A stretch of DNA of 64,000 nt from an uncultured Pelagibacteraceae bacterium (GCA_902589155.1 CACIRV010000003.1:62001-126000), one strand, 5' to 3'. Shown: positions 1 to 64,000, counted from the stretch's first letter. Notes: generated by a model not told the origin, from the sequence alone. Program-made: numbers and translations.

Positions 1-402
1 GAAGCAGAGATATTAGATGATCTTGATTTTTGCATAGAATTTGTTCAATTATTATCTGATGATGGCAATTTAATAATTCGGTCAATTGTTGGAGGATTTT
101 ACACTTATACAAATTGTGTAGGACCTCTAAATGAAATTTATATTAATTTTAAAAAATCATATCGGAATTGGGGTATAAAAAAAACTAATGATCGAGGCAC
201 AAGATCCGTATCTAATAATGAATTGGTGTATGCATATAAACAGGATTGGTTTACAAAAAACACTCCGGGGAAATTATGGGAGAAATATATTCGTTTAAAC
301 TCTGGTCATGAAATTAATTTTAAATGTTTAATCTTTGAAAGTACAATCAATAAAGAAAAAACAAATCTTATTTTAATAAGAATTAATAAATGGAAAATTT
401 AA
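1..402 (+). CDS. C-terminal part of an unidentified protein (5' truncated by window edge)
   Basis: Open frame 1 from base 1 to TAA at 400-402 (EAEILDDLDFCIEFVQLLSDDGNLIIRSIVGG...); overlaps the next ATG at 390. Confidence 0.6.
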   Translation, partial: EAEILDDLDFCIEFVQLLSDDGNLIIRSIVGGFYTYTNCVGPLNEIYINFKKSYRNWGIKKTNDRGTRSVSNNELVYAYKQDWFTKNTPGKLWEKYIRLNSGHEINFKCLIFESTINKEKTNLILIRINKWKI

Positions 403-1007
403 TACTGGGTTTCTTGACTGGTGGAAGCCTAATATTAGCAATAGGTCCTCAAAATCTTTTTGTCATTGAACAAGGACTAAAAAGAAATTTCGTATTTACC
501 ATCACAACAATTTGCGCTGCTTCAGATATATTGTTAATTTTTCTTGGCATATTTATTTATCATATTTTTGATTCTATATCTTTAGAGGTAGAAGTAATTT
601 TAAATATCATATTAATTGTATTTTTGATTAATTACATCAAGGATAAGATTGGTAATTTAAAAAAAGAATATAAAATTAAGAATATAGAACGATCTCAAAA
701 TTTTAAAAATATAATCTTAAAAACATTGGGTTTTACCTATCTAAACCCCCATGTTTATTCTGATACTGTTTTTATTTTAGGAAACATATCAAAAAATTTT
801 GCACTACAAGACAAATTTTATTTTGCTTTTGGAGCATCATTTGCCTCCATTATATTTTTTTATTCTTTGGGTTATATGTCCAGTATGTTTGCAAATTTTA
901 TTAAAAAGAAAAATACCTGGAAATATATAAACAGTTTTATTATATCTTTTATGTCAGTTTTAGTAATATTTATAATTTATGATACTTACGACCGTTTATT
1001 CTCATAA
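390..1007 (+). CDS. LysE/ArgO-family exporter
   Basis: 205 aa hydrophobic protein; N-term GFLTGGSLILAIGPQNLFVIEQGLKR is typical of LysE/ArgO. Confidence 0.85.
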   Translation: MENLILGFLTGGSLILAIGPQNLFVIEQGLKRNFVFTITTICAASDILLIFLGIFIYHIFDSISLEVEVILNIILIVFLINYIKDKIGNLKKEYKIKNIERSQNFKNIILKTLGFTYLNPHVYSDTVFILGNISKNFALQDKFYFAFGASFASIIFFYSLGYMSSMFANFIKKKNTWKYINSFIISFMSVLVIFIIYDTYDRLFS

Positions 1008-1549
1008 GGTGTTCTACTAAAAATTTTTCTTACGTAAGGTTCAAAGTCTTTTAAACTTAATGATTCATAATTAGGATCAAAAGATTTTTGATCCCATTTT
1101 TCACAAAAATTAACAGTATCTTTAAAATATTTATGATCCTTAAATTTGTCTCTTTCATTTTTATTTCCACCAAGATGATGAGCGTAATAATACATCTGAA
1201 ATACACCGTGATTAGCAACTATCCAATAAGTTTTTTCACTCACGTAAGGTTTTAAAACTGCAGCTGCATATTCTGCATGATTTAATGGAGCTAATTCATC
1301 CCCTATATCATGTAGTAAGGCGGCTACGATCATCTCATCGCTTGCACCATCTTTTAATGCTCTAGTGGCAGTTTGCAAAGAGTGCTCTAACCTTGAAACT
1401 TGGTAGCCTTCTAAAGTTTTTGTGAGAGTACTCATAAAATTTAATACTCTGTCTGCTGTTCCCTCAATAAATTTTTTTTCATGTTTATCTAGAAGAAGGT
1501 AATCTTCTTTTGTTCCTTTTTTCATTTCTTTAAAACTTACTTTGCTCAT
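986..1549 (-). CDS. HD-domain oxygenase of the PhnZ/TmpB type (putative phosphonate-cleaving diiron oxygenase)
   Basis: H..HD motifs: LEHSLQTATRALKDGASDEMIVAALLHDIGDELAPLNHAEYAA, NHGVFQMYYYAHHLGG; overlaps a GBBH-like dioxygenase gene by 4 nt. Confidence 0.75.
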   Translation of the reverse strand: MSKVSFKEMKKGTKEDYLLLDKHEKKFIEGTADRVLNFMSTLTKTLEGYQVSRLEHSLQTATRALKDGASDEMIVAALLHDIGDELAPLNHAEYAAAVLKPYVSEKTYWIVANHGVFQMYYYAHHLGGNKNERDKFKDHKYFKDTVNFCEKWDQKSFDPNYESLSLKDFEPYVRKIFSRTPYENKRS

Positions 1550-2646
1550 ATATTGAATTTTCTTTTTAAATTTTTCATATTACTTTCAACAGAGTCGTGA
1601 TCAACATAACAACCTTGTAAATGTCTTTCTCCTACGGACATATTGTATGAAGTTCTGCCATGAAGAGTTCTATAATTATCCATGATCATTATATCACCTG
1701 GCTTTAGTTTAAATTCGATCATAAAATTTTTTGAATTACATAATTTTATGAAGAGAGATCTTGCTTTATAGAATTGATTTAATTTGTCTTTTTTTAAAAC
1801 TGGCACATAGTCTAATCGAGGGCTTAGTCTTACTCTTTTTATCGTGTTGTCTGAGTTTAATTCAATAGTTTCACCCCAGTTCTCTAAAATAGTTTTGCTA
1901 TCCTGATAAGTAAATCTAATTTTTATTGAACTTAGTAATTGGAAATATTTTGGATATCTTTTTCTTAAATGATTAGCTATTGAAAAACCATCGGATAAGG
2001 TAGAATGTCCTCCAACACTATCATTTTTTATGCAATGCAATAACTGTATTCCAGGGATAGGTCTTCTATAGGGATTGTCTGTATGGGCGGACAAAGCATG
2101 TGATGTATATGCCAAATCACTAGCTCTTCTTACGGATTTCACATTAAATAAAGTACCAAAGTTGGTTTTTCTTAAAATACCAATAATGTTTGCAAATTTA
2201 ATTAGATAATTTTTCTTAATAGGGGCATTTTTGATAATAACAAAACCATATTTGTAGAAATTTTTAAACACTTTGTATCCATCTTTAAATTCAAAAAGCT
2301 TTTTTTTAAATTTAAAAATTGGTTTTTTAAATAACTTTCCATTCCAAAAAGTTATATCTTGTTTTTTATTTTTTTTGAAAATTTCATTTAAAAGCTCTTT
2401 AATAACAAACTCTGTTTTAACCCCATCATTAAACTGAACATTTAAAAATTTCTTTTTAATTAAAGCCTTTTTAATTCTTAAATCTTTTTTAATTTCAGAC
2501 GGCTCGTAAAGCCTTTGGCCATTATTTTCATCTAAATAATCAACGTTTGTAACTCTTTCTCTTAGCCAAAGAGGGTGGATTTCTGTATTACTTTTTAGAG
2601 CGTGAACAAAAATTTTTTTCTTATTTTTTGCGACTCCAATTTTCAT
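1546..2646 (-). CDS. 2-oxoglutarate/Fe(II) dioxygenase, gamma-butyrobetaine hydroxylase-like (TmpA-like)
   Basis: N-term HPLWLRERVTN...GQRLYEPSEI (GBBH-like N domain), HTDNPYRRP...GIQLLHC, MDNYRTLHGRTSY (TauD/GBBH fold). Confidence 0.8.
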   Translation of the reverse strand: MKIGVAKNKKKIFVHALKSNTEIHPLWLRERVTNVDYLDENNGQRLYEPSEIKKDLRIKKALIKKKFLNVQFNDGVKTEFVIKELLNEIFKKNKKQDITFWNGKLFKKPIFKFKKKLFEFKDGYKVFKNFYKYGFVIIKNAPIKKNYLIKFANIIGILRKTNFGTLFNVKSVRRASDLAYTSHALSAHTDNPYRRPIPGIQLLHCIKNDSVGGHSTLSDGFSIANHLRKRYPKYFQLLSSIKIRFTYQDSKTILENWGETIELNSDNTIKRVRLSPRLDYVPVLKKDKLNQFYKARSLFIKLCNSKNFMIEFKLKPGDIMIMDNYRTLHGRTSYNMSVGERHLQGCYVDHDSVESNMKNLKRKFNI

Positions 2647-2659
2647 GGAATTATACTAC

Positions 2660-3553
2660 CTAAACATATCTTGATTGCAATACACGTTTAGCATTAAAAC
2701 CATAGAAGATTATTGCAAAAATAATTATAGCTCCACCGATTAAAGTATTTGTACTTGGCACTTCATTGATTCCAAACCATGGCAACCAAACCCAGAAAAT
2801 TCCACCCAAAACTTCTGTAAGCGAAAGGAGAGTTAAATCTGTAGCAGGCAGATACTTTGATTTCATAGAGAATAAAACAAGTCCTGTACAAACTAAAAAT
2901 CCATGTAATGCAGAAAGTGAGGAGTTTTTTAGAGAAATAAATATATTACTGTCGTTATATAATAAAAATAAAATAGCAACAGCAGAACAAAAAATTCCCG
3001 CAATAGCTACCGTGGTAAATTTTGGAGTATTTTTTCTCCATCTCAGAGAAACTGTAAATCCAGCAAAACCTAGTGACGAAAGCAATCCGTTGATTAAACC
3101 AAATAGCGTACCTTCTCCCTTACTATCAAATGACATAAATATTATTCCTGCTGCAGCAACTGTAATAGCTATGAATGTTGTTTTTGAAATTTTTTCTTTT
3201 AAAAAAATATATGCTAAAATTGCAGCTACAAATGGTTGAGTTGCTAGCATCATCATTGTAACGGCTGCTGTAGTAGTTGTTATTGAAAGTATAAAAGAGA
3301 TGTTTGCAATACCAAGACTCACTCCCCCAATTAATCCAGATAAACCTATTCTATTATAATTGCCTATAAACTTTTGGCCTTCAGCTAAAAATAAATAAAT
3401 ATTTAAAACTAAAAAAATCACAGAACCTCTAAAAAAAAGATATTGCCAAGGAATTAAGTGTGCATTGTCTATATGTCTAACAACCAAAGGCCCAAAAGAC
3501 CAAAAGATCCCAGCAATTAAAACTATAACTATGGCTGAACTATTTTTTATCAT
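2660..3553 (-). CDS. EamA/DMT-family transporter
   Basis: 297 aa, duplicated EamA pattern (GIFWSFGPLVVRHID..., FLKEKISKTTFIAITVAAAGI). Confidence 0.85.
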   Translation of the reverse strand: MIKNSSAIVIVLIAGIFWSFGPLVVRHIDNAHLIPWQYLFFRGSVIFLVLNIYLFLAEGQKFIGNYNRIGLSGLIGGVSLGIANISFILSITTTTAAVTMMMLATQPFVAAILAYIFLKEKISKTTFIAITVAAAGIIFMSFDSKGEGTLFGLINGLLSSLGFAGFTVSLRWRKNTPKFTTVAIAGIFCSAVAILFLLYNDSNIFISLKNSSLSALHGFLVCTGLVLFSMKSKYLPATDLTLLSLTEVLGGIFWVWLPWFGINEVPSTNTLIGGAIIIFAIIFYGFNAKRVLQSRYV

Positions 3554-4862
3554 TTGTAGTATTAGATAAATCTACTCCTGTGTCTGGGTCAAGCTCGATA
3601 CCTAGAGGAGTAATATCTTTTGGTAGTGGTGTAAAAGTAGATTCAGGGTTATCTTCATATTTTCTTTTATTCATTCTAAAAATCCCAAAAATAATAATTA
3701 CAATAAAAAAAATAAGAAGATGAATAAAAAAACCATTAGGTCCAAAAAAACTCATTAAAATTGAACACATGATTGGCCCAGCTATTGCACCCAATCCAAA
3801 TATAATATTCAAGCCAGCTCCTGCTGCTACAAATTTTTCTTTTGGTATGTAATCATTAACAAGCGCAAGATTAAGCGCAAACAATGGTAGCGTCATTCCA
3901 GATAAAAGAACTATAAATATAAATAATTTTGTTTTGTCCATACTTGTATCCGTTGAGAAGTAATTAAATCTGAACATTTCTTCTACAAAAAGATTTTCAA
4001 AAGAAATTCCTGATGCCATGATTGAAAGGACAGCAAAAATAGATGATGCAATACAACATCCAACAATAATTATTCTTCTATCATAATTATCTGACAAAGA
4101 ACCTATTGGCCATTGAAAAAGTGCACCAGCTAGCGTAACTGAAAATAGTAGTATAGAAACCTCTAATACCGACAAGTTCATTGTAACGGCATAAACTGAC
4201 AACATAGTAAACATTGCCGAAAAAATAAAACCTGAGCAAAAGGTAGAAAAACTTCCAAAAGGAGAAATTTTAAAAAGCTCTTTAATTTTAATGGAGCTAA
4301 TTTTTTTAAATGTAGGCGGCTTTCGTTTTGTAAGAAGTATTGGAATTAAAGCCATAGAAAACAACAGAGAAATTAATATAAACGGTTCATAGTTTTTAGG
4401 ACTACTTACGTTTAGCAATAAGTTTCCCAAAGCAAATGCAAAAAAAGTAATAAACATGTATAGTGATAGAACTTTTCCTCTTGTTTTATTTGTGGCTCTA
4501 TCATTTAACCAGCTTTCTACGATAATAAGTATTCCAATCATACTAAAGCCTGTTAAAAATCTTGCTAAAGTCCAAATAATTGGATCTACAAACACAACAT
4601 GAACCAATGAGCTAAGAGAAGCCATTGAAGCAAAAGCTGCAAATACTCTGATATGACCCACTTTGCTAACAAGATCAGGAATAATATTAGCACCAATAAA
4701 ATATCCAATAAAATAACCAGACATCATTGTACCTGTCGCAATAAAATTAAAATTTTCTAAGACAGCTCTAATTCCCAAAAGGTTTCCTTGAAAACCATGT
4801 GAAATCATTATTACTGCAAAACCCGTAAATAGAGCCCAAGAATTTTTTATAATTTTATACAT
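3540..4862 (-). CDS. MFS transporter
   Basis: 440 aa, about 12 TM; GYFIGYFIGANIIPDLVSKVGHIRVFA and GSLSDNYDRRIIIVG MFS motifs. Confidence 0.85.
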   Translation of the reverse strand: MYKIIKNSWALFTGFAVIMISHGFQGNLLGIRAVLENFNFIATGTMMSGYFIGYFIGANIIPDLVSKVGHIRVFAAFASMASLSSLVHVVFVDPIIWTLARFLTGFSMIGILIIVESWLNDRATNKTRGKVLSLYMFITFFAFALGNLLLNVSSPKNYEPFILISLLFSMALIPILLTKRKPPTFKKISSIKIKELFKISPFGSFSTFCSGFIFSAMFTMLSVYAVTMNLSVLEVSILLFSVTLAGALFQWPIGSLSDNYDRRIIIVGCCIASSIFAVLSIMASGISFENLFVEEMFRFNYFSTDTSMDKTKLFIFIVLLSGMTLPLFALNLALVNDYIPKEKFVAAGAGLNIIFGLGAIAGPIMCSILMSFFGPNGFFIHLLIFFIVIIIFGIFRMNKRKYEDNPESTFTPLPKDITPLGIELDPDTGVDLSNTTNDKK

Positions 4863-4908
4863 GGTGGAAAGCCATTATGCTTTCTCACAGGCAAAAGCAA
4901 TAGTATTT

Positions 4909-6516
4909 TTACATGTTACCGTATTTAGGTCCGCCACCACCTTCGGGTGCAACCCAAGTGATATTTTGAGAGGGTTCTTTAATATCACAGGTCTTACAGT
5001 GGATACAATTTTGAGAGTTTATAACAAATTTTTCTTTTTGAATTTCATACACACCTACAGGACAGTATCTTTGAGCTGGCTCATCGTACTCTTTTAAAGT
5101 GTAATTAATCGGCAGGTTAGGGTCTTTTAACCTTAAATGGACAGGTTGATTTTCTGTGTGATTAGTTCCTGTTAAATAAACAGAGCTAGTTTTGTCGAAT
5201 GTAAGTTTACCGTCTGGTTTAGGATATTCAATTTTAGGCATCTGACCAGCTGGTTTTAAAGTCTCATGATCTGCATGTTTATGTTTTAATGTAAAAGGTA
5301 GCCTTCCTCTGAACAAAATTTGATCAATACCTGTAAAAATTATTCCTCGTATTAAACCCCAACTAAAACTAGGCTTAACATTTCTTGCTGTATATAACTC
5401 TTTATAAGCCCAGCTTTCCTCAAATTTTTTTTCATAAATGGATAAATCTGTTTTATTTTTTATATTCTCTACGATCGCTTCTGCAGCAACTAATCCACTT
5501 TTCATTGCAGTATGAGAGCCTTTTATTTTTGGCATATTTAAAGTTCCAGCATCACAACCAATTAGCAAAGCTCCCGGCATATACATCTTAGGTAAACTCT
5601 GTATTCCACCCTCGATTAAAGCTCTAGCACCAAAAGCGATACGTTTACCACCCTCTAACATTTTTCTTATAGCCTTATGAGTTTTAAATCTTTGAAATTC
5701 ATCAAAGGGAGATAAGTAAGGATTTTGATAGTCAAGACCAATAACGTACCCAAAATAAATTTGTCTATTTTCTGCATGATAAATAAAGCTTCCACCATAA
5801 GTTTTGTTATCCAAGGGCCATCCTGCAGTATGCATAACCAAACCTTCTTGATGTTGTTCTTCACTTACTTCCCAAATTTCTTTGAAGCCGATACCATATT
5901 GTTGAGGATTTTTTCCTTCATCTAGATTGAATTTTTTAATTAATTGTTTACCTAAATGACCTCTGCATCCTTCAGAAAACACAGTTACCTTTGCATGTAA
6001 CTCCATTCCTTCTTGGTAAGTATCTTTTTTATTTCCTTCTTTATCTAATCCCATGTCTAAAGTAGCTACACCTTTTACTGATCCATCATCATTATAAAGA
6101 ACTTCACTTGCAGGAAACCCTGGGAATATTTCAACTCCTAATTTTTCCGCCTGTTCAGCTAACCAACGACAAAGATTGGCAAGGCTAATGATATAATTCT
6201 TATGGTTTTTTTGCACTGAGGGTAAAAGCCAAGTAGGCCAACTTAAAGAAGAATTTTTTCCTAAAAATAAAAATTTTTCTTTTGAAACTTTTGTTTTTAC
6301 TGGAGCATTTTCATTTTTCCAATTAGGCAATAATTCATCGAGTGCTTTTGTTTCGAACACGTTCCCACTTAAAATGTGAGCTCCAACTTCAGCACCTTTT
6401 TCAAGAATACATACATTTAAATTAGGATCGAGTTGTTTTAGTTTAATCGCAGTAGATAATCCGGCAGGGCCTGCACCAACAATAACTACATCATATTCCA
6501 TTGCTTCTCTAGACAT
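4909..6516 (-). CDS. Electron transfer flavoprotein-ubiquinone oxidoreductase (ETF-QO)
   Basis: FAD motif DVVIVGAGPAGLSTAIKLKQ; C-terminal 4Fe-4S CPVGVYE...CIHCKTCDIKEPSQNITWVAPEGGGGPKYGNM. Confidence 0.95.
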   Translation of the reverse strand: MSREAMEYDVVIVGAGPAGLSTAIKLKQLDPNLNVCILEKGAEVGAHILSGNVFETKALDELLPNWKNENAPVKTKVSKEKFLFLGKNSSLSWPTWLLPSVQKNHKNYIISLANLCRWLAEQAEKLGVEIFPGFPASEVLYNDDGSVKGVATLDMGLDKEGNKKDTYQEGMELHAKVTVFSEGCRGHLGKQLIKKFNLDEGKNPQQYGIGFKEIWEVSEEQHQEGLVMHTAGWPLDNKTYGGSFIYHAENRQIYFGYVIGLDYQNPYLSPFDEFQRFKTHKAIRKMLEGGKRIAFGARALIEGGIQSLPKMYMPGALLIGCDAGTLNMPKIKGSHTAMKSGLVAAEAIVENIKNKTDLSIYEKKFEESWAYKELYTARNVKPSFSWGLIRGIIFTGIDQILFRGRLPFTLKHKHADHETLKPAGQMPKIEYPKPDGKLTFDKTSSVYLTGTNHTENQPVHLRLKDPNLPINYTLKEYDEPAQRYCPVGVYEIQKEKFVINSQNCIHCKTCDIKEPSQNITWVAPEGGGGPKYGNM

Positions 6517-6545
6517 ATCAAAGCTTATATCATAAAATTTTATCT

Positions 6546-6881
6546 ATGAATAAAATTCTGATCTTATTACCAATGCTTTTATTAATGGGATGCGCTGATT
6601 ATCTCGCAGAAAGAGATAGACAAAGATTAGAGCGTGAAAGAATGTCACAAGAGCTTCAAATGAAAAACGATAAAAAAACTTGTGAATATTATGGTTTTAA
6701 AAAAAGTACAGCGCAATTCTCTAATTGTTTAATGCAAATAGATATCGCTAGAAAAGAAAATATAAGAACAAGAAAAATGTTAGAATGTGAAGCGGTTAGA
6801 AGAGATAATACCAATAGTGGTGTAACTGGTTTTTGGGGTGGAGTACTAATGGGAGCTAGAGAAAATCTAGCTTGTGATTAA
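6546..6881 (+). CDS. Small hypothetical lipoprotein
   Basis: Lipobox-like LLLMGC at N-terminus; 111 aa. Confidence 0.6.
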   Translation: MNKILILLPMLLLMGCADYLAERDRQRLERERMSQELQMKNDKKTCEYYGFKKSTAQFSNCLMQIDIARKENIRTRKMLECEAVRRDNTNSGVTGFWGGVLMGARENLACD

Positions 6882-6909
6882 TGACCAAAATATTGTAAGA
6901 TTTTTTAAT

Positions 6910-7479
6910 ATGAAAAAACTTTTAGCGATTATAGTTCTGGGTTTGTTTTTAATAACCCCATCCCAGTCGGATGATATAAGAGACTTTGAAATAGAAGGGA
7001 TTAGTGTTGGGGACAGTTTATTGGATTATTTTAGCAAGAAAGAAATTGATGAATACAAATCAATGCCTTCTTGGCCAAATAAAAAATATACAAGGTTTGT
7101 TTCTTTCGAAAATTTAAATATTTATGATGGTATTTTATTTTATTTTAAAGACGATGGTAATTATTTAGTTTCGTCTATTAGTGCAATTCTAAAATTTCCA
7201 AATAATATTAACAGCTGTTATAAAAAAAAAATGGAAGTAACTAAAGATTTTAAAGATATTTTTACCGACTATAAAACAAATTCATATAAAAGTGATCATC
7301 AACAAGACAAGACTGGTAAAAGCAAAAATGATATAATTGATTTTAATTTTTCAAATGGCGCTTCATCAAGAGTAATTTGTACTGACTGGTCAAAAGAAAA
7401 AGGTATAGATGACGAATTAAGAGTTATACTATCATCAAAAGAGTATACTTATTTTATTACTAATGAAGCCTACAAATAA
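6910..7479 (+). CDS. Secreted paralog family copy 1 (DDIxDFxIEGxSxGDSxLD family)
   Basis: Signal peptide MKKLLAIIVLGLFLITPSQS then DDIRDFEIEGISVGDSLLDYF; ORF track start at 6874, ATG at 6910 preferred. Confidence 0.8.
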   Translation: MKKLLAIIVLGLFLITPSQSDDIRDFEIEGISVGDSLLDYFSKKEIDEYKSMPSWPNKKYTRFVSFENLNIYDGILFYFKDDGNYLVSSISAILKFPNNINSCYKKKMEVTKDFKDIFTDYKTNSYKSDHQQDKTGKSKNDIIDFNFSNGASSRVICTDWSKEKGIDDELRVILSSKEYTYFITNEAYK

Positions 7480-7530
7480 TCACGTACAGGAATCATAAGC
7501 CTGGGTTTGAGGTCTTAAATTAAACCTATG
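7480..7530 (+). repeat. tRNA-Met(CAU)-like remnant plus spacer, module 1/2
   Basis: CACGTACAGGAATCATAAGCCTGGGTTTGAGGTCTTAAATTAAACC; CAU in an anticodon-loop-like context; close match to the 3/4 spacer. Confidence 0.5.
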
Positions 7531-7538
7531 AGAAGATA

Positions 7539-7597
7539 ATTTCAACTATCTCGAAATCTTGACACACATACGACACAGTGAGAAAATGTTTGTTATG
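7539..7597 (+). promoter_or_regulatory. Conserved leader upstream of paralog copy 2
   Basis: TTTCAAC...CTTGACAC-N-CAGTGAGAAAATGTTTGTTATG, conserved without indels at five intergenic sites. Confidence 0.55.
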
Positions 7598-8179
7598 AGG
7601 ATATTTTTAACAGTAATAGTTTTAATCTTTAGTCTTCAATCATTATCCCAAGCGGATGATATTAAAGACTTTCAGATAGAGGGGATTAGCATTGGGGATA
7701 GTTTGTTGGATCATTTTAGCAGAACTGAAATTGATAATAAGAGTAAATCTTTATATCCTAACAAAGAAATGAAACTTAAAACATTTAGATCTGCTAAATT
7801 TAAAATATTTGATAAAATACAATTTCACTGGTTATCTGCAGATAGAAAATATATAATTCAATCAATCTCAGCTGATTTACTTTATAAAAATGATATTAAG
7901 GGTTGTCTTAAGCAACGAAAAATAATTAATAAGGAAATTAAAACTTTGTTTGATAATCCTAAAGAAGAGGATTGGGGTAAAAGAGTTTTGGATAACGTTG
8001 ATCCATCATTACAAACTTTTGCCTATCAAAATATATACCGGTTAGAAGGTGGTAATATAATAATTTCGTGCAGAGATTATGGAAAAATTAAAGAAAAAGA
8101 TCGATTTGTAGATAAACTATCTATTATGATTGACTCAAAAATTTTTGAAGATTGGATTAATAACAAAGCGTGGGATTAG
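7595..8179 (+). CDS. Secreted paralog family copy 2
   Basis: MRIFLTVIVLIFSLQSLSQADDIKDFQIEGISIGDSLLDHF; ORF track start is TTG 7559. Confidence 0.8.
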   Translation: MRIFLTVIVLIFSLQSLSQADDIKDFQIEGISIGDSLLDHFSRTEIDNKSKSLYPNKEMKLKTFRSAKFKIFDKIQFHWLSADRKYIIQSISADLLYKNDIKGCLKQRKIINKEIKTLFDNPKEEDWGKRVLDNVDPSLQTFAYQNIYRLEGGNIIISCRDYGKIKEKDRFVDKLSIMIDSKIFEDWINNKAWD

Positions 8180-8230
8180 AGCGCGGGACTCATAATCTTG
8201 TGCCTAGTGATCTGATTATCTGAGTTACCA
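8176..8230 (+). repeat. tRNA-Met(CAU)-like remnant, module 2/3
   Basis: TTAGAGCGCGGGACTCATAATCTTGTGCC...GAGTTACCA; D-arm end/anticodon-arm-like, ending CCA. Confidence 0.55.
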
Positions 8231-8238
8231 ATATTAAT

Positions 8239-8295
8239 TTCAACTATCACTAATTCTTGACACTCTTAGGTCGCAGTGAGAAAGTGTCAGTTATG
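8239..8295 (+). promoter_or_regulatory. Conserved leader upstream of paralog copy 3
   Basis: TTCAACTATCAC...TTGACACTCTTAGGTCGCAGTGAGAAAGTGTCAGTTATG; GACACT/AGTGTC inverted repeat. Confidence 0.55.
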
Positions 8296-8883
8296 AGGGT
8301 ACTTATAGCAGTTTTAGTTTTAATCTTTAGTCTTCAATCTTGGACCAAAGCAGATGATATCAGCGATTTTGAGATTGAAGGTATAAGTATTGGAGATAGT
8401 TTGTTGGATCATATGTCGTTAAACGAAATAAAAGAAAAAGAAAAAAATCATACAAAAATGGGCAAAAAATTTATTATGATTTTTTACTATCAAGGATCTA
8501 CCTCCAAACTCTATAATGATGTTCAGGTTGTTTATGACCCAAATGATAATAACTATATAATACATCAAGTATCTGGATTCTTAGATTATAAAAATAACAT
8601 TCAAGACTGTTTAAAGAAAAAAAATGAAATTAAAAAAGAAATAAGTGGAGTTTTTAATAATCTAGATACAAAAGATAAGAAAAATCTTTCTCATCCATAT
8701 GATAAATCTGGAGAAACAAAATACTGGTCAACAGATTTTTACTTAGACTCAGGCGCCATGATTAATGTTGGTTGTATGGATTGGAGCAGTAAATTTGAAG
8801 AAGAAAATAATTGGCTAGATAGCTTAGACGTTAATATTAGCTCTTCTGATTATGTAAAATACTTAGGTGTCCTATATAATTAA
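8293..8883 (+). CDS. Secreted paralog family copy 3
   Basis: MRVLIAVLVLIFSLQSWTKADDISDFEIEGISIGDSLLDHM. Confidence 0.8.
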   Translation: MRVLIAVLVLIFSLQSWTKADDISDFEIEGISIGDSLLDHMSLNEIKEKEKNHTKMGKKFIMIFYYQGSTSKLYNDVQVVYDPNDNNYIIHQVSGFLDYKNNIQDCLKKKNEIKKEISGVFNNLDTKDKKNLSHPYDKSGETKYWSTDFYLDSGAMINVGCMDWSSKFEEENNWLDSLDVNISSSDYVKYLGVLYN

Positions 8884-8930
8884 CCACGGCACTCATAAGC
8901 CTGGGTTTGATGTGTTAAATTAAACCTATC
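8884..8930 (+). repeat. tRNA-Met(CAU)-like remnant plus spacer, module 3/4
   Basis: CCACGGCACTCATAAGCCTGGGTTTGATGTGTTAAATTAAACC; near copy of module 1/2. Confidence 0.5.
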
Positions 8931-8940
8931 AGCAAACAAT

Positions 8941-8997
8941 TTCAACCACTCCAAATCATTGACACTTATAGATCACAGTGAGAAAGTGTTTGTTATG
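8941..8997 (+). promoter_or_regulatory. Conserved leader upstream of paralog copy 4
   Basis: TTCAACCACTCCAAATCATTGACACTTATAGATCACAGTGAGAAAGTGTTTGTTATG. Confidence 0.55.
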
Positions 8998-9606
8998 AAG
9001 GTATTTCTAACGGTTCTAGTTTTAATCTTTAGTCTTCAATCCTGGACTAAGGCGGATGACATTAGAGACTTTCAAATTGCAGGATTAAGTGTACAAGATA
9101 GTCTTTTAGACTTTATAAATAAAGAAAAAATTATAGCTAGAAAAAATTCTTACAAAGATAAAGGGTACATGTTTCGTCTTAAAGATTTTTATTCTTTAAC
9201 ATTTTATAACAAAAATACCTTTCCAAAAGTTGAAAAATTTAAACATTTTCCAGGTTTAGAAAATTATGATGATATTCAATTTGTTCTAAAAGATGCTGAC
9301 AATAATTTCAAACTTCATTTAGTCTCAGGAGGTAAATACTTTTATTCCATGGAAAAATGCTTCAAAAAATATGAAGAAATAGAATCTGAATTAAACAGTT
9401 TGTTTAAAAATGTACCACCAAGACGTTCAAATTACAGGCATGCTAGTGGTAAAGCACAGGTTAAATCTACTGAATATATTTTTAAAGATGGCTTTGTAAG
9501 ACTTGCTTGTCAAGATTGGGATGAGAATAGCAATATACAGGATGCATTAATAGTTATGATTCAAACAATGAAACTAAGTCGTTTTTTTGAAAAAAATTAT
9601 AAATAA
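8995..9606 (+). CDS. Secreted paralog family copy 4
   Basis: MKVFLTVLVLIFSLQSWTKADDIRDFQIAGLSVQDSLLDF. Confidence 0.8.
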   Translation: MKVFLTVLVLIFSLQSWTKADDIRDFQIAGLSVQDSLLDFINKEKIIARKNSYKDKGYMFRLKDFYSLTFYNKNTFPKVEKFKHFPGLENYDDIQFVLKDADNNFKLHLVSGGKYFYSMEKCFKKYEEIESELNSLFKNVPPRRSNYRHASGKAQVKSTEYIFKDGFVRLACQDWDENSNIQDALIVMIQTMKLSRFFEKNYK

Positions 9607-9679
9607 AAATATCTCTTATATTTAATTACTTTAATTTATTAATAGATATGCTTAGATATAAAAAATTTGTTAAGATGTT

Positions 9680-10270
9680 ATGATGAAAAAAATTTTAACA
9701 ATTTCTATTTTATACATATCTCTAATAATTTCCTTGCAAGCAGATGATATTAGTGACTTTCAGATCGAAGGAATGAGCATTGGGGATAGTTTGTTAGATT
9801 ATTTTAGTGAAGAAGAAATAAAAAATTTTTATAGAGATGATTTTCCAGGTAGTAAAAAATTCTATCAACTTACTATTCGATCTTCAAAATTAAAGATTTT
9901 TGATGCACTTACTAATGGTTTTAAATCCAGTGATAAAAATTATATAATTTATAGCTTAGGTGGTGCTTTACAATTTCCAAATGATATTGATGGTTGTCTC
10001 AAGAAAAAAGACGAAATATTTTATGAAATAAAAGAATTATTTTCCGAAGTATCAAAAAATAAATCATATACTAGAAAACAAGACGAAGATACAACCGGCG
10101 AATCTAAATTTCATTCCACCGACTTTACTTTTTATTCAGGAGAAAGTGTACGTATCATGTGTATTGATTTTAGTAATAAGTTTGAGCAAGATGGTTATAT
10201 TGATAATTTGAGAGTATTTATAAACTCAACAGAATACAGGAAGTGGATAAATGAAGAAGCCTACAAATAA
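9680..10270 (+). CDS. Secreted paralog family copy 5
   Basis: MKKILTISILYISLIISLQADDISDFQIEGMSIGDSLLDYF; upstream region lacks the leader/tRNA module. Confidence 0.8.
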   Translation: MMKKILTISILYISLIISLQADDISDFQIEGMSIGDSLLDYFSEEEIKNFYRDDFPGSKKFYQLTIRSSKLKIFDALTNGFKSSDKNYIIYSLGGALQFPNDIDGCLKKKDEIFYEIKELFSEVSKNKSYTRKQDEDTTGESKFHSTDFTFYSGESVRIMCIDFSNKFEQDGYIDNLRVFINSTEYRKWINEEAYK

Positions 10271-10275
10271 TAATG

Positions 10276-10316
10276 CATAGGACTCATAAGCCCGCGGTCA
10301 GTGGTCTGACTTCAAA
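10276..10316 (+). repeat. tRNA-Met(CAU)-like remnant, module 5/6
   Basis: CATAGGACTCATAAGCCCGCGGTCAGTGGTCTGACTTCA; anticodon-arm- and T-arm-like parts. Confidence 0.55.
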
Positions 10317-10330
10317 GTATAGTTAACTAA

Positions 10331-10388
10331 TTTTAACTTTCACTAAATCTTGACACACATACGAAGCAGTGAGAAAGTGTTTCTTATG
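10331..10388 (+). promoter_or_regulatory. Conserved leader upstream of paralog copy 6
   Basis: TTTTAACTTTCACTAAATCTTGACACACATACGAAGCAGTGAGAAAGTGTTTCTTATG. Confidence 0.55.
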
Positions 10389-10973
10389 AGGGTTTTTATA
10401 GCAGTTCTAGTTTTAATCTTTAGTCTCCAATCTTTAACTAAGGCTGATGATATCAATGACTTTGAGATAGAAGGTATAAGCCTTGGAGATAGTTTATTGG
10501 ATTATTTCACTGAAAAAGAGATAAAAAATCCTGGAGCTAAAAATATATATTTTTATCCTCAGAGTCGTAAATTTTATGAAATTGTTTTAAATTTAAATAG
10601 TACAATTTATGATGAAATTCAATTTTCACTAAAAGATAAAGATAATTCATATAAAATTTATAACATAAATGGCACAATTTTTTTTAAACAAAACATTAGT
10701 AAATGCCATGATAAAAAAAAAGAGATTGAGTCAGATTTATCCAAAATATTTAATATGAACGAAGTAAATGTATATCCTGAAACAGGCAAGCATACTGTCG
10801 ATAAAACAGGAAGAAGCACCTATGAAGCTGTATGGTATGTTTTTAAATCTGGAGATCATGTGGGAGTTATTTGTACTGACTATCATATAGATATGAATAA
10901 TCAGGACAGTTTAAAATTATTAATATCTTCGAAGGAATATAACAATTTTTTAAGGACAAAAGCCTACGAATAA
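10386..10973 (+). CDS. Secreted paralog family copy 6
   Basis: MRVFIAVLVLIFSLQSLTKADDINDFEIEGISLGDSLLDYF. Confidence 0.8.
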   Translation: MRVFIAVLVLIFSLQSLTKADDINDFEIEGISLGDSLLDYFTEKEIKNPGAKNIYFYPQSRKFYEIVLNLNSTIYDEIQFSLKDKDNSYKIYNINGTIFFKQNISKCHDKKKEIESDLSKIFNMNEVNVYPETGKHTVDKTGRSTYEAVWYVFKSGDHVGVICTDYHIDMNNQDSLKLLISSKEYNNFLRTKAYE

Positions 10974-10992
10974 ACCCATGAAACTATCTTTA

Positions 10993-11030
10993 ACCACGCA
11001 CGACCCCTCATAATCCCGCGGTCGTAATCT
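10993..11030 (+). repeat. tRNA-Met(CAU)-like remnant, module 6/7
   Basis: CCACGCACGACCCCTCATAATCCCGCGGTCGTAATC; contains CTCATAATCCCGCGGTCG. Confidence 0.55.
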
Positions 11031-11059
11031 ATTAACTGTTTTTCACTTACCTTATTACA

Positions 11060-11112
11060 ACTTAATAGAAATCTTGACACAAATAAATCATAGTGAAAAA
11101 ATGTTTAGTATG
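11060..11112 (+). promoter_or_regulatory. Conserved leader upstream of paralog copy 7
   Basis: CTTAATAGAAATCTTGACACAAATAAATCATAGTGAAAAAATGTTTAGTATG; same spacing as other leaders. Confidence 0.5.
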
Positions 11113-11697
11113 AAGAGATTATTATTAATTCTTATCTTGACGTTTAACTTTCAGTCGCTCACTAAGGCTGATGATATTGAAGACTTTCAGATCGAAGGGA
11201 TGAGTATTGGGGATAGTGTACTAGATTATTTTACTATTACTGAGTTAAACAATTCACTGGATATATATGATTATTTAGACAAATATAGATATTATTTTTT
11301 TCCTTATTCTAAAGCTAAAGAATATGAATATCTTCAGATAACTGTAAAACAAAAAGATAAGAAATATATAATTTATGATCTTCAGGGACATATTTTCTAT
11401 TCAAATAATATCAAGAAATGTAATAAAAAAATAAATGAAATAAAAAAAGATATAGACGAAATTTTAAATACGGAAGGAAAAGAATATTCAGGAGCTCATT
11501 GGATAGATAAAACTGGTGAAAGCAAATATAAGAGAATTAACTATATCCTTCAAGGTGGGATAGTAGATTTAGTTTGTTTTGATATGAGTAAAAAATTGGA
11601 AGACAAAGGCAAAGAAGATAGGCTAACAGTAACTTTTACAAGCAAGGAATTTGCTGAATGGCTTGATAAAAATTATTCGAAAATAAAAATGAATTAA
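11110..11697 (+). CDS. Secreted paralog family copy 7
   Basis: MKRLLLILILTFNFQSLTKADDIEDFQIEGMSIGDSVLDYF. Confidence 0.8.
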   Translation: MKRLLLILILTFNFQSLTKADDIEDFQIEGMSIGDSVLDYFTITELNNSLDIYDYLDKYRYYFFPYSKAKEYEYLQITVKQKDKKYIIYDLQGHIFYSNNIKKCNKKINEIKKDIDEILNTEGKEYSGAHWIDKTGESKYKRINYILQGGIVDLVCFDMSKKLEDKGKEDRLTVTFTSKEFAEWLDKNYSKIKMN

Positions 11698-11715
11698 AAT
11701 TAAATAATTATTTAT

Positions 11716-13185
11716 TTAGAAACTAAATATTTGAATTGTAAATAACAAGTAAATAACTCCAAGCCACGTTCTTAATTTTTTATTTATTATAAAAACTTTT
11801 CTTTGATTCTTGACTATAAATTTACTAACTCCAATACTCATAAATGTTGGAATGCAGCACCAAATATAGGATAATAAAATATATTTATCTAAAGCTGTAA
11901 GATAATTTAATTTTGGTATGTCATCTAAAAAAACAAAATTATAAGCTATTAAAGCCAACAGAGCTACAATAGAGGTGTTTAACCTTGCGTCAAGTTTTTC
12001 TATGGGAATCCATAATACATACCAAGCTATACTTAGAATTAAAAAAATAGGTATTATAATTTTATAAATATAATGAGCTGAATTTCTTTCAATGTTTAAT
12101 ATTAAGTCGATTGAATTTTCATTATAAGAATGAGTTTTATCTAAATATTTGTTATAAAAATTTTCAACTATAATTTCATCACTTTCTATGTTTATGTTTT
12201 TTACTGTCCATTCTTTTAAATAATTCTCTGATATATTAATTAAATAATTTTCTAATCCTAAAAAAGCTCCTTCAGCTGGTGTTATGAAATGAACGGCTGC
12301 TTTTCCAGTTTTTGGCCAGGCTTCATTAATATTTGCAGTACTTCTAGCTCCAGAGGCAATTTTAATTTTTAGTATTTGTTTATCAAAAGGAAAATTTTTA
12401 AAGTCGAATGTTTGTCTGAACTGACCTATTCCAGACTCCTGACGCACAGTTCTTACTTCTCCTTTATCGTAAGTAAAATCAATTTGAGACCTATTAGCGA
12501 CATCTGGAGTATTAACGCCTTTTCTAATGTCAACATCATATTTATATTCTTTTATTTCAACTGTTTGAATAGGATAAGGTGCATTCTCATTCATAGCTTG
12601 GTAAAAATCATCTTTAAGTAGACCTTTAGCAAATTTATTTAATTCTGGTCTTTTATTTGTAAAATCAGCACGAAATGAAATTTCAAGCAAACCTCTATTA
12701 GTGTCTATGTTATTTATGTAATCTAAATTAAAACTAGAAAGCTTTATATCATTGTAATCATAGATGTAAGGTTTAAGATTAATTACTTTATTATTATTTA
12801 AAGTAATTTTAGCTTTCTCATTTTTTTTATTTAATTCTTTAATTATTTTATCAGAAACCTTAGATAAATCTAAATCATTATATTTCTGCACTGAAATACC
12901 TTGAGGAAAATTTTTCTTATCGAACAAAGAAAACCTTATCACCGGATAGTTATTTTTATCTCTTTTGATAATTATTTGTTTTTTATTCTTATCCCAAGAA
13001 AAATCATAGAACAAACCTATATCTTTCCTCGTTTCTTGAAATGGGTAGGAGTTAATTACATTACTTTGTAAGACTCGATTATTGAACGCTAACTCCACAT
13101 TTGCCTCTGCTTCAAGAATACCTAATAAAACAGTGCTTAAAAAAAGAAAAATAGTAAATTTATATTTAGTTAAATTCATAAACAA
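11716..13185 (-). CDS. Pentameric ligand-gated ion channel (Cys-loop receptor-like) homolog
   Basis: FPFDKQILKI signature in the ECD; pre-M1/M1 ERNSAHYIYKIIIPIFLILSIAWYVLWI; M2-M3 ARLNTSIVALLALIAYNFVFLDDIPKLNYLTALDKYI. Confidence 0.8.
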   Translation of the reverse strand: MFMNLTKYKFTIFLFLSTVLLGILEAEANVELAFNNRVLQSNVINSYPFQETRKDIGLFYDFSWDKNKKQIIIKRDKNNYPVIRFSLFDKKNFPQGISVQKYNDLDLSKVSDKIIKELNKKNEKAKITLNNNKVINLKPYIYDYNDIKLSSFNLDYINNIDTNRGLLEISFRADFTNKRPELNKFAKGLLKDDFYQAMNENAPYPIQTVEIKEYKYDVDIRKGVNTPDVANRSQIDFTYDKGEVRTVRQESGIGQFRQTFDFKNFPFDKQILKIKIASGARSTANINEAWPKTGKAAVHFITPAEGAFLGLENYLINISENYLKEWTVKNINIESDEIIVENFYNKYLDKTHSYNENSIDLILNIERNSAHYIYKIIIPIFLILSIAWYVLWIPIEKLDARLNTSIVALLALIAYNFVFLDDIPKLNYLTALDKYILLSYIWCCIPTFMSIGVSKFIVKNQRKVFIINKKLRTWLGVIYLLFTIQIFSF

Positions 13186-13223
13186 TAAGTTGAGTTTAAT
13201 TTATTATAATCATAATATTTGAA

Positions 13224-13694
13224 ATGGCAAAAATAAGAAAAAGTGCCTCTATAGAAAGCGGTTTAATGGAGGTTTTGAAAATTTTATCTGATGAAGAAAT
13301 CAACAAAGCAATCGGCAAAACTTCATCATATTTGAGAAAATGTAGTAACCCTGATTTAGCTCAACAAATTGATCACAACGACTCATTTAAACTTGATCAA
13401 GCCTGTATTCAAAAAGGCAAAGCTCCACCTTTACTTACTGCTTACGACTATATGATTGCACATTTGTTAGAGAAAGCTGATAATTTTGAAAAAAAGGATA
13501 TTAATGAAATGTTAGTTAAATCTACGATATTGCATGGAAAACTTACGGAACTAGTTAAAGAGGCCAAGGACCCTAAAGGTGAGAAGGGTGAAGAGATATC
13601 AGCTTTAGAAAAAAAAGATATATTTGAAGCTATTACAGATTTAGAAAACAAAATTCTTAAAATTAAGCTTACTATAGATAGTAAAAATAAGTAG
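13224..13694 (+). CDS. Hypothetical protein
   Basis: 156 aa ORF, charged, possible HTH-like N-terminus. Confidence 0.6.
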   Translation: MAKIRKSASIESGLMEVLKILSDEEINKAIGKTSSYLRKCSNPDLAQQIDHNDSFKLDQACIQKGKAPPLLTAYDYMIAHLLEKADNFEKKDINEMLVKSTILHGKLTELVKEAKDPKGEKGEEISALEKKDIFEAITDLENKILKIKLTIDSKNK

Positions 13695-13723
13695 CAGTAA
13701 TAATTTAAATTAATAAAAGATAT

Positions 13724-15004
13724 TTAAGATATTTTTTCATATTTATCCCATTTACCGTCTTGATCGTTATCATAAGCCATAATATCTGAGGTACCATTAT
13801 CATCTTCATCTATTTCTGCTCTATCAGCATTACCATCTAGGTCATCATCAAATAAAAAGATTTCAAAGTTTTTATTTTCATTTTCATCAAATGCTACTGC
13901 TTCAACTATACCATCCTCGTTTTGATCAATAATTGCGGCATCTATCTTTCCATTTTTGTTTTCATCTATAAACCAAACATCTGTAATACCATTTTTGTTC
14001 ATATCTCTTTTTTCGGCATCAGGGTATTTTTTATCTATGCTATTTTTTTTGGCTTTTTTATTTTTTTTGGTGATCCAAGTAGGTTCTTTTTTTTTCTTTT
14101 GAATATAGTTATTTTTTTTTATTTTTTTTTCCGGTTTTTTTAGAAACTCAACCATATCGTTCACTGATATAGCAAAATTTAAATTTTCACCTTCTTTAGT
14201 AAATGTATTTACTCCAACTAATTTTTTATTTTTATTGAATAAAGGCCCACCAGAGTTACCTGGATTTATAGGGGTTTGTGTTTGTATTACATCAGCAAAA
14301 TGATTGGAATTTTTATATCTCCATTTATAATTCGGCCTCAACTGACTTACCATGCCGCTGCTAAAGCTCCAAATTAAATCATCAGGATGCCCAATAGCAA
14401 AAACTGTTTCGCCAATACTGACATCGTTAAAATTTCCTAATGAAACTGGCTTAACGTCATTTGGCAACCCTACAACCTCCAATAAAGCTAAATCTTTTTC
14501 TCTATCTATTTTAACAATTCTTGCTTTGTAGGAGTCTAAATTATCTAACATGTATTGTTCACCGACTAAATCTTCAGGTTTAAGCCATACCCTTACATTT
14601 TTAGAGCCTTCAACAACGTGCCAATTAGTTATTATTTTTTTTCCTTTATGATTTATTACAAAACCTGAACCGGAAGTATTTTTTTTTGTGTTTCCTATGA
14701 AAACAACACTTTTAGCATAATCTTTATAAATATCTTCTGATGTTCCTTTAAATTTAGTTCGAGGAGGTCTGTTTTTATTTTTACTAATTAATTTTGGACT
14801 AATAATTTCTAAGTATTTTTTATTAACCTCTATATTAGTTTTTACTTCTTTAATTTGTTTTTTGTTAGTTAATGGTGTTTGGTATATAGCCAAATCCTCT
14901 TTTCCAACCATCTTAGAGCTTAAGAGAAGACTATTAAAATTTTCTGAATAAGCCGTAGTAACGTAAGAAATTGTAATAAATAAAATTAAAAATCTTTTAA
15001 TCAT
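13724..15004 (-). CDS. Secreted trypsin-like (S1/HtrA-type) serine protease with C-terminal Ca-binding-like repeats
   Basis: Triad context TNWHVVEG, DLALLEV, INPGNSGGPLF; signal peptide; seven 13-residue D-rich repeats. Confidence 0.85.
   Translation of the reverse strand: MIKRFLILFITISYVTTAYSENFNSLLLSSKMVGKEDLAIYQTPLTNKKQIKEVKTNIEVNKKYLEIISPKLISKNKNRPPRTKFKGTSEDIYKDYAKSVVFIGNTKKNTSGSGFVINHKGKKIITNWHVVEGSKNVRVWLKPEDLVGEQYMLDNLDSYKARIVKIDREKDLALLEVVGLPNDVKPVSLGNFNDVSIGETVFAIGHPDDLIWSFSSGMVSQLRPNYKWRYKNSNHFADVIQTQTPINPGNSGGPLFNKNKKLVGVNTFTKEGENLNFAISVNDMVEFLKKPEKKIKKNNYIQKKKKEPTWITKKNKKAKKNSIDKKYPDAEKRDMNKNGITDVWFIDENKNGKIDAAIIDQNEDGIVEAVAFDENENKNFEIFLFDDDLDGNADRAEIDEDDNGTSDIMAYDNDQDGKWDKYEKIS
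13733..14005 (-). repeat. Seven tandem 13-codon Ca-binding-like repeats in the protease C-terminus
   Basis: DMNKNGITDVWFI/DENKNGKIDAAII/DQNEDGIVEAVAF/DENENKNFEIFLF/DDDLDGNADRAEI/DEDDNGTSDIMAY/DNDQDGKWDKYEK. Confidence 0.85.
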
Positions 15005-16476
15005 TCAAGATTTTTTTTAGGGATGAATATAAAATCACCTCCAAGATGCTTCCAGGCATCGGGATGGTAGTAATAAGGTTTTTGATTATAATTTCCAGCA
15101 AATGCATTTTCTAAATTAAATGCTATTGTTCTCATATTTAAAGGATTGGCCTCTCTTTCATAAATATTTAGCATATTTAAAAATGATAGAGCAAATATTG
15201 AATTATTTGAGTTTGGAGCAGTATCACTTACTTGACCTAGACTTCCAGAAGACAAAACACTTCTTGATCGCAAGTCTAAATAATCTTTAAATTTTTTATT
15301 TACAATGCTACGATCTTTATTATTTTTCAAATCAAGTATATTAACCCCTTTAAATTTTCCACCTACATAACATGAGTCAACCATCAGCGCTAAATGATGG
15401 GCCTTAATCTCAGTAAGAAATATATTTAACTCATTTATATTAATCCAGTCACCATTACCCCACTCTAAACTACCATCTTTTGGTATCCAATAAGCTTGTT
15501 TTGCTTTAACCATTCCGTGACCAGAGTAATAAATTAAAACAAAATCATTAGTTGTTGTAAGTTTTGATAGGTCTTGGAAAGCTTGAAAGATTTCTTTTTT
15601 TGTTCCATCCTTGACCATTATAATTTTTTCAAATTTATAACTTTTATCTAAAACTGATTTAATAGCAGTTATATCGTTAACTGGAGAAACAAGATCATCC
15701 CAGCCATTGTCATTATAATTTGAATTTCCTATTAGTAATGCATAATATTTACCTTTTGGATTTAAAGTAATTTTTTTCTTAGATACAGATGGTAAACTTC
15801 TAACAAATGATTGTGATACTTCTTTATCTTTTTTATTAAGTTTAGCTAATTGAGTCTTTGATATTTTTAAATTTTCGGCAAAATTAAAGTTAATTTTTAT
15901 TTTTTGCTCAGTTTCCGCACTTCCACTCCCACTTTTTTGGCTATACTGACCTGTAAACTTTGTTTTATCGCTACATTCTCCAGAGACAAACCCAATTATA
16001 TTATTTGCAATTATTCCTCTTTCTGTCGCAATATTACAAATTGCTTTGTTATGTTGAATGTAACCTTTACCTTTACTTATTTTATATATTGAACCACCTT
16101 GAAAATTAATTTTTTCAGATTCTTTATCATCATTAATATAACCATAAAAGATTCTTCCGTCACCAGCATAAGCCGTGAAATAAATCTGAGACTTTGGAAG
16201 AGAAGTGATTTCTAAAAATTTATCTTTTTTTGTTTTTTTAGTTATATAAGATTTAACTGCTTTAGATATATTTTTTTCTTTTTTTTTATAATCTTCTTTA
16301 TTTTTTTTAATTTGTTTTTTTTTAAGTTTAATCCATTCAGATTTTTCTTTTTTTTCTTTTTTTATTGTTTCTTTAGATTTATCACTTTTTTTAGTAATCC
16401 AATTAGCTTCTGCAGATGAAATTAGAAAAATACCTGCAAAAAATAGTATGCTAATTTTTTTAGCTATTTTAAACAT
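15001..16476 (-). CDS. Secreted caspase-like peptidase (C14/metacaspase-type)
   Basis: KYYALLIGNSNYNDNGWDDLVSPVNDITAIKSVL; catalytic His YYSGHG; catalytic Cys ALMVDSCYVGG; Lys-rich N-terminal linker. Confidence 0.85.
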   Translation of the reverse strand: MFKIAKKISILFFAGIFLISSAEANWITKKSDKSKETIKKEKKEKSEWIKLKKKQIKKNKEDYKKKEKNISKAVKSYITKKTKKDKFLEITSLPKSQIYFTAYAGDGRIFYGYINDDKESEKINFQGGSIYKISKGKGYIQHNKAICNIATERGIIANNIIGFVSGECSDKTKFTGQYSQKSGSGSAETEQKIKINFNFAENLKISKTQLAKLNKKDKEVSQSFVRSLPSVSKKKITLNPKGKYYALLIGNSNYNDNGWDDLVSPVNDITAIKSVLDKSYKFEKIIMVKDGTKKEIFQAFQDLSKLTTTNDFVLIYYSGHGMVKAKQAYWIPKDGSLEWGNGDWININELNIFLTEIKAHHLALMVDSCYVGGKFKGVNILDLKNNKDRSIVNKKFKDYLDLRSRSVLSSGSLGQVSDTAPNSNNSIFALSFLNMLNIYEREANPLNMRTIAFNLENAFAGNYNQKPYYYHPDAWKHLGGDFIFIPKKNLE

Positions 16477-16518
16477 TCTAATATTTTAAATAATATTAAT
16501 TAAATTTCTATTCTTTTT

Positions 16519-16719
16519 TTACCTTCTTTTTGGCAATCTACCTCCACTTTTAATACAATCTTTGATTGTTGTGAACTTTTTGAAATATTTTGTTTGATCA
16601 TAATATTGTGAACCAGCTTTGTGACAAATACCTGTTTTTGACTTTTTTACAGGAGGGTCGAGTTGATCACATGAAATAATAAAGATTATTGATAAAAAAA
16701 ATATAACTAGCTTTTTCAT
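16519..16719 (-). CDS. Small lipoprotein with ICHKAGSQYY...TKYFKKF...GGRLPK motif
   Basis: Lipobox-like FIISC; 66 aa. Confidence 0.5.
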   Translation of the reverse strand: MKKLVIFFLSIIFIISCDQLDPPVKKSKTGICHKAGSQYYDQTKYFKKFTTIKDCIKSGGRLPKRR

Positions 16720-16725
16720 CTTAAA

Positions 16726-16959
16726 TTAAGGTTTATTACAGCTTGAATCTCGCAAACCATAGGTAGCGATCTCTTGAGAGCAAATATAAATAGTTTTATA
16801 CTTTTTGAGAGTGAAAATTTTTACTGCAACTCTTTCAAATTTAACAATCTCAGTTTTAACAATTTTAAAATTTTGCTTTAATAAATCATTCATTTCTGAA
16901 GCATATAATGGAGTAGACCACACGCTAAAAGTTAATAATAAAACAAATATTTTTTTCAT
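16726..16959 (-). CDS. Small secreted hypothetical protein
   Basis: Signal peptide MKKIFVLLLTFSVWSTPLYA; 77 aa. Confidence 0.5.
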   Translation of the reverse strand: MKKIFVLLLTFSVWSTPLYASEMNDLLKQNFKIVKTEIVKFERVAVKIFTLKKYKTIYICSQEIATYGLRDSSCNKP

Positions 16960-16988
16960 AACTTAAATATAGAGAATTTTAAAAAAAT

Positions 16989-17062
16989 TTCTTGTCCAAA
17001 TAACTTCTGCATTTTGGACTAAAAAATTTTTGTCCAATTTTTAATCTAAACCTGGACAAGAA
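16989..17062. promoter_or_regulatory. Nested inverted repeats in a divergent promoter region (candidate operator)
   Basis: Outer TTCTTGTCCA (16989) / TGGACAAGAA (17053), inner TTGGAC (17014) / GTCCAA (17032). Confidence 0.7.
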
Positions 17063-17091
17063 TTTTTTTAAATAACAACTATATCTAAATC

Positions 17092-17331
17092 ATGAAAACA
17101 AAAACAAAGGAGACAAAAATGAGAAAAGTAAAAGTACAAGAAGATACAAATAGTACTTCAGTATTGCAAATACTAGGGTTTTTATTAGTTGCTTTTGCAA
17201 TTGCAGATTTTGCACTGTCATGGGCTGGAGTAAATCTAACAAGCTTTATGGGCGCAGCATCAAGATTTTCCCCAATGATCTTTGGATTTCTTGGCGCAAC
17301 ATTAATGAGTGTTGGAAAGGATGGTGACTAA
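17092..17331 (+). CDS. Small membrane protein (first gene of unknown operon)
   Basis: 79 aa with two likely TM segments; follows the nested IR region. Confidence 0.6.
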   Translation: MKTKTKETKMRKVKVQEDTNSTSVLQILGFLLVAFAIADFALSWAGVNLTSFMGAASRFSPMIFGFLGATLMSVGKDGD

Positions 17332-17341
17332 ATATTTTATT

Positions 17342-17366
17342 CTCCCCTTTGAAATAAAAAGGGGAG
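17342..17366 (+). other. Intergenic stem-loop CTCCCCTTT-GAAATAA-AAAGGGGAG
   Basis: Perfect 9-bp stem, no downstream T-tract. Confidence 0.6.
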
Positions 17367-17377
17367 ATAAATTGAAA

Positions 17378-17602
17378 ATGAAATCATTTATACACTCAAC
17401 TATTAGACTTGTAATTTCTTTAGGTAAATTTGGAATCTTGTTTTATACAATTTCTTCAGCAAGTATTGCATTAAATTCATCAGATAATTTCAGATATCTT
17501 AAAAACGGCTCACCAATATTAAAATTAAGTGGTATTTATATCCAAGGTGAAATTAACTCTAATATTAAAAGAAAACAGAGGCAAGTTTTACTTGAAGTAT
17601 AG
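17378..17602 (+). CDS. Small hypothetical protein with N-terminal TM segment
   Basis: MKSFIHSTIRLVISLGKFGILFYTISSASIALNSS; ATG after the hairpin preferred over the 17309 start. Confidence 0.5.
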   Translation: MKSFIHSTIRLVISLGKFGILFYTISSASIALNSSDNFRYLKNGSPILKLSGIYIQGEINSNIKRKQRQVLLEV

Positions 17603-17610
17603 GAAGCAAT

Positions 17611-19122
17611 ATGAAAGAATTTTTCAAAAAAATTTTAAAATCTATAAAGTTATTTTTTAAAGGAAATAATATGAGCTATGATTTTACAAACGTTAAAGTT
17701 AAACAATTAGAAGAAAAAATTAATCTTAAAGAAACTGCAATTAATGATGGGAAAAATAATTTACCAAGATCCTCATCTGAAACTTTTTCAAATTGTGAAA
17801 ATGAAGCGATAGTTTCCGCAGATGAGTTCAGAAACAGTCAAATTTCAAAAGCTGTAGAGTATTTAAATTCTATCAAAGGCAAGATTATTGATAGTACTGC
17901 AAAATTAGGACAAAAACATTTCTATATTGATGAGTTTAAAAATAGAATCGAACAAACATTAACAGCTGCTGAGAGCAAATTATCAAATTTAAAGAGCGCT
18001 TATACCACACAAAACAATGAAGTTCGTAATTTTAAATTGGAAAATAAATTAAATAGAGAGCCTAAATCACCATCTACGTTTAATATAATAATAGCTATGT
18101 CTATAATTGCTATATTATTTTACATAGAACTTAAAGTGAATGGAAATTTACTTGCACCAGCTATGGCTAGTGGCCAAAAAGAAGGAATGGCTATAGCAGC
18201 TGCAGTAGCAGGATTAAATGTATTTGTTTCGTTCGCCGTAGGCTTTTATGCGCTAAAAAACTTTCATCATGTTCAATCAATTAGAAAAAATATTTCTAAA
18301 TTTGGTTTAAGTATTTATTTATTATTTATCTTTTATTTAAATTGGTCTTTAGGAGCTTATAGAGCAATACACGAAACAACTGGTGAAAATCTTATTGATG
18401 CCATTATGGGAAATAGTAACTCCCCAAGCGAAGCAATTGTTGGAAGTCCAGCATTGCCCTGGACTGTTGACTTAACATTTACTTCTTTAATACTAGTTTT
18501 TGTTGGAATTGGATTTGCTCTTGCATCCCTTATTGATGGTTATCTTTTTAACGATCCTTATCCTGGATATGGATCTGTTGGTAAAGATAGAAATGATAAT
18601 CAAAAAGAAATTAATAGAATGAGAGAACATTTATCTTCTGAAGTTACTACTTTATTTAAAAATGAAATTCGAAAAACTGGAGAAAATAGAGATGCTATAA
18701 TTAATAATACTTTAAGAAAAAATTGGGTTTCAAGCATAACATCTTTAGAAAATACTTTTGAGGGTTACAGAAGATTTTCAGAACAATTAAGTTTTGCCTT
18801 AGATCATACAATAGGTGAGTATAGAACGATCAATAGTATGTATAGAACAGAATCAGAACCTAAATACTGGAAAGATGAAAACGGAAAAGTTAAAACAAAA
18901 TACTATGAATTAAGAGAAGAAAAAAGAGATCCTAACGCAGTATTTAAAGATTTTGCAGTTCTCTATCTTAATAAAGATCAAATAGAGAAAAATATCGAAC
19001 ACTATCAAAACACAATTCAAAATGAATCAAATGATTTCATTAATAAACTCAATTTATATAACGATGAAATTAATAAAAGAATTGAAGCTATACGGACTAA
19101 ATATGATATTTCGACAATTTAA
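17611..19122 (+). CDS. Unknown membrane protein with cytosolic coiled-coil-like regions flanking several TM segments
   Basis: 503 aa; central hydrophobic block TFNIIIAMSIIAILFYIE...FGLSIYLLFIFYLNWSLGAY; charged flanks. Confidence 0.7.
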   Translation: MKEFFKKILKSIKLFFKGNNMSYDFTNVKVKQLEEKINLKETAINDGKNNLPRSSSETFSNCENEAIVSADEFRNSQISKAVEYLNSIKGKIIDSTAKLGQKHFYIDEFKNRIEQTLTAAESKLSNLKSAYTTQNNEVRNFKLENKLNREPKSPSTFNIIIAMSIIAILFYIELKVNGNLLAPAMASGQKEGMAIAAAVAGLNVFVSFAVGFYALKNFHHVQSIRKNISKFGLSIYLLFIFYLNWSLGAYRAIHETTGENLIDAIMGNSNSPSEAIVGSPALPWTVDLTFTSLILVFVGIGFALASLIDGYLFNDPYPGYGSVGKDRNDNQKEINRMREHLSSEVTTLFKNEIRKTGENRDAIINNTLRKNWVSSITSLENTFEGYRRFSEQLSFALDHTIGEYRTINSMYRTESEPKYWKDENGKVKTKYYELREEKRDPNAVFKDFAVLYLNKDQIEKNIEHYQNTIQNESNDFINKLNLYNDEINKRIEAIRTKYDISTI

Positions 19123-20023
19123 TTTATTAATAGCTTTTTTAGTATCATTTTTTTTAGTCTCAAATTTAGCTTACGCTAAAAAGTTTCCAGCAGGATACCC
19201 TGAATGTTGGCAAGACACTAAAAATCCAATTATATTAGATCCTAAAAATTCAAATCAATTTTGCCCTTTAAATTCTAAAGTAGGCCATAAGTTTTTTTTA
19301 GTAGATTTTACGTCTCCTTTACAACAGCCTCAAATTGACTGGATAGCAGGTAGAATATTTGGAAATGCTTTAACTAAAGAAACGCCTCCTTATTACAAGA
19401 TTTCTTATATGAAAATTGATAATACGGCTCCACAATCACAAGTAATTAGTTATTCTAAATGCAGGTTTAAAACAGGGAATAAATCTAAATTTAAAGGTGA
19501 AAAAACTAATACTGGTTGTGAAGGAGAAAAACAAATAGCAAAAGTTTATAAAGCTTGGTCAGAATTAACTTCTAAGTTTGAAGGAGAGTTTTTACATCTT
19601 AATCACAAAGAAGGTAAAAGAAGTTTAATATTTGAATATTTGTTTCATGTTTTAAGAGAAGCAAAAACTGATTTTACTTCTGAATATCCTGAAAGAGAAC
19701 TAGTGATTGTTTCTGATTTAATGCAACATTCTAAGAGATTCTCGTTTTATAATCATTGTAAAACTAATCTACAAATTATTAAACCTAATAAGTGTAAATC
19801 TTTTGCAAGTCTGATTAAAAATAAGAAAATTAAAAATTATATAGATGATAGAAAACCAAAAAGAGAAACACTTAGCAACCTCAAAGTAACAATTTTATAT
19901 ATAAATCATGATTATGAAACTAGAGATGGTTTATCTAGTTCTCTCGTTACGTTGTGGGAAGATTTATTTAAATATATTGGTATTAAAAACTACGAAATTG
20001 TTAAACAACTTGATATACAATAA
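19103..20023 (+). CDS. Secreted protein of unknown family, possibly VWA-like topology
   Basis: Signal peptide MIFRQFNLLIAFLVSFFLVSNLAYA; segments FFLVDFTSPL and RELVIVSDLMQHS; overlaps upstream gene. Confidence 0.6.
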   Translation: MIFRQFNLLIAFLVSFFLVSNLAYAKKFPAGYPECWQDTKNPIILDPKNSNQFCPLNSKVGHKFFLVDFTSPLQQPQIDWIAGRIFGNALTKETPPYYKISYMKIDNTAPQSQVISYSKCRFKTGNKSKFKGEKTNTGCEGEKQIAKVYKAWSELTSKFEGEFLHLNHKEGKRSLIFEYLFHVLREAKTDFTSEYPERELVIVSDLMQHSKRFSFYNHCKTNLQIIKPNKCKSFASLIKNKKIKNYIDDRKPKRETLSNLKVTILYINHDYETRDGLSSSLVTLWEDLFKYIGIKNYEIVKQLDIQ

Positions 20024-20868
20024 TGTTTACAGATCCTTCATTAATTTATCTATCAACTATCATTCCTCCAATTTTATTAGGTCTTGCAATATGGAAGTCA
20101 GATAAGTTTCCTGAACCAGGAAAGTTTCTTGTAGCATCTTTTTTGTTGGGTGTTTCTATTAGTTTTCCTTTGCATTTATTCATTATGATAGCAGAAGATC
20201 ATATTGCTCCTTTATTAGGACTTGATCTTAATGCAATAACTGCTTGGAACGAAGGTGCTTGGAAAGATGATAATGCAGTTTATCCAGTAGCTGAAAGAAC
20301 TTTTATGAGTTTTTTTAGAGCAGCATTTTTAGAAGAGGGAATAAAATTCGCTATACTTTTATTTTTCTGTGTAAGATTATCCGCTTTGAACGAACCAATG
20401 GATGCGATAGTTTATGGTGCAGCTATTGGACTAGGTTATGCTGCTATGGAAAATCTTGGATATTTAAATTCTGGTGATTTAGAAACTGCATGGACATTTT
20501 CTATTGTTAAAGTTAGATATTTACCTTTAGTTATGCATCTGGGTTTTGGTGTATTAATGGGATGGTTGCTAAGCTTAAATCTTTTTGAGGAAAGAAGTCA
20601 ATTTAAAAGAAGAATAATGCTTATATTGGCTTTAGCAGTGCCTGTAACCCTGCACGGCTCATATAATTATTTACGTGCATATGAAGTATTTCCTATTTTA
20701 ACTTTAATTTTAACTATAGGAATAATTTATTTTTACAGAAGAGAACAATTGAGGAAAATTACTGAGGACATAGATAAGGCAAAAATTGCAAACTTAGATG
20801 TTTTTTATTCTTATTTAGTTTCAGTTATATTAGTTGCGTTAGTAATTTTGTCAGCAATAGTTACTTAA
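20023..20868 (+). CDS. PrsW-family intramembrane protease
   Basis: FFRAAFLEEGIKFAILLFF, MDAIVYGAAIGLGYAAMENLGY and VMHLGFGVLMG motifs. Confidence 0.85.
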   Translation: MFTDPSLIYLSTIIPPILLGLAIWKSDKFPEPGKFLVASFLLGVSISFPLHLFIMIAEDHIAPLLGLDLNAITAWNEGAWKDDNAVYPVAERTFMSFFRAAFLEEGIKFAILLFFCVRLSALNEPMDAIVYGAAIGLGYAAMENLGYLNSGDLETAWTFSIVKVRYLPLVMHLGFGVLMGWLLSLNLFEERSQFKRRIMLILALAVPVTLHGSYNYLRAYEVFPILTLILTIGIIYFYRREQLRKITEDIDKAKIANLDVFYSYLVSVILVALVILSAIVT

Positions 20869-20883
20869 AAGAAAGGAGAAAAT

Positions 20884-21093
20884 ATGGAATGGATAATTAT
20901 AATCATAGTAGCAGGAGCTTTTTACTATGGGATTTATAGATTAGCTTTATCAAAAAATAGAAATCCATGGAATTGGATTTTACCTGCTCTTTTGATCTCA
21001 CCGCTAATTATAATTATTATATTAGCTTTATGTAGTTCTTTGCCTAAAAAAAAATCAACTACAAAAAGAAAAAAAAATAAAAGCAGAAGGTAA
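20884..21093 (+). CDS. Small membrane protein with basic C-terminus
   Basis: 69 aa; two TM segments then KKKSTTKRKKNKSRR. Confidence 0.55.
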   Translation: MEWIIIIIVAGAFYYGIYRLALSKNRNPWNWILPALLISPLIIIIILALCSSLPKKKSTTKRKKNKSRR

Positions 21094-21094
21094 A

Positions 21095-21682
21095 TTGAAT
21101 AAAATTTTTATAATCATAATTTTTTTTAGCTTATGCTTCATAAGCCCATCCCAAGCGGATGATATTAGAGATTTCCAAATAGAGGGGATTAGCATAGGGG
21201 ATAGCGCATTAGATTACATCGATAAGGATAAATTAATATCAAAAAAAAAAGATTGGTTTAAAAGTAATAAATATTCAATATCAGCGGATTTTGAGGATTT
21301 TGAATTAGATTTTCTAAAAACTTACGATGGTTTACAATTTGTTTATTTAACAAATGATAATGAATTTAAACTTCATGGCATTGAGGCATTAAAGTTTTTT
21401 AAAGATAATGTAAAAGAATGTTATTCGGAACTTGATAGTATAGCTTTTGAAATTAGCAAATTATTTGAAACTGCAAAACTTTCAAAAAGCAATTCTTATA
21501 GACACACAGGTGATAAATTAGGAAAAACTATGATCATGACACGATCATTACAAATGTTAAACGGAGACAAAATTGCAATTAGTTGTTATGATTGGTCAAA
21601 AGAGATTGGATATTGGGATCAACTAAGAATATCATTAAGAAAAATTGAATACATTAATTTTTTAATTAATGATGCTTACTAA
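21095..21682 (+). CDS. Secreted paralog family copy 8 (distal)
   Basis: MNKIFIIIIFFSLCFISPSQADDIRDFQIEGISIGDSALDY; TTG start. Confidence 0.8.
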   Translation: MNKIFIIIIFFSLCFISPSQADDIRDFQIEGISIGDSALDYIDKDKLISKKKDWFKSNKYSISADFEDFELDFLKTYDGLQFVYLTNDNEFKLHGIEALKFFKDNVKECYSELDSIAFEISKLFETAKLSKSNSYRHTGDKLGKTMIMTRSLQMLNGDKIAISCYDWSKEIGYWDQLRISLRKIEYINFLINDAY

Positions 21683-21685
21683 ATA

Positions 21686-22639
21686 TTATTTTTGGATAGT
21701 ATTCAGTTTGTTTAACTCAGCCAAGAATTCTGGAAGAGCTTTAAATAAATCTGCTTCTAAACCATAATCTGCAACGCTAAAGATTGGAGCTTCACCATCT
21801 TTATTAATTGCGACAATTATTTTACTCTCTTTCATTCCTGCTAAATGTTGAATTGCTCCAGAGATTCCAACGGCGATGTATAAATCAGGAACTACAACTT
21901 TTCCTGTTTGACCAACTTGGTGATCGTTACTTATGTAACCAGCATCAACCGCTGCTCTTGATGCACCAACTGCTGCATTAAGTTTATCAGCTATATCATT
22001 TATAAGTTTAAAATTTTCTCCACTCTCTAATCCTCTACCACCTGACACAACTATCCTTGCAGTTCCAAGCTCTGGTCTCTCTGATTTAGTTTCTTCCCTT
22101 TTAATAAATTTGGAAGTACTAGGAATATCTACCGCTTCAACTTTTTCAATTGAAGCTGAACCACCAGACTTTTCTGCTGCATCGAAAGAAGTCGGTCTTA
22201 TTGTTACGCATCTTTTTTTGTCGTTACTTTTTACCGTAGCAAAAGCATTACCTGCATAAATAGGTCTTACAAAAGTATCTGGTCCATTTACTTTAATTAT
22301 ATCGCTTACTTGAGACACATCTAAAGCAGCTGCTACTCTTGGCATAAAATTTTTTCCAAAAGTATTAGCTGAAGCTACAATGTGATCATATTTTTCTGAA
22401 ACTTTAATCACCAAAGGAGCAAGATTTTCTGGCAGATAATTTTGGTAGTTAGGAGAGTCACACACTAAAACCTTTTTAACCAAAGGAATATTTGTAGTTT
22501 CTTTTGAAACATTTTCGCAACTTGTTCCAGCTATTAAGACGTGCACGTCAGAGTCTATTTTAGATGCTGCAGTGATTGCATTGAATGTAAACGGTTTTAA
22601 TTTTGAATTATCATGCTCTGCTATTAACAATACTGACAT
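21686..22639 (-). CDS. etfA: Electron transfer flavoprotein alpha subunit
   Basis: VVSGGRGLESGENFKLINDIADKLNAAVGASRAAVDAGY...VGQTGKVVVPDLYIAVGISGAIQHLAGM. Confidence 0.95.
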   Translation of the reverse strand: MSVLLIAEHDNSKLKPFTFNAITAASKIDSDVHVLIAGTSCENVSKETTNIPLVKKVLVCDSPNYQNYLPENLAPLVIKVSEKYDHIVASANTFGKNFMPRVAAALDVSQVSDIIKVNGPDTFVRPIYAGNAFATVKSNDKKRCVTIRPTSFDAAEKSGGSASIEKVEAVDIPSTSKFIKREETKSERPELGTARIVVSGGRGLESGENFKLINDIADKLNAAVGASRAAVDAGYISNDHQVGQTGKVVVPDLYIAVGISGAIQHLAGMKESKIIVAINKDGEAPIFSVADYGLEADLFKALPEFLAELNKLNTIQK

Positions 22640-23388
22640 TATAATACTTTCGCTTCATTTTTAAGTTTACTTACTAATTCTGCTACATTTGCAACTTTTA
22701 TACCTGCTTTTCTTTTTGGTGGCTCTTCTACTTTTAACTGTTCAATTCTATTTTTTAGATCAACACCCATATCTTTAGCATTTAATAGTTCCATAGGTTT
22801 TTTCTTTGCTTTCATAATGTTTGGAAGTGACGCAAACCTTGGCTCATTCAATCTTAAATCACAAGTCACTATTGCTGGTAAATTGATCTCAAGAGTTTCT
22901 AAACCTTCATCAATTTCTCTTACTACCTCTAATGATTTTTCTTTAATATTTAATTTTGAAGAAAAAGTCGCTTGAGGCCAATTAAGCATCGCTGCTAGCA
23001 TTTGACCAGTTTGATTACAGTCATCATCAATGGCCTGTTTACCTAAAAAAACCATATCTGGTTTTTCTTTCTCTACTATTTTTTTTAAAATTTTTGCAAT
23101 GCCTAGAGGCTCAATGTAACTATCTGCCTTAACGTGAATTCCTTTATCTGCACCTACTGCTAAAGCTTTTCTAATACTCTCTTGAGCTTTATCTTCTCCA
23201 ATTGAAATGGCAACTATCTCTTTAACCTTACCAGACTCTTTTAGTTTAACCGACTCTTCAACTGCATTATCATCTGGGGGATTAGTTGACATTTTAACGT
23301 TATCAGTATGAACACCAGAGCCATCGTCTTTAACTCTGATTTGAACGTTATAATCAATGACTCTTTTTACAGCTACTAAAATTTTCAT
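22639..23388 (-). CDS. etfB: Electron transfer flavoprotein beta subunit
   Basis: MKILVAVKRVIDYNVQIRVK; LGKQAIDDDCNQTGQMLAAML; VREIDEGLETLEINLPAIVTCDLRLNEPRF. Confidence 0.95.
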   Translation of the reverse strand: MKILVAVKRVIDYNVQIRVKDDGSGVHTDNVKMSTNPPDDNAVEESVKLKESGKVKEIVAISIGEDKAQESIRKALAVGADKGIHVKADSYIEPLGIAKILKKIVEKEKPDMVFLGKQAIDDDCNQTGQMLAAMLNWPQATFSSKLNIKEKSLEVVREIDEGLETLEINLPAIVTCDLRLNEPRFASLPNIMKAKKKPMELLNAKDMGVDLKNRIEQLKVEEPPKRKAGIKVANVAELVSKLKNEAKVL

Positions 23389-25821
23389 TTAAGCTCTCAG
23401 CAATTTATTTTCAGAGTCATACGGAGACTCTTCTACTATTGAAGCTTCGTGCATTTTACCAAGAATATCTATCTTTAATTTTTGTCCAACTTTTGCTAAT
23501 TCTGGTTTAACCATACCTAAAGCGATTGATTTATTTAATCTAAAACCAAAGTCACCACTTGTCGCTCTACCAACAACAGATCCGTTGTCATAAATAGGAT
23601 TATTTCCTAAGACATCAGCATCAGTAACTCCATGAATTTCCATGGTAACTAATTTATTTGAAAAGCCTTTAGCTCTCCATTTATCTAATGCCGCACGTCC
23701 TATAAAATCTCCTTTATTTGGATGAACAAATCTATCAAGTCCTGACTCATAGGGTGAGTATTCAATTGATAATTCTGTTCCTACCAATTTATAAGATTTT
23801 TCTACTCTCAAACTATTCATGGCTCTAATACCATAAGGTTTTAATCCAAACTCTTTTCCAGCTTGCATTAATTGATCAAAGATATGATTCTGATATTCGA
23901 TTGGATGATGAAGTTCCCAACCTAATTCTCCTACAAAATTTACTCTCATTGCGCTACAAGGAGCCAAGCCTATATTAATATTTTGTGCGCTTAACCATTT
24001 AAATCTTTCGTTAGAAAAATCTGATCTAGAAACTTTTTGCATAAGTTGTCTCGCTTTAGGTCCAGAGACAACTAAAACTCCCATGCTGTTAGTTAAATTT
24101 TCGTATTGAACAGTTCCATCTTTTGGCATCCATTTATGAATCCAATCATGATCAAGTCTTTGGTATGCTCCAGCTGAAACCAAGTAGAAACTGTCCTCAG
24201 CTTCTCGCATGATAGTAAATTCAGAGTGAACGCCACCTTTAGTATTTAAAGCATGACAAAGATTAATTCTTCCAATTTTCTTAGGAAGTTTATTTGCAAC
24301 AAGTTTATCTAAAAATTCTTCTGCTCCAGGACCCTTAATTCTACATTTTCCAAATGCTGTCATGTCAAGAAGTCCTACATTCTCTTTTACATTTTTACAT
24401 TCATTCTCAACATTTTTAAACCAATTAGATCTTCTAAATGACCAGTCATCCTTTGGCTTCTCTCCTTCTTTTGCAAAAAAGTTAGCTCTTTCCCATCCAA
24501 ATTTTGCACCGAACACTGCTCCTAATTTTTTTAAACGATCGTAGCATGGAGCCTGTCTTAAAGGTCTGCCTGCTTCTCTTTCTTCATCAGGATAATGAAC
24601 TGTAAATACATTTGCATATGCTTCTTCATTTTTGGCTTTTAAATAAGATTTAGTTGCGTATGAACCATATCTTCTTGGTTCAACTCCAAGCATATCAATT
24701 GTTGGTTCTCCATCAATTATCCACTCAGCTAGTTGCCACCCAGCACCTCCTGCTGCTGTAATTCCAAAACTATGGCCTTCATTAATCCAAAAGTTTTTTA
24801 ATCCCCATGCAGGACCAACTATGGGATTTCCATCAGGAGTGTAAGCGATTGCACCATTATAAACTTTTTTTACTCCAACTTCTCCAAATGCTGGAACTCT
24901 TTTGATCGCTCCCTCAATATGTGGAGCTAACCTGTCTAAATCTTCTTGAAATAATTCATATTCACTATCTTTAGAAGGACCATCAACATAACAACATGGT
25001 GCACCTTTTTCATAGGGACCAAGTAATAATCCACCAGCTTCTTCTCTCATGTACCAAGAGTTATCACTATCTCTAAGTACTCCCATTTCTGGTTTTCCTT
25101 CTTTCCTTCTTTTTTGAATTTCTGGATGAGGTTCGGTAACAATGTATTGATGTTCAACTGGAATGACAGGAATATCTAAACCAACCATTCGTCCAGTTTG
25201 TCTGGCAAAATTTCCACTGCATGACACGACATGTTCACACTCTATATCTCCCTTATCTGTATTGACTACCCAACCATCTTTTGTTTGTTTAATTCCTGTA
25301 ACTGTGGTGTTTCTATAAATTTCAGCGCCATGGTTTCTAGCACCTGTTGCTAATGCTTGAGTTAAATCTGCAGGCTGAATATAACCATCTTCTGGATGTT
25401 GAATTGCTCCAACCAAACCCTCCGTATTAATTAATGGCCAAATCTCTTTTACTTGATCAGGTTTTAAAAATTTTACATCAACCCCAATAGTTTTAGCTAC
25501 TCCTGCGTATTGATGGTATTCATCCATTCTATCTTGAGATTGAGCTAATCGAATGTTTGATACAACACTAAAGCCTACGTTTTTTCCTGTTTCTTTTTCT
25601 AACGACTTATAAAGTTGAACGGCATATCTATGAAGCTGTCCAACTGAGTAGCTCATATTAAACAAAGGCAATAAACCAGCTGCATGCCAAGTAGAGCCAG
25701 AAGTTAATTCTTTTCTTTCAACTAGCACAACGTCTGACCAACCTTTTTTAGCTAAATGATAGAGCACGCTTACGCCAACTACACCACCACCAACAACAAC
25801 TACTTTTGCTTTTGATTTCAT
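23389..25821 (-). CDS. FAD-dependent dimethylglycine/sarcosine dehydrogenase-like protein with C-terminal GcvT domain
   Basis: N-term VVVVGGGVVGVSVLYHLAKKGW; C-terminal aminomethyltransferase-like region; next to etfBA. Confidence 0.9.
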   Translation of the reverse strand: MKSKAKVVVVGGGVVGVSVLYHLAKKGWSDVVLVERKELTSGSTWHAAGLLPLFNMSYSVGQLHRYAVQLYKSLEKETGKNVGFSVVSNIRLAQSQDRMDEYHQYAGVAKTIGVDVKFLKPDQVKEIWPLINTEGLVGAIQHPEDGYIQPADLTQALATGARNHGAEIYRNTTVTGIKQTKDGWVVNTDKGDIECEHVVSCSGNFARQTGRMVGLDIPVIPVEHQYIVTEPHPEIQKRRKEGKPEMGVLRDSDNSWYMREEAGGLLLGPYEKGAPCCYVDGPSKDSEYELFQEDLDRLAPHIEGAIKRVPAFGEVGVKKVYNGAIAYTPDGNPIVGPAWGLKNFWINEGHSFGITAAGGAGWQLAEWIIDGEPTIDMLGVEPRRYGSYATKSYLKAKNEEAYANVFTVHYPDEEREAGRPLRQAPCYDRLKKLGAVFGAKFGWERANFFAKEGEKPKDDWSFRRSNWFKNVENECKNVKENVGLLDMTAFGKCRIKGPGAEEFLDKLVANKLPKKIGRINLCHALNTKGGVHSEFTIMREAEDSFYLVSAGAYQRLDHDWIHKWMPKDGTVQYENLTNSMGVLVVSGPKARQLMQKVSRSDFSNERFKWLSAQNINIGLAPCSAMRVNFVGELGWELHHPIEYQNHIFDQLMQAGKEFGLKPYGIRAMNSLRVEKSYKLVGTELSIEYSPYESGLDRFVHPNKGDFIGRAALDKWRAKGFSNKLVTMEIHGVTDADVLGNNPIYDNGSVVGRATSGDFGFRLNKSIALGMVKPELAKVGQKLKIDILGKMHEASIVEESPYDSENKLLRA

Positions 25822-25966
25822 TAGACATTATTTAGCTTTACAGCCGATACTGAGTCAAACTAATTATTAACCCAGATAATAAATCTCGAAAATTGAAGGT
25901 TATACAAGATATTTAGAAGGATAAATAAGTCTTTAAAAGTCGACTTTATTTTATTATAGTTGAGTA

Positions 25967-26086
25967 ATGACGTGTGGTAGTGAAAAATGCAAATGTACAA
26001 ACTGTGTTAATAAAGATTGCAGATGTGATGGATCTAAAGAATGCATTTGTAAGCCAGAAGACTCATCTTGTTGTTGCGGCAAGTAA
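25967..26086 (+). CDS. Metallothionein-like Cys-rich miniprotein (39 aa)
   Basis: MTCGSEKCKCTNCVNKDCRCDGSKECICKPEDSSCCCGK; 11 Cys; stop 3 nt before the msrB start; absent from ORF track. Confidence 0.75.
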   Translation: MTCGSEKCKCTNCVNKDCRCDGSKECICKPEDSSCCCGK

Positions 26087-26089
26087 ATA

Positions 26090-26467
26090 ATGGACAATAA
26101 AGATTGGGATCCAAATTTAACCCCAGAGCAAAATTATGTTTTAAGACAGGAAGGAACAGAGTCACCAGGCTCAAGTCCTTTAAATAATGAAAAGAGAGAA
26201 GGCTCTTATCATTGTATAGGATGTGGAACTAAATTATTTGACTCTAGCTCCAAGTATGAAAGTGGGTCTGGTTGGCCATCTTTTTTTAAATCAATACCTG
26301 GAGTATTTGAAGAAAAAACAGATATGAATATTGGTTACCCAAGAACCGAGTATCATTGTAAAAAATGCGGAGGTCATCACGGACATATTTTTGATGATGG
26401 ACCAAAACCTACTGGAAAACGTTACTGCAACAATGGCGTGTGTTTAGTATTTAAACCCAAAAGTTGA
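26090..26467 (+). CDS. msrB: Peptide-methionine (R)-S-oxide reductase
   Basis: CIGCGTKLFDSSSKYESGSGWPSF...CKKCGGHHGHIFDDGP...GKRYCNNG. Confidence 0.95.
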   Translation: MDNKDWDPNLTPEQNYVLRQEGTESPGSSPLNNEKREGSYHCIGCGTKLFDSSSKYESGSGWPSFFKSIPGVFEEKTDMNIGYPRTEYHCKKCGGHHGHIFDDGPKPTGKRYCNNGVCLVFKPKS

Positions 26468-26587
26468 AAAGTTATACACTCACCTCACAAGTGTTTTGAA
26501 TACAACTAGCTAGAAGTTTAAAATTATTTTTGCCATGTCCTCTAGACCAAGGCAACATAAATTTGTTAAACTTTCTTTTCATCCACC

Positions 26588-27148
26588 ATGATAAGAAACA
26601 TTGTTCCCCTCTCATTTTTAATAATCTTTCTCTTTTTATTTTTAGACATTCATGCTGTTGAAGCTAATTGGAAACCAGCAAAAAATGGAGATAAAATTAT
26701 ATTAATTAGGCATTCTACAGCTCCTGGATTTGGAGATCCTCCTGGCTTTAAAATTAAAGATTGCAAGACACAAAGAAACCTTAGCAAAGAAGGAATAGAT
26801 CAATCACAAAAAATTGGAAAATTATTTAAAAAAAATCAAATTAAAATTGATCAAGTCTTAAGCAGCCAGTGGTGCAGATGTAAAGATACTGCTAAATATG
26901 CATTTAAAAATTATAAAGAATTTTCAGCGCTCAATTCTACTTTTCAACCACCCTACGATAAAAATGCTAAGAAACAAATTAAAGAGTTGAAAGATTTTAT
27001 TCAGAAATGGAATGGGAATGGTAGCAACCTAGTATTAGTAACTCATTACGTAATAATAACAGCAATAACTGATGTAGCACCAAGATCAGGTGAAATTGTT
27101 ATCATAGATAAAAATTACAATACTCTTTCAACTATTTTAACTAATTAG
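26588..27148 (+). CDS. Secreted histidine phosphatase family protein
   Basis: IILIRHSTAPG (RHG-type) and LVLVTHYV. Confidence 0.75.
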   Translation: MIRNIVPLSFLIIFLFLFLDIHAVEANWKPAKNGDKIILIRHSTAPGFGDPPGFKIKDCKTQRNLSKEGIDQSQKIGKLFKKNQIKIDQVLSSQWCRCKDTAKYAFKNYKEFSALNSTFQPPYDKNAKKQIKELKDFIQKWNGNGSNLVLVTHYVIITAITDVAPRSGEIVIIDKNYNTLSTILTN

Positions 27149-27489
27149 AAAAAAATATAATAAGCAAAAATTCCAATAATTAAATATTCTATGGCAGTTT
27201 TTAACATTATTAAATTTTCTTTATTACTAAACTTTGAATTAATATAAAGACTTAATCTTGCAAAGGCTAAATGAACTAAAATTATACTCACTGCAATTCC
27301 AAGTAGTGTTTGAAAAAATGAGAAATTTTTAAAACCATAAAAGCAGGCTGCAATAAATGTTAACCAAGAAATATTTGATACAAATAGAGTTATTAAAATT
27401 CCCGATCCCTTTTTAAAAATACTTTGAGACTTAATAAATGTATAAGACCACAAAAGGGTAAATAAAAAACCTAAGTATTTAATTATCAT
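27145..27489 (-). CDS. Hypothetical membrane protein
   Basis: 114 aa, several TM segments. Confidence 0.55.
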   Translation of the reverse strand: MIIKYLGFLFTLLWSYTFIKSQSIFKKGSGILITLFVSNISWLTFIAACFYGFKNFSFFQTLLGIAVSIILVHLAFARLSLYINSKFSNKENLIMLKTAIEYLIIGIFAYYIFF

Positions 27490-27539
27490 GTGTTAATATT
27501 GTAATTGCGAGAGGTATCAAAGGCAAATATAAAGAGATT

Positions 27540-28253
27540 ATGATTATTAAGCTAGTTTTTGCTTTTGGAGCGGGATTTATAAGTTTCCTAACCCCTTGCG
27601 TATTACCTATAATACCTGGCTATATATCTTACATAACTGGAAAAAATTTAACTGAAATTGATCAAGATAAAAAAGTTGTTTTAATTAAAACCATTCTTTT
27701 TTCATTGGGCTTTTCTCTAGTTTTTATAGCCCTAGGAGTTAGTGCTTCCGCAGTCGGAAATATTTTGTTATTTTTTTCAAATGAATTAAGGATTGTAGCT
27801 GGAATAGTAATAATTTTGTTTTCTTTACAAATGCTAGGTTTATTAAATTTTCAATTTTTAAATCAAGAAAAAAGAATTGAAACTAAAGATTATAAAGACA
27901 ATTATATATTTCCTTTTGTTGTAGGAGCAGCTTTTGCATTTGGTTGGACGCCATGCATAGGACCCATTCTTGGATCTATTTTGGCTCTATCAGCTACTGA
28001 GGCATCGATAAGCAAAGGTATTCTTTTGCTTTCATTTTATTCTTTAGGACTAGCAATTCCATTTATTTTGTCAGGTTATTTTATGAGCAAATTCTTAACT
28101 TCAAAGAAAAACTTTAGTAAATATTATAATAGAGTGACCAAAACTGGCGGTACCATTTTATTAATTACGGGTATTTTAATCGCAACTAATCAAATTCAAG
28201 TCATTAGCTATTATATTTTGACAATGTTTCCATTCCTAACTAATCTTGGCTAA
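27540..28253 (+). CDS. ccdA: CcdA-type cytochrome c biogenesis/thiol-disulfide transporter
   Basis: FLTPCVLPIIPGYISYITG and GWTPCIGPILGSILALS. Confidence 0.9.
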   Translation: MIIKLVFAFGAGFISFLTPCVLPIIPGYISYITGKNLTEIDQDKKVVLIKTILFSLGFSLVFIALGVSASAVGNILLFFSNELRIVAGIVIILFSLQMLGLLNFQFLNQEKRIETKDYKDNYIFPFVVGAAFAFGWTPCIGPILGSILALSATEASISKGILLLSFYSLGLAIPFILSGYFMSKFLTSKKNFSKYYNRVTKTGGTILLITGILIATNQIQVISYYILTMFPFLTNLG

Positions 28254-29158
28254 TGAGCGATATAACTATTCTTGGAATATTTGTTGCAGACATTAGCTTT
28301 TCAGGCAATAAAATTCCAACTACTGGCGAAACAATTCTTGGAGATAGTTATAATATAGGACCAGGTGGAAAAGGATGTAATCAGGCTATAGCAATCTCAA
28401 GATTGGGGGGAAAAGTTAATTTTATTTCTAAGTTAGGAAATGATGATTACGGAAAGCTCGCGATTGATAAACTTAAAAAAGACAATATAGATACTTCAAA
28501 TATAATTATTTCTAATAAACACAAGACAGGGGTTGCAGGTATTCATGTAGATAGAAATACTGGAAAAAATGCAATTACTGTTGTAAGAGGCGCTCCTTCA
28601 ACTTTAACCACGAAAGAAATTGATATAAATTTAATTAAACAGTCAAAAATATTTTTAACACAATTAGAAATTCCAATTGAAGTTACTTTGTACTGCTTAA
28701 AAGCCGCAAAAGAGTATGGCTTAATAAACATTTTAAACCCTGCACCCGCATGTAAGCTTAGCGAAGATTTTTTTAAGTTGGTTGACTATTTTACACCCAA
28801 TGAAACTGAAGCTGAGTTTTATACTGGAGTTAAAATTAATGACGAAAATGATGCAAAAGTTAGTGCAAAAAAACTAATAGATATGGGAATTAAAAAAGTA
28901 ATAATAACTTTAGGTGAAAAAGGATTATTTTACTCTGATGGTAAGGAAGAAATTTACATGAAAGCAAGTTTAGATAAAGCTGTTGATACTACTGGGGCAG
29001 GAGACGCTTTTAATGGAGGATTTTCATTTGCATTATTAAAAGGAAAAAAGATAAAAGAATGTTTAGGAATCGCAAATAAAGTCGCTGGATTTTCTACTAC
29101 AAAGCTAGGGGCAGGTGACTCAATGCCAACTTTAAAAGATATTAATTTGAAGGTTTAA
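28253..29158 (+). CDS. rbsK: PfkB-family carbohydrate kinase (ribokinase-like)
   Basis: GPGGKGCNQAIAISRLGG; DTTGAGDAFNGGF. Confidence 0.88.
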   Translation: MSDITILGIFVADISFSGNKIPTTGETILGDSYNIGPGGKGCNQAIAISRLGGKVNFISKLGNDDYGKLAIDKLKKDNIDTSNIIISNKHKTGVAGIHVDRNTGKNAITVVRGAPSTLTTKEIDINLIKQSKIFLTQLEIPIEVTLYCLKAAKEYGLINILNPAPACKLSEDFFKLVDYFTPNETEAEFYTGVKINDENDAKVSAKKLIDMGIKKVIITLGEKGLFYSDGKEEIYMKASLDKAVDTTGAGDAFNGGFSFALLKGKKIKECLGIANKVAGFSTTKLGAGDSMPTLKDINLKV

Positions 29159-29597
29159 AAATTAAGCAAAGACCGTTATTACAAAATCTTTTTCCATTTT
29201 TACTTGGTCCATCATTAAAAACATGACCATGGTGTACTCCGCACTTAGCGCAATGATATTCAGTTCTTACCATTCCAAATTTACGATCTACTTTTGTTTT
29301 AAAAGCTCCTGGTAAGGCTTCAGAAAAAGAAGGCCATCCGGTCCCACTATCAAATTTGGATGTAGATGCAAAAAGTTTAGCACCACAATTAGCACAATGA
29401 TAAAAACCTTTTCTATTCTCTTTATTTAATTCGCTGGAAAATGGTCTTTCCGTTCCTTCATTGAACATGATATTCTTTTGCTCATCCGTTAAGTCTTTAT
29501 TAAAAAGTTTTTTGGTTGCAGCTAAAACTGAGTAAACAGGCAACAATAAAGAGGAAACTAATGAGATTCCTAAGATTTTTAAAAAACTTCTTCTCAT
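29142..29597 (-). CDS. msrB: Second MsrB, with exported (Tat-like) N-terminus
   Basis: MRRSFLKILGISLVSSLL...; CANCGAKLFASTSKFDSGTGWPSF; GKRFCNNGLC. Confidence 0.92.
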   Translation of the reverse strand: MRRSFLKILGISLVSSLLLPVYSVLAATKKLFNKDLTDEQKNIMFNEGTERPFSSELNKENRKGFYHCANCGAKLFASTSKFDSGTGWPSFSEALPGAFKTKVDRKFGMVRTEYHCAKCGVHHGHVFNDGPSKNGKRFCNNGLCLIFKPSN

Positions 29598-29860
29598 TAA
29601 GATGATAAAAGTTTATCTAATTCACCGTTTCGATTTGCTTCTTGAAGCTTATCATTCCCACCGATGTAATGATCGCCTATGAATATTTGAGGAATAGTTC
29701 TTGCACCATTTGTTCTTTGTAACATTTCTTTGGCTTTAGCAGGGTCTTTCCACACATCCAGTTCTTCAATTTCTACATTTTTTGTTTTAAGCAAGGCTTT
29801 AGCTGCTTCACAAAATGAGCAAGGATCTCCAGTATACATTATTACTTTTTTCATGATCAA
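29597..29860 (-). CDS. grxC: Glutaredoxin 3
   Basis: CSFCEAAKALLKTKNVEIEELD; RTIPQIFIGDHYIGG. Confidence 0.9.
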   Translation of the reverse strand: MIMKKVIMYTGDPCSFCEAAKALLKTKNVEIEELDVWKDPAKAKEMLQRTNGARTIPQIFIGDHYIGGNDKLQEANRNGELDKLLSS

Positions 29861-30153
29861 TATATATCAGTAATTTTAATTTTTTCCCTGAGTTTTTTTC
29901 GCGCAAGTTTAAATTTTTTTCTATGTTTAATGCTCGTGTTATGAACTCGTTTTCTCCAAAGCCTAAATGAACCTGGCTTTAAATTTTTTCTCATTAATTT
30001 AATTACTTCAGACTCTGTTTTTCCTGTTTTTTCTCTTATTTCTTCAAATGTAATACGATCAGCCCAGGCTGCCCAGATAACCCAATTATCGTCTTTTTCT
30101 TTTGGTTCTGGATTTTTAACTTTTGTTTGAGGAATTAAACTTCTCTTCTTCAT
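29857..30153 (-). CDS. DUF2805/TIGR03643-like protein
   Basis: DNWVIWAAWADRITFEEIREKTGKTESEVIKLMRKNLKPGSFRLWRKRV. Confidence 0.75.
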   Translation of the reverse strand: MKKRSLIPQTKVKNPEPKEKDDNWVIWAAWADRITFEEIREKTGKTESEVIKLMRKNLKPGSFRLWRKRVHNTSIKHRKKFKLARKKLREKIKITDIY

Positions 30154-30178
30154 TGTTTTCTATATAATCACTTTTCTT

Positions 30179-30793
30179 ATGTTTCCAACTGATTTTTTTA
30201 TATTTTTACAAATAATTCTTTTTTTATTTATCACACCGGGAGCACCAAGAGTTCTTATTGTATCCCATACTCTTAACTATACTTTAAGAAGATCAGTGTG
30301 GACGGCTTTCGGAGATATTTCTGCAAATATTTGCCAAGGTATTCTTGTAGTATTTGTAATTGGAACTTTTTTAAAAAATAATCCTGAAATTTTAAACATC
30401 TTAAAATGGATAGGAATACTCTATATAGCTTACTTAGCTTACGATACATATACTGCAAAAATTAAATCTATCGAATTAGGAATTAAAGATACTAAATCTC
30501 CTTTTTCTTTTTATAAAGATGGATTCTTAGTTGCCGGTTTAAGCCCTAAAGCTATAATATTCTTTGGAACTATTTTCAGTTCATTTATTGACTTCAGCAT
30601 AAGTTATATTGGTCAGTTTATTATTCTTATGTCCACCTATGTTATTTTAGATTTTATAACTTTAATGATTTATGGTTTGGCAGCAGAAAGAGTTTCTGTA
30701 TGGCTAAAAGGAAATCCAAAGATTCTAAATACAATCTCTGCGTGTGTATTAATTATTATAGCAATTTATATTGCTGTGACACAGAGCTTTTAA
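30179..30793 (+). CDS. LysE-family translocator
   Basis: FLFITPGAPRVLIVSHTLNYTLRRSVWTAFGD. Confidence 0.75.
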   Translation: MFPTDFFIFLQIILFLFITPGAPRVLIVSHTLNYTLRRSVWTAFGDISANICQGILVVFVIGTFLKNNPEILNILKWIGILYIAYLAYDTYTAKIKSIELGIKDTKSPFSFYKDGFLVAGLSPKAIIFFGTIFSSFIDFSISYIGQFIILMSTYVILDFITLMIYGLAAERVSVWLKGNPKILNTISACVLIIIAIYIAVTQSF

Positions 30794-30872
30794 TTTATTC
30801 TTACTGTTGTTTTACCCTTCATTTCTTGTTTTAATATTTAAAATTAATTAATTAATTAACAAAGGGGAACTA

Positions 30873-32114
30873 ATGAATAAACTAGTAAAACTATTTACTA
30901 TATTTATTTCAGCTATAACTTTAACATTAGCAAGTATCTCTTCTTCTTTTGCAAAAGTTGAAGGTGAATACATAGTGTTAGGTTCAGCGATATCTCTTAC
31001 AGGAAAATATTCTTCTAATGGAGTGCACACTCAAAACGGTTATAACATGGCCGTTGAAAGAATTAATAAAATGGGCGGTGTAAAAGTTGGAGGAAAAAGT
31101 TATAAATTTGAAATTATCTATTATGATGATGAATCAAATCCTAAAAGAGCTGCTCAGTTAGCTGAAAGATTAATTAAACAAGATGGTGTTCATTATATGC
31201 TTGGGCCATACAGCTCAGGTTTAACGAAAGCCATTGCACCAGTAACCGAGAAATATAAAATTCCTATGGTTGAAGCGAATGGTGCATCAAGATCTTTATT
31301 TACAAAAGGATACAAATATTTGTTTGCGGTGTTATCACCTGCTAACCAATACCTTGAAGTAGCAATTGATCTTGCTGTTGAAAAAAATGGTGGTAAGCCA
31401 GTAAAAATTGCACAAGCATTTGAACAAGACGCTTTCTCACAAGACGTGAGACTTGGTATCTTAGATGCAGCAAAAAGAACTGGATCTACAATCATTATTG
31501 ATGACAAATTGCCAAAAGAGTTAAATGATATGGCTGCTACATTGGCTAAAGTAAAAGCTGTTAAGCCAGATGTACTTGTTGTATCAGGTCACACAAAAGG
31601 TGCATTAACTGCAATCAGACAAATTTCTGAAATGAAAGTTGATGTTCCTATGTTAGCAATGACACATTGCGATGCTGCAAAACTTTCTAAACAACATGGA
31701 AAGAAATCAGAATACGCATTGTGTGCTTCTCAGTGGCATAAAAACTTAAGCTACAAAGATAAGTTTTTTGGTTCAGGTAAAAAGTATGACAAAGACTTTA
31801 AAAAAGAGTTTGGTTATGCTCCACCGTACCAATCAGCTGAGTCATCTGCTGCTTTACTAGTGTTTAAAGATGCGTTCGAAAGAGCAAATTCTTTTGACAG
31901 AGATAAAGTTAGAGATGCTCTTAAAACTACTGAAATGCAAACTTTCTACGGAAACATAAAATTTGGTCCTGGCGGTCAAAACGTTGCTAAACCAATGATC
32001 TTGTTCCAAGTAAGATGTAAAGGTGATGTGTGTGAGAATAAAGTTGTTGCTCCAACTAAATGGGCATCTGACAAATTCTACCACCCAATTCCTAAGTGGT
32101 CTGAAAGAAGTTAA
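30873..32114 (+). CDS. Branched-chain amino-acid-type ABC transporter substrate-binding protein
   Basis: Signal peptide; LGSAISLTGKYSSNGVHTQNGYNMAVERIN (periplasmic binding protein type 1). Confidence 0.9.
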   Translation: MNKLVKLFTIFISAITLTLASISSSFAKVEGEYIVLGSAISLTGKYSSNGVHTQNGYNMAVERINKMGGVKVGGKSYKFEIIYYDDESNPKRAAQLAERLIKQDGVHYMLGPYSSGLTKAIAPVTEKYKIPMVEANGASRSLFTKGYKYLFAVLSPANQYLEVAIDLAVEKNGGKPVKIAQAFEQDAFSQDVRLGILDAAKRTGSTIIIDDKLPKELNDMAATLAKVKAVKPDVLVVSGHTKGALTAIRQISEMKVDVPMLAMTHCDAAKLSKQHGKKSEYALCASQWHKNLSYKDKFFGSGKKYDKDFKKEFGYAPPYQSAESSAALLVFKDAFERANSFDRDKVRDALKTTEMQTFYGNIKFGPGGQNVAKPMILFQVRCKGDVCENKVVAPTKWASDKFYHPIPKWSERS

Positions 32115-32131
32115 TAACTTATAAATAATTT

Positions 32132-32166
32132 GAAAAGCTCCTAGTTTTCTAGGGGCTTTTCTTTTA
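32132..32166 (+). terminator. Stem-loop terminator/attenuator between SBP and permease genes
   Basis: GAAAAGCTCCTAGTTTTCTAGGGGCTTTTCTTTT. Confidence 0.75.
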
Positions 32167-32182
32167 TAAATTTTGAAATTTT

Positions 32183-33076
32183 ATGGACTTTCTTATTTTT
32201 AAAGCTCCAATGTTAATGGTCCAAGCTTCTTTGGATGGAATTCTCCTAGGAATATTATTTGCACTAATAGCTTACGGTATGGCTCTTCAATGGGGAGTTA
32301 TGAATATAATCAATATTGCGCAAGGTGATTTAGTTATCCTTGGAGGCTATATCGCATACACAATGTATCTTGCAGGCATTCATCCAGCCTGGGGAGTAAT
32401 TGTTGCACCAATTATAATGTATTTTGTAGGAGTACTTTTATACAAATTAGTAATCAATAAAGTTGTAGACCGAGATTTATTTATTTCAATTTTAGCTACT
32501 TTTGGTATCGCAATTGTATTTCAACAATTAATGAATTTTGTTTTTGGAGCCGATGTAGTTGTTGCTCAGTCAGAGTACGGAACAACAATGTTATTTGACA
32601 ATTCAGTAACTTTACCGAATTCAAAAATATTCTCAGCTTTTATAAGTGTTTTATATGCGGTAGCTTTAGTTGTTTACATGAAAAAATCTAGACTTGGTCG
32701 AGCTATAAGAGCCACAGCTCAAAATGCTAGAGCTGCAAAAATTCTTGGTGTAGATACCGAAAAAGTTTATGCAGCAACTTTTGGAATAAATGCTGCATTA
32801 TGTGGGATTGCAGGAGCTTTAATTTCAATCACTCTTACTCTTCATCCTTATGTAGGACTTCCTTATACAGTTAGATCTTTCATGATTGTTATTGTTGCAG
32901 GTTTAGGAAATTTACCAGCGGTAGCAATTTCAGGAATGGGATTAGGATTATTTGAAGAGTTTGCAGATTATATTTTAGGGACAGAATTTAGAATTGGCGC
33001 AGTGTTTATGCTGCTAGTTTTCATATTAGTTTACAGAAGATTTAAACTTTCAAAGAAAAGGGAGTATTTAAAATAA
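32183..33076 (+). CDS. ABC permease, LivH type
   Basis: LIAYGMALQWGVMNIINIAQGDLVILGGY. Confidence 0.9.
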   Translation: MDFLIFKAPMLMVQASLDGILLGILFALIAYGMALQWGVMNIINIAQGDLVILGGYIAYTMYLAGIHPAWGVIVAPIIMYFVGVLLYKLVINKVVDRDLFISILATFGIAIVFQQLMNFVFGADVVVAQSEYGTTMLFDNSVTLPNSKIFSAFISVLYAVALVVYMKKSRLGRAIRATAQNARAAKILGVDTEKVYAATFGINAALCGIAGALISITLTLHPYVGLPYTVRSFMIVIVAGLGNLPAVAISGMGLGLFEEFADYILGTEFRIGAVFMLLVFILVYRRFKLSKKREYLK

Positions 33077-34141
33077 ATGGGTAATATTAAACAAAAGGAT
33101 TTAATCTTATACTCTGGCCTAATCATCTTAGGTTTAGCTGCACCTTACTTATTCTCAGCTTTTAAAGTTCAGCTTACGTACCTTTGTGTCTTGATCGTCC
33201 TGGCAATGACTTGGAATTTGCAAGGAGGAGAAATGGGATACAATAGTTTTGGAAATATTCTTTTCTATGGTCTTGGAATGTATTTAACCGCTTCAGTTCA
33301 AGTGGGAATGTTTTTTCCATTAGCAGAATGGACAGAAAGTGGTGGTGAAAAAACATTCGTGCATACTACAGCTCAATATTTTCAAGGAATAGGTGTTGGG
33401 TTATTAGTTGCAGCTATTATTCCTACCATTGTTGCTGGCGCAATTGGTTATGCTATTTTAGGTTTAAGAGGTCATTACTTTGCGATTTGTACTTTAGGTT
33501 TAGGAATTGCAGCAGGTGAAATCGCCGGAGGGATAGAAATTATCGGGGCAGGCCAAGGCTTCACTACACCGCCTTTTCCAGCAGAAATAGTTGATCCTGA
33601 AGCAAGAGGACAATTTTTCTACTTCTTAAGTTTTTTCGTATTAGTTGTAGCATTTGTTTTTGTTAAATATATTTACGGCTCTAGATTTAGATTAATTTTA
33701 AATGCCATCAGAGATAATGAAGATAAAGCAGAGGCTATGGGCATTCAAACAATGAAATATAAAATTGTAGGTTGGATGTGCTCAGCATTTTTCTGTGGTT
33801 TAGCTGGTGGAATTATGGGTGGACTAATTGGATATATAGACTCTACTGATGTTGCATTTGATGGAAGAGAGATGGGAGTATTCATGGTTCTTATGGCAAT
33901 ACTTGGTGGAAAAGGAACTTTGTGGGGACCAATCATCGGCGCAACTTTATTCCATTTCTTTAAAGAAGGTCTTTGGACTTTTATATTGGGTTGGCAATAT
34001 GTTGCGCTAGGAGTTTTAATTGTTGTGATCGTAGTTTACTTCCCAGAAGGATTGATGGGTTGGTTAAGAGAAAAATACCCTGAAAGATTTGGAGAAGTTA
34101 TAGATGAAAAAGATCGTAAAGCACAGGTGGAACTAAAATGA
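33077..34141 (+). CDS. ABC permease, LivM type
   Basis: GLRGHYFAICTLGLGIAAGEI; AIRDNEDKAEAMGIQ. Confidence 0.9.
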   Translation: MGNIKQKDLILYSGLIILGLAAPYLFSAFKVQLTYLCVLIVLAMTWNLQGGEMGYNSFGNILFYGLGMYLTASVQVGMFFPLAEWTESGGEKTFVHTTAQYFQGIGVGLLVAAIIPTIVAGAIGYAILGLRGHYFAICTLGLGIAAGEIAGGIEIIGAGQGFTTPPFPAEIVDPEARGQFFYFLSFFVLVVAFVFVKYIYGSRFRLILNAIRDNEDKAEAMGIQTMKYKIVGWMCSAFFCGLAGGIMGGLIGYIDSTDVAFDGREMGVFMVLMAILGGKGTLWGPIIGATLFHFFKEGLWTFILGWQYVALGVLIVVIVVYFPEGLMGWLREKYPERFGEVIDEKDRKAQVELK

Positions 34142-34872
34142 GTATTTTAGAAGTTAAAAGTGTAAGTAAGTCTTTTGGTGGTGTGCAGGCCAACGTAGAT
34201 ATTTCTATTTCGGTAGAACAAGGATCAATTGTTGGTTTAATTGGACCTAATGGTTCAGGCAAAACTACTTTATTTAATTCTATTGTAGGAACTCATCCAA
34301 TAGATAAAGGATCTATTGTTTTCAATAACACGGAGGTATCAGAAATGCCTGTTCCCGCAGTAGCTAAACTGGGTTTGTTGAGAACATTTCAGCAAACAAG
34401 AATTTACTCTAAACTCAATTGTGTAGAGAATATGTTAATTAGCCATAAGGCTAGTGACTCAGGCTTTATATTTGCAAAAATTCCTGCTGAGCTTACTGAA
34501 AAAGCAGAAAATCTTTTAAACTTTGTAGGACTCTATCAAAAAAGAAATTTAAGAGCAGGTGATTTATCATTTGGTCAGCAAAAGCTTTTAGAATTAGCGA
34601 TGGCATTAATGAATGAGCCTAAAATGCTTTTATTAGACGAACCTACCGCTGGTATCAATCCAACTTTAATCAATGGGATTATAGATAGATTAATTAAAAT
34701 TAACAAAGATTATGGGATAACCTTGCTAGTAATAGAGCATAATATGAAAGTGATAATGAGCTTAGCTCAAAGTATTTTCTGTTTGGCTCACGGTAAACTT
34801 TTAGCAAATGGTTCTCCTAAAGAAATTAAAAATGATAAGCGAGTAGTTGATGCTTATCTAGGAGCACAATAA
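34138..34872 (+). CDS. ABC ATP-binding protein, LivG type
   Basis: Walker A GPNGSGKTT, LSFGQQK, LLLDEPTAG. Confidence 0.92.
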   Translation: MSILEVKSVSKSFGGVQANVDISISVEQGSIVGLIGPNGSGKTTLFNSIVGTHPIDKGSIVFNNTEVSEMPVPAVAKLGLLRTFQQTRIYSKLNCVENMLISHKASDSGFIFAKIPAELTEKAENLLNFVGLYQKRNLRAGDLSFGQQKLLELAMALMNEPKMLLLDEPTAGINPTLINGIIDRLIKINKDYGITLLVIEHNMKVIMSLAQSIFCLAHGKLLANGSPKEIKNDKRVVDAYLGAQ

Positions 34873-35657
34873 TGGCAAACCAATACGAAGTTTTAGGAAA
34901 AGCACCTGGGCCAGAAGATTTAAAAAGACTCTCACCTAAAGATGTTCATTTAACTATAAAGGGATTAAATGCTGGTTATGGTAAAATGGAAATACTTCAT
35001 AATTTTGACTTAACGGTAAGCAAAGCTCAATCATTATGTTTGATAGGACCTAATGGTGCAGGGAAGTCTACAATTCTTCATTCTATTTACGGATTCACAA
35101 ATATTTTTTCAGGAAAAATAGAAATTGATGGAAAAGAAATAACAAATTTAACTCCTGCACAAAAACTAAATTCGGTGGGCATCGCCTACATTCTCCAGGA
35201 TAATTCTGTTTTTCCAGATATGACAGTAGAAGAAAATCTTTTGATGGGCGGATACATCAAAGACAAACAAGACGAAGCTTATGAAGAAGCTGAAAGGATT
35301 TTTAAAAAATACGAAAGATTAAGAAATAGAAGAAATCAACCTGCAAAAGTTTTATCTGGAGGTGAGAGAAGATTATTAGAAATTTCTAGAGCATTAGTAA
35401 TGAAACCCTCAATACTTCTAGTAGATGAACCTTCAATTGGATTAGAACCAAGATATATTAATATGGTTTTTGAAATACTTAGCGAACTTCAAAAAAATGA
35501 GAAGAAAACTATTATTATGGTGGAACAAAATGCAAAAAAAGGACTTGAGTTTGCTGATATCGGATATGTTTTAGTTTCGGGACAAACTGCTATAGCTGGC
35601 AAAGGTGATGATTTATTAAAAAATCCTGACGTAGGAAGATTATTCCTCGGTGGATGA
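34872..35657 (+). CDS. ABC ATP-binding protein, LivF type
   Basis: GPNGAGKST, LSGGERRLLE, LLVDEPSIGLEP. Confidence 0.92.
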   Translation: MANQYEVLGKAPGPEDLKRLSPKDVHLTIKGLNAGYGKMEILHNFDLTVSKAQSLCLIGPNGAGKSTILHSIYGFTNIFSGKIEIDGKEITNLTPAQKLNSVGIAYILQDNSVFPDMTVEENLLMGGYIKDKQDEAYEEAERIFKKYERLRNRRNQPAKVLSGGERRLLEISRALVMKPSILLVDEPSIGLEPRYINMVFEILSELQKNEKKTIIMVEQNAKKGLEFADIGYVLVSGQTAIAGKGDDLLKNPDVGRLFLGG

Positions 35658-36358
35658 TAAATTCAAAAGTTTTTTTTAGAGGATTAAAATCTCTTAAAGG
35701 AGTAAGAAGTCCAGCTATTCCGTTAGCAGCATGTTTTATTGCATTAGGCGCATTATTAAAAGATGCTGGTTTTAACCTACAACAAAGCGCTGCTTCAAGT
35801 TTTTTTACTTACGCGCTTCCTGGTCAATTAGTCATGGCCGAGTCATTATTAGTTGGAGCATCTTTAATAAATATATTTATTGCTGTTTGGTTGGTTAATT
35901 TTAGGCTTTATCCAATGACTGTTTCTTTATTTCCACTTCTTAAACATAAATCTCAACCCAAATGGAAATATTATTTATCTTGTCACTTTTTAGCAGTTAC
36001 ATCTTGGTTAATTGCGAAAGATAGTTATAAAAAAATCGATCAAAGATATCGGATTGATTTTTGGATGGGTATTGGTTTTGGCACTTGGACTACTGCAGTT
36101 TTAATGACTTCAATTGGCTACCTATTATCTGATTATTTAAATAAGGATATGATGATTGGTCTTGCAATTGTTAATCCAGTTTACTTTTTTTGTATGATGA
36201 TAGATGCAATGAAGAATATAAGTATATCTATTGCAGTAATTGGGGGAACGATACTAGGACCAGGAGTTTATTTATTTTCAACAGAATGGGCAATTTTATT
36301 TGCGGGCTTGATTGCAGGCACTGTTGCTTTTTTATTTGGAGTCAAAAATGGAAATTAG
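35654..36358 (+). CDS. AzlC-family permease
   Basis: RSPAIPLAACFIALGALLKDAGFNLQQSAASSFFTYALPGQLV. Confidence 0.82.
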   Translation: MINSKVFFRGLKSLKGVRSPAIPLAACFIALGALLKDAGFNLQQSAASSFFTYALPGQLVMAESLLVGASLINIFIAVWLVNFRLYPMTVSLFPLLKHKSQPKWKYYLSCHFLAVTSWLIAKDSYKKIDQRYRIDFWMGIGFGTWTTAVLMTSIGYLLSDYLNKDMMIGLAIVNPVYFFCMMIDAMKNISISIAVIGGTILGPGVYLFSTEWAILFAGLIAGTVAFLFGVKNGN

Positions 36359-36674
36359 CGATATTATGATTTTAGCAATTATTGTTACTTCTTTAGCAAC
36401 ATTTTTATCTAGATTTTTAGGCGCTATTACCTCAGAAAAAGTAAGCGTTAAATCAAAAATTTTTCAGTGGTTTAATTGTGTAGCTTATTCAACGTTAGCT
36501 GCGCTTATTGGAAGAATGATTATTTTTCCCGCTGGAGTGTTATCTGACTCAGATCTGATATTTCGTTTGATAGTATTAGCTAGTTGTATTTTAGTATTTA
36601 TAATTTTTAAAAGAAACCTTGTAATGCCTACAATTTTGTCAGCTTTTTTATTAGCTTTTTTGAATAATATTTAG
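36348..36674 (+). CDS. AzlD-family protein
   Basis: Small 4-TM protein directly after AzlC; start MEISDIMILAIIVTSLATFLSRFLG. Confidence 0.7.
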   Translation: MEISDIMILAIIVTSLATFLSRFLGAITSEKVSVKSKIFQWFNCVAYSTLAALIGRMIIFPAGVLSDSDLIFRLIVLASCILVFIIFKRNLVMPTILSAFLLAFLNNI

Positions 36675-36823
36675 ATTCGTTTAAAACCTTAGTTTTAATC
36701 TTTATTTTTTAAAATTAAATGTTCATATTAGGCTTTCGTTGAGTTTACTCGTTTATTTAGTGTGTTATTTCCTATTTTTATCTTTAGAACTTGATAGGGT
36801 TCCCTCATTAACACGGAGGAATC

Positions 36824-38275
36824 ATGAGTTCAAAAAGACTCTATAACAAAGATTTAGCACCTACTCCTAGTAATAAAAAGAATTGGGGATGGTTTGAAAT
36901 CTTTAACGTATGGGCAAATGATGTGCAGAGTTTATTCGGTTATACTCTAGCAGCATCATTATTTATCGCCTCAGGATTAAATGGTTGGGCCGTATTTCTA
37001 GCTTTAATATTAGCTGGAGTATTTATTATGTGGCTTGTCAATCTTTCAGGTAAACCAAGTGTGCAACACGGAATTCCTTATCCAGTATTTGCAAGAGTAA
37101 GTATGGGTGTTTTCGGAGCAAACTTTCCAGCAATGGCCAGAGGTCTTGTCGCAATGTTTTGGTACGGAGCACAAACATATGCAGCATCAACTGCTGTAGC
37201 TCTTTTAATTACGGCATTAACTGGAAATCCAGGTACAGAAATGTTTCTAGGCATGACAGGCGTTATGTGGGTTTCATTTATATTTGTATCAGTGTTCCAA
37301 GTTTATTTATTCTGGCAAGGTATTGACCTTGTAAGAAAATTCTTAAACTTTGCAGGGCCAGCAGTTTACGTAGTTATGATTATTTTAATGATAGCTATTT
37401 GGGCTGAAGTTGGCGGCAGTCTTCTTTCAGAAGTAGGAAATATATTTTCTAGTGGAACTCGTTCAGGGGGTTTTGAAGGCTTAGGATCTTTTGGAGCTTT
37501 CCTAGCAGTATTTTCTATTATGGTAGGATATTTTGCTGCAGTTGTAATTAACTTCGGAGATTTTGCTCGATTTGTGAAAAATGAAGATGAAATGAAAAAA
37601 GGAAATTTATACGGATTAGTTGGAAACGTAGTTTTCTTTTCTTTCATAACTCTTATGATTACAGGTGGAACAATTGCCTTGTTCGGAGAATATGTTGCAC
37701 AACCAACAGATATGGTCGCAAAAGTCGATAATATATTTTTAACAGTAGTGGCTGCGTTTGCATTCTTTGCAGCAACTGTCGGAATAAATATGGTGGCTAA
37801 CTTTATACCACCGGCTTATGACCTTGCTAACTTAATGCCAAGTAAAATCAATTTTAGAACTGGCGGATTAATTACTGCTGCTTTTGGTTTTGTAATTGGT
37901 GGAATGTGGGTAGCTGTTATTACTCAAATGGGAATTTTTCCATTTGTAAACACTTTAGGTGCAATACTTGCCCCAGTGTTTGGAATAATGATTACTGACT
38001 ATTACATCATTAAAAAACAAAAAATTGATGTGAACGCTTTGTTTAATGAAGGCAAAGGCAAATATTGGTACAATGACGGATTTAATTTAAAAGGCATGGT
38101 TGCTTGGATATTATCAGGCTACATAGCTATCGGATCTGTTTGGCCAAATATTTTACCAGGTGGTCTTGGAAACTTCTTCGCTAATTTAGGTGGCGGGGGA
38201 GGTTATGCGTGGATAATCGGCGCTTCTTTAGGAGCAGTTGTTCATTTAGCAATATCATCAGCGGGTAAAAAATAA
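36824..38275 (+). CDS. NCS1-family nucleobase/allantoin-type permease
   Basis: NKKNWGWFEIFNVWANDVQSLFGYTLAASLF; GKPSVQHGIPYPVFARVSMGVFGAN. Confidence 0.9.
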   Translation: MSSKRLYNKDLAPTPSNKKNWGWFEIFNVWANDVQSLFGYTLAASLFIASGLNGWAVFLALILAGVFIMWLVNLSGKPSVQHGIPYPVFARVSMGVFGANFPAMARGLVAMFWYGAQTYAASTAVALLITALTGNPGTEMFLGMTGVMWVSFIFVSVFQVYLFWQGIDLVRKFLNFAGPAVYVVMIILMIAIWAEVGGSLLSEVGNIFSSGTRSGGFEGLGSFGAFLAVFSIMVGYFAAVVINFGDFARFVKNEDEMKKGNLYGLVGNVVFFSFITLMITGGTIALFGEYVAQPTDMVAKVDNIFLTVVAAFAFFAATVGINMVANFIPPAYDLANLMPSKINFRTGGLITAAFGFVIGGMWVAVITQMGIFPFVNTLGAILAPVFGIMITDYYIIKKQKIDVNALFNEGKGKYWYNDGFNLKGMVAWILSGYIAIGSVWPNILPGGLGNFFANLGGGGGYAWIIGASLGAVVHLAISSAGKK

Positions 38276-38283
38276 TTTAATTT

Positions 38284-38314
38284 AAAAGCTCGCCGTAGAA
38301 ATACGGCGGGCTTT
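38284..38314. terminator. Bidirectional terminator
   Basis: AAAGCTCGCCGTAGAAATACGGCGGGCTTT between convergent genes. Confidence 0.8.
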
Positions 38315-38807
38315 AGTATTTTAGAACAATATCTTCCGATTCTAATTTTTGAATTTTTAAATTATCTCCAGATCCTTTTCTATCAACTACAAGAAAATTC
38401 ATATCCTCAGTAGAAATTAAAGGAAAGTGCCAAGTACCTGGTTTATAATTTATTCCTAACCCAGGTGGAATAATAAATGACTCTATTTTATTTAAATCTG
38501 GTTTTTCTCCACTTGGCGCAACAAAACATAAGAAGGTTGTTTCTTTCATTGGAATGAATGCTTGGCTTCCCAAAGGATGGCTTTCCATCATGTGAACTTT
38601 CATTGGAAAAGTTCTCTTTAAAGCAGAAAAAATACTGATAGTTGTTTTTCCATTTTCTTTAGCAGTATCTAGTTTAGCTATATTATCGAACCTCTTAGCA
38701 TATCCGTCATTAATTGATATTGGCTCTATATCTTTTGTAGTTATTAAATCGCCAAACTTTGAAAAATTTTCTTTAGTTATTAGCTTTGGAGTTATTTCTT
38801 GACTCAT
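38313..38807 (-). CDS. allA: Ureidoglycolate lyase
   Basis: MESHPLGSQAFIPM; PGLGINYKPGTWHFPLI; adjacent to allantoicase. Confidence 0.88.
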   Translation of the reverse strand: MSQEITPKLITKENFSKFGDLITTKDIEPISINDGYAKRFDNIAKLDTAKENGKTTISIFSALKRTFPMKVHMMESHPLGSQAFIPMKETTFLCFVAPSGEKPDLNKIESFIIPPGLGINYKPGTWHFPLISTEDMNFLVVDRKGSGDNLKIQKLESEDIVLKY

Positions 38808-39835
38808 TAATTAACCTTTCCAAGCAGTCTTATTCGAGAAATTCCTCCATCAGGGAAAATATTAATTCTTATGTAGTTAATCTTATTTTTCTTTATCAAT
38901 TTATTTCTGAAATTATGTTTTTTATGAGCCTTTAGCTTAACTTTATTTAATAGCTGTTTCCATTTTTTTGACATAGTTATAATTTTTTTCGCAGATGGCT
39001 TGCCTTTGACTAACGATGCTTGAATTGAACATTGATCAGGATAATTGCCTTTAAAATGATGTGTATCAATTTGTATTTTATTCACTTTAGCTGCTGTTGC
39101 GCATTTTATAATTAGCCAATCAAAATTTTTTCCTCGACTTCTTCTTGTTTCCCAGCCGTCACCCATATTTATTCCTCTACCTGGAGCTAAAATATTTTCA
39201 GCTTTTCCAAAATGTTCATTATTACAAGCAATAGGAGCTGCGCCATTGAAAACAGATGTTAAATTAATTTCTGTATTCTTTAATTTTTCTACAACTAATT
39301 CTCCAAAAATTCTTAATCTTGCCACTCCTCCATCAGGGAAAATATTAAGTTTAATGTGAGTAAAAATTGATTTATTTGAAATACCAAAAAAATGATGGCT
39401 GTTAGGTTTCATTTTTTTCTTATTTAAAATAGTAGTCCATTTTGTTTTTTTGTTAGGTAAATTCTGTTTTGAAATACAAGCTTGTAAAGAAACTTTATTT
39501 GGCTGATTGCCGTTAAAAAAAGATGTATCAATATCAACCTTTTTAATTCTGCCAGGTTTTCCTAATTTTAAGATTAAGTAGTCGTGGCCAGGACCTCTTT
39601 TTCTTCTCGTTTCCCATCCGTCCATCCATTTACCATGTTTGTCAAAAACACCTTCTTTAAATATTGGTGGAGTAGGATTTAATATTCTAGAAGCTGGAGC
39701 AAAAAATTCATCTGTTTTATAAACAATTTTTGTTCCCAATCTTGTTTGAGCAAGATTGATCAAACCATTTAAATAAATGTTTTTAGTTTTTGTCATTAAT
39801 AACTTATGAATAATTCTTAATCCAATGTTTAGCAA
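38807..39835 (-). CDS. alc: Allantoicase
   Basis: Two internal repeats: GKWMDGWETRRKRGPGHDYLILKLG and GRGINMGDGWETRRSRGKNFDWLIIKC. Confidence 0.92.
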   Translation of the reverse strand: MLNIGLRIIHKLLMTKTKNIYLNGLINLAQTRLGTKIVYKTDEFFAPASRILNPTPPIFKEGVFDKHGKWMDGWETRRKRGPGHDYLILKLGKPGRIKKVDIDTSFFNGNQPNKVSLQACISKQNLPNKKTKWTTILNKKKMKPNSHHFFGISNKSIFTHIKLNIFPDGGVARLRIFGELVVEKLKNTEINLTSVFNGAAPIACNNEHFGKAENILAPGRGINMGDGWETRRSRGKNFDWLIIKCATAAKVNKIQIDTHHFKGNYPDQCSIQASLVKGKPSAKKIITMSKKWKQLLNKVKLKAHKKHNFRNKLIKKNKINYIRINIFPDGGISRIRLLGKVN

Positions 39836-40703
39836 TGTCTATTCTTTTGCAGATCCAAACATCATCATGCTTTAAAACATAATCCAAAAATTTTTCAAGA
39901 GATTTTAGACGACCAGGTTTGCCTACTAGTCTACAATGCAAACCTACAGACATCATTTTTGGATTTTTTTCACCTTCTTTATAAAGCACATCAAAACTAT
40001 CTTTGAGATAATTAAAAAATTGATCACCATTGTTAAATCCTTGGTTAGTAGCAAACCTCATATCGTTGTTATCTAATGTGTATGGAACAATTAACTGTTT
40101 TTTTTTACCTCTTTTTTCCCAATAAGGAAGATCATCACTATACGAGTCGCTATCATATAGGAATCCTCCTTCATTCATAACTAAGTCTCTAGTATTCGGA
40201 CTGCATCTTCCTGTGTACCAACCAAGCGGTCGTTGGCCAAAAATTTTTTTAATTGTTTTTATTGCTAAATCCATATGTTTTTTTTCAACTGATTTACTAA
40301 TATTTTGGTAATCAATCCATCGCCATCCGTGACAAGCTACTTCGTAATCAGCATTTTTAATTGCATTACAAACTTCCGGATTTCTTTCCAAAGCCATTGC
40401 AACTCCAAAAATTGTTATTGGTATTCCCTTTTCTTGAAATAAATCGTGCAATCTCCAAAATCCTCTTTTTGAACCATATTCATAAAGCGATTCCATATTA
40501 ATATGTCTTCCTTTAATTGGTTGAGCACCAATTATTTCTGAAAGAAAAGTTTCTGAATATTTATCTCCATGTAGAACAGAATTTTCTGCTCCTTCTTCAT
40601 AATTTAAAACAATTTGAAGAGCTAATCTTGCTTTATTTGGCCAAACAACATTAATCTTTTTTGATCCATAACCAATCATATCTCTCGGATATTTTTTAAC
40701 CAT
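39804..40703 (-). CDS. puuE: Allantoinase of the polysaccharide-deacetylase (PuuE) type
   Basis: YEEGAENSVLHGD; ADYEVACHGWRWIDYQ; RPLGWYTGRCSPNTRDLV. Confidence 0.92.
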   Translation of the reverse strand: MVKKYPRDMIGYGSKKINVVWPNKARLALQIVLNYEEGAENSVLHGDKYSETFLSEIIGAQPIKGRHINMESLYEYGSKRGFWRLHDLFQEKGIPITIFGVAMALERNPEVCNAIKNADYEVACHGWRWIDYQNISKSVEKKHMDLAIKTIKKIFGQRPLGWYTGRCSPNTRDLVMNEGGFLYDSDSYSDDLPYWEKRGKKKQLIVPYTLDNNDMRFATNQGFNNGDQFFNYLKDSFDVLYKEGEKNPKMMSVGLHCRLVGKPGRLKSLEKFLDYVLKHDDVWICKRIDIAKHWIKNYS

Positions 40704-40863
40704 TACATATTGTATACCTTATTATTTGCCGGATGAACATATTGGGTTATTTCAGAAAATTAATGTGAAATAGAGGAATTTTCTTTAATTAAGAATAGTT
40801 GACTCTTATTAGGAGTTCATTTTTAATAAGACTTTAATTAATTAATTAACAGAGGAAAATAAT

Positions 40864-41844
40864 ATGTTTAATAATTTGAAAAAATTAATTAGCTTAGTTT
40901 TTGCTACTGTTCTTTTAACTTCAATCTCATCAACTAGTTTTGCAATCGATAAACTACACTTCATTATCGGTGGTGGTGCTGGTGGTGGTTGGGATGGAAC
41001 TGCTAGAGGAACTGGAGAAGCTTTAACTAAAGCTGGTTTTCTAAAAAGTGCTTCATTTGAAAATATGTCAGGTGGTGGTGGAGGAAAAGCTCTATCTTAC
41101 ATAATTAATTCGAAACCAGAAGGAACTATATTAGTTCAATCAACACCTTTAGTATTAAGATCAATCACTAGACACAAAGGATACGTTAAAGGCTCTGGTG
41201 TACTATCTTACAAAGATGTTAAACCAATCGCTGGTGTAATCGGTGACTACGGAGCAATCGCAGTTGCTAAAAACTCACCTTATAAAAATTTTAAAGATGT
41301 AGTGGATGCTTATAAAGCAAATCCTAAGTCAATTAAAATGGCTGGTGGTTCTGTAAGAGGAAGCATGGACCATTTAATTGGTGCACTTGCATTTCAAGAA
41401 GCTGGCGCAAACCCTAACAACGTAGTGTACGTACCTTACGATGCTGGTGGTAAAGCTTTAGCTGGACTTTTATCAGGAGAAACTCAAATTCTTTCAACTG
41501 GTTTGGGAGAAGTAATGGGTGCTAGAGACCAAGTAAGAATTATTGGTATTACTGCTCCTAACAGAGTAGGTGATGCTCCAGAAGTTCCAACTTTAAAAGA
41601 ACAAGGATACGATGTTCAGTTTGTTAACTGGAGAGGTTTCTTTGCTCCTAAGAGTATGTCAAGTGGAGATGTTAAGAAGATTGCTAAAATGTTAGGCGAT
41701 GTTCAAAAAACTCCAGAATGGGAAACAGTTAGAAAAAGAAATGCTTGGGTAAATATTTACAACCCAGGTAGAAAATTTGACAGTTTCTTAAAAACTCAAA
41801 CAAAAGAAATGACAAAGTTAATGAAAAAACTAGGCGTTATCTAG
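40864..41844 (+). CDS. Tripartite tricarboxylate transporter substrate-binding protein (TctC-like)
   Basis: LHFIIGGGAGGGWDGTARGTGEAL; YVPYDAGGKALAGLLSGETQ. Confidence 0.9.
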   Translation: MFNNLKKLISLVFATVLLTSISSTSFAIDKLHFIIGGGAGGGWDGTARGTGEALTKAGFLKSASFENMSGGGGGKALSYIINSKPEGTILVQSTPLVLRSITRHKGYVKGSGVLSYKDVKPIAGVIGDYGAIAVAKNSPYKNFKDVVDAYKANPKSIKMAGGSVRGSMDHLIGALAFQEAGANPNNVVYVPYDAGGKALAGLLSGETQILSTGLGEVMGARDQVRIIGITAPNRVGDAPEVPTLKEQGYDVQFVNWRGFFAPKSMSSGDVKKIAKMLGDVQKTPEWETVRKRNAWVNIYNPGRKFDSFLKTQTKEMTKLMKKLGVI

Positions 41845-41867
41845 TTAATTAATCTATAGGAAGAGCA

Positions 41868-42338
41868 GTGAAAATTAATTCAGTAAAAATAATCTCACTG
41901 CTCTTCTTTTTTTTATCTGCATTTTATTTATATACAGCTCATCAAATACAAGTTTTTTCTTTCGATGAAAATGCTCCGTTCAACGCAAAAACCTTTCCTA
42001 TTTATCTAGGATATGCAGGAATGTTTTTTTCTGCCTTAAAATTAGTTTTACCAGATCAAAAATCAGTAGAAGTTGATGCTAAATATCTTGAGTTTAAGAA
42101 AACGATTCTTTTAGTCCTAGCAGTAATTTTTTATGGATTTACTATTCTTAAAGTTGGTTTCTTTTTATCTACATCATTATTTTTAGTTTTTTCTTATTAC
42201 GTTTTAGGTGAAAGAAGATGGAAGTTAATTTTGATTTTTTCTTTTCCTTTTGTAGCAATATTTATGTATTTACTTCATGGAGTACTACAAGTTTACCTTA
42301 GAGATCCGTTACTAAAATACATAGGAATTATCGGATGA
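41868..42338 (+). CDS. TctB-like small subunit
   Basis: 156 aa, 4 TM, between TctC- and TctA-like genes. Confidence 0.8.
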   Translation: MKINSVKIISLLFFFLSAFYLYTAHQIQVFSFDENAPFNAKTFPIYLGYAGMFFSALKLVLPDQKSVEVDAKYLEFKKTILLVLAVIFYGFTILKVGFFLSTSLFLVFSYYVLGERRWKLILIFSFPFVAIFMYLLHGVLQVYLRDPLLKYIGIIG

Positions 42339-43837
42339 TAGAAGGAATTTTAATTGGAATAAAAACTGCTTTATCTTTTCAAAATCTACTAATGGTAATG
42401 ATTGGTTGTTTCGCAGGAACTATTATTGGGATGCTTCCAGGTCTAGGCCCAATGACAGCGATAGCACTAATGATACCAATCACTTATGGCTTTGATCCTG
42501 CTACGGGTTTAATTTTAATGGCAGGGGTGTATTACGGAGCTGTCTTTGGAGGATCAACTTCATCTATTTTAATTAATGCACCTGGTGTTCCTGGAACAGT
42601 CGCAACTTCATTTGATGGCTATCCTATGGCTCAACAAGGTAAAGCTGGTAAAGCTTTAGCCATAGCAGCTTACAGTTCTTTTGCTGGTGGAACCATTGCT
42701 GCAATCTTTTTGCTAATTGCAGCTCCAAGTTTATCTAAAGTGAGTTTATCTTTTAGATCTCCAGATTATTTCGGTTTGATGATTTTAGGATTAACAGCTG
42801 TGGCTGCATTTTCATCTAAAGGGAACTTTTTAAAAGCCATGATGATGTGCGTGTTTGGTTTGATGCTAGCATCTGTAGGACAGGATACTCTATCAGATAT
42901 ACCAAGATTTACTTTTAATACTATGAATTTATCCGATGGAATTAGTTTTGTTTTAGTTGTAATGGCAACTTTTGCTATGAGTGAAGCTTTAACGATTATA
43001 CTAAAAGGAAATGATCCCACGAAAGCAGCTAAACAAATATCTTTAACGGAATTAGGTTCTATTAAACTTAATACTGATGAGACTAAAAAGATGGCAAAAA
43101 CAATTCCAAGATCATCCATTTTAGGATTCATCGTGGGAGTTTTACCTGGAGCAGGGGCTACCATTGCATCTTTTTTAGCTTATGGAATGGAAAGAAATTT
43201 TGTAGATGAAGAAGAAAAAGAAAAATTTGGAAAAGGTAGTGTTCAAGGACTTTCAGCCCCTGAAACAGCAAATAACGCAGCTTGCTCAGGTGCATTTGTG
43301 CCTTTATTGACTTTAGGAATACCAGGAAGCGGAACTACAGCAGTTATGTTGGGAGCTTTATTAGGTTTTGGTATTCAACCTGGACCAAGACTTTATGAAA
43401 CTAACCCTGAAATTTTTTGGTCAGTCATTATGTCTATGTATATAGGAATGGTAGTTTTACTAATACTTAACCTTCCTTTAATCCCATATATTGCAAGAAT
43501 ACTTGCTGTACCCAGAACTTTTTTAATACCAATGATTTTATTTTTTTCTGTTACAGGTATTTATTTAATGTCATTTAACAATTTTGATATTTTTTTAATG
43601 ATTGGCATTGCTGTAGTTGCAACTATTTTAAGACTGTATGATTTTCCAATGCCACCATTAATATTAGCCTTTGTTCTTGGCGGATTGATGGAAGAAAATC
43701 TCAGAAGATCTCTTCTAATAAGCGACGGGTCTTGGGCTTTTTTATGGAACAGACCTCTTACGCTTTGTATAATGATTGCAATTTTAACTATAGTAGGTTG
43801 GCAAATTTATAATAGTTTCTTTAAAAAAAGATTATAA
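42335..43837 (+). CDS. TctA-like large membrane subunit
   Basis: GTIIGMLPGLGPMTAIALMIPITYG; GSTSSILINAPGVPGTVATSFDGYPMA. Confidence 0.95.
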   Translation: MIEGILIGIKTALSFQNLLMVMIGCFAGTIIGMLPGLGPMTAIALMIPITYGFDPATGLILMAGVYYGAVFGGSTSSILINAPGVPGTVATSFDGYPMAQQGKAGKALAIAAYSSFAGGTIAAIFLLIAAPSLSKVSLSFRSPDYFGLMILGLTAVAAFSSKGNFLKAMMMCVFGLMLASVGQDTLSDIPRFTFNTMNLSDGISFVLVVMATFAMSEALTIILKGNDPTKAAKQISLTELGSIKLNTDETKKMAKTIPRSSILGFIVGVLPGAGATIASFLAYGMERNFVDEEEKEKFGKGSVQGLSAPETANNAACSGAFVPLLTLGIPGSGTTAVMLGALLGFGIQPGPRLYETNPEIFWSVIMSMYIGMVVLLILNLPLIPYIARILAVPRTFLIPMILFFSVTGIYLMSFNNFDIFLMIGIAVVATILRLYDFPMPPLILAFVLGGLMEENLRRSLLISDGSWAFLWNRPLTLCIMIAILTIVGWQIYNSFFKKRL

Positions 43838-44218
43838 CCTAACATATTTCTTTTTTTTATCTATTGCCCAATCTTTTGGACCATTAGCAGCTATAATTAA
43901 GAATCCTCCAGCTAATCCAAGGTTTTTAAGAAACGCAATTATTTGTATTTGATCAGTAAAGTCAAAATGGAAGATCAGAGCTGTTGCTATACAGAATATT
44001 GCTAATAGCACTGATGATATTTGAGTTCGATAACCAATTATTACTAAAATAGGAAAAATAATTTCTAAAAAAATTGCTGGCCATAATAAAAATCCTGGTA
44101 TGCCAAACCCCTCCATCCAAGAAACAGTATCTCCGTAATTAAAAATTTTATTGTACCCTGATAATAAAAAAATCAAGGAAATGAAAATTCTACCCATAAG
44201 GTCAAAAAAATTGGCCAT
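43832..44218 (-). CDS. DoxX-family membrane protein
   Basis: GRIFISLIFLLSGYNKI...MEGFGIPGFLLWPAIFLEI. Confidence 0.8.
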   Translation of the reverse strand: MANFFDLMGRIFISLIFLLSGYNKIFNYGDTVSWMEGFGIPGFLLWPAIFLEIIFPILVIIGYRTQISSVLLAIFCIATALIFHFDFTDQIQIIAFLKNLGLAGGFLIIAANGPKDWAIDKKKKYVRL

Positions 44219-44268
44219 AAGCCATATAATCTCATTGAAAAACTAGAGTCAAAACAAGATAGATTAAA

Positions 44269-45348
44269 TTAGGTTTTTTTCTCTATAATTCTCAATATTA
44301 GAGGGACAATAAACAATATCATTAATAATCTAATAATGTGGTGAAAAGATACAAATTCCGGATCAAGATCAAAAAAGATTGCGATTACTGCTACTTCATA
44401 AATGCCACCCGGGCAGTAAGATAGAAGAAGAGTAAAGAAATTTTTATCAATAATTAAGCTTGCTGCAAAAGCAGCGATTAAACCTAAAACAACTAGTAAA
44501 AATGTTGCAACAAAACTATGTAAAGCATTACGAGCTATTTCGCCAAAAGTTTTATTAGCAAATCGACATCCAACTGAAGCTCCAAGAACAAGCAAACAGT
44601 AATCAATTATATTTGGAGGAAATTGATAAGAAGCAATCTCTGAAATTTGTAAAAATCCACTTGCTAACAAAGTGCCAGATAGTAAAGCAGCTGGAATTCT
44701 AAATTTGTCAAATATAATGATTACAATAATCGAAGACGTAATGAGTAATATTAAATGATAAATATTTTGATCTTTAATTATTTCTTCAGCAATTTTGGTA
44801 TTTTCAACATCGTAAAAACTATTAACGATAAATGGAAAAACAGTAATAATTATTATTAATCTAATTAAATGAGAAGTTGCTACCTGGCTCAAATCAGATT
44901 TTTCATCTTCAGCTAGAATCATTAAAGGACCTAAGGCACCAGGTGCAGCAGAAAAAATTGAAGTTTTCCTTCCGTATTTTGAAAATATTTGAAGGTATTT
45001 TGAAACTATTAATACACTAACAATTATATAAACTAGCATTATTAAAGAAGTAAAAACCCATTGATGCATTTGAGAAAATAAACTTTTATCAATGTAATTA
45101 CCGATGTAGAGGCCTAATAAAATTAATATTGAAGAAAGCACCAATTTAGGCATTTTTGTTTTTAAACCCATTAATGAAGCAAGAGATGTGATAAGCATTG
45201 GGCCTAAAAACCAAGCAAGCGGAATATTAAAGAACTCTGCAACAATTGCGCTAGGAATAGAAATTATAATAACTAAAGCAAATTCCTTAGAGAATATTAG
45301 TTTAAAATTTTCTTTATTAAACGGTATAGCTTGGTTATTCTGCATCAT
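44269..45348 (-). CDS. AbrB-family membrane protein
   Basis: LAWFLGPMLITSLASLMG...SAAPGALGPLMILAEDE; SYCPGGIYEVAVIA. Confidence 0.8.
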   Translation of the reverse strand: MMQNNQAIPFNKENFKLIFSKEFALVIIISIPSAIVAEFFNIPLAWFLGPMLITSLASLMGLKTKMPKLVLSSILILLGLYIGNYIDKSLFSQMHQWVFTSLIMLVYIIVSVLIVSKYLQIFSKYGRKTSIFSAAPGALGPLMILAEDEKSDLSQVATSHLIRLIIIITVFPFIVNSFYDVENTKIAEEIIKDQNIYHLILLITSSIIVIIIFDKFRIPAALLSGTLLASGFLQISEIASYQFPPNIIDYCLLVLGASVGCRFANKTFGEIARNALHSFVATFLLVVLGLIAAFAASLIIDKNFFTLLLSYCPGGIYEVAVIAIFFDLDPEFVSFHHIIRLLMILFIVPLILRIIEKKT

Positions 45349-45350
45349 TC

Positions 45351-46121
45351 ATGATTTTAGGTTTTTTAGGAACAGGACGTATTGCATCTTCAGTTATCGA
45401 AGGTATTTTTAAGTCCAAACTAAAAATCAAAAAAATTTATATCTCTCCTCGCAATAAAACAATAGCAAAAAAATTAAGCAAAAGATTTAAAAAAGTAACT
45501 ATTTCCAGAAACAATCAACAATTAATTGATAAATCGAATTGGGTATTTTTGGCTACTACACCAAAGGTTGGAGGTAAAATTTTGAAAAAACTTAATTTTA
45601 AAAAAAATCAAAAAATTGTAAGTTTTATTTCTACAATAAATTTAGCTCAGTTAAAAAAAATTATTGGTAAAAAAGTTAAGATTGTAAGAGCCATTCCACT
45701 TCCACCAATTTCATTTCGAAAAGGTCCAGTGCCAATTTGTCCTCCTGATAAGCAGGTAAAAAATTTTTTTAATCAATTAGGTGCAACAGTTGAAATAAAG
45801 AATGAAAAATTGTCAATAAATTTTTGGGCAACTTCAGGCATGATGGCACCTTTTTATGAATTATTACGAACATTATCTGATTGGTTGGTAAAAAGAGGAA
45901 TTAAAAGAAATGAAGCACAAAAATATGTCACTTCTCTTTTTGTGGCGTTATCAGAAGACTCATCAATTAATTCAAAAAAAGATTTGAAATATTTAGTCAA
46001 AGACTCTCAAACTCCAAGAGGATTGAATGAACAGGCTGTAAAACAATTAAGAAAAGCTGGTTTTTATCGGAACTTAGAAAAATCTTTGAACGGTATCCTT
46101 AAAAGACTAAACAAAGTATAA
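45351..46121 (+). CDS. Pyrroline-5-carboxylate reductase-like NAD(P)-binding protein
   Basis: MILGFLGTGRIASSVIEGIF; RAIPLPPISFRKGPVPI; SQTPRGLNEQAVKQLRKAGFY. Confidence 0.7.
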   Translation: MILGFLGTGRIASSVIEGIFKSKLKIKKIYISPRNKTIAKKLSKRFKKVTISRNNQQLIDKSNWVFLATTPKVGGKILKKLNFKKNQKIVSFISTINLAQLKKIIGKKVKIVRAIPLPPISFRKGPVPICPPDKQVKNFFNQLGATVEIKNEKLSINFWATSGMMAPFYELLRTLSDWLVKRGIKRNEAQKYVTSLFVALSEDSSINSKKDLKYLVKDSQTPRGLNEQAVKQLRKAGFYRNLEKSLNGILKRLNKV

Positions 46122-46127
46122 TTTTCT

Positions 46128-46922
46128 ATGCAGCCAGATTCGAATATTCTGCAGGTTAAAAATCTTTCTAAATTTTTTGGAGGATTGGCGGCAGTTTCCA
46201 ATTGTTCTTTAAAAATTCAAAAAGGCTCAATTACAGGAATTATCGGACCTAATGGATCTGGCAAAACAACGTTATTTAACTTGATTGCAGGCAATCTAAA
46301 ATCATCTCAAGGTCAAGTTTTATTTAACAACGAAGATATTACTAACATCCCCTCTTACGAATTGTTTTCAAAAGGTGTTTTAAGAACTTTTCAAATTGCG
46401 CATGAATTTACAAATCTTACAGTGCTAGAAAATTTAATGATGGTTCCAGGTAAGCAATCCGGTGAAAATTTAGTTAATGCTTTATTTAAGCCAAGTATCG
46501 TAAATAAAGAAGAAATAAGAGTTAAAGAAAAAGCTTTAGAGGTAATTGATTTTTTAAATCTCAAACATCTTTCAAATGAGCTTGCTGGAAACTTATCTGG
46601 AGGTCAAAAAAAATTATTAGAACTTGGTAGAACTATGATGGTTGATGCTAAGTTAGTTTTATTAGATGAAGTTGGAGCAGGAGTTAACCGAACTTTATTA
46701 AAAGATATAGGAAGCGCAATATTGAGACTAAATAAAGAAAAAGGGTATACATTTTGTATGATAGAGCATGACATGGAATTTATTAGTCGATTATGTAATC
46801 CAGTAATTGTAATGGCAGAAGGCTCTGTTTTATTTGAAGGAACTTCTGATGAAGTTAAAAAAAACGAACAGGTTATTGAGAGTTATTTGGGAAGAGGATC
46901 AAAATTAAAGGATAATAGTTAA
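46128..46922 (+). CDS. ABC ATP-binding protein, LivG type (second Liv cluster)
   Basis: GPNGSGKTTLFNLIAG, LSGGQKKLLELG. Confidence 0.92.
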   Translation: MQPDSNILQVKNLSKFFGGLAAVSNCSLKIQKGSITGIIGPNGSGKTTLFNLIAGNLKSSQGQVLFNNEDITNIPSYELFSKGVLRTFQIAHEFTNLTVLENLMMVPGKQSGENLVNALFKPSIVNKEEIRVKEKALEVIDFLNLKHLSNELAGNLSGGQKKLLELGRTMMVDAKLVLLDEVGAGVNRTLLKDIGSAILRLNKEKGYTFCMIEHDMEFISRLCNPVIVMAEGSVLFEGTSDEVKKNEQVIESYLGRGSKLKDNS

Positions 46923-47629
46923 TGGCTTTTTTTGAAGGTATAAAAATGACAGGAGGTTATGGCAGTGGCCCGGATATCATCTCTTCCTGTTCAGTAAATG
47001 TTAATCGAGGTGAGATAGTATCAATACTTGGACCAAATGGAGCAGGAAAATCTACAGCCATGAAAGCCATGCTGGGATTATTAAATCTTAAATCAGGTAA
47101 AGTTATAATAAATGGCAAGGATATTTCACATTTAAATCCGCAAGATAGAGTGAAACAAGGGATAGCATTTGTTCCACAAACTAGAAACGTATTTGCTGGG
47201 TTAAGTGTTGAAGAAAATTTAGAGATGGGAGCTTTTTTAAGAGATGAAAGTCTTCAGAAAATTATTGATGAAGTTTACGAGCTGTTTCCTATTTTAAAAG
47301 AAAAAAAATCTCAGCTAGTCGGAGAATTATCTGGAGGGCAAAGGCAGCAAGTAGCATTGGGAAGAGCATTAATGATTAAGCCATCAGTCCTGATGCTTGA
47401 TGAGCCTACAGCTGGCGTTTCACCGATTGTTATGGACGAGTTGTTTGATCATATCATAAAGGTAAAAAAAACAAACGTAGCTATTTTGATGGTTGAACAA
47501 AATGCGAAACAAGCGCTAAGCATATCAGATAGAGGCTATGTCTTAGTCACTGGGGCAAATAGATACTCTGGAACAGGAAAAGAACTATTAAATGATCCAA
47601 GAGTAAGAAGTTCTTTTTTAGGAGGTTGA
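46922..47629 (+). CDS. ABC ATP-binding protein, LivF type
   Basis: GPNGAGKSTAMKAML, LSGGQRQQVALGRALM, MLDEPTAGVSP. Confidence 0.92.
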   Translation: MAFFEGIKMTGGYGSGPDIISSCSVNVNRGEIVSILGPNGAGKSTAMKAMLGLLNLKSGKVIINGKDISHLNPQDRVKQGIAFVPQTRNVFAGLSVEENLEMGAFLRDESLQKIIDEVYELFPILKEKKSQLVGELSGGQRQQVALGRALMIKPSVLMLDEPTAGVSPIVMDELFDHIIKVKKTNVAILMVEQNAKQALSISDRGYVLVTGANRYSGTGKELLNDPRVRSSFLGG

Positions 47630-47630
47630 T

Positions 47631-48641
47631 ATGGATTATTTAAACGCAATAGTTTTACTTTTAAATTATTTATTTGTACCGGCCTTATCTTATGGGTCAC
47701 AGTTAGCATTAGGAGCTATTTTTGTTTCTCTAATTTATGGAATCTTGCGATTTGCATATTTTACTGCTGGTGACCTTATGTCGTTTGGCACCATGTTTAC
47801 AATTTTATTTACATGGTACTTTCAATCTCTTGGAATTAATTTAGGTTTTCTTCCTACAGCATTACTTGCTATGCCTTTTGGGATTATTATTACAATATTA
47901 TATGTTCTTATTAAGGATAAATTAGTTTTTAGTTATTATCGTACACAAAAAAGCCCCCCAGTTATGCTGGCCATGGTCAGCATAGGTACAATGTTTGTTA
48001 CACAAGCAATTGTAAGAATAATTATCGGACCTTTTGATAGAAGATTTTTTGATGGAGAAAAATTTATTTTGAAAGCTAATGAATTTAAGGAGATGACAGG
48101 CTTAAATGAAGGATTAACGATTAAATCAACCCAAGTCATTACTTTGTTGGTTACAATTATTGTTGTTTCTATTTTATTTTGGTTTTTAAATAGGACAAAA
48201 ACTGGAAAAAGTATGCGAGCTTATTCAGACAATGAAGATTTAGCACTTTTATCTGGAATAGATCCTAAAAAAGTAGTTATGATTACTTGGGTAATAGCTG
48301 CAATTTTGGCTACTATTGGCGGAGCTCTTTATGGTCTAGATAAAAGCTTTAAACCTTTTACCTACTTCAACAATATGCTTCCAATATTCGCTGCAGCTAT
48401 CGTAGGAGGTATTGGAAATCCTTTTGGAGCTTTCTTGGGAGGATATGTTATTGCATTTTCAGAAATACTTTTAACTTATGCTTACAAAAAATTCTTTGTT
48501 TATTTACTTCCAGAAAGTTTAGAGCCAGATGGCTTATTACAACTGCTATCGACAGATTATAAATTTGCAGTATCTTTCTCAATTTTAGTAATAGTTTTAT
48601 TATTTAGACCTTCAGGAATATTTAAAGGGAAAGTTTTATGA
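47631..48641 (+). CDS. ABC permease, LivH type
   Basis: GAIFVSLIYGILRFAYFTAGDLMSFG; IVGGIGNPFGAFLGGYVIAF. Confidence 0.88.
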   Translation: MDYLNAIVLLLNYLFVPALSYGSQLALGAIFVSLIYGILRFAYFTAGDLMSFGTMFTILFTWYFQSLGINLGFLPTALLAMPFGIIITILYVLIKDKLVFSYYRTQKSPPVMLAMVSIGTMFVTQAIVRIIIGPFDRRFFDGEKFILKANEFKEMTGLNEGLTIKSTQVITLLVTIIVVSILFWFLNRTKTGKSMRAYSDNEDLALLSGIDPKKVVMITWVIAAILATIGGALYGLDKSFKPFTYFNNMLPIFAAAIVGGIGNPFGAFLGGYVIAFSEILLTYAYKKFFVYLLPESLEPDGLLQLLSTDYKFAVSFSILVIVLLFRPSGIFKGKVL

Positions 48642-50008
48642 GAAAAAATCTAGACATAATAATCGCATATTCAATAATGCTAGGACTCATAATTTTGGTA
48701 GGATTTTTACAGTCTTGGAGCATGGCGTTATCAATTTTGTGCCTTTGTTTGATCTCTGCAGTAATGACTATGGGAGCTAACATTCAATGGGGATACGCAG
48801 GGTTAATCAATTTTGGAATTATGGGTTACACAGCTCTTGGAGGTTTAGCAGCAGTTTTGGTTTCAGTTCCTCCTGTTCGAGAAGCATGGCAGGTAGGGGG
48901 TTTTAATATGATATTATGTACCTTTTTGATTGCTTTCATAGTTTTTAGCATTCGTTTTATTATGAAAAAATATACTCAATCAAAAAAAAGAAGTTATGGA
49001 ATTGCGGCTATAATAATAGTTGGGCTAATTCTGTTAAGATTGATATCTGCACCAGCTATAGAGTCAATCGAATCCGTTAGTCCAGCAACTACTGGCTTTT
49101 TAGGAGGAATGGGTCTTCCAATATTATTTTCTTGGATAGTAGGAGCTTTTTTTGCTGGCGCCTTGGCATACATTATAGGAAAAATTGCTTTAGGGCTTAG
49201 AGCAGACTATTTGGCGATAGCAACATTATTAATATCAGAAATTGTTATTGCTGTAATAAAGCACGAGGATTGGTTAGCTCGTGGAGTTAAAAATGTGATT
49301 GGTTTAAAAAGGCCAGTTCCCTATGAAGTTGATCTACAAACTAAAGAATGGTTTATTAATTTAGTTGAGAAATTTAACCAAGGTTCCTTAAACTTAATTA
49401 CTGATACTTTAGAAAGACAAGAGTTATTAAAAGAGTTAATCATCGAGTCCTCAACAGTATTTGTAAAACTATGTTTTGCAGGACTTTTTACTGTTGTAGT
49501 AATAATTCTTTTAATCATAACTCAAAAAGCACTTTATTCTCCTTGGGGAAGGATGATGAGAGCAATCAGAGATAATGAAGAAGCAGCTAATGCTATGGGA
49601 AAGAATGTTGTTAAACAACACCTTTTAATTTTTGTCCTTGGTTCAGCAATTGTTGGTATAGCAGGAGCTATGATGGTTACATATGACGGTTTATTTACGC
49701 CAGGAAGTTATAGACCAATGAGGTATACATTTTTAATTTGGGTAATGGTTATTGTAGGGGGAAGTGGAAATAATTTTGGTGCAATTTTAGGAGGGTTTGC
49801 AGTTTGGTTTTTATGGGTAGAGGCTGCTCCAATCGCATTATTCTTGATTAATTTTTTTACTAGCGGTTTAGAAGAAACTAATGCTTTTAGAGTTCATTTA
49901 GTCAATAGTATTCCATACTTTAGATTTTTAATGATGGGAATCGGCTTGCTGTTAATTATGCGTTATAGACCAAAAGGTATTTTGCCAGAAAAAATAAAAC
50001 ACATATAA
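48638..50008 (+). CDS. ABC permease, LivM type
   Basis: GYAGLINFGIMGYTALGG; LGLRADYLAIATLLISEI; MRAIRDNEEAANAMGKN. Confidence 0.9.
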   Translation: MRKNLDIIIAYSIMLGLIILVGFLQSWSMALSILCLCLISAVMTMGANIQWGYAGLINFGIMGYTALGGLAAVLVSVPPVREAWQVGGFNMILCTFLIAFIVFSIRFIMKKYTQSKKRSYGIAAIIIVGLILLRLISAPAIESIESVSPATTGFLGGMGLPILFSWIVGAFFAGALAYIIGKIALGLRADYLAIATLLISEIVIAVIKHEDWLARGVKNVIGLKRPVPYEVDLQTKEWFINLVEKFNQGSLNLITDTLERQELLKELIIESSTVFVKLCFAGLFTVVVIILLIITQKALYSPWGRMMRAIRDNEEAANAMGKNVVKQHLLIFVLGSAIVGIAGAMMVTYDGLFTPGSYRPMRYTFLIWVMVIVGGSGNNFGAILGGFAVWFLWVEAAPIALFLINFFTSGLEETNAFRVHLVNSIPYFRFLMMGIGLLLIMRYRPKGILPEKIKHI

Positions 50009-50010
50009 AA

Positions 50011-50040
50011 AAACCTCAGCAGTTTTCACCGCTGAGGTTT
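50011..50040. terminator. Bidirectional terminator between convergent Liv genes
   Basis: AAACCTCAGC-agttttcacc-GCTGAGGTTT, perfect 10-bp stem. Confidence 0.85.
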
Positions 50041-50053
50041 GTAAGATTAAATT

Positions 50054-51235
50054 TTATCTTTGTTTTTTATTTTTAAATTTACCGCCCTTAATTTCTTTTT
50101 CTATGAAATTACCAACGTGTTCTCCAACATCTGTAAATTTAACTGCTGTAGCACCTTCATAATCAATTGCTTTTCCTTTAGCTAAAAGATTTAGACCTTT
50201 TTTAAGCTGACCAGGATAAATTTTAGTTCCGGGCGCATTAGCTACCGACATTACATTTTTGGCAATTGAACCTCGGTCTGCAGAACCACCAGCTTGCATT
50301 GCAAGTACGATTAAAGCTGCAGCATCATAAGACTCACCAGTGTACGGACCAGATGGATCTATTCCAGCTCCTTTAGCAACTTTTGCAAATACTCCTGCTC
50401 CTTTACCTAAAGAACCTGGCAAAGAACCAAAAGATTTGTTCAAGCTTTTACCGAAAGTATCAGTAAGTGAATCACCGATCATACCATCTGATAATATAAA
50501 TGTATCAAAGGCACCAGAATCTAAGGAACCTTGAATAATTCCTTTACCGCCTTGATCAAGGTATCCAATTACAGCAACTGCGTCTCCACCAGCTGAAGCT
50601 AGAGTAGAAACTTCGGCGCTATAGTCGGCTTTGCCATCTTCATGAGCGGTTACAGCGGTAACTTTTATACCATGAGCTTTAACTGCCGCTGAATAGACAT
50701 CAGCTAGACCTTTACCATAGTCGTTATTAGTGTATGTAACGGCAACACTTTTAACTCCTCTATCTTTTGTAATGTCTGCAAGAATTTGTCCTCCACGCGC
50801 ATCCGATGGTGCTGTACGGAAAAACAAACCTTTATCTTTCAAAGTTGTTAAACCAGGAGATGTTGCAGAAGGTGATATTATAGTAATTCCATTAGGAACT
50901 GCTACGTTAGATGCAACTGCTCCAGTAACACCAGAACAATCTGCTCCCATAATTGCTACTATACCTTGGCTAACTAAACCTTCAGCAGCAGTCGTCGCTG
51001 CAGCTGAGTCTACACAAGTTGAGTCTGCTCTTAAGGCTTTAATTGTTTCTCCACCTAGCAATGAGCCTGAGTCTGAAGCTTCTTTAAAAGCTAATTCCGC
51101 AGAAGCTGCCATAGCAGGAGTTAGAGATTCAATAGGACCAGTAAATCCTAAGATTATACCCATTTTAATTTCTGCAAATGCATTTGTTGTCAGGATAGAC
51201 AAAGACATGATTGCAGCAATAAATACTTTTTTCAT
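50054..51235 (-). CDS. Branched-chain amino-acid-type ABC substrate-binding protein (convergent with cluster 2)
   Basis: Signal peptide; KMGIILGFTGPIESLTPAMAASAELAFKEASDSG. Confidence 0.88.
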   Translation of the reverse strand: MKKVFIAAIMSLSILTTNAFAEIKMGIILGFTGPIESLTPAMAASAELAFKEASDSGSLLGGETIKALRADSTCVDSAAATTAAEGLVSQGIVAIMGADCSGVTGAVASNVAVPNGITIISPSATSPGLTTLKDKGLFFRTAPSDARGGQILADITKDRGVKSVAVTYTNNDYGKGLADVYSAAVKAHGIKVTAVTAHEDGKADYSAEVSTLASAGGDAVAVIGYLDQGGKGIIQGSLDSGAFDTFILSDGMIGDSLTDTFGKSLNKSFGSLPGSLGKGAGVFAKVAKGAGIDPSGPYTGESYDAAALIVLAMQAGGSADRGSIAKNVMSVANAPGTKIYPGQLKKGLNLLAKGKAIDYEGATAVKFTDVGEHVGNFIEKEIKGGKFKNKKQR

Positions 51236-51417
51236 ATTACTCCTCTTATTTAGTATTGTTAATTTGAGATAGTATTGACTTTTAATACTTGTTTTTCAAT
51301 GGCAAAATTTATTTTTTTTGCCCTATAGACATAAGCACCACATCATTATTTATTGTTAAAAACAAAGAAAAATTATCTATATACGAGCATACAAAAATAA
51401 AGATAATGAATTTTAAT

Positions 51418-51759
51418 ATGAAAAAAGAAATTACATATGAAGACTACAGCAAAATCCAGATTATAGTTGGAACGGTCTTAAAGGTATCTAAAAATGAAAA
51501 GGCACGCAAACCTTCATTAGTAGTCGAAGTTGATTTTGGATCTGAGATTGGGGTAAGAAAATCATCAGCGCAAATTACTCATTATTATAATTCAGATAAC
51601 CTGGTAGGCAAACAGGTTATTGGTGTTTGTAATTTTCCAAAAAAAAATATTGCTGGGGTTGAGTCTGAAGTATTAATTTTAGGTGCTATAGAGAAAGATG
51701 GTAAGGTTGTTTTGGTTCATCCTTCCCAAAAAACTGAAAATGGTCTTGAGATAGCCTAG
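51418..51759 (+). CDS. CsaA-like tRNA-binding-domain protein
   Basis: ITYEDYSKIQIIVGTVLKVSKNEKARKPSLVVEVDFG...KQVIGVCNFPKKNIAG. Confidence 0.85.
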   Translation: MKKEITYEDYSKIQIIVGTVLKVSKNEKARKPSLVVEVDFGSEIGVRKSSAQITHYYNSDNLVGKQVIGVCNFPKKNIAGVESEVLILGAIEKDGKVVLVHPSQKTENGLEIA

Positions 51760-52349
51760 TGTACGATCAATTCTTACCATTAATTTTATTCGGTATTGCC
51801 ACAGCTTTTACGCCCGGTCCAAATAATATCATGTCATCATATTCTGGATTTAATTTTGGTTTTAGAAAAACTATACCTTTAATGTTAGGAGTTATCTTTG
51901 GATGGACAGCTATGTTAACAGTAATGGCCTCAGGACTAATTGTTGTTTTTCAAACGTATCTTTTTTTACAGAATATAATAAAAATTTTAGGATCAATTTT
52001 TTTAATTTACTTGGCTTACAAAATTGCTTTTAGCTCTACAACTCACTCAGAGAATATCAAAAAGCCAGTTAATTTTTTTGATACATTTTTATTTCAATTT
52101 ATTAACCCAAAAGGAGTTATAGTGGCCATGATTACGGTTTCGACCTTTATTGATGTCCAAAATAATTATTTGAGAGACGCATTAATAGTATTAACCGTCT
52201 ATTTCTTTATGGCTGTTTTTAGCGTTAGTTCTTGGTGTCTATTAGGAAAATATCTGAGAAATTTTGCCACAAATGAAAACTTTATCAAGAAATTTAACTA
52301 TACCATGTCTTTTTTACTTATCCTTTGTGTTATTATGTTTTATGTATAG
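51759..52349 (+). CDS. LysE-family translocator
   Basis: FGIATAFTPGPNNIMSSYSGFNFGFRKTIP. Confidence 0.85.
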   Translation: MYDQFLPLILFGIATAFTPGPNNIMSSYSGFNFGFRKTIPLMLGVIFGWTAMLTVMASGLIVVFQTYLFLQNIIKILGSIFLIYLAYKIAFSSTTHSENIKKPVNFFDTFLFQFINPKGVIVAMITVSTFIDVQNNYLRDALIVLTVYFFMAVFSVSSWCLLGKYLRNFATNENFIKKFNYTMSFLLILCVIMFYV

Positions 52350-52352
52350 CGC

Positions 52353-55025
52353 ATGAAATTTAATAGTAAAAATTCTTTTAATTCCCTAGGTACTATTTCT
52401 TCTTCAGGAAAAGATTATAAAATTTTCAATTTAAAAAATGCTGAAAAAAATGGCCTTGAAGGTATTTCTAAATTACCTAAATCACTTAAAGTTTTATTAG
52501 AAAACCTTTTGAGATATGAAGATGATTTAACAGTTGATAAGAAACAAATCTTAGCAATTAAGGATTGGTTAAAAACTAAAAAATCTAATACAGAAATAGC
52601 TTACAGGCCTGCACGAACTTTATTACAAGATTATACTGGTATTCCTGCAATAGCAGATTTAGCTGCGATGCGAGATGCAGTTAAGTCTAAAAATAAAGAT
52701 CCAAATAAAATCAACCCACTGTCTACAGTAGATTTAGTAATAGATCACTCTGTAATGGTCGATGAGTACGCTTCTGGCAAATCTTTTAACCAGAACGTTG
52801 AAAAAGAATTTTCAAGAAATGGAGAAAGATATGCTTTTCTTAAATGGGGTCAAAAAGCTTTTGATAATTTTAGAGTTGTTCCTCCAGGAACAGGTATCTG
52901 TCATCAGGTTAATCTAGAATATTTAGCTAAAGTAGTTTGGTCATCAAAAAGCGGTAATGATCTTTATGCTTACCCAGATACTTTGGTAGGTACTGATAGT
53001 CATACGACAATGGTTAATGGATTGTCAGTTTTAGGATGGGGTGTTGGCGGAATAGAAGCAGAAGCAGCCATGCTAGGTCAGCCAATCTCAATGTTAATCC
53101 CAGAAGTTGTTGGAGTAGAAATTAAAGGAAAATTATTGGAAGGATTAACAGCCACAGATTTAGTTTTGGCTATTGTAGAAATGTTAAGAAAAAAAGGAGT
53201 AGTGGGAAAATTTGTAGAATTTTATGGAGGAGGGTTAAAAAATCTTACTTTAGCTGACAGAGCTACGATAGCAAACATGGCACCTGAGTATGGCGCAACT
53301 TGTGGTTTCTTTCCTGTAGATGAAGAAACTTTAAAATATTTAAGACTTTCTGGACGAGACAAAGAAACAATTGATCTTGTTGAAAAATATTCAAAAGAAC
53401 AGGGTCTTTGGTCGAGTGAAGGAATAGAATTTACTGAAACTTTATCCTTAGATATCAGCACTGTAGTTCCAAGCATATCAGGTCCTAAACGACCACAAGA
53501 TAAAGTTTTATTAACTGAGTCCTCCACTAGTTTTGCTAAAGTTTATAAAGAAAACTCAAAAAGGAAAAAACCTATTCAAGCAGATGTTGTAGGAGCTGAT
53601 TTCAAAATTAGCGATGGAGATATTGTAATAGCAGCTATCACTTCTTGCACAAACACCTCCAATCCAAGCGTTATGATCGGTGCAGGATTGCTCGCAAAAA
53701 AAGCAGTAGAGAAGGGTTTAAAAATTAAGCCTTGGGTAAAAACTTCTTTGGCCCCAGGATCAAAAGTAGTTACAGACTATTTGGAAAAAGCAGGATTAAA
53801 TAAGTATTTAGATCAACTTGGTTTTAATTTGGTTGGTTATGGCTGTACTACTTGTATTGGAAATTCTGGCCCACTTAATAAAAATATATCTGAGGCAATT
53901 CATAAAGAAAATTTGTATGCTGTTTCAGTATTATCGGGAAATAGAAACTTTGAAGGCAGAATAAGTCCAGATGTCAAAGCTAACTATTTGGCTTCACCAC
54001 CGCTAGTAGTTGCTTTTGCTTTGGCTGGAAATATGAATTTTGATCTATATAAAACTCCTTTAGGAGTAGATAAAGAAGGAAAAGATGTTTTTTTAAAAAA
54101 TATTTGGCCGAGCAATAAAGAGATCGAACAAATTATGTTGTCATCAATAAATGCGAGCATGTTTACAGATCGCTATTCAAACGTTTCTGAAGGACCGAAA
54201 GAATGGAGTTCAATTAAAACTGTTGATAGTAGTATTTATAATTGGGAGTCAAATTCTACCTACGTAAAAAAACCTCCTTTTTTTGATGATTTACCAGATA
54301 AACCAGAGGGCTTTAAAGCAATTAATGATGCTAGAGTATTACTTTTACTGGCTGACTCGGTTACTACCGATCATATTTCTCCTGCAGGAAATATTAAAAA
54401 AGATAGCCCAACAGGTGATTATTTTATGAAACATCAAGTTCAACAAAAAGATTTTAATTCATATGGAGCTCGTAGAGGAAATCATGAAGTAATGATGAGA
54501 GGAACCTTTGGCAATATAAAGATTAGAAATGAAATGGCTCCTGGAACTGAAGGTGGTTTTACAACTCTACAACCAGACGGAAAAGTGATGAGTGTTTACG
54601 ATGCATCTATCGAATATAAAAGAAGAAAAAACGATTTAGTAGTTATTGCTGGTAAAGAATACGGGACTGGCTCATCTAGAGATTGGGCTGCAAAAGGAAC
54701 AAAATTATTAGGAATAAAAGCTGTAATCGCCGAAAGTTTTGAGAGGATTCATAGATCTAATCTAGTTGGAATGGGAGTTTTACCACTTCAATTTAAAGAG
54801 GGTTTTGATAGAAAAAAATTAAATATAATGGGTTCAGAATTAATTACCGTAGTTGATATTGATAAAGGCGTTAAACCTAGACAAGAGATATCGTGTGAAA
54901 TTAAATATAAAGATGGTTCGAGCAAAAAAATAAAAGTTTTATGCAGAATAGATACAGAGAATGAAGTTGAATATTATAAAAATGGTGGAATTCTTCAGTA
55001 TGTTTTACGTAACATGATAAATTAA
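52353..55025 (+). CDS. acnA: Aconitate hydratase
   Basis: PDTLVGTDSHTTMVNGLSVLGWGVGGIEAEAAMLGQP; ITSCTNTSNPSVMIGAGLLA; GKEYGTGSSRDWAAKGT. Confidence 0.97.
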   Translation: MKFNSKNSFNSLGTISSSGKDYKIFNLKNAEKNGLEGISKLPKSLKVLLENLLRYEDDLTVDKKQILAIKDWLKTKKSNTEIAYRPARTLLQDYTGIPAIADLAAMRDAVKSKNKDPNKINPLSTVDLVIDHSVMVDEYASGKSFNQNVEKEFSRNGERYAFLKWGQKAFDNFRVVPPGTGICHQVNLEYLAKVVWSSKSGNDLYAYPDTLVGTDSHTTMVNGLSVLGWGVGGIEAEAAMLGQPISMLIPEVVGVEIKGKLLEGLTATDLVLAIVEMLRKKGVVGKFVEFYGGGLKNLTLADRATIANMAPEYGATCGFFPVDEETLKYLRLSGRDKETIDLVEKYSKEQGLWSSEGIEFTETLSLDISTVVPSISGPKRPQDKVLLTESSTSFAKVYKENSKRKKPIQADVVGADFKISDGDIVIAAITSCTNTSNPSVMIGAGLLAKKAVEKGLKIKPWVKTSLAPGSKVVTDYLEKAGLNKYLDQLGFNLVGYGCTTCIGNSGPLNKNISEAIHKENLYAVSVLSGNRNFEGRISPDVKANYLASPPLVVAFALAGNMNFDLYKTPLGVDKEGKDVFLKNIWPSNKEIEQIMLSSINASMFTDRYSNVSEGPKEWSSIKTVDSSIYNWESNSTYVKKPPFFDDLPDKPEGFKAINDARVLLLLADSVTTDHISPAGNIKKDSPTGDYFMKHQVQQKDFNSYGARRGNHEVMMRGTFGNIKIRNEMAPGTEGGFTTLQPDGKVMSVYDASIEYKRRKNDLVVIAGKEYGTGSSRDWAAKGTKLLGIKAVIAESFERIHRSNLVGMGVLPLQFKEGFDRKKLNIMGSELITVVDIDKGVKPRQEISCEIKYKDGSSKKIKVLCRIDTENEVEYYKNGGILQYVLRNMIN

Positions 55026-55028
55026 TTA

Positions 55029-56534
55029 ATGAGAAATATTTCAGTTAAAGTTCACCCATCAAAAGCTAGTTTAAAAAAGAAAGATCAGCTTGCTTGGAAA
55101 ATAGCAGAGATTGCATCTGATAATGCAAAAATTGATAATGATGCAGTTGAAATGGCTATTAATAGAATAATAGATAATGCTTCTGTAGCAATAGCATCTT
55201 TCAATAGAAAGCCAGTTATATCAGCTAGAGAAATGGCACTAGCTCACCCTAGAAAGAATGGAGCAACCGTATTTGGACTAAATTCAAAAATTAAAGTTGA
55301 TTGTGAGTGGGCTGCTTGGGCTAATGGAACTGCAGTAAGAGAATTAGACTTTCATGATACGTTTTTAGCTGCAGATTATAGTCACCCTGGCGATAATATT
55401 CCACCAATCTTAGCTGTAGCTCAACAAACACAATCTAAAGGCATAGATTTAATTAGAGGAATCTTAACAGGATATGAAGTTCAAGTTAATCTTGTAAAAG
55501 GTATTTGTTTACATGAACACAAAATAGATCACATTGCTCATTTAGGTCCTAGTGTAGCTGCAGGATTAGGAAGTTTATTACGATTGAAAACTGATACAAT
55601 TTACCAATCAGTTCAACAAGCTTTACACACAAATATTTCAACAAGACAATCAAGAAAAGGTGAGATATCAAGCTGGAAAGCTTTTGCTCCAGCACATGCT
55701 GGCAAACTTGCAATAGAGGCAGTAGATCGATGTATGAGAGGAGAAGGGGCTCCAAGTCCGATTTACGAAGGTGAAGATAGTGTGATTGCTTATGTTTTAT
55801 CTGGACCTAAAAAAAAATATATTGTCCCCCTTCCGAAAATAAATGAAACAAAGAAAGCAATTTTAGAGACCTATACCAAGGAACATTCTGCGGAATATCA
55901 ATCTCAAGCTCTAATCGATTTAGCAAGAGGCCTAAATAAAAAGATAAAGAATTTATCTAATATCTCGAAGATTATAATAGAAACAAGTCATCATACCCAT
56001 TATGTAATAGGAACTGGAGCTAATGATCCTCAAAAAATGGATCCATATGCAAGTCGAGAAACATTAGATCATTCTATTATGTATATTTTTGCAGTAGCTT
56101 TAGAAGATGGCTTCTGGCATCATATTAAATCTTATACTCCTCTAAGAGCTAGAAGAAAAAGTACCATCAAATTATGGCGTAAAATTTCAACGCGAGAAGA
56201 TAAAAAATGGACTAAAAAATATCACGATCCAAACCCCAAAAATAAATGTTTTGGAGGAAGAGTTATTGTTAAAATGAATGATGGATCTATAATTTCAGAG
56301 GAGATCAATGTAGCTGATGCTCATCCAAGTGGAAAAAGACCTTTTAGAAGAGAGCAATATGTAGAAAAATTTAAAAGTCTTACAGAGGGATTGATTACAG
56401 CAAAAGAGACAAAAAGATTTTTAAATTTAGTACAAAATCTACGATCACTTAAATCCACTGATTTGAAGGGGCTAAATATAGAAATCAGGTCTAAATTCAG
56501 AAAATTTAATAATATTAAAAGCTCAATTTTTTAA
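55029..56534 (+). CDS. MmgE/PrpD-family protein
   Basis: [39 protein letters not shown]. Confidence 0.9.
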
Positions 56535-56728
56535 AATATTAACGTAAAAAATTACTCTAATGTTGTAATTTAGCAACACAAAAATGTTGATTTTAAAGGC
56601 TTTTTTGAATAAAAAGTAATATTAGACGGAATAGTTTATAATGGACAAAAGATCAGAATCCCACTATGAATCACTCTGCTAGCAAGACAAGTATTAAGTT
56701 AACTAAGAATATTACAAAGGTATATACT

Positions 56729-57397
56729 ATGAAAAAACAAATATTAACTATCATAGCTTCATTTTTGCTACTTGGTTCAACGTCTAATGCCATAGAATTT
56801 GGTATTGGAGTAAGTGGATCAATGGCAATGGTAAGTGCAGAAGGTACAGAGACAGAAACGTCAAACACAGGCGCAGAGGGTTCTGTTAGAGATGCATCAG
56901 TAGACGCTATGACTGGAGTAGGATCGATTTTCGCAGAAGTAATTTTGGATAATGGATTCGTGTTTGGAGCAGAAATTGTGCCAATGAGCGCAGATGTTTC
57001 AGACGCAACGCATTCAAGAGCTGATACTTCTGTAGCAGCTTCTGGAGAAGGTGTTACTGGTACAAACACTAGAACAGCGGATGCTGAAGTAGAAAACTTC
57101 ACAACTCTTTACACTGAAATTCCTCTAGGAGGGATGTTCATTAAAGCAGGTCTATCGCAAATAGATATAAACACACTAGAAAATAATTTAACTAACGGTG
57201 GTTCTTACAAGAACGATACTGTTGATGGAGTAACATATGGTCTAGGTGTTAGAGGTGAGTGGGCTGGTTTTTATACTAAACTAGCTATGGAGAGAACAAA
57301 TTTTGATGAATATGTTTCTTCTTCAGGAACAACAAACACAATCACTGCTGATCTAGATGTAGACCAGATTAAATTCTCAATAGGTAAAGCATTTTAA
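56729..57397 (+). CDS. Putative outer-membrane beta-barrel protein
   Basis: Signal peptide MKKQILTIIASFLLLGSTSNA; alternating C-terminal strands ending IKFSIGKAF. Confidence 0.65.
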   Translation: MKKQILTIIASFLLLGSTSNAIEFGIGVSGSMAMVSAEGTETETSNTGAEGSVRDASVDAMTGVGSIFAEVILDNGFVFGAEIVPMSADVSDATHSRADTSVAASGEGVTGTNTRTADAEVENFTTLYTEIPLGGMFIKAGLSQIDINTLENNLTNGGSYKNDTVDGVTYGLGVRGEWAGFYTKLAMERTNFDEYVSSSGTTNTITADLDVDQIKFSIGKAF

Positions 57398-57422
57398 CTA
57401 TTAGAAATAATTGAAAAAATTT

Positions 57423-57457
57423 AAAGCCCAACTTAAACAAGTTGGGCTTTTTTTTTA
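57423..57457 (+). terminator. Rho-independent terminator
   Basis: AAAGCCCAACTT-AAAC-AAGTTGGGCTTT then T-tract. Confidence 0.88.
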
Positions 57458-57498
57458 CTTTTTAGTGTGTGAAATAAATTATATATATAGCTAATAAA

Positions 57499-58122
57499 AT
57501 GTACTTAGAACAATTAATTATTACATTTCAAATTATTTTGATTGATATTGTTATGGCTGCGGATAATGCCATCATAATAGGATTAATAGCAGCAAATTTT
57601 GCAACAGAAAATAGAAGAAAAATTATAGCTTGGGGAGTTGCAGCAGCATTTATTTTTAGAATATTTTTTGCGACGGGAGCTAACTATATATTTGAATTTG
57701 CATGGGTTAAAATTTTAGGAGGAGTACTTTTGCTATGGGTAATAAACAATTTAAGACAAGACTTTTTTGGTAAAAATACAATTAGATCACCACAACTTAA
57801 ATCTAAAGAAACAAAAAGTTTTTCTTCCGGAGTTTATCAAGTATTAATAGCAGATTTAACTTTAAGTTTTGATAATGTTTTAGCAGTGGTAGCAGCATCA
57901 AAAGGAAATTTTAATATAATGGTTGTCGGTCTTCTTTTATCATTATTTCTAATTTTTACATTAGCCAGTTTCTTTGCTGAGTACATAAAGAAACATCAAT
58001 GGCTTGGTTATGTCGGTTTAGTTGTTATTTTGATCATTGCTATTCAATTAATCATAGGCGGTTTAGTAAATATGGAAGTGCTTTCTATAAATGAAAAATA
58101 CAAGTTCTTATTTAGTATATAA
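57499..58122 (+). CDS. TerC/YjbE-family membrane protein
   Basis: IDIVMAADNAIIIGLIAANF; DLTLSFDNVLAVVAAS. Confidence 0.85.
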   Translation: MYLEQLIITFQIILIDIVMAADNAIIIGLIAANFATENRRKIIAWGVAAAFIFRIFFATGANYIFEFAWVKILGGVLLLWVINNLRQDFFGKNTIRSPQLKSKETKSFSSGVYQVLIADLTLSFDNVLAVVAASKGNFNIMVVGLLLSLFLIFTLASFFAEYIKKHQWLGYVGLVVILIIAIQLIIGGLVNMEVLSINEKYKFLFSI

Positions 58123-58143
58123 TGGGTTTTTGTATTTTCAAAA

Positions 58144-59469
58144 ATGATTACTAAAAATTATTCCTCAAATATTTCAAAAAAAAAAATTTTTTTATTATCC
58201 ATCCCAATTTTTTTTTCAAATTTAGCAATTCCCCTAGTAGGTATAATTGACACTGGCTTAATGGGTAATTTAGGCCAAAGTAAATTTTTGGCTGCGACTA
58301 GTATTGCTACTTCACTTATGACTATGATTATTTGGAGTTTTGGATTTTTAAGAATGGGGACAGTAGGAATTGTAGCACAATTATATGGCAAAAGCGATTA
58401 CAGGGAAATTGCAAAAACTTTACAAAGAAATTTTTTAATAGCTATAGTAATAGCCATATGTATTATTTTATTAAAGCCTGCAATAATTGGTTTAACTAAA
58501 AATTTCTTTTCTACCTCAACTGAAACTCAAGAGTTAATAAAAACTTATATATCTGTAAGAGTGCTTTCTATACCAGCAGAATTCATTATATATATTTTGG
58601 TGGGTTTTTTCCTAGGTATTCAAAAAACCAAAATATCAAGTTTATTGATAATTGTTTTGTCTGCTTTAAATATAGTTCTTAGCTCTTTCTTTGTATTGTC
58701 CTTAAATTTAAACGTTTTTGGAGTCGTTTTAGGAACTTTAATAGCAAGTTATATAACAGCAATTATTTTTTCTTTATTTACATACAGATTTATTGTTACA
58801 AAATTTCAAATAGTTCCAACTTTTCACAGGTTAATGGTTTTATCAAAACTTTTAAAATTATTAACTATTAATTTTGATATTTTTATAAGGACTGTCGTTC
58901 TTACTTTTTCATTTCTCTGGATTACATACCTTGGGTCTAAGTTAGGTGAAGATTATTTGGCTGTAAATACAATACTAATGCAATTTATAATCTTAGCAGC
59001 TTTTTTTCTTGATGCCTATGCCTTTTCTACTGAAGGAATAGTAGGTTTTACGGTGGGTAAAAGAAATAAAAAATCTTTTTCATTAGTTGTAAAAAATTCA
59101 ATCCAATTAAGTTTTTTTACAGCTTTGATCATTTCTCTATTTTATTTAATCTTTTTTAAACAAATTATTAATATTATTACTGATATAGATATTCTTAGAT
59201 TTATTTCTTATAAGCATGCTCTCTGGATCATCATAATTCCTCCAATTGCTTCATTTTGTTATCAATTAGACGGTATATTCATTGGAGCCTCGCAAACTAG
59301 AGATATGAGAAATGGAATGATGTTTTCAGTTGCTTGTTTTATCGTTATATCTATATATCTAACAAAATATTTTGGTAATCATGGCTTATGGTTCTCATTG
59401 CTTTTATTTTTAGCACTTAGGTCGTTCACGTTAAAATATTTTTTAAATAATATTATTAAAAAATTTTAA
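58144..59469 (+). CDS. MATE-family efflux transporter
   Basis: IFFSNLAIPLVGIIDTGLMGNLG; about 12 TM. Confidence 0.88.
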   Translation: MITKNYSSNISKKKIFLLSIPIFFSNLAIPLVGIIDTGLMGNLGQSKFLAATSIATSLMTMIIWSFGFLRMGTVGIVAQLYGKSDYREIAKTLQRNFLIAIVIAICIILLKPAIIGLTKNFFSTSTETQELIKTYISVRVLSIPAEFIIYILVGFFLGIQKTKISSLLIIVLSALNIVLSSFFVLSLNLNVFGVVLGTLIASYITAIIFSLFTYRFIVTKFQIVPTFHRLMVLSKLLKLLTINFDIFIRTVVLTFSFLWITYLGSKLGEDYLAVNTILMQFIILAAFFLDAYAFSTEGIVGFTVGKRNKKSFSLVVKNSIQLSFFTALIISLFYLIFFKQIINIITDIDILRFISYKHALWIIIIPPIASFCYQLDGIFIGASQTRDMRNGMMFSVACFIVISIYLTKYFGNHGLWFSLLLFLALRSFTLKYFLNNIIKKF

Positions 59470-60339
59470 ATGCAATTTATATACAAAATACCAGGCTACT
59501 CACTTCTTCTTTTCGGGGCTTTTTGCCTTAGCTGGGGGGGCTTTATTGTGAGATCATTTGAAACTACAGATGCTTGGGAAATTTTATTATTAAGATCATT
59601 TTTTTTCTTTTTAGGAGTCTCAGTGTTTTTACTATCTATGTATAAAAAAGATGCTTTTAGAACTATAAAAAAAGCTGGCTTAGCAGGATTATTAGGTGGT
59701 TTTGTAATGTCATTCAGTTTTATAGCATTTGTGTTTGCAATGATGAATACCTCAGTGGCAAATGTCGTTTTTATCATTAGCACCCAAACAATGTTTTTAG
59801 CAATTTTTGGTTATTTTTATTTGAAAGAAAAAGTCTCAATTATTGGTTTGCTTTCAATAGTTTTAGCAATGATGGGAATTACAGTAATGATAGGAGATTC
59901 AATTTCTGGTGGCACTTTATTTGGTAACTTAGTTGCTCTAACTATTCCAATAAGTTTTTCAATACTAGTTATGATCATAAGAAAAAATTCTAATTTAGAT
60001 TTAGTGCCAGCGATCTGGTACGCATCTATTTCTAGTGTATTGATTTCTTTTTACATGGCTAACGATTTAAACTTTACAAATAATGATATTCTTATGGGTT
60101 TTTTGCTAGGTGTACCACAACTTACATTTGGTTTTGTTTGTATTACCATCGGATCTAGAACAACTAAATCAGTCACTATCGGATTATTAATGCTCGTGGA
60201 AACAATTTTCGCACCTTTGTGGGTATGGTTATTTCTTAATGAGATTCCACCTTTAAGTGTGTTTATTGGGGGTACAATTATTATTTTTGCAATAATCATT
60301 AAAAGCTTTGATAAAAAAAGGCCTTCTGTCGTTCAATAA
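59470..60339 (+). CDS. EamA/DMT-family transporter
   Basis: GAFCLSWGGFIVRSFETTDAWEILLLRS; duplicated EamA architecture. Confidence 0.85.
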   Translation: MQFIYKIPGYSLLLFGAFCLSWGGFIVRSFETTDAWEILLLRSFFFFLGVSVFLLSMYKKDAFRTIKKAGLAGLLGGFVMSFSFIAFVFAMMNTSVANVVFIISTQTMFLAIFGYFYLKEKVSIIGLLSIVLAMMGITVMIGDSISGGTLFGNLVALTIPISFSILVMIIRKNSNLDLVPAIWYASISSVLISFYMANDLNFTNNDILMGFLLGVPQLTFGFVCITIGSRTTKSVTIGLLMLVETIFAPLWVWLFLNEIPPLSVFIGGTIIIFAIIIKSFDKKRPSVVQ

Positions 60340-60377
60340 AATTTGACTTTTTGCTCCTTTTCGAAGAGAATCTAAAT

Positions 60378-60530
60378 GTAACGGGAGAGACTAATTTATT
60401 TAGCGCCGAAGGAGCAACTACCCTAGAAACTCTCAGGCAAAAGGACCGTTACCGTAATAACTCTGGAAAGTAGGCTTAGGCCTCACCGAAGGATTAAATC
60501 TCTCAGGTACATGGACAGGTAGGGTTAGTT
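60378..60530 (+). ncRNA. Tandem glycine riboswitch upstream of gcvT
   Basis: Two aptamer-like units: ACGGGAGAG...GCGCCGAAGGAGCAA...CTCTCAGGCAAAAGGACCGT and CTCTGGAAAG...CACCGAAGGATTAA...CTCTCAGGTACATGGACAGG. Confidence 0.93.
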
Positions 60531-60540
60531 TAGAGTTATT

Positions 60541-61635
60541 ATGGAAGTACAAAAAACAGCTTTATATAATATTCATAAAAATCTCGGGGCAAAATTTGTT
60601 CCTTTCGCAGGATATGAAATGCCAATTCAATATAAAGATGGGATTGTAAAAGAGCATATTTCTACAAGAACTTATGCGGGATTTTTCGATGTTTCTCATA
60701 TGGGACAATTTTTTTTAGAGGGTGATGGAACATTAACTGAAGCATTAGAGAAGATTATTCCTGCAGATTTAAAATCTTTAAAAATAAACCATTCAAAATA
60801 TTCTTTTTTACTAAATAATGATGGAGGAATAATTGATGATTTAATTGTAACGAAAACTGAAAAAGGATTTTGTATAATTTTAAATGCTGCTTGCAAGGAA
60901 AATGATATTAAACAAATTTCAAAATTTTTAAAAAATAATCACAAGCATCTTTTAAGTAATAATTTGTCTTTAATAGCTTTACAAGGACCTAAGTCGGTAG
61001 AAATATTGGAAAAATTAATACCTGGTGTATCTGATTTGAAATTTATGACTGGTAACAATTTTAATTATGATAATGAAAATTTATATATAACAAGATCAGG
61101 TTATACAGGAGAAGACGGTTTTGAAATTTCTATCTCAAATAAAAAAGTAGAAAAACTAATCAATTTTTTAATTTCAAATGAAGTCAAGCCGATAGGTTTA
61201 GGTGCCAGAGATACATTAAGATTAGAAGCAGGTCTTTGTTTGTACGGGCATGATTTAAACGAAAAAATCAATCCTATAGAAGCAAATTTAAAATGGGCTA
61301 TAGCAAAAAAAAGAAAAGATGTTGGTGGTTTTAATGGTTGGGAAAAGATTAAAAATTTATTAACTAATGGAAGTGAGAAAATTAGGGTTGGTATTAAACC
61401 CGAGGGTAAAGTTATAGCTAGGGAGAATACGAAAATATTTTCAATTGATGATAACGAGATAGGTCTTGTTACAAGCGGAACCTTTGGCCCAAGTGTAAAT
61501 GCACCAGTTGCAATGGGATATGTCAAATCTAATTTTGCTAAAGTTGGAACACCAATAAAGCTTGAAGTAAGAGGAAAAAAATATGGAGGTAAAGTTTCAG
61601 AACTTCCATTCTATAAAAAAAGTTATGTTAAATAA
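60541..61635 (+). CDS. gcvT: Aminomethyltransferase (glycine cleavage T protein)
   Basis: FAGYEMPIQYKDGIVKEH; FDVSHMGQF; GLGARDTLRLEAGLCLYGHDL. Confidence 0.96.
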   Translation: MEVQKTALYNIHKNLGAKFVPFAGYEMPIQYKDGIVKEHISTRTYAGFFDVSHMGQFFLEGDGTLTEALEKIIPADLKSLKINHSKYSFLLNNDGGIIDDLIVTKTEKGFCIILNAACKENDIKQISKFLKNNHKHLLSNNLSLIALQGPKSVEILEKLIPGVSDLKFMTGNNFNYDNENLYITRSGYTGEDGFEISISNKKVEKLINFLISNEVKPIGLGARDTLRLEAGLCLYGHDLNEKINPIEANLKWAIAKKRKDVGGFNGWEKIKNLLTNGSEKIRVGIKPEGKVIARENTKIFSIDDNEIGLVTSGTFGPSVNAPVAMGYVKSNFAKVGTPIKLEVRGKKYGGKVSELPFYKKSYVK

Positions 61636-61650
61636 ATTAAGGAGGTATAA

Positions 61651-62031
61651 ATGAGTGAAAAAAAATTTTCAAAGAAACATGAATGGGTCTCACTAGACGG
61701 TGATGTAGCTACAGTTGGTATCACTAAACATGCTACTGAATTGCTTGGAGATATAGTTTTCGCAGAAGTACCAGATGCAGGAAAATCTGTAGAAAAAGAG
61801 GGACAAGCAGCTGTAGTTGAGTCAACAAAAGCAGCTAGTGATGTTTATTCACCTATATCTGGAGAGATCACCGAGGGAAATAAAACAATAGTAGATGACC
61901 CAAGTAGTATTAATAAAGATCCAGAGGGAACGAGTTGGTTTTTTAAATTAAAGATTAAAGACAAAGGAGAATTTGATTCTTTAATGTCAAAAGAGGAATA
62001 TGACAAATTTTGTAAGGATAACCCAAATTAA
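61651..62031 (+). CDS. gcvH: Glycine cleavage H protein
   Basis: [37 protein letters not shown]. Confidence 0.97.
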
Positions 62032-64000
62032 ATGATAGACGATACTTCAGAAGAATTTATTAATAGACATATTGGCCCCTCAAAAGAGGATCAATTAAAA
62101 ATGTTAGATTATATTGGTAATAATTCTTTAAAGCAGTTAATAAAAGATACTGTTCCAGAAAATATATTACTAAAAAATGAATTAAATATGGCCTACTCAC
62201 TTTCTGAAAGTGAAGCTTTAAAAAAACTTAAATTAATTGCACAAAAAAATCAAACTTATAGAAATTTTATTGGCATGGGTTACTACAATTGTTTCACTCC
62301 CCATGTCATTTTAAGAAATCTATTAGAAAATCCGGGCTGGTATACTTCATATACTCCTTATCAGCCAGAAGTGGCTCAAGGCAGACTAGAAATGTTATTA
62401 AATTTTCAACAGCTAATCATGGATTTTACTGGTATGGATATCGCAAATGCTTCTTTACTAGATGAGGCAACAGCTGCCGCAGAAGCGGTTGGTTTAGCTC
62501 AAAGAGTATCTAAAAATAATTCAAAAAAAGTTTATGTTTCCGAAAAATGTAACCCTCAAGTCATTGATTTGATAAAAACTAGAATTGAGCCTTTTGGACT
62601 AGAGCTTCTAATTGGTAATCAAAGTGAATTCATTAAAAATTTAGATGGAGATTTAATTTGTGGAGTTTTAGCTTATCCAGATACTCTTGGAGAAATCGTA
62701 GACCCTAGTGAAGCAATAAGCTTAATAAGAAAAAAAGGAGGAAAAGCTGTAGTAGTTTGCGATCTTCTTTCTTTAGCAAAATTAAAAACACCTGCAGAAC
62801 TCGGAGCTGACATTGCTGTGGGTAGTGCTCAGAGATTTGGAGTTCCTATGGGTTATGGCGGACCTCACGCTGCTTTCTTTGCTACGAAAGAAAATTTGAA
62901 AAGATCAATGCCTGGAAGAATTATAGGTGTGTCCGTAGATAAATTTGGTAAAAAAGCTTACAGACTTTCTCTTCAAACACGGGAACAACATATCAGAAGA
63001 GATAAGGCAACTAGTAATATCTGCACGGCACAAGCTTTATTGGCTATAGTTTCTGCTGCATATGCAATTTATCATGGCCCTACTGGAATTTTAAATATTG
63101 CTAGCAGAACTTCTAAATTGGCAAAATTATTTGCTAACAATATAAAAGAAGGAGGATTTGAGCTCCACTCAAATAATTTTTTTGATACTGTAACGATAAA
63201 AACTAATCAGAAAACCAAAGAAGTTTATCAAAAGGCAATTGCTGAAAAAGTTAATTTAAGGAAAGTAGATGATAATACTTTATCAGTAGCTTTTGATGAA
63301 GCGAAAAGAATTGATCACGTAAACTTGCTTTTAAAAATTTTTGGAATTAACAAAGAATTAAAAGATATAAAAGATGTAAAGCTGGATAATCTTCCAAAAA
63401 ATCTTTTAAGAACATCAAAATATTTAACTCACCCAGTGTTTAACAAGTATCACTCTGAAACAGAAATGATGAGATATTTAAAAAGATTAGAAGATAGTGA
63501 TATCGCATTAAACAGGTCAATGATTCCTCTAGGATCTTGTACTATGAAATTAAATTCAACAGCTGAAATGATCCCAATATCATGGAAAGAATTCTCTCTT
63601 CCTCATCCTTATGTTCCTATCGAGCAAATGAAAGGATATACAACATTATTCAATGATTTAGAAAAAGATTTAAAAGAAATCACTGGATTTGATGCAGTAT
63701 CTTTACAACCTAATTCTGGAGCACAAGGGGAGTATGCTGGTCTTATGACAATAAGAGCATTTCATAGAAACAATAATGAGGCTAATAGAAATGTTTGTTT
63801 AATACCTAACTCAGCACATGGAACAAATCCAGCGAGTGCTCAAATGTCAGGTATGAAAGTTGTGGTGGTTAATTGTGATGATAACGGAAATATTGATTTT
63901 GAGGATTTAAAAAATAAATCTGCAAAACATTCAAAAGATTTAGCTGCATTAATGGTCACTTATCCTTCGACACATGGAGTATTTGAAGAAAAAATTTCTG
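62032..64000 (+). CDS. gcvP: Glycine dehydrogenase (decarboxylating), P protein, truncated by window edge
   Basis: ATG at 62032; FINRHIGPS; ASLLDEATAAAEA; frame open to window end. Confidence 0.95.
   Translation, partial: MIDDTSEEFINRHIGPSKEDQLKMLDYIGNNSLKQLIKDTVPENILLKNELNMAYSLSESEALKKLKLIAQKNQTYRNFIGMGYYNCFTPHVILRNLLENPGWYTSYTPYQPEVAQGRLEMLLNFQQLIMDFTGMDIANASLLDEATAAAEAVGLAQRVSKNNSKKVYVSEKCNPQVIDLIKTRIEPFGLELLIGNQSEFIKNLDGDLICGVLAYPDTLGEIVDPSEAISLIRKKGGKAVVVCDLLSLAKLKTPAELGADIAVGSAQRFGVPMGYGGPHAAFFATKENLKRSMPGRIIGVSVDKFGKKAYRLSLQTREQHIRRDKATSNICTAQALLAIVSAAYAIYHGPTGILNIASRTSKLAKLFANNIKEGGFELHSNNFFDTVTIKTNQKTKEVYQKAIAEKVNLRKVDDNTLSVAFDEAKRIDHVNLLLKIFGINKELKDIKDVKLDNLPKNLLRTSKYLTHPVFNKYHSETEMMRYLKRLEDSDIALNRSMIPLGSCTMKLNSTAEMIPISWKEFSLPHPYVPIEQMKGYTTLFNDLEKDLKEITGFDAVSLQPNSGAQGEYAGLMTIRAFHRNNNEANRNVCLIPNSAHGTNPASAQMSGMKVVVVNCDDNGNIDFEDLKNKSAKHSKDLAALMVTYPSTHGVFEEKIS

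Follow-up and report, generated by a model that had tools for sequence, protein, structure and literature searches.

The TipC immunity proteins of Streptococcus are exported proteins of about 200 aa with a signal sequence, encoded in up to 15 tandem copies that have a variable middle part and recombine through 5' and 3' blocks of homology. The TelC toxin is bound by a concave, seven-stranded face that differs from one paralog to another (PMC9484751, PMC6193138). TipC is membrane-anchored and its gene adjoins the telC toxin gene. Two systems of Staphylococcus are described in the available part of PMC9484751. The EsaG paralogs lie in tandem, recombine through conserved blocks and have intergenic regions similar in length and sequence; EsaG counteracts a nuclease toxin, and its export is not described in that part of the source. 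The Lpl genes recombine from the conserved block of one gene to that of the next, and their products are lipoproteins.

The window analysed here is a stretch of 64,000 nucleotides from an uncultured Pelagibacteraceae bacterium. It carries seven intact paralogs in a row on the + strand (6910-11697), between the gene for ETF-ubiquinone oxidoreductase (ETF-QO) and a channel-like gene (Table 1). The array is similar to TipC in the export and size of its products, the tandem copies, the variable middle part and the recombination via conserved blocks, and also, in the predicted fold, in the seven strands, three helices and variable sheet surface. With EsaG it shares the recombining tandem paralogs and the mutually similar intergenic regions, and with Lpl the exchange from block to block. 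In contrast to TipC, no outer-membrane or other anchor is visible in the SAR11 proteins and no toxin was recognised nearby; no PDB sequence match to TipC was obtained, and 6DHX is absent from the Foldseek top-50 lists of both models. For these reasons the SAR11 family, which resembles TipC in genetics and surface pattern, is not a member. Unlike Lpl, for which a lipobox cysteine is expected, only 2 of the 305 unique SAR11 family members have a lipobox-like motif. A head composed of a leaderless promoter and a signal peptide, as proposed below, is described for neither EsaG nor Lpl in the available part of PMC9484751. Integron cassette arrays also consist of variable genes with repeated intergenic DNA between them, but no integrase was recognised among the recurring neighbours of the SAR11 arrays, and the intergenic repeat is promoter-like, with no conserved fold.

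Table 1. Coordinates of the features in the window (first nucleotide of the window = 1).
Feature	Position	Strand	Description
Family gene 1	6910..7479	+	189 aa; MKK-type head; no promoter element of its own
Family gene 2	7595..8179	+	194 aa; MR-type head
Family gene 3	8293..8883	+	196 aa
Family gene 4	8995..9606	+	203 aa; second AlphaFold2 model, pLDDT 91.7
Family gene 5	9683..10270	+	195 aa; first AlphaFold2 model, pLDDT 96.7
Family gene 6	10386..10973	+	195 aa
Family gene 7	11110..11697	+	195 aa
Family gene 8	21095..21682	+	solitary, opposite island edge; TTG start; adjoins ETF-alpha
15-kb island	6546..21682		between ETF-QO gene and ETF alpha/beta genes; family genes near both edges
Repeated head module	7476..7710	+	235 nt; intergenic region, promoter-like element, signal peptide, conserved mature N-terminus
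Further head-module copies	starts 8174, 8876, 10267, 10991	+	five copies in all
Promoter-like element, gene 2	7559..7597	+	TTGACA-N17-GAAAAT, 7 nt, ATG
Promoter-like element, gene 3	8257..8295	+	TTGACA-N17-GAAAGT, 7 nt, ATG
Promoter-like element, gene 4	8959..8997	+	
Promoter-like element, gene 6	10350..10388	+	
Promoter-like element, gene 7	11074..11112	+	one mismatch

The ORFs of the array align over their entire length (31–44% identity to gene 1), which confirms the seven consecutive same-strand genes of the sequence-only reading. The alignment has 21 columns invariant across the seven, including D21, D22, I23, D25, F26, I28, G30, S32, D35, S36, L38, D39, C103 and C157. A profile built from the array genes finds twelve copies in the partial genome to which the window belongs (778 kb, 70% complete), with E values from 1e-38 to 1e-80, so that chance likeness is excluded. 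An eighth copy lies elsewhere in the window (Table 1), but the total of eight named earlier is too low. Counted from ATG, the array precursors have 189–203 aa, instead of the ~190–215 aa given before. The TTG/GTG starts obtained for several genes by mechanical ORF calling lie too far upstream. The MTHIRHSEKVFVM stretch is promoter-like and its distance to the ATG shifts by 1–2 nt in some copies, and for this reason the ATG codons are taken as the true starts and a longer coding N-terminus beginning at the TTG codons is ruled out.

The mature start is near-constant (DDIxDFxIEGxSxGDSLLD). Its conservation had been noticed previously, but the motif is less uniform than it was said to be, as gene 4 differs (DDIRDFQIAGLSVQDSLLD) and several positions vary over 140 copies. 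Export was recognised correctly; a Sec-type signal peptide with an AxA|DD-like cleavage site is present in 260 of the 305 members. The two conserved Cys residues also hold beyond the array, with exactly two Cys after residue 22 in 299/305 members, and they probably form a disulfide bond, which in the mature gene 5 product would join Cys85 and Cys140. With respect to the proposed location, surface or periplasmic, the rarity of the lipobox-like motif and the lack of a visible anchor make a periplasmic protein more likely than a surface-anchored one.

Five of the seven array genes have a promoter-like element of their own, composed of TTGACA, a spacer of exactly 17 nt and GAAA(G/A)T. This repeated intergenic element, as well as the mosaic structure of the genes, was missed in the sequence-only reading. 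Searched with a profile of the intergenic part, the public loci that were fetched yield 92 matches (some loci belong to the same contig and not all matches are independent), the best-scoring of which end just upstream of family ATGs in many genomes. In the 778-kb genome, the matches with 0–1 mismatch are exactly the five array sites. The element is recognisable in 73 of the 305 members, and in 61 of these 73 the ATG follows 7 nt after the -10 hexamer. Since this spacing would put the transcript start at or beside the ATG, the mRNA is presumably leaderless in most array copies. An alignment of 42 elements shows no conserved RNA structure (mean z -0.4). For the 'CTCATAA' segment that follows the stop codon, a hairpin, a tRNA-like or attC-like element and a terminator were considered, and all these readings were rejected (no tRNA, Rfam match or conserved fold, and weak z-scores).

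The tandem duplication that had been suggested is not supported as the main source of the array, at least not as a recent local event, because the bodies within a locus (27.1% identity) are no closer than those between loci (27.3%). The heads, on the other hand, are more alike within than between loci (a difference reached in 0 of 300 permutations), and accordingly the arrays are taken to be both assembled and reshuffled by recombination through the heads. In 30 close pairs with bodies at least 80% identical, the body dS is mostly 0.02–0.5, and the signal-peptide dS is often near or above 1 (0.02 and 1.28 for L071/L104, 0.10 and 1.29 for L142/L098, and 0.17 and 2.7 for window gene 5/L048:3480, respectively). 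The body of gene 5 has a 93% identical counterpart in L048, joined to a different head. The ratio of head to body pS is 3.58 in the family (23 pairs) versus 0.87 in the control (51 pairs of genes outside the family, taken from the same loci and with a body pS below 0.25, head being the first 20 codons; p=1.3e-9), with control pairs that are few and not all independent. In 24 of the 30 pairs, the left edge of the shared segment lies after the ATG and before the mature start. The right edges lie at or near the stop codon, with a few extending further; in several cases where a family gene comes next they are found inside its head or its first ~65 mature nt. The flanking genes differ on both sides in 33 of 39 close pairs, 16 of these 33 having no common flanking cluster at all, and near-identical bodies occur in other arrays and chromosomal sites. 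One head at L069 is itself chimeric, with MRIF joined to MKKLLG... Mosaic recombination of heads and bodies is therefore considered highly probable.

The AlphaFold2 model of gene 5 (mean pLDDT 96.7, 140 aligned sequences) is a single confident domain. The model of the divergent gene 4 (pLDDT 91.7, 60 sequences) has the same seven main strands and three main helices in identical order. PsbP, CyanoP, DcrB, Mog1 and SciW/EagT6 belong to one fold group, several members of which are periplasmic or lumenal. Members of the Mog1/PsbP group come first in both Foldseek searches (E 4e-3 and 1.6e-2, TM 0.32–0.38): CyanoP/PsbP-like proteins lead for gene 5 (E 4e-3, TM 0.38), and PsbP, DcrB, Mog1 and SciW/EagT6 are among the top matches for gene 4. 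The predicted fold, likewise a small alpha/beta domain, is weakly Mog1/PsbP/DcrB-like. There is no detectable sequence similarity to that group, and the TM-scores of its matches, about 0.2–0.4 overall, are too low for the family to be filed there. No match to the DcrB Pfam family appears in the result tables, and we know of no hypervariable arrays in the group.

Among 140 sequences, entropy has its minimum at residues 1–19 (0.78 bits) and its maximum on the polar face of the strands (3.32, versus 2.36 in loops, p=4e-7, and 2.41 in helices). The divergent core described earlier is supported. This polar face of the sheet would be solvent-exposed, as judged from hydropathy and not from coordinates, and it is likely the binding surface. 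Recent selection is purifying. All copies in the window are open and the pooled pN/pS of the bodies in close pairs is 0.32, thus the copies behave like functional genes and not like the pseudogenes that the sequence-only reading had allowed for. On the polar face pN/pS is 0.27, as in loops, and the sheet face shows no sign that diversifying selection is still at work there; in this sense the word "diversifying" used for the family is not supported. As purifying selection is seen everywhere in recent pairs, the diversity looks old and maintained and does not resemble a current amino-acid arms race. The old, maintained lineages and the purifying selection would fit fixed specificities, and with the Foldseek matches they speak for structural or scavenging envelope proteins of the Mog1/PsbP/DcrB type, in which the variable face sets the specificity for small ligands or membrane components and shuffling tracks nutrients. 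We regard this as unlikely, given the low TM-scores and the lack of a recurring adjacent transporter in the neighbour clusters examined.

By profile search, 16 of 169 genomes of the genus and 30 of 397 genomes of the order are positive for the family; one genome from another family of the order has two divergent copies. Among 289 genomes sampled across the class, none but the window's own genome is positive. Within the genomes searched, the family was found only in Pelagibacterales, where its presence is patchy. The 72 public loci fetched (up to 13 family matches in the richest) all come from uncultured single cells or MAGs (Pelagibacteraceae, Pelagibacterales, uncultured alphaproteobacteria), a circumstance that could explain its lack of a name. 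Its lack of assignment to any characterised family was stated correctly: Pfam, NCBIfam, PHROGs and PADLOC give scattered weak matches, none of them consistent, and membership in their families is rejected; of the PADLOC anti-phage defence families only four are matched, each weakly and by a single member. No solved structure was consistently matched in the PDB sequence search. A phage or viral origin is also rejected, since no relatives were found in viral contigs or phage records. This absence argues as well against escape or decoy proteins that alter or cover what phages or grazers recognise, as do the 303 of 305 members without a lipobox-like motif and the failure to see an outer-membrane anchor. 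The patchy presence, the shuffling between strains and the hypervariable face would suit such a role, and a phage lipoprotein is among the best structural matches in a viral library (by fold similarity only), but on balance we find it rather improbable.

The array is part of an island. Two relatives that lack the family have 21 nt between the ETF-QO gene and ETF-alpha, and in the window the 15-kb island lies there. It carries, besides the family genes, a channel-like protein, a trypsin-like protease, a caspase-like peptidase and a PrsW-like protease. Small disulfide-bonded periplasmic domains are frequently inhibitors, and together with the proteases of the island this suggests proteins that inhibit hydrolases of the envelope or of foreign origin, e.g. 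lysozymes or proteases, or serve as their substrates. Such a function seems quite unlikely, as the proteases adjoin only part of the arrays and neither a sequence match nor a strong fold match to a known inhibitor was obtained. The channel-like protein is of the pentameric ligand-gated type, with strong orthologs in 10/16 family-positive versus 0/153 family-negative genomes of the genus (Fisher p=2e-12, kinship ignored). The family proteins could on this ground be partners of the channel, for instance modulators of its periplasmic domain, but its cluster is seen in 18 loci and many arrays have no channel nearby, and the association is explicable by common ancestry and physical linkage, which makes a partnership very improbable. 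Among the neighbours (638 ORFs clustered, with some clusters scanned against Pfam) no recurring toxin or secretion gene was recognisable, and no recurring integrase or recombinase was recognised.

Our tentative proposal, which we rate somewhat below even odds, is that the arrays are a shuffled repertoire of periplasmic binding proteins, different in each strain, which most likely neutralise variable incoming proteins. The product would be an exported and soluble binding protein with a single domain, located in the SAR11 periplasm and probably containing a disulfide bond. The genes consist of a constant head (in most copies of the window array the promoter of a presumably leaderless mRNA, then the signal peptide and about 20 conserved mature residues) and a variable body. 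Homologous recombination between heads, across genes and cells, very probably swaps the bodies, either alone or along with the DNA that extends to the next head, and a swapped body could be expressed and exported from another array. All bodies share the one predicted fold of seven strands and three helices, with the polar sheet face likely responsible for binding. By analogy with TipC and EsaG, their most likely task would be to bind and neutralise foreign proteins that reach the periplasm, such as toxins or phage entry and lysis proteins, with one body for each type of target. It is possible but doubtful that this amounts to a poly-immunity or anti-phage system specific to SAR11, whose strains would exchange specificity bodies from one constant, leaderless export head to another. 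Several points stand against the proposed repertoire. The pN/pS of the polar face is unlike that of a fast arms race, the arrays have no recognisable toxin or secretion gene as a recurring neighbour, and TipC is missing from the Foldseek top lists. SAR11 cells are also free-living and dispersed, which makes them unlikely targets for contact-dependent toxins.

The head/body mosaic offers a clear natural example of modular recombination in free-living organisms with small genomes. In SAR11 the genome is streamlined and has very little DNA to spare, and some lineages nevertheless maintain about a dozen copies whose variable parts they exchange. This suggests that the cell envelope, on which phages and competitors act, is under strong strain-specific selection. 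If the poly-immunity or anti-phage reading is true, the most abundant bacteria of the ocean would own a swappable periplasmic recognition set, and if the bodies are specificity elements, the arrays would be a readable record of the encounters of each SAR11 strain.

Between the ETF-QO gene and the ETF alpha/beta genes, which are separated by a gap of 21 nt in G078 and G183 (two family-negative relatives), the window contains the 15-kb island (6546-21682). In 8 of 10 family-negative relatives, no match whatever was found for ETF-QO.

Genes beside the array and within the island
Feature	Window position	Strand	Match
Small lipoprotein-like gene, preceding the array	6510-6881	+	
Pentameric ligand-gated-channel-like protein	11716-13185	-	PF02932 (weak, 22.9 bits)
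Trypsin-like protease and overlapping caspase-like peptidase gene	13724-16476	-	PF00656 (caspase-like peptidase)
Two proteins (503 and 333 aa), then PrsW-like protease	17611-20868	+	None in Pfam for the 503-aa and 333-aa proteins

The lipoprotein-like gene has its own TAGACA-N17-TAAAAT, with the ATG 7 nt on, as if it were likewise leaderless. The channel-like gene is spaced 18 nt from the array, and within the genus strong orthologs of its product are restricted to family-positive genomes. The trypsin-like protease, with DxDxNG-type repeats at its C-terminus, and the caspase-like peptidase may work as a pair, either as a regulated protease or in defence. The trio ending in the PrsW-like protease is seen again adjoining family copies in other genomes.

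At other loci, a chimeric head is observed (L069:685-804), in which one head type supplies the promoter and MRIF, and the other the MKKLLGIM joined to them. The genome G012 retains a decayed remnant of a single family copy (L078:9684-9896), and no intact copy was found in it. Two divergent copies are present in G110 (loci L076 and L077), from another family of the order; one of these precursors has a lipobox-like Cys, and for this reason the exported family may possibly have had an anchored ancestor.
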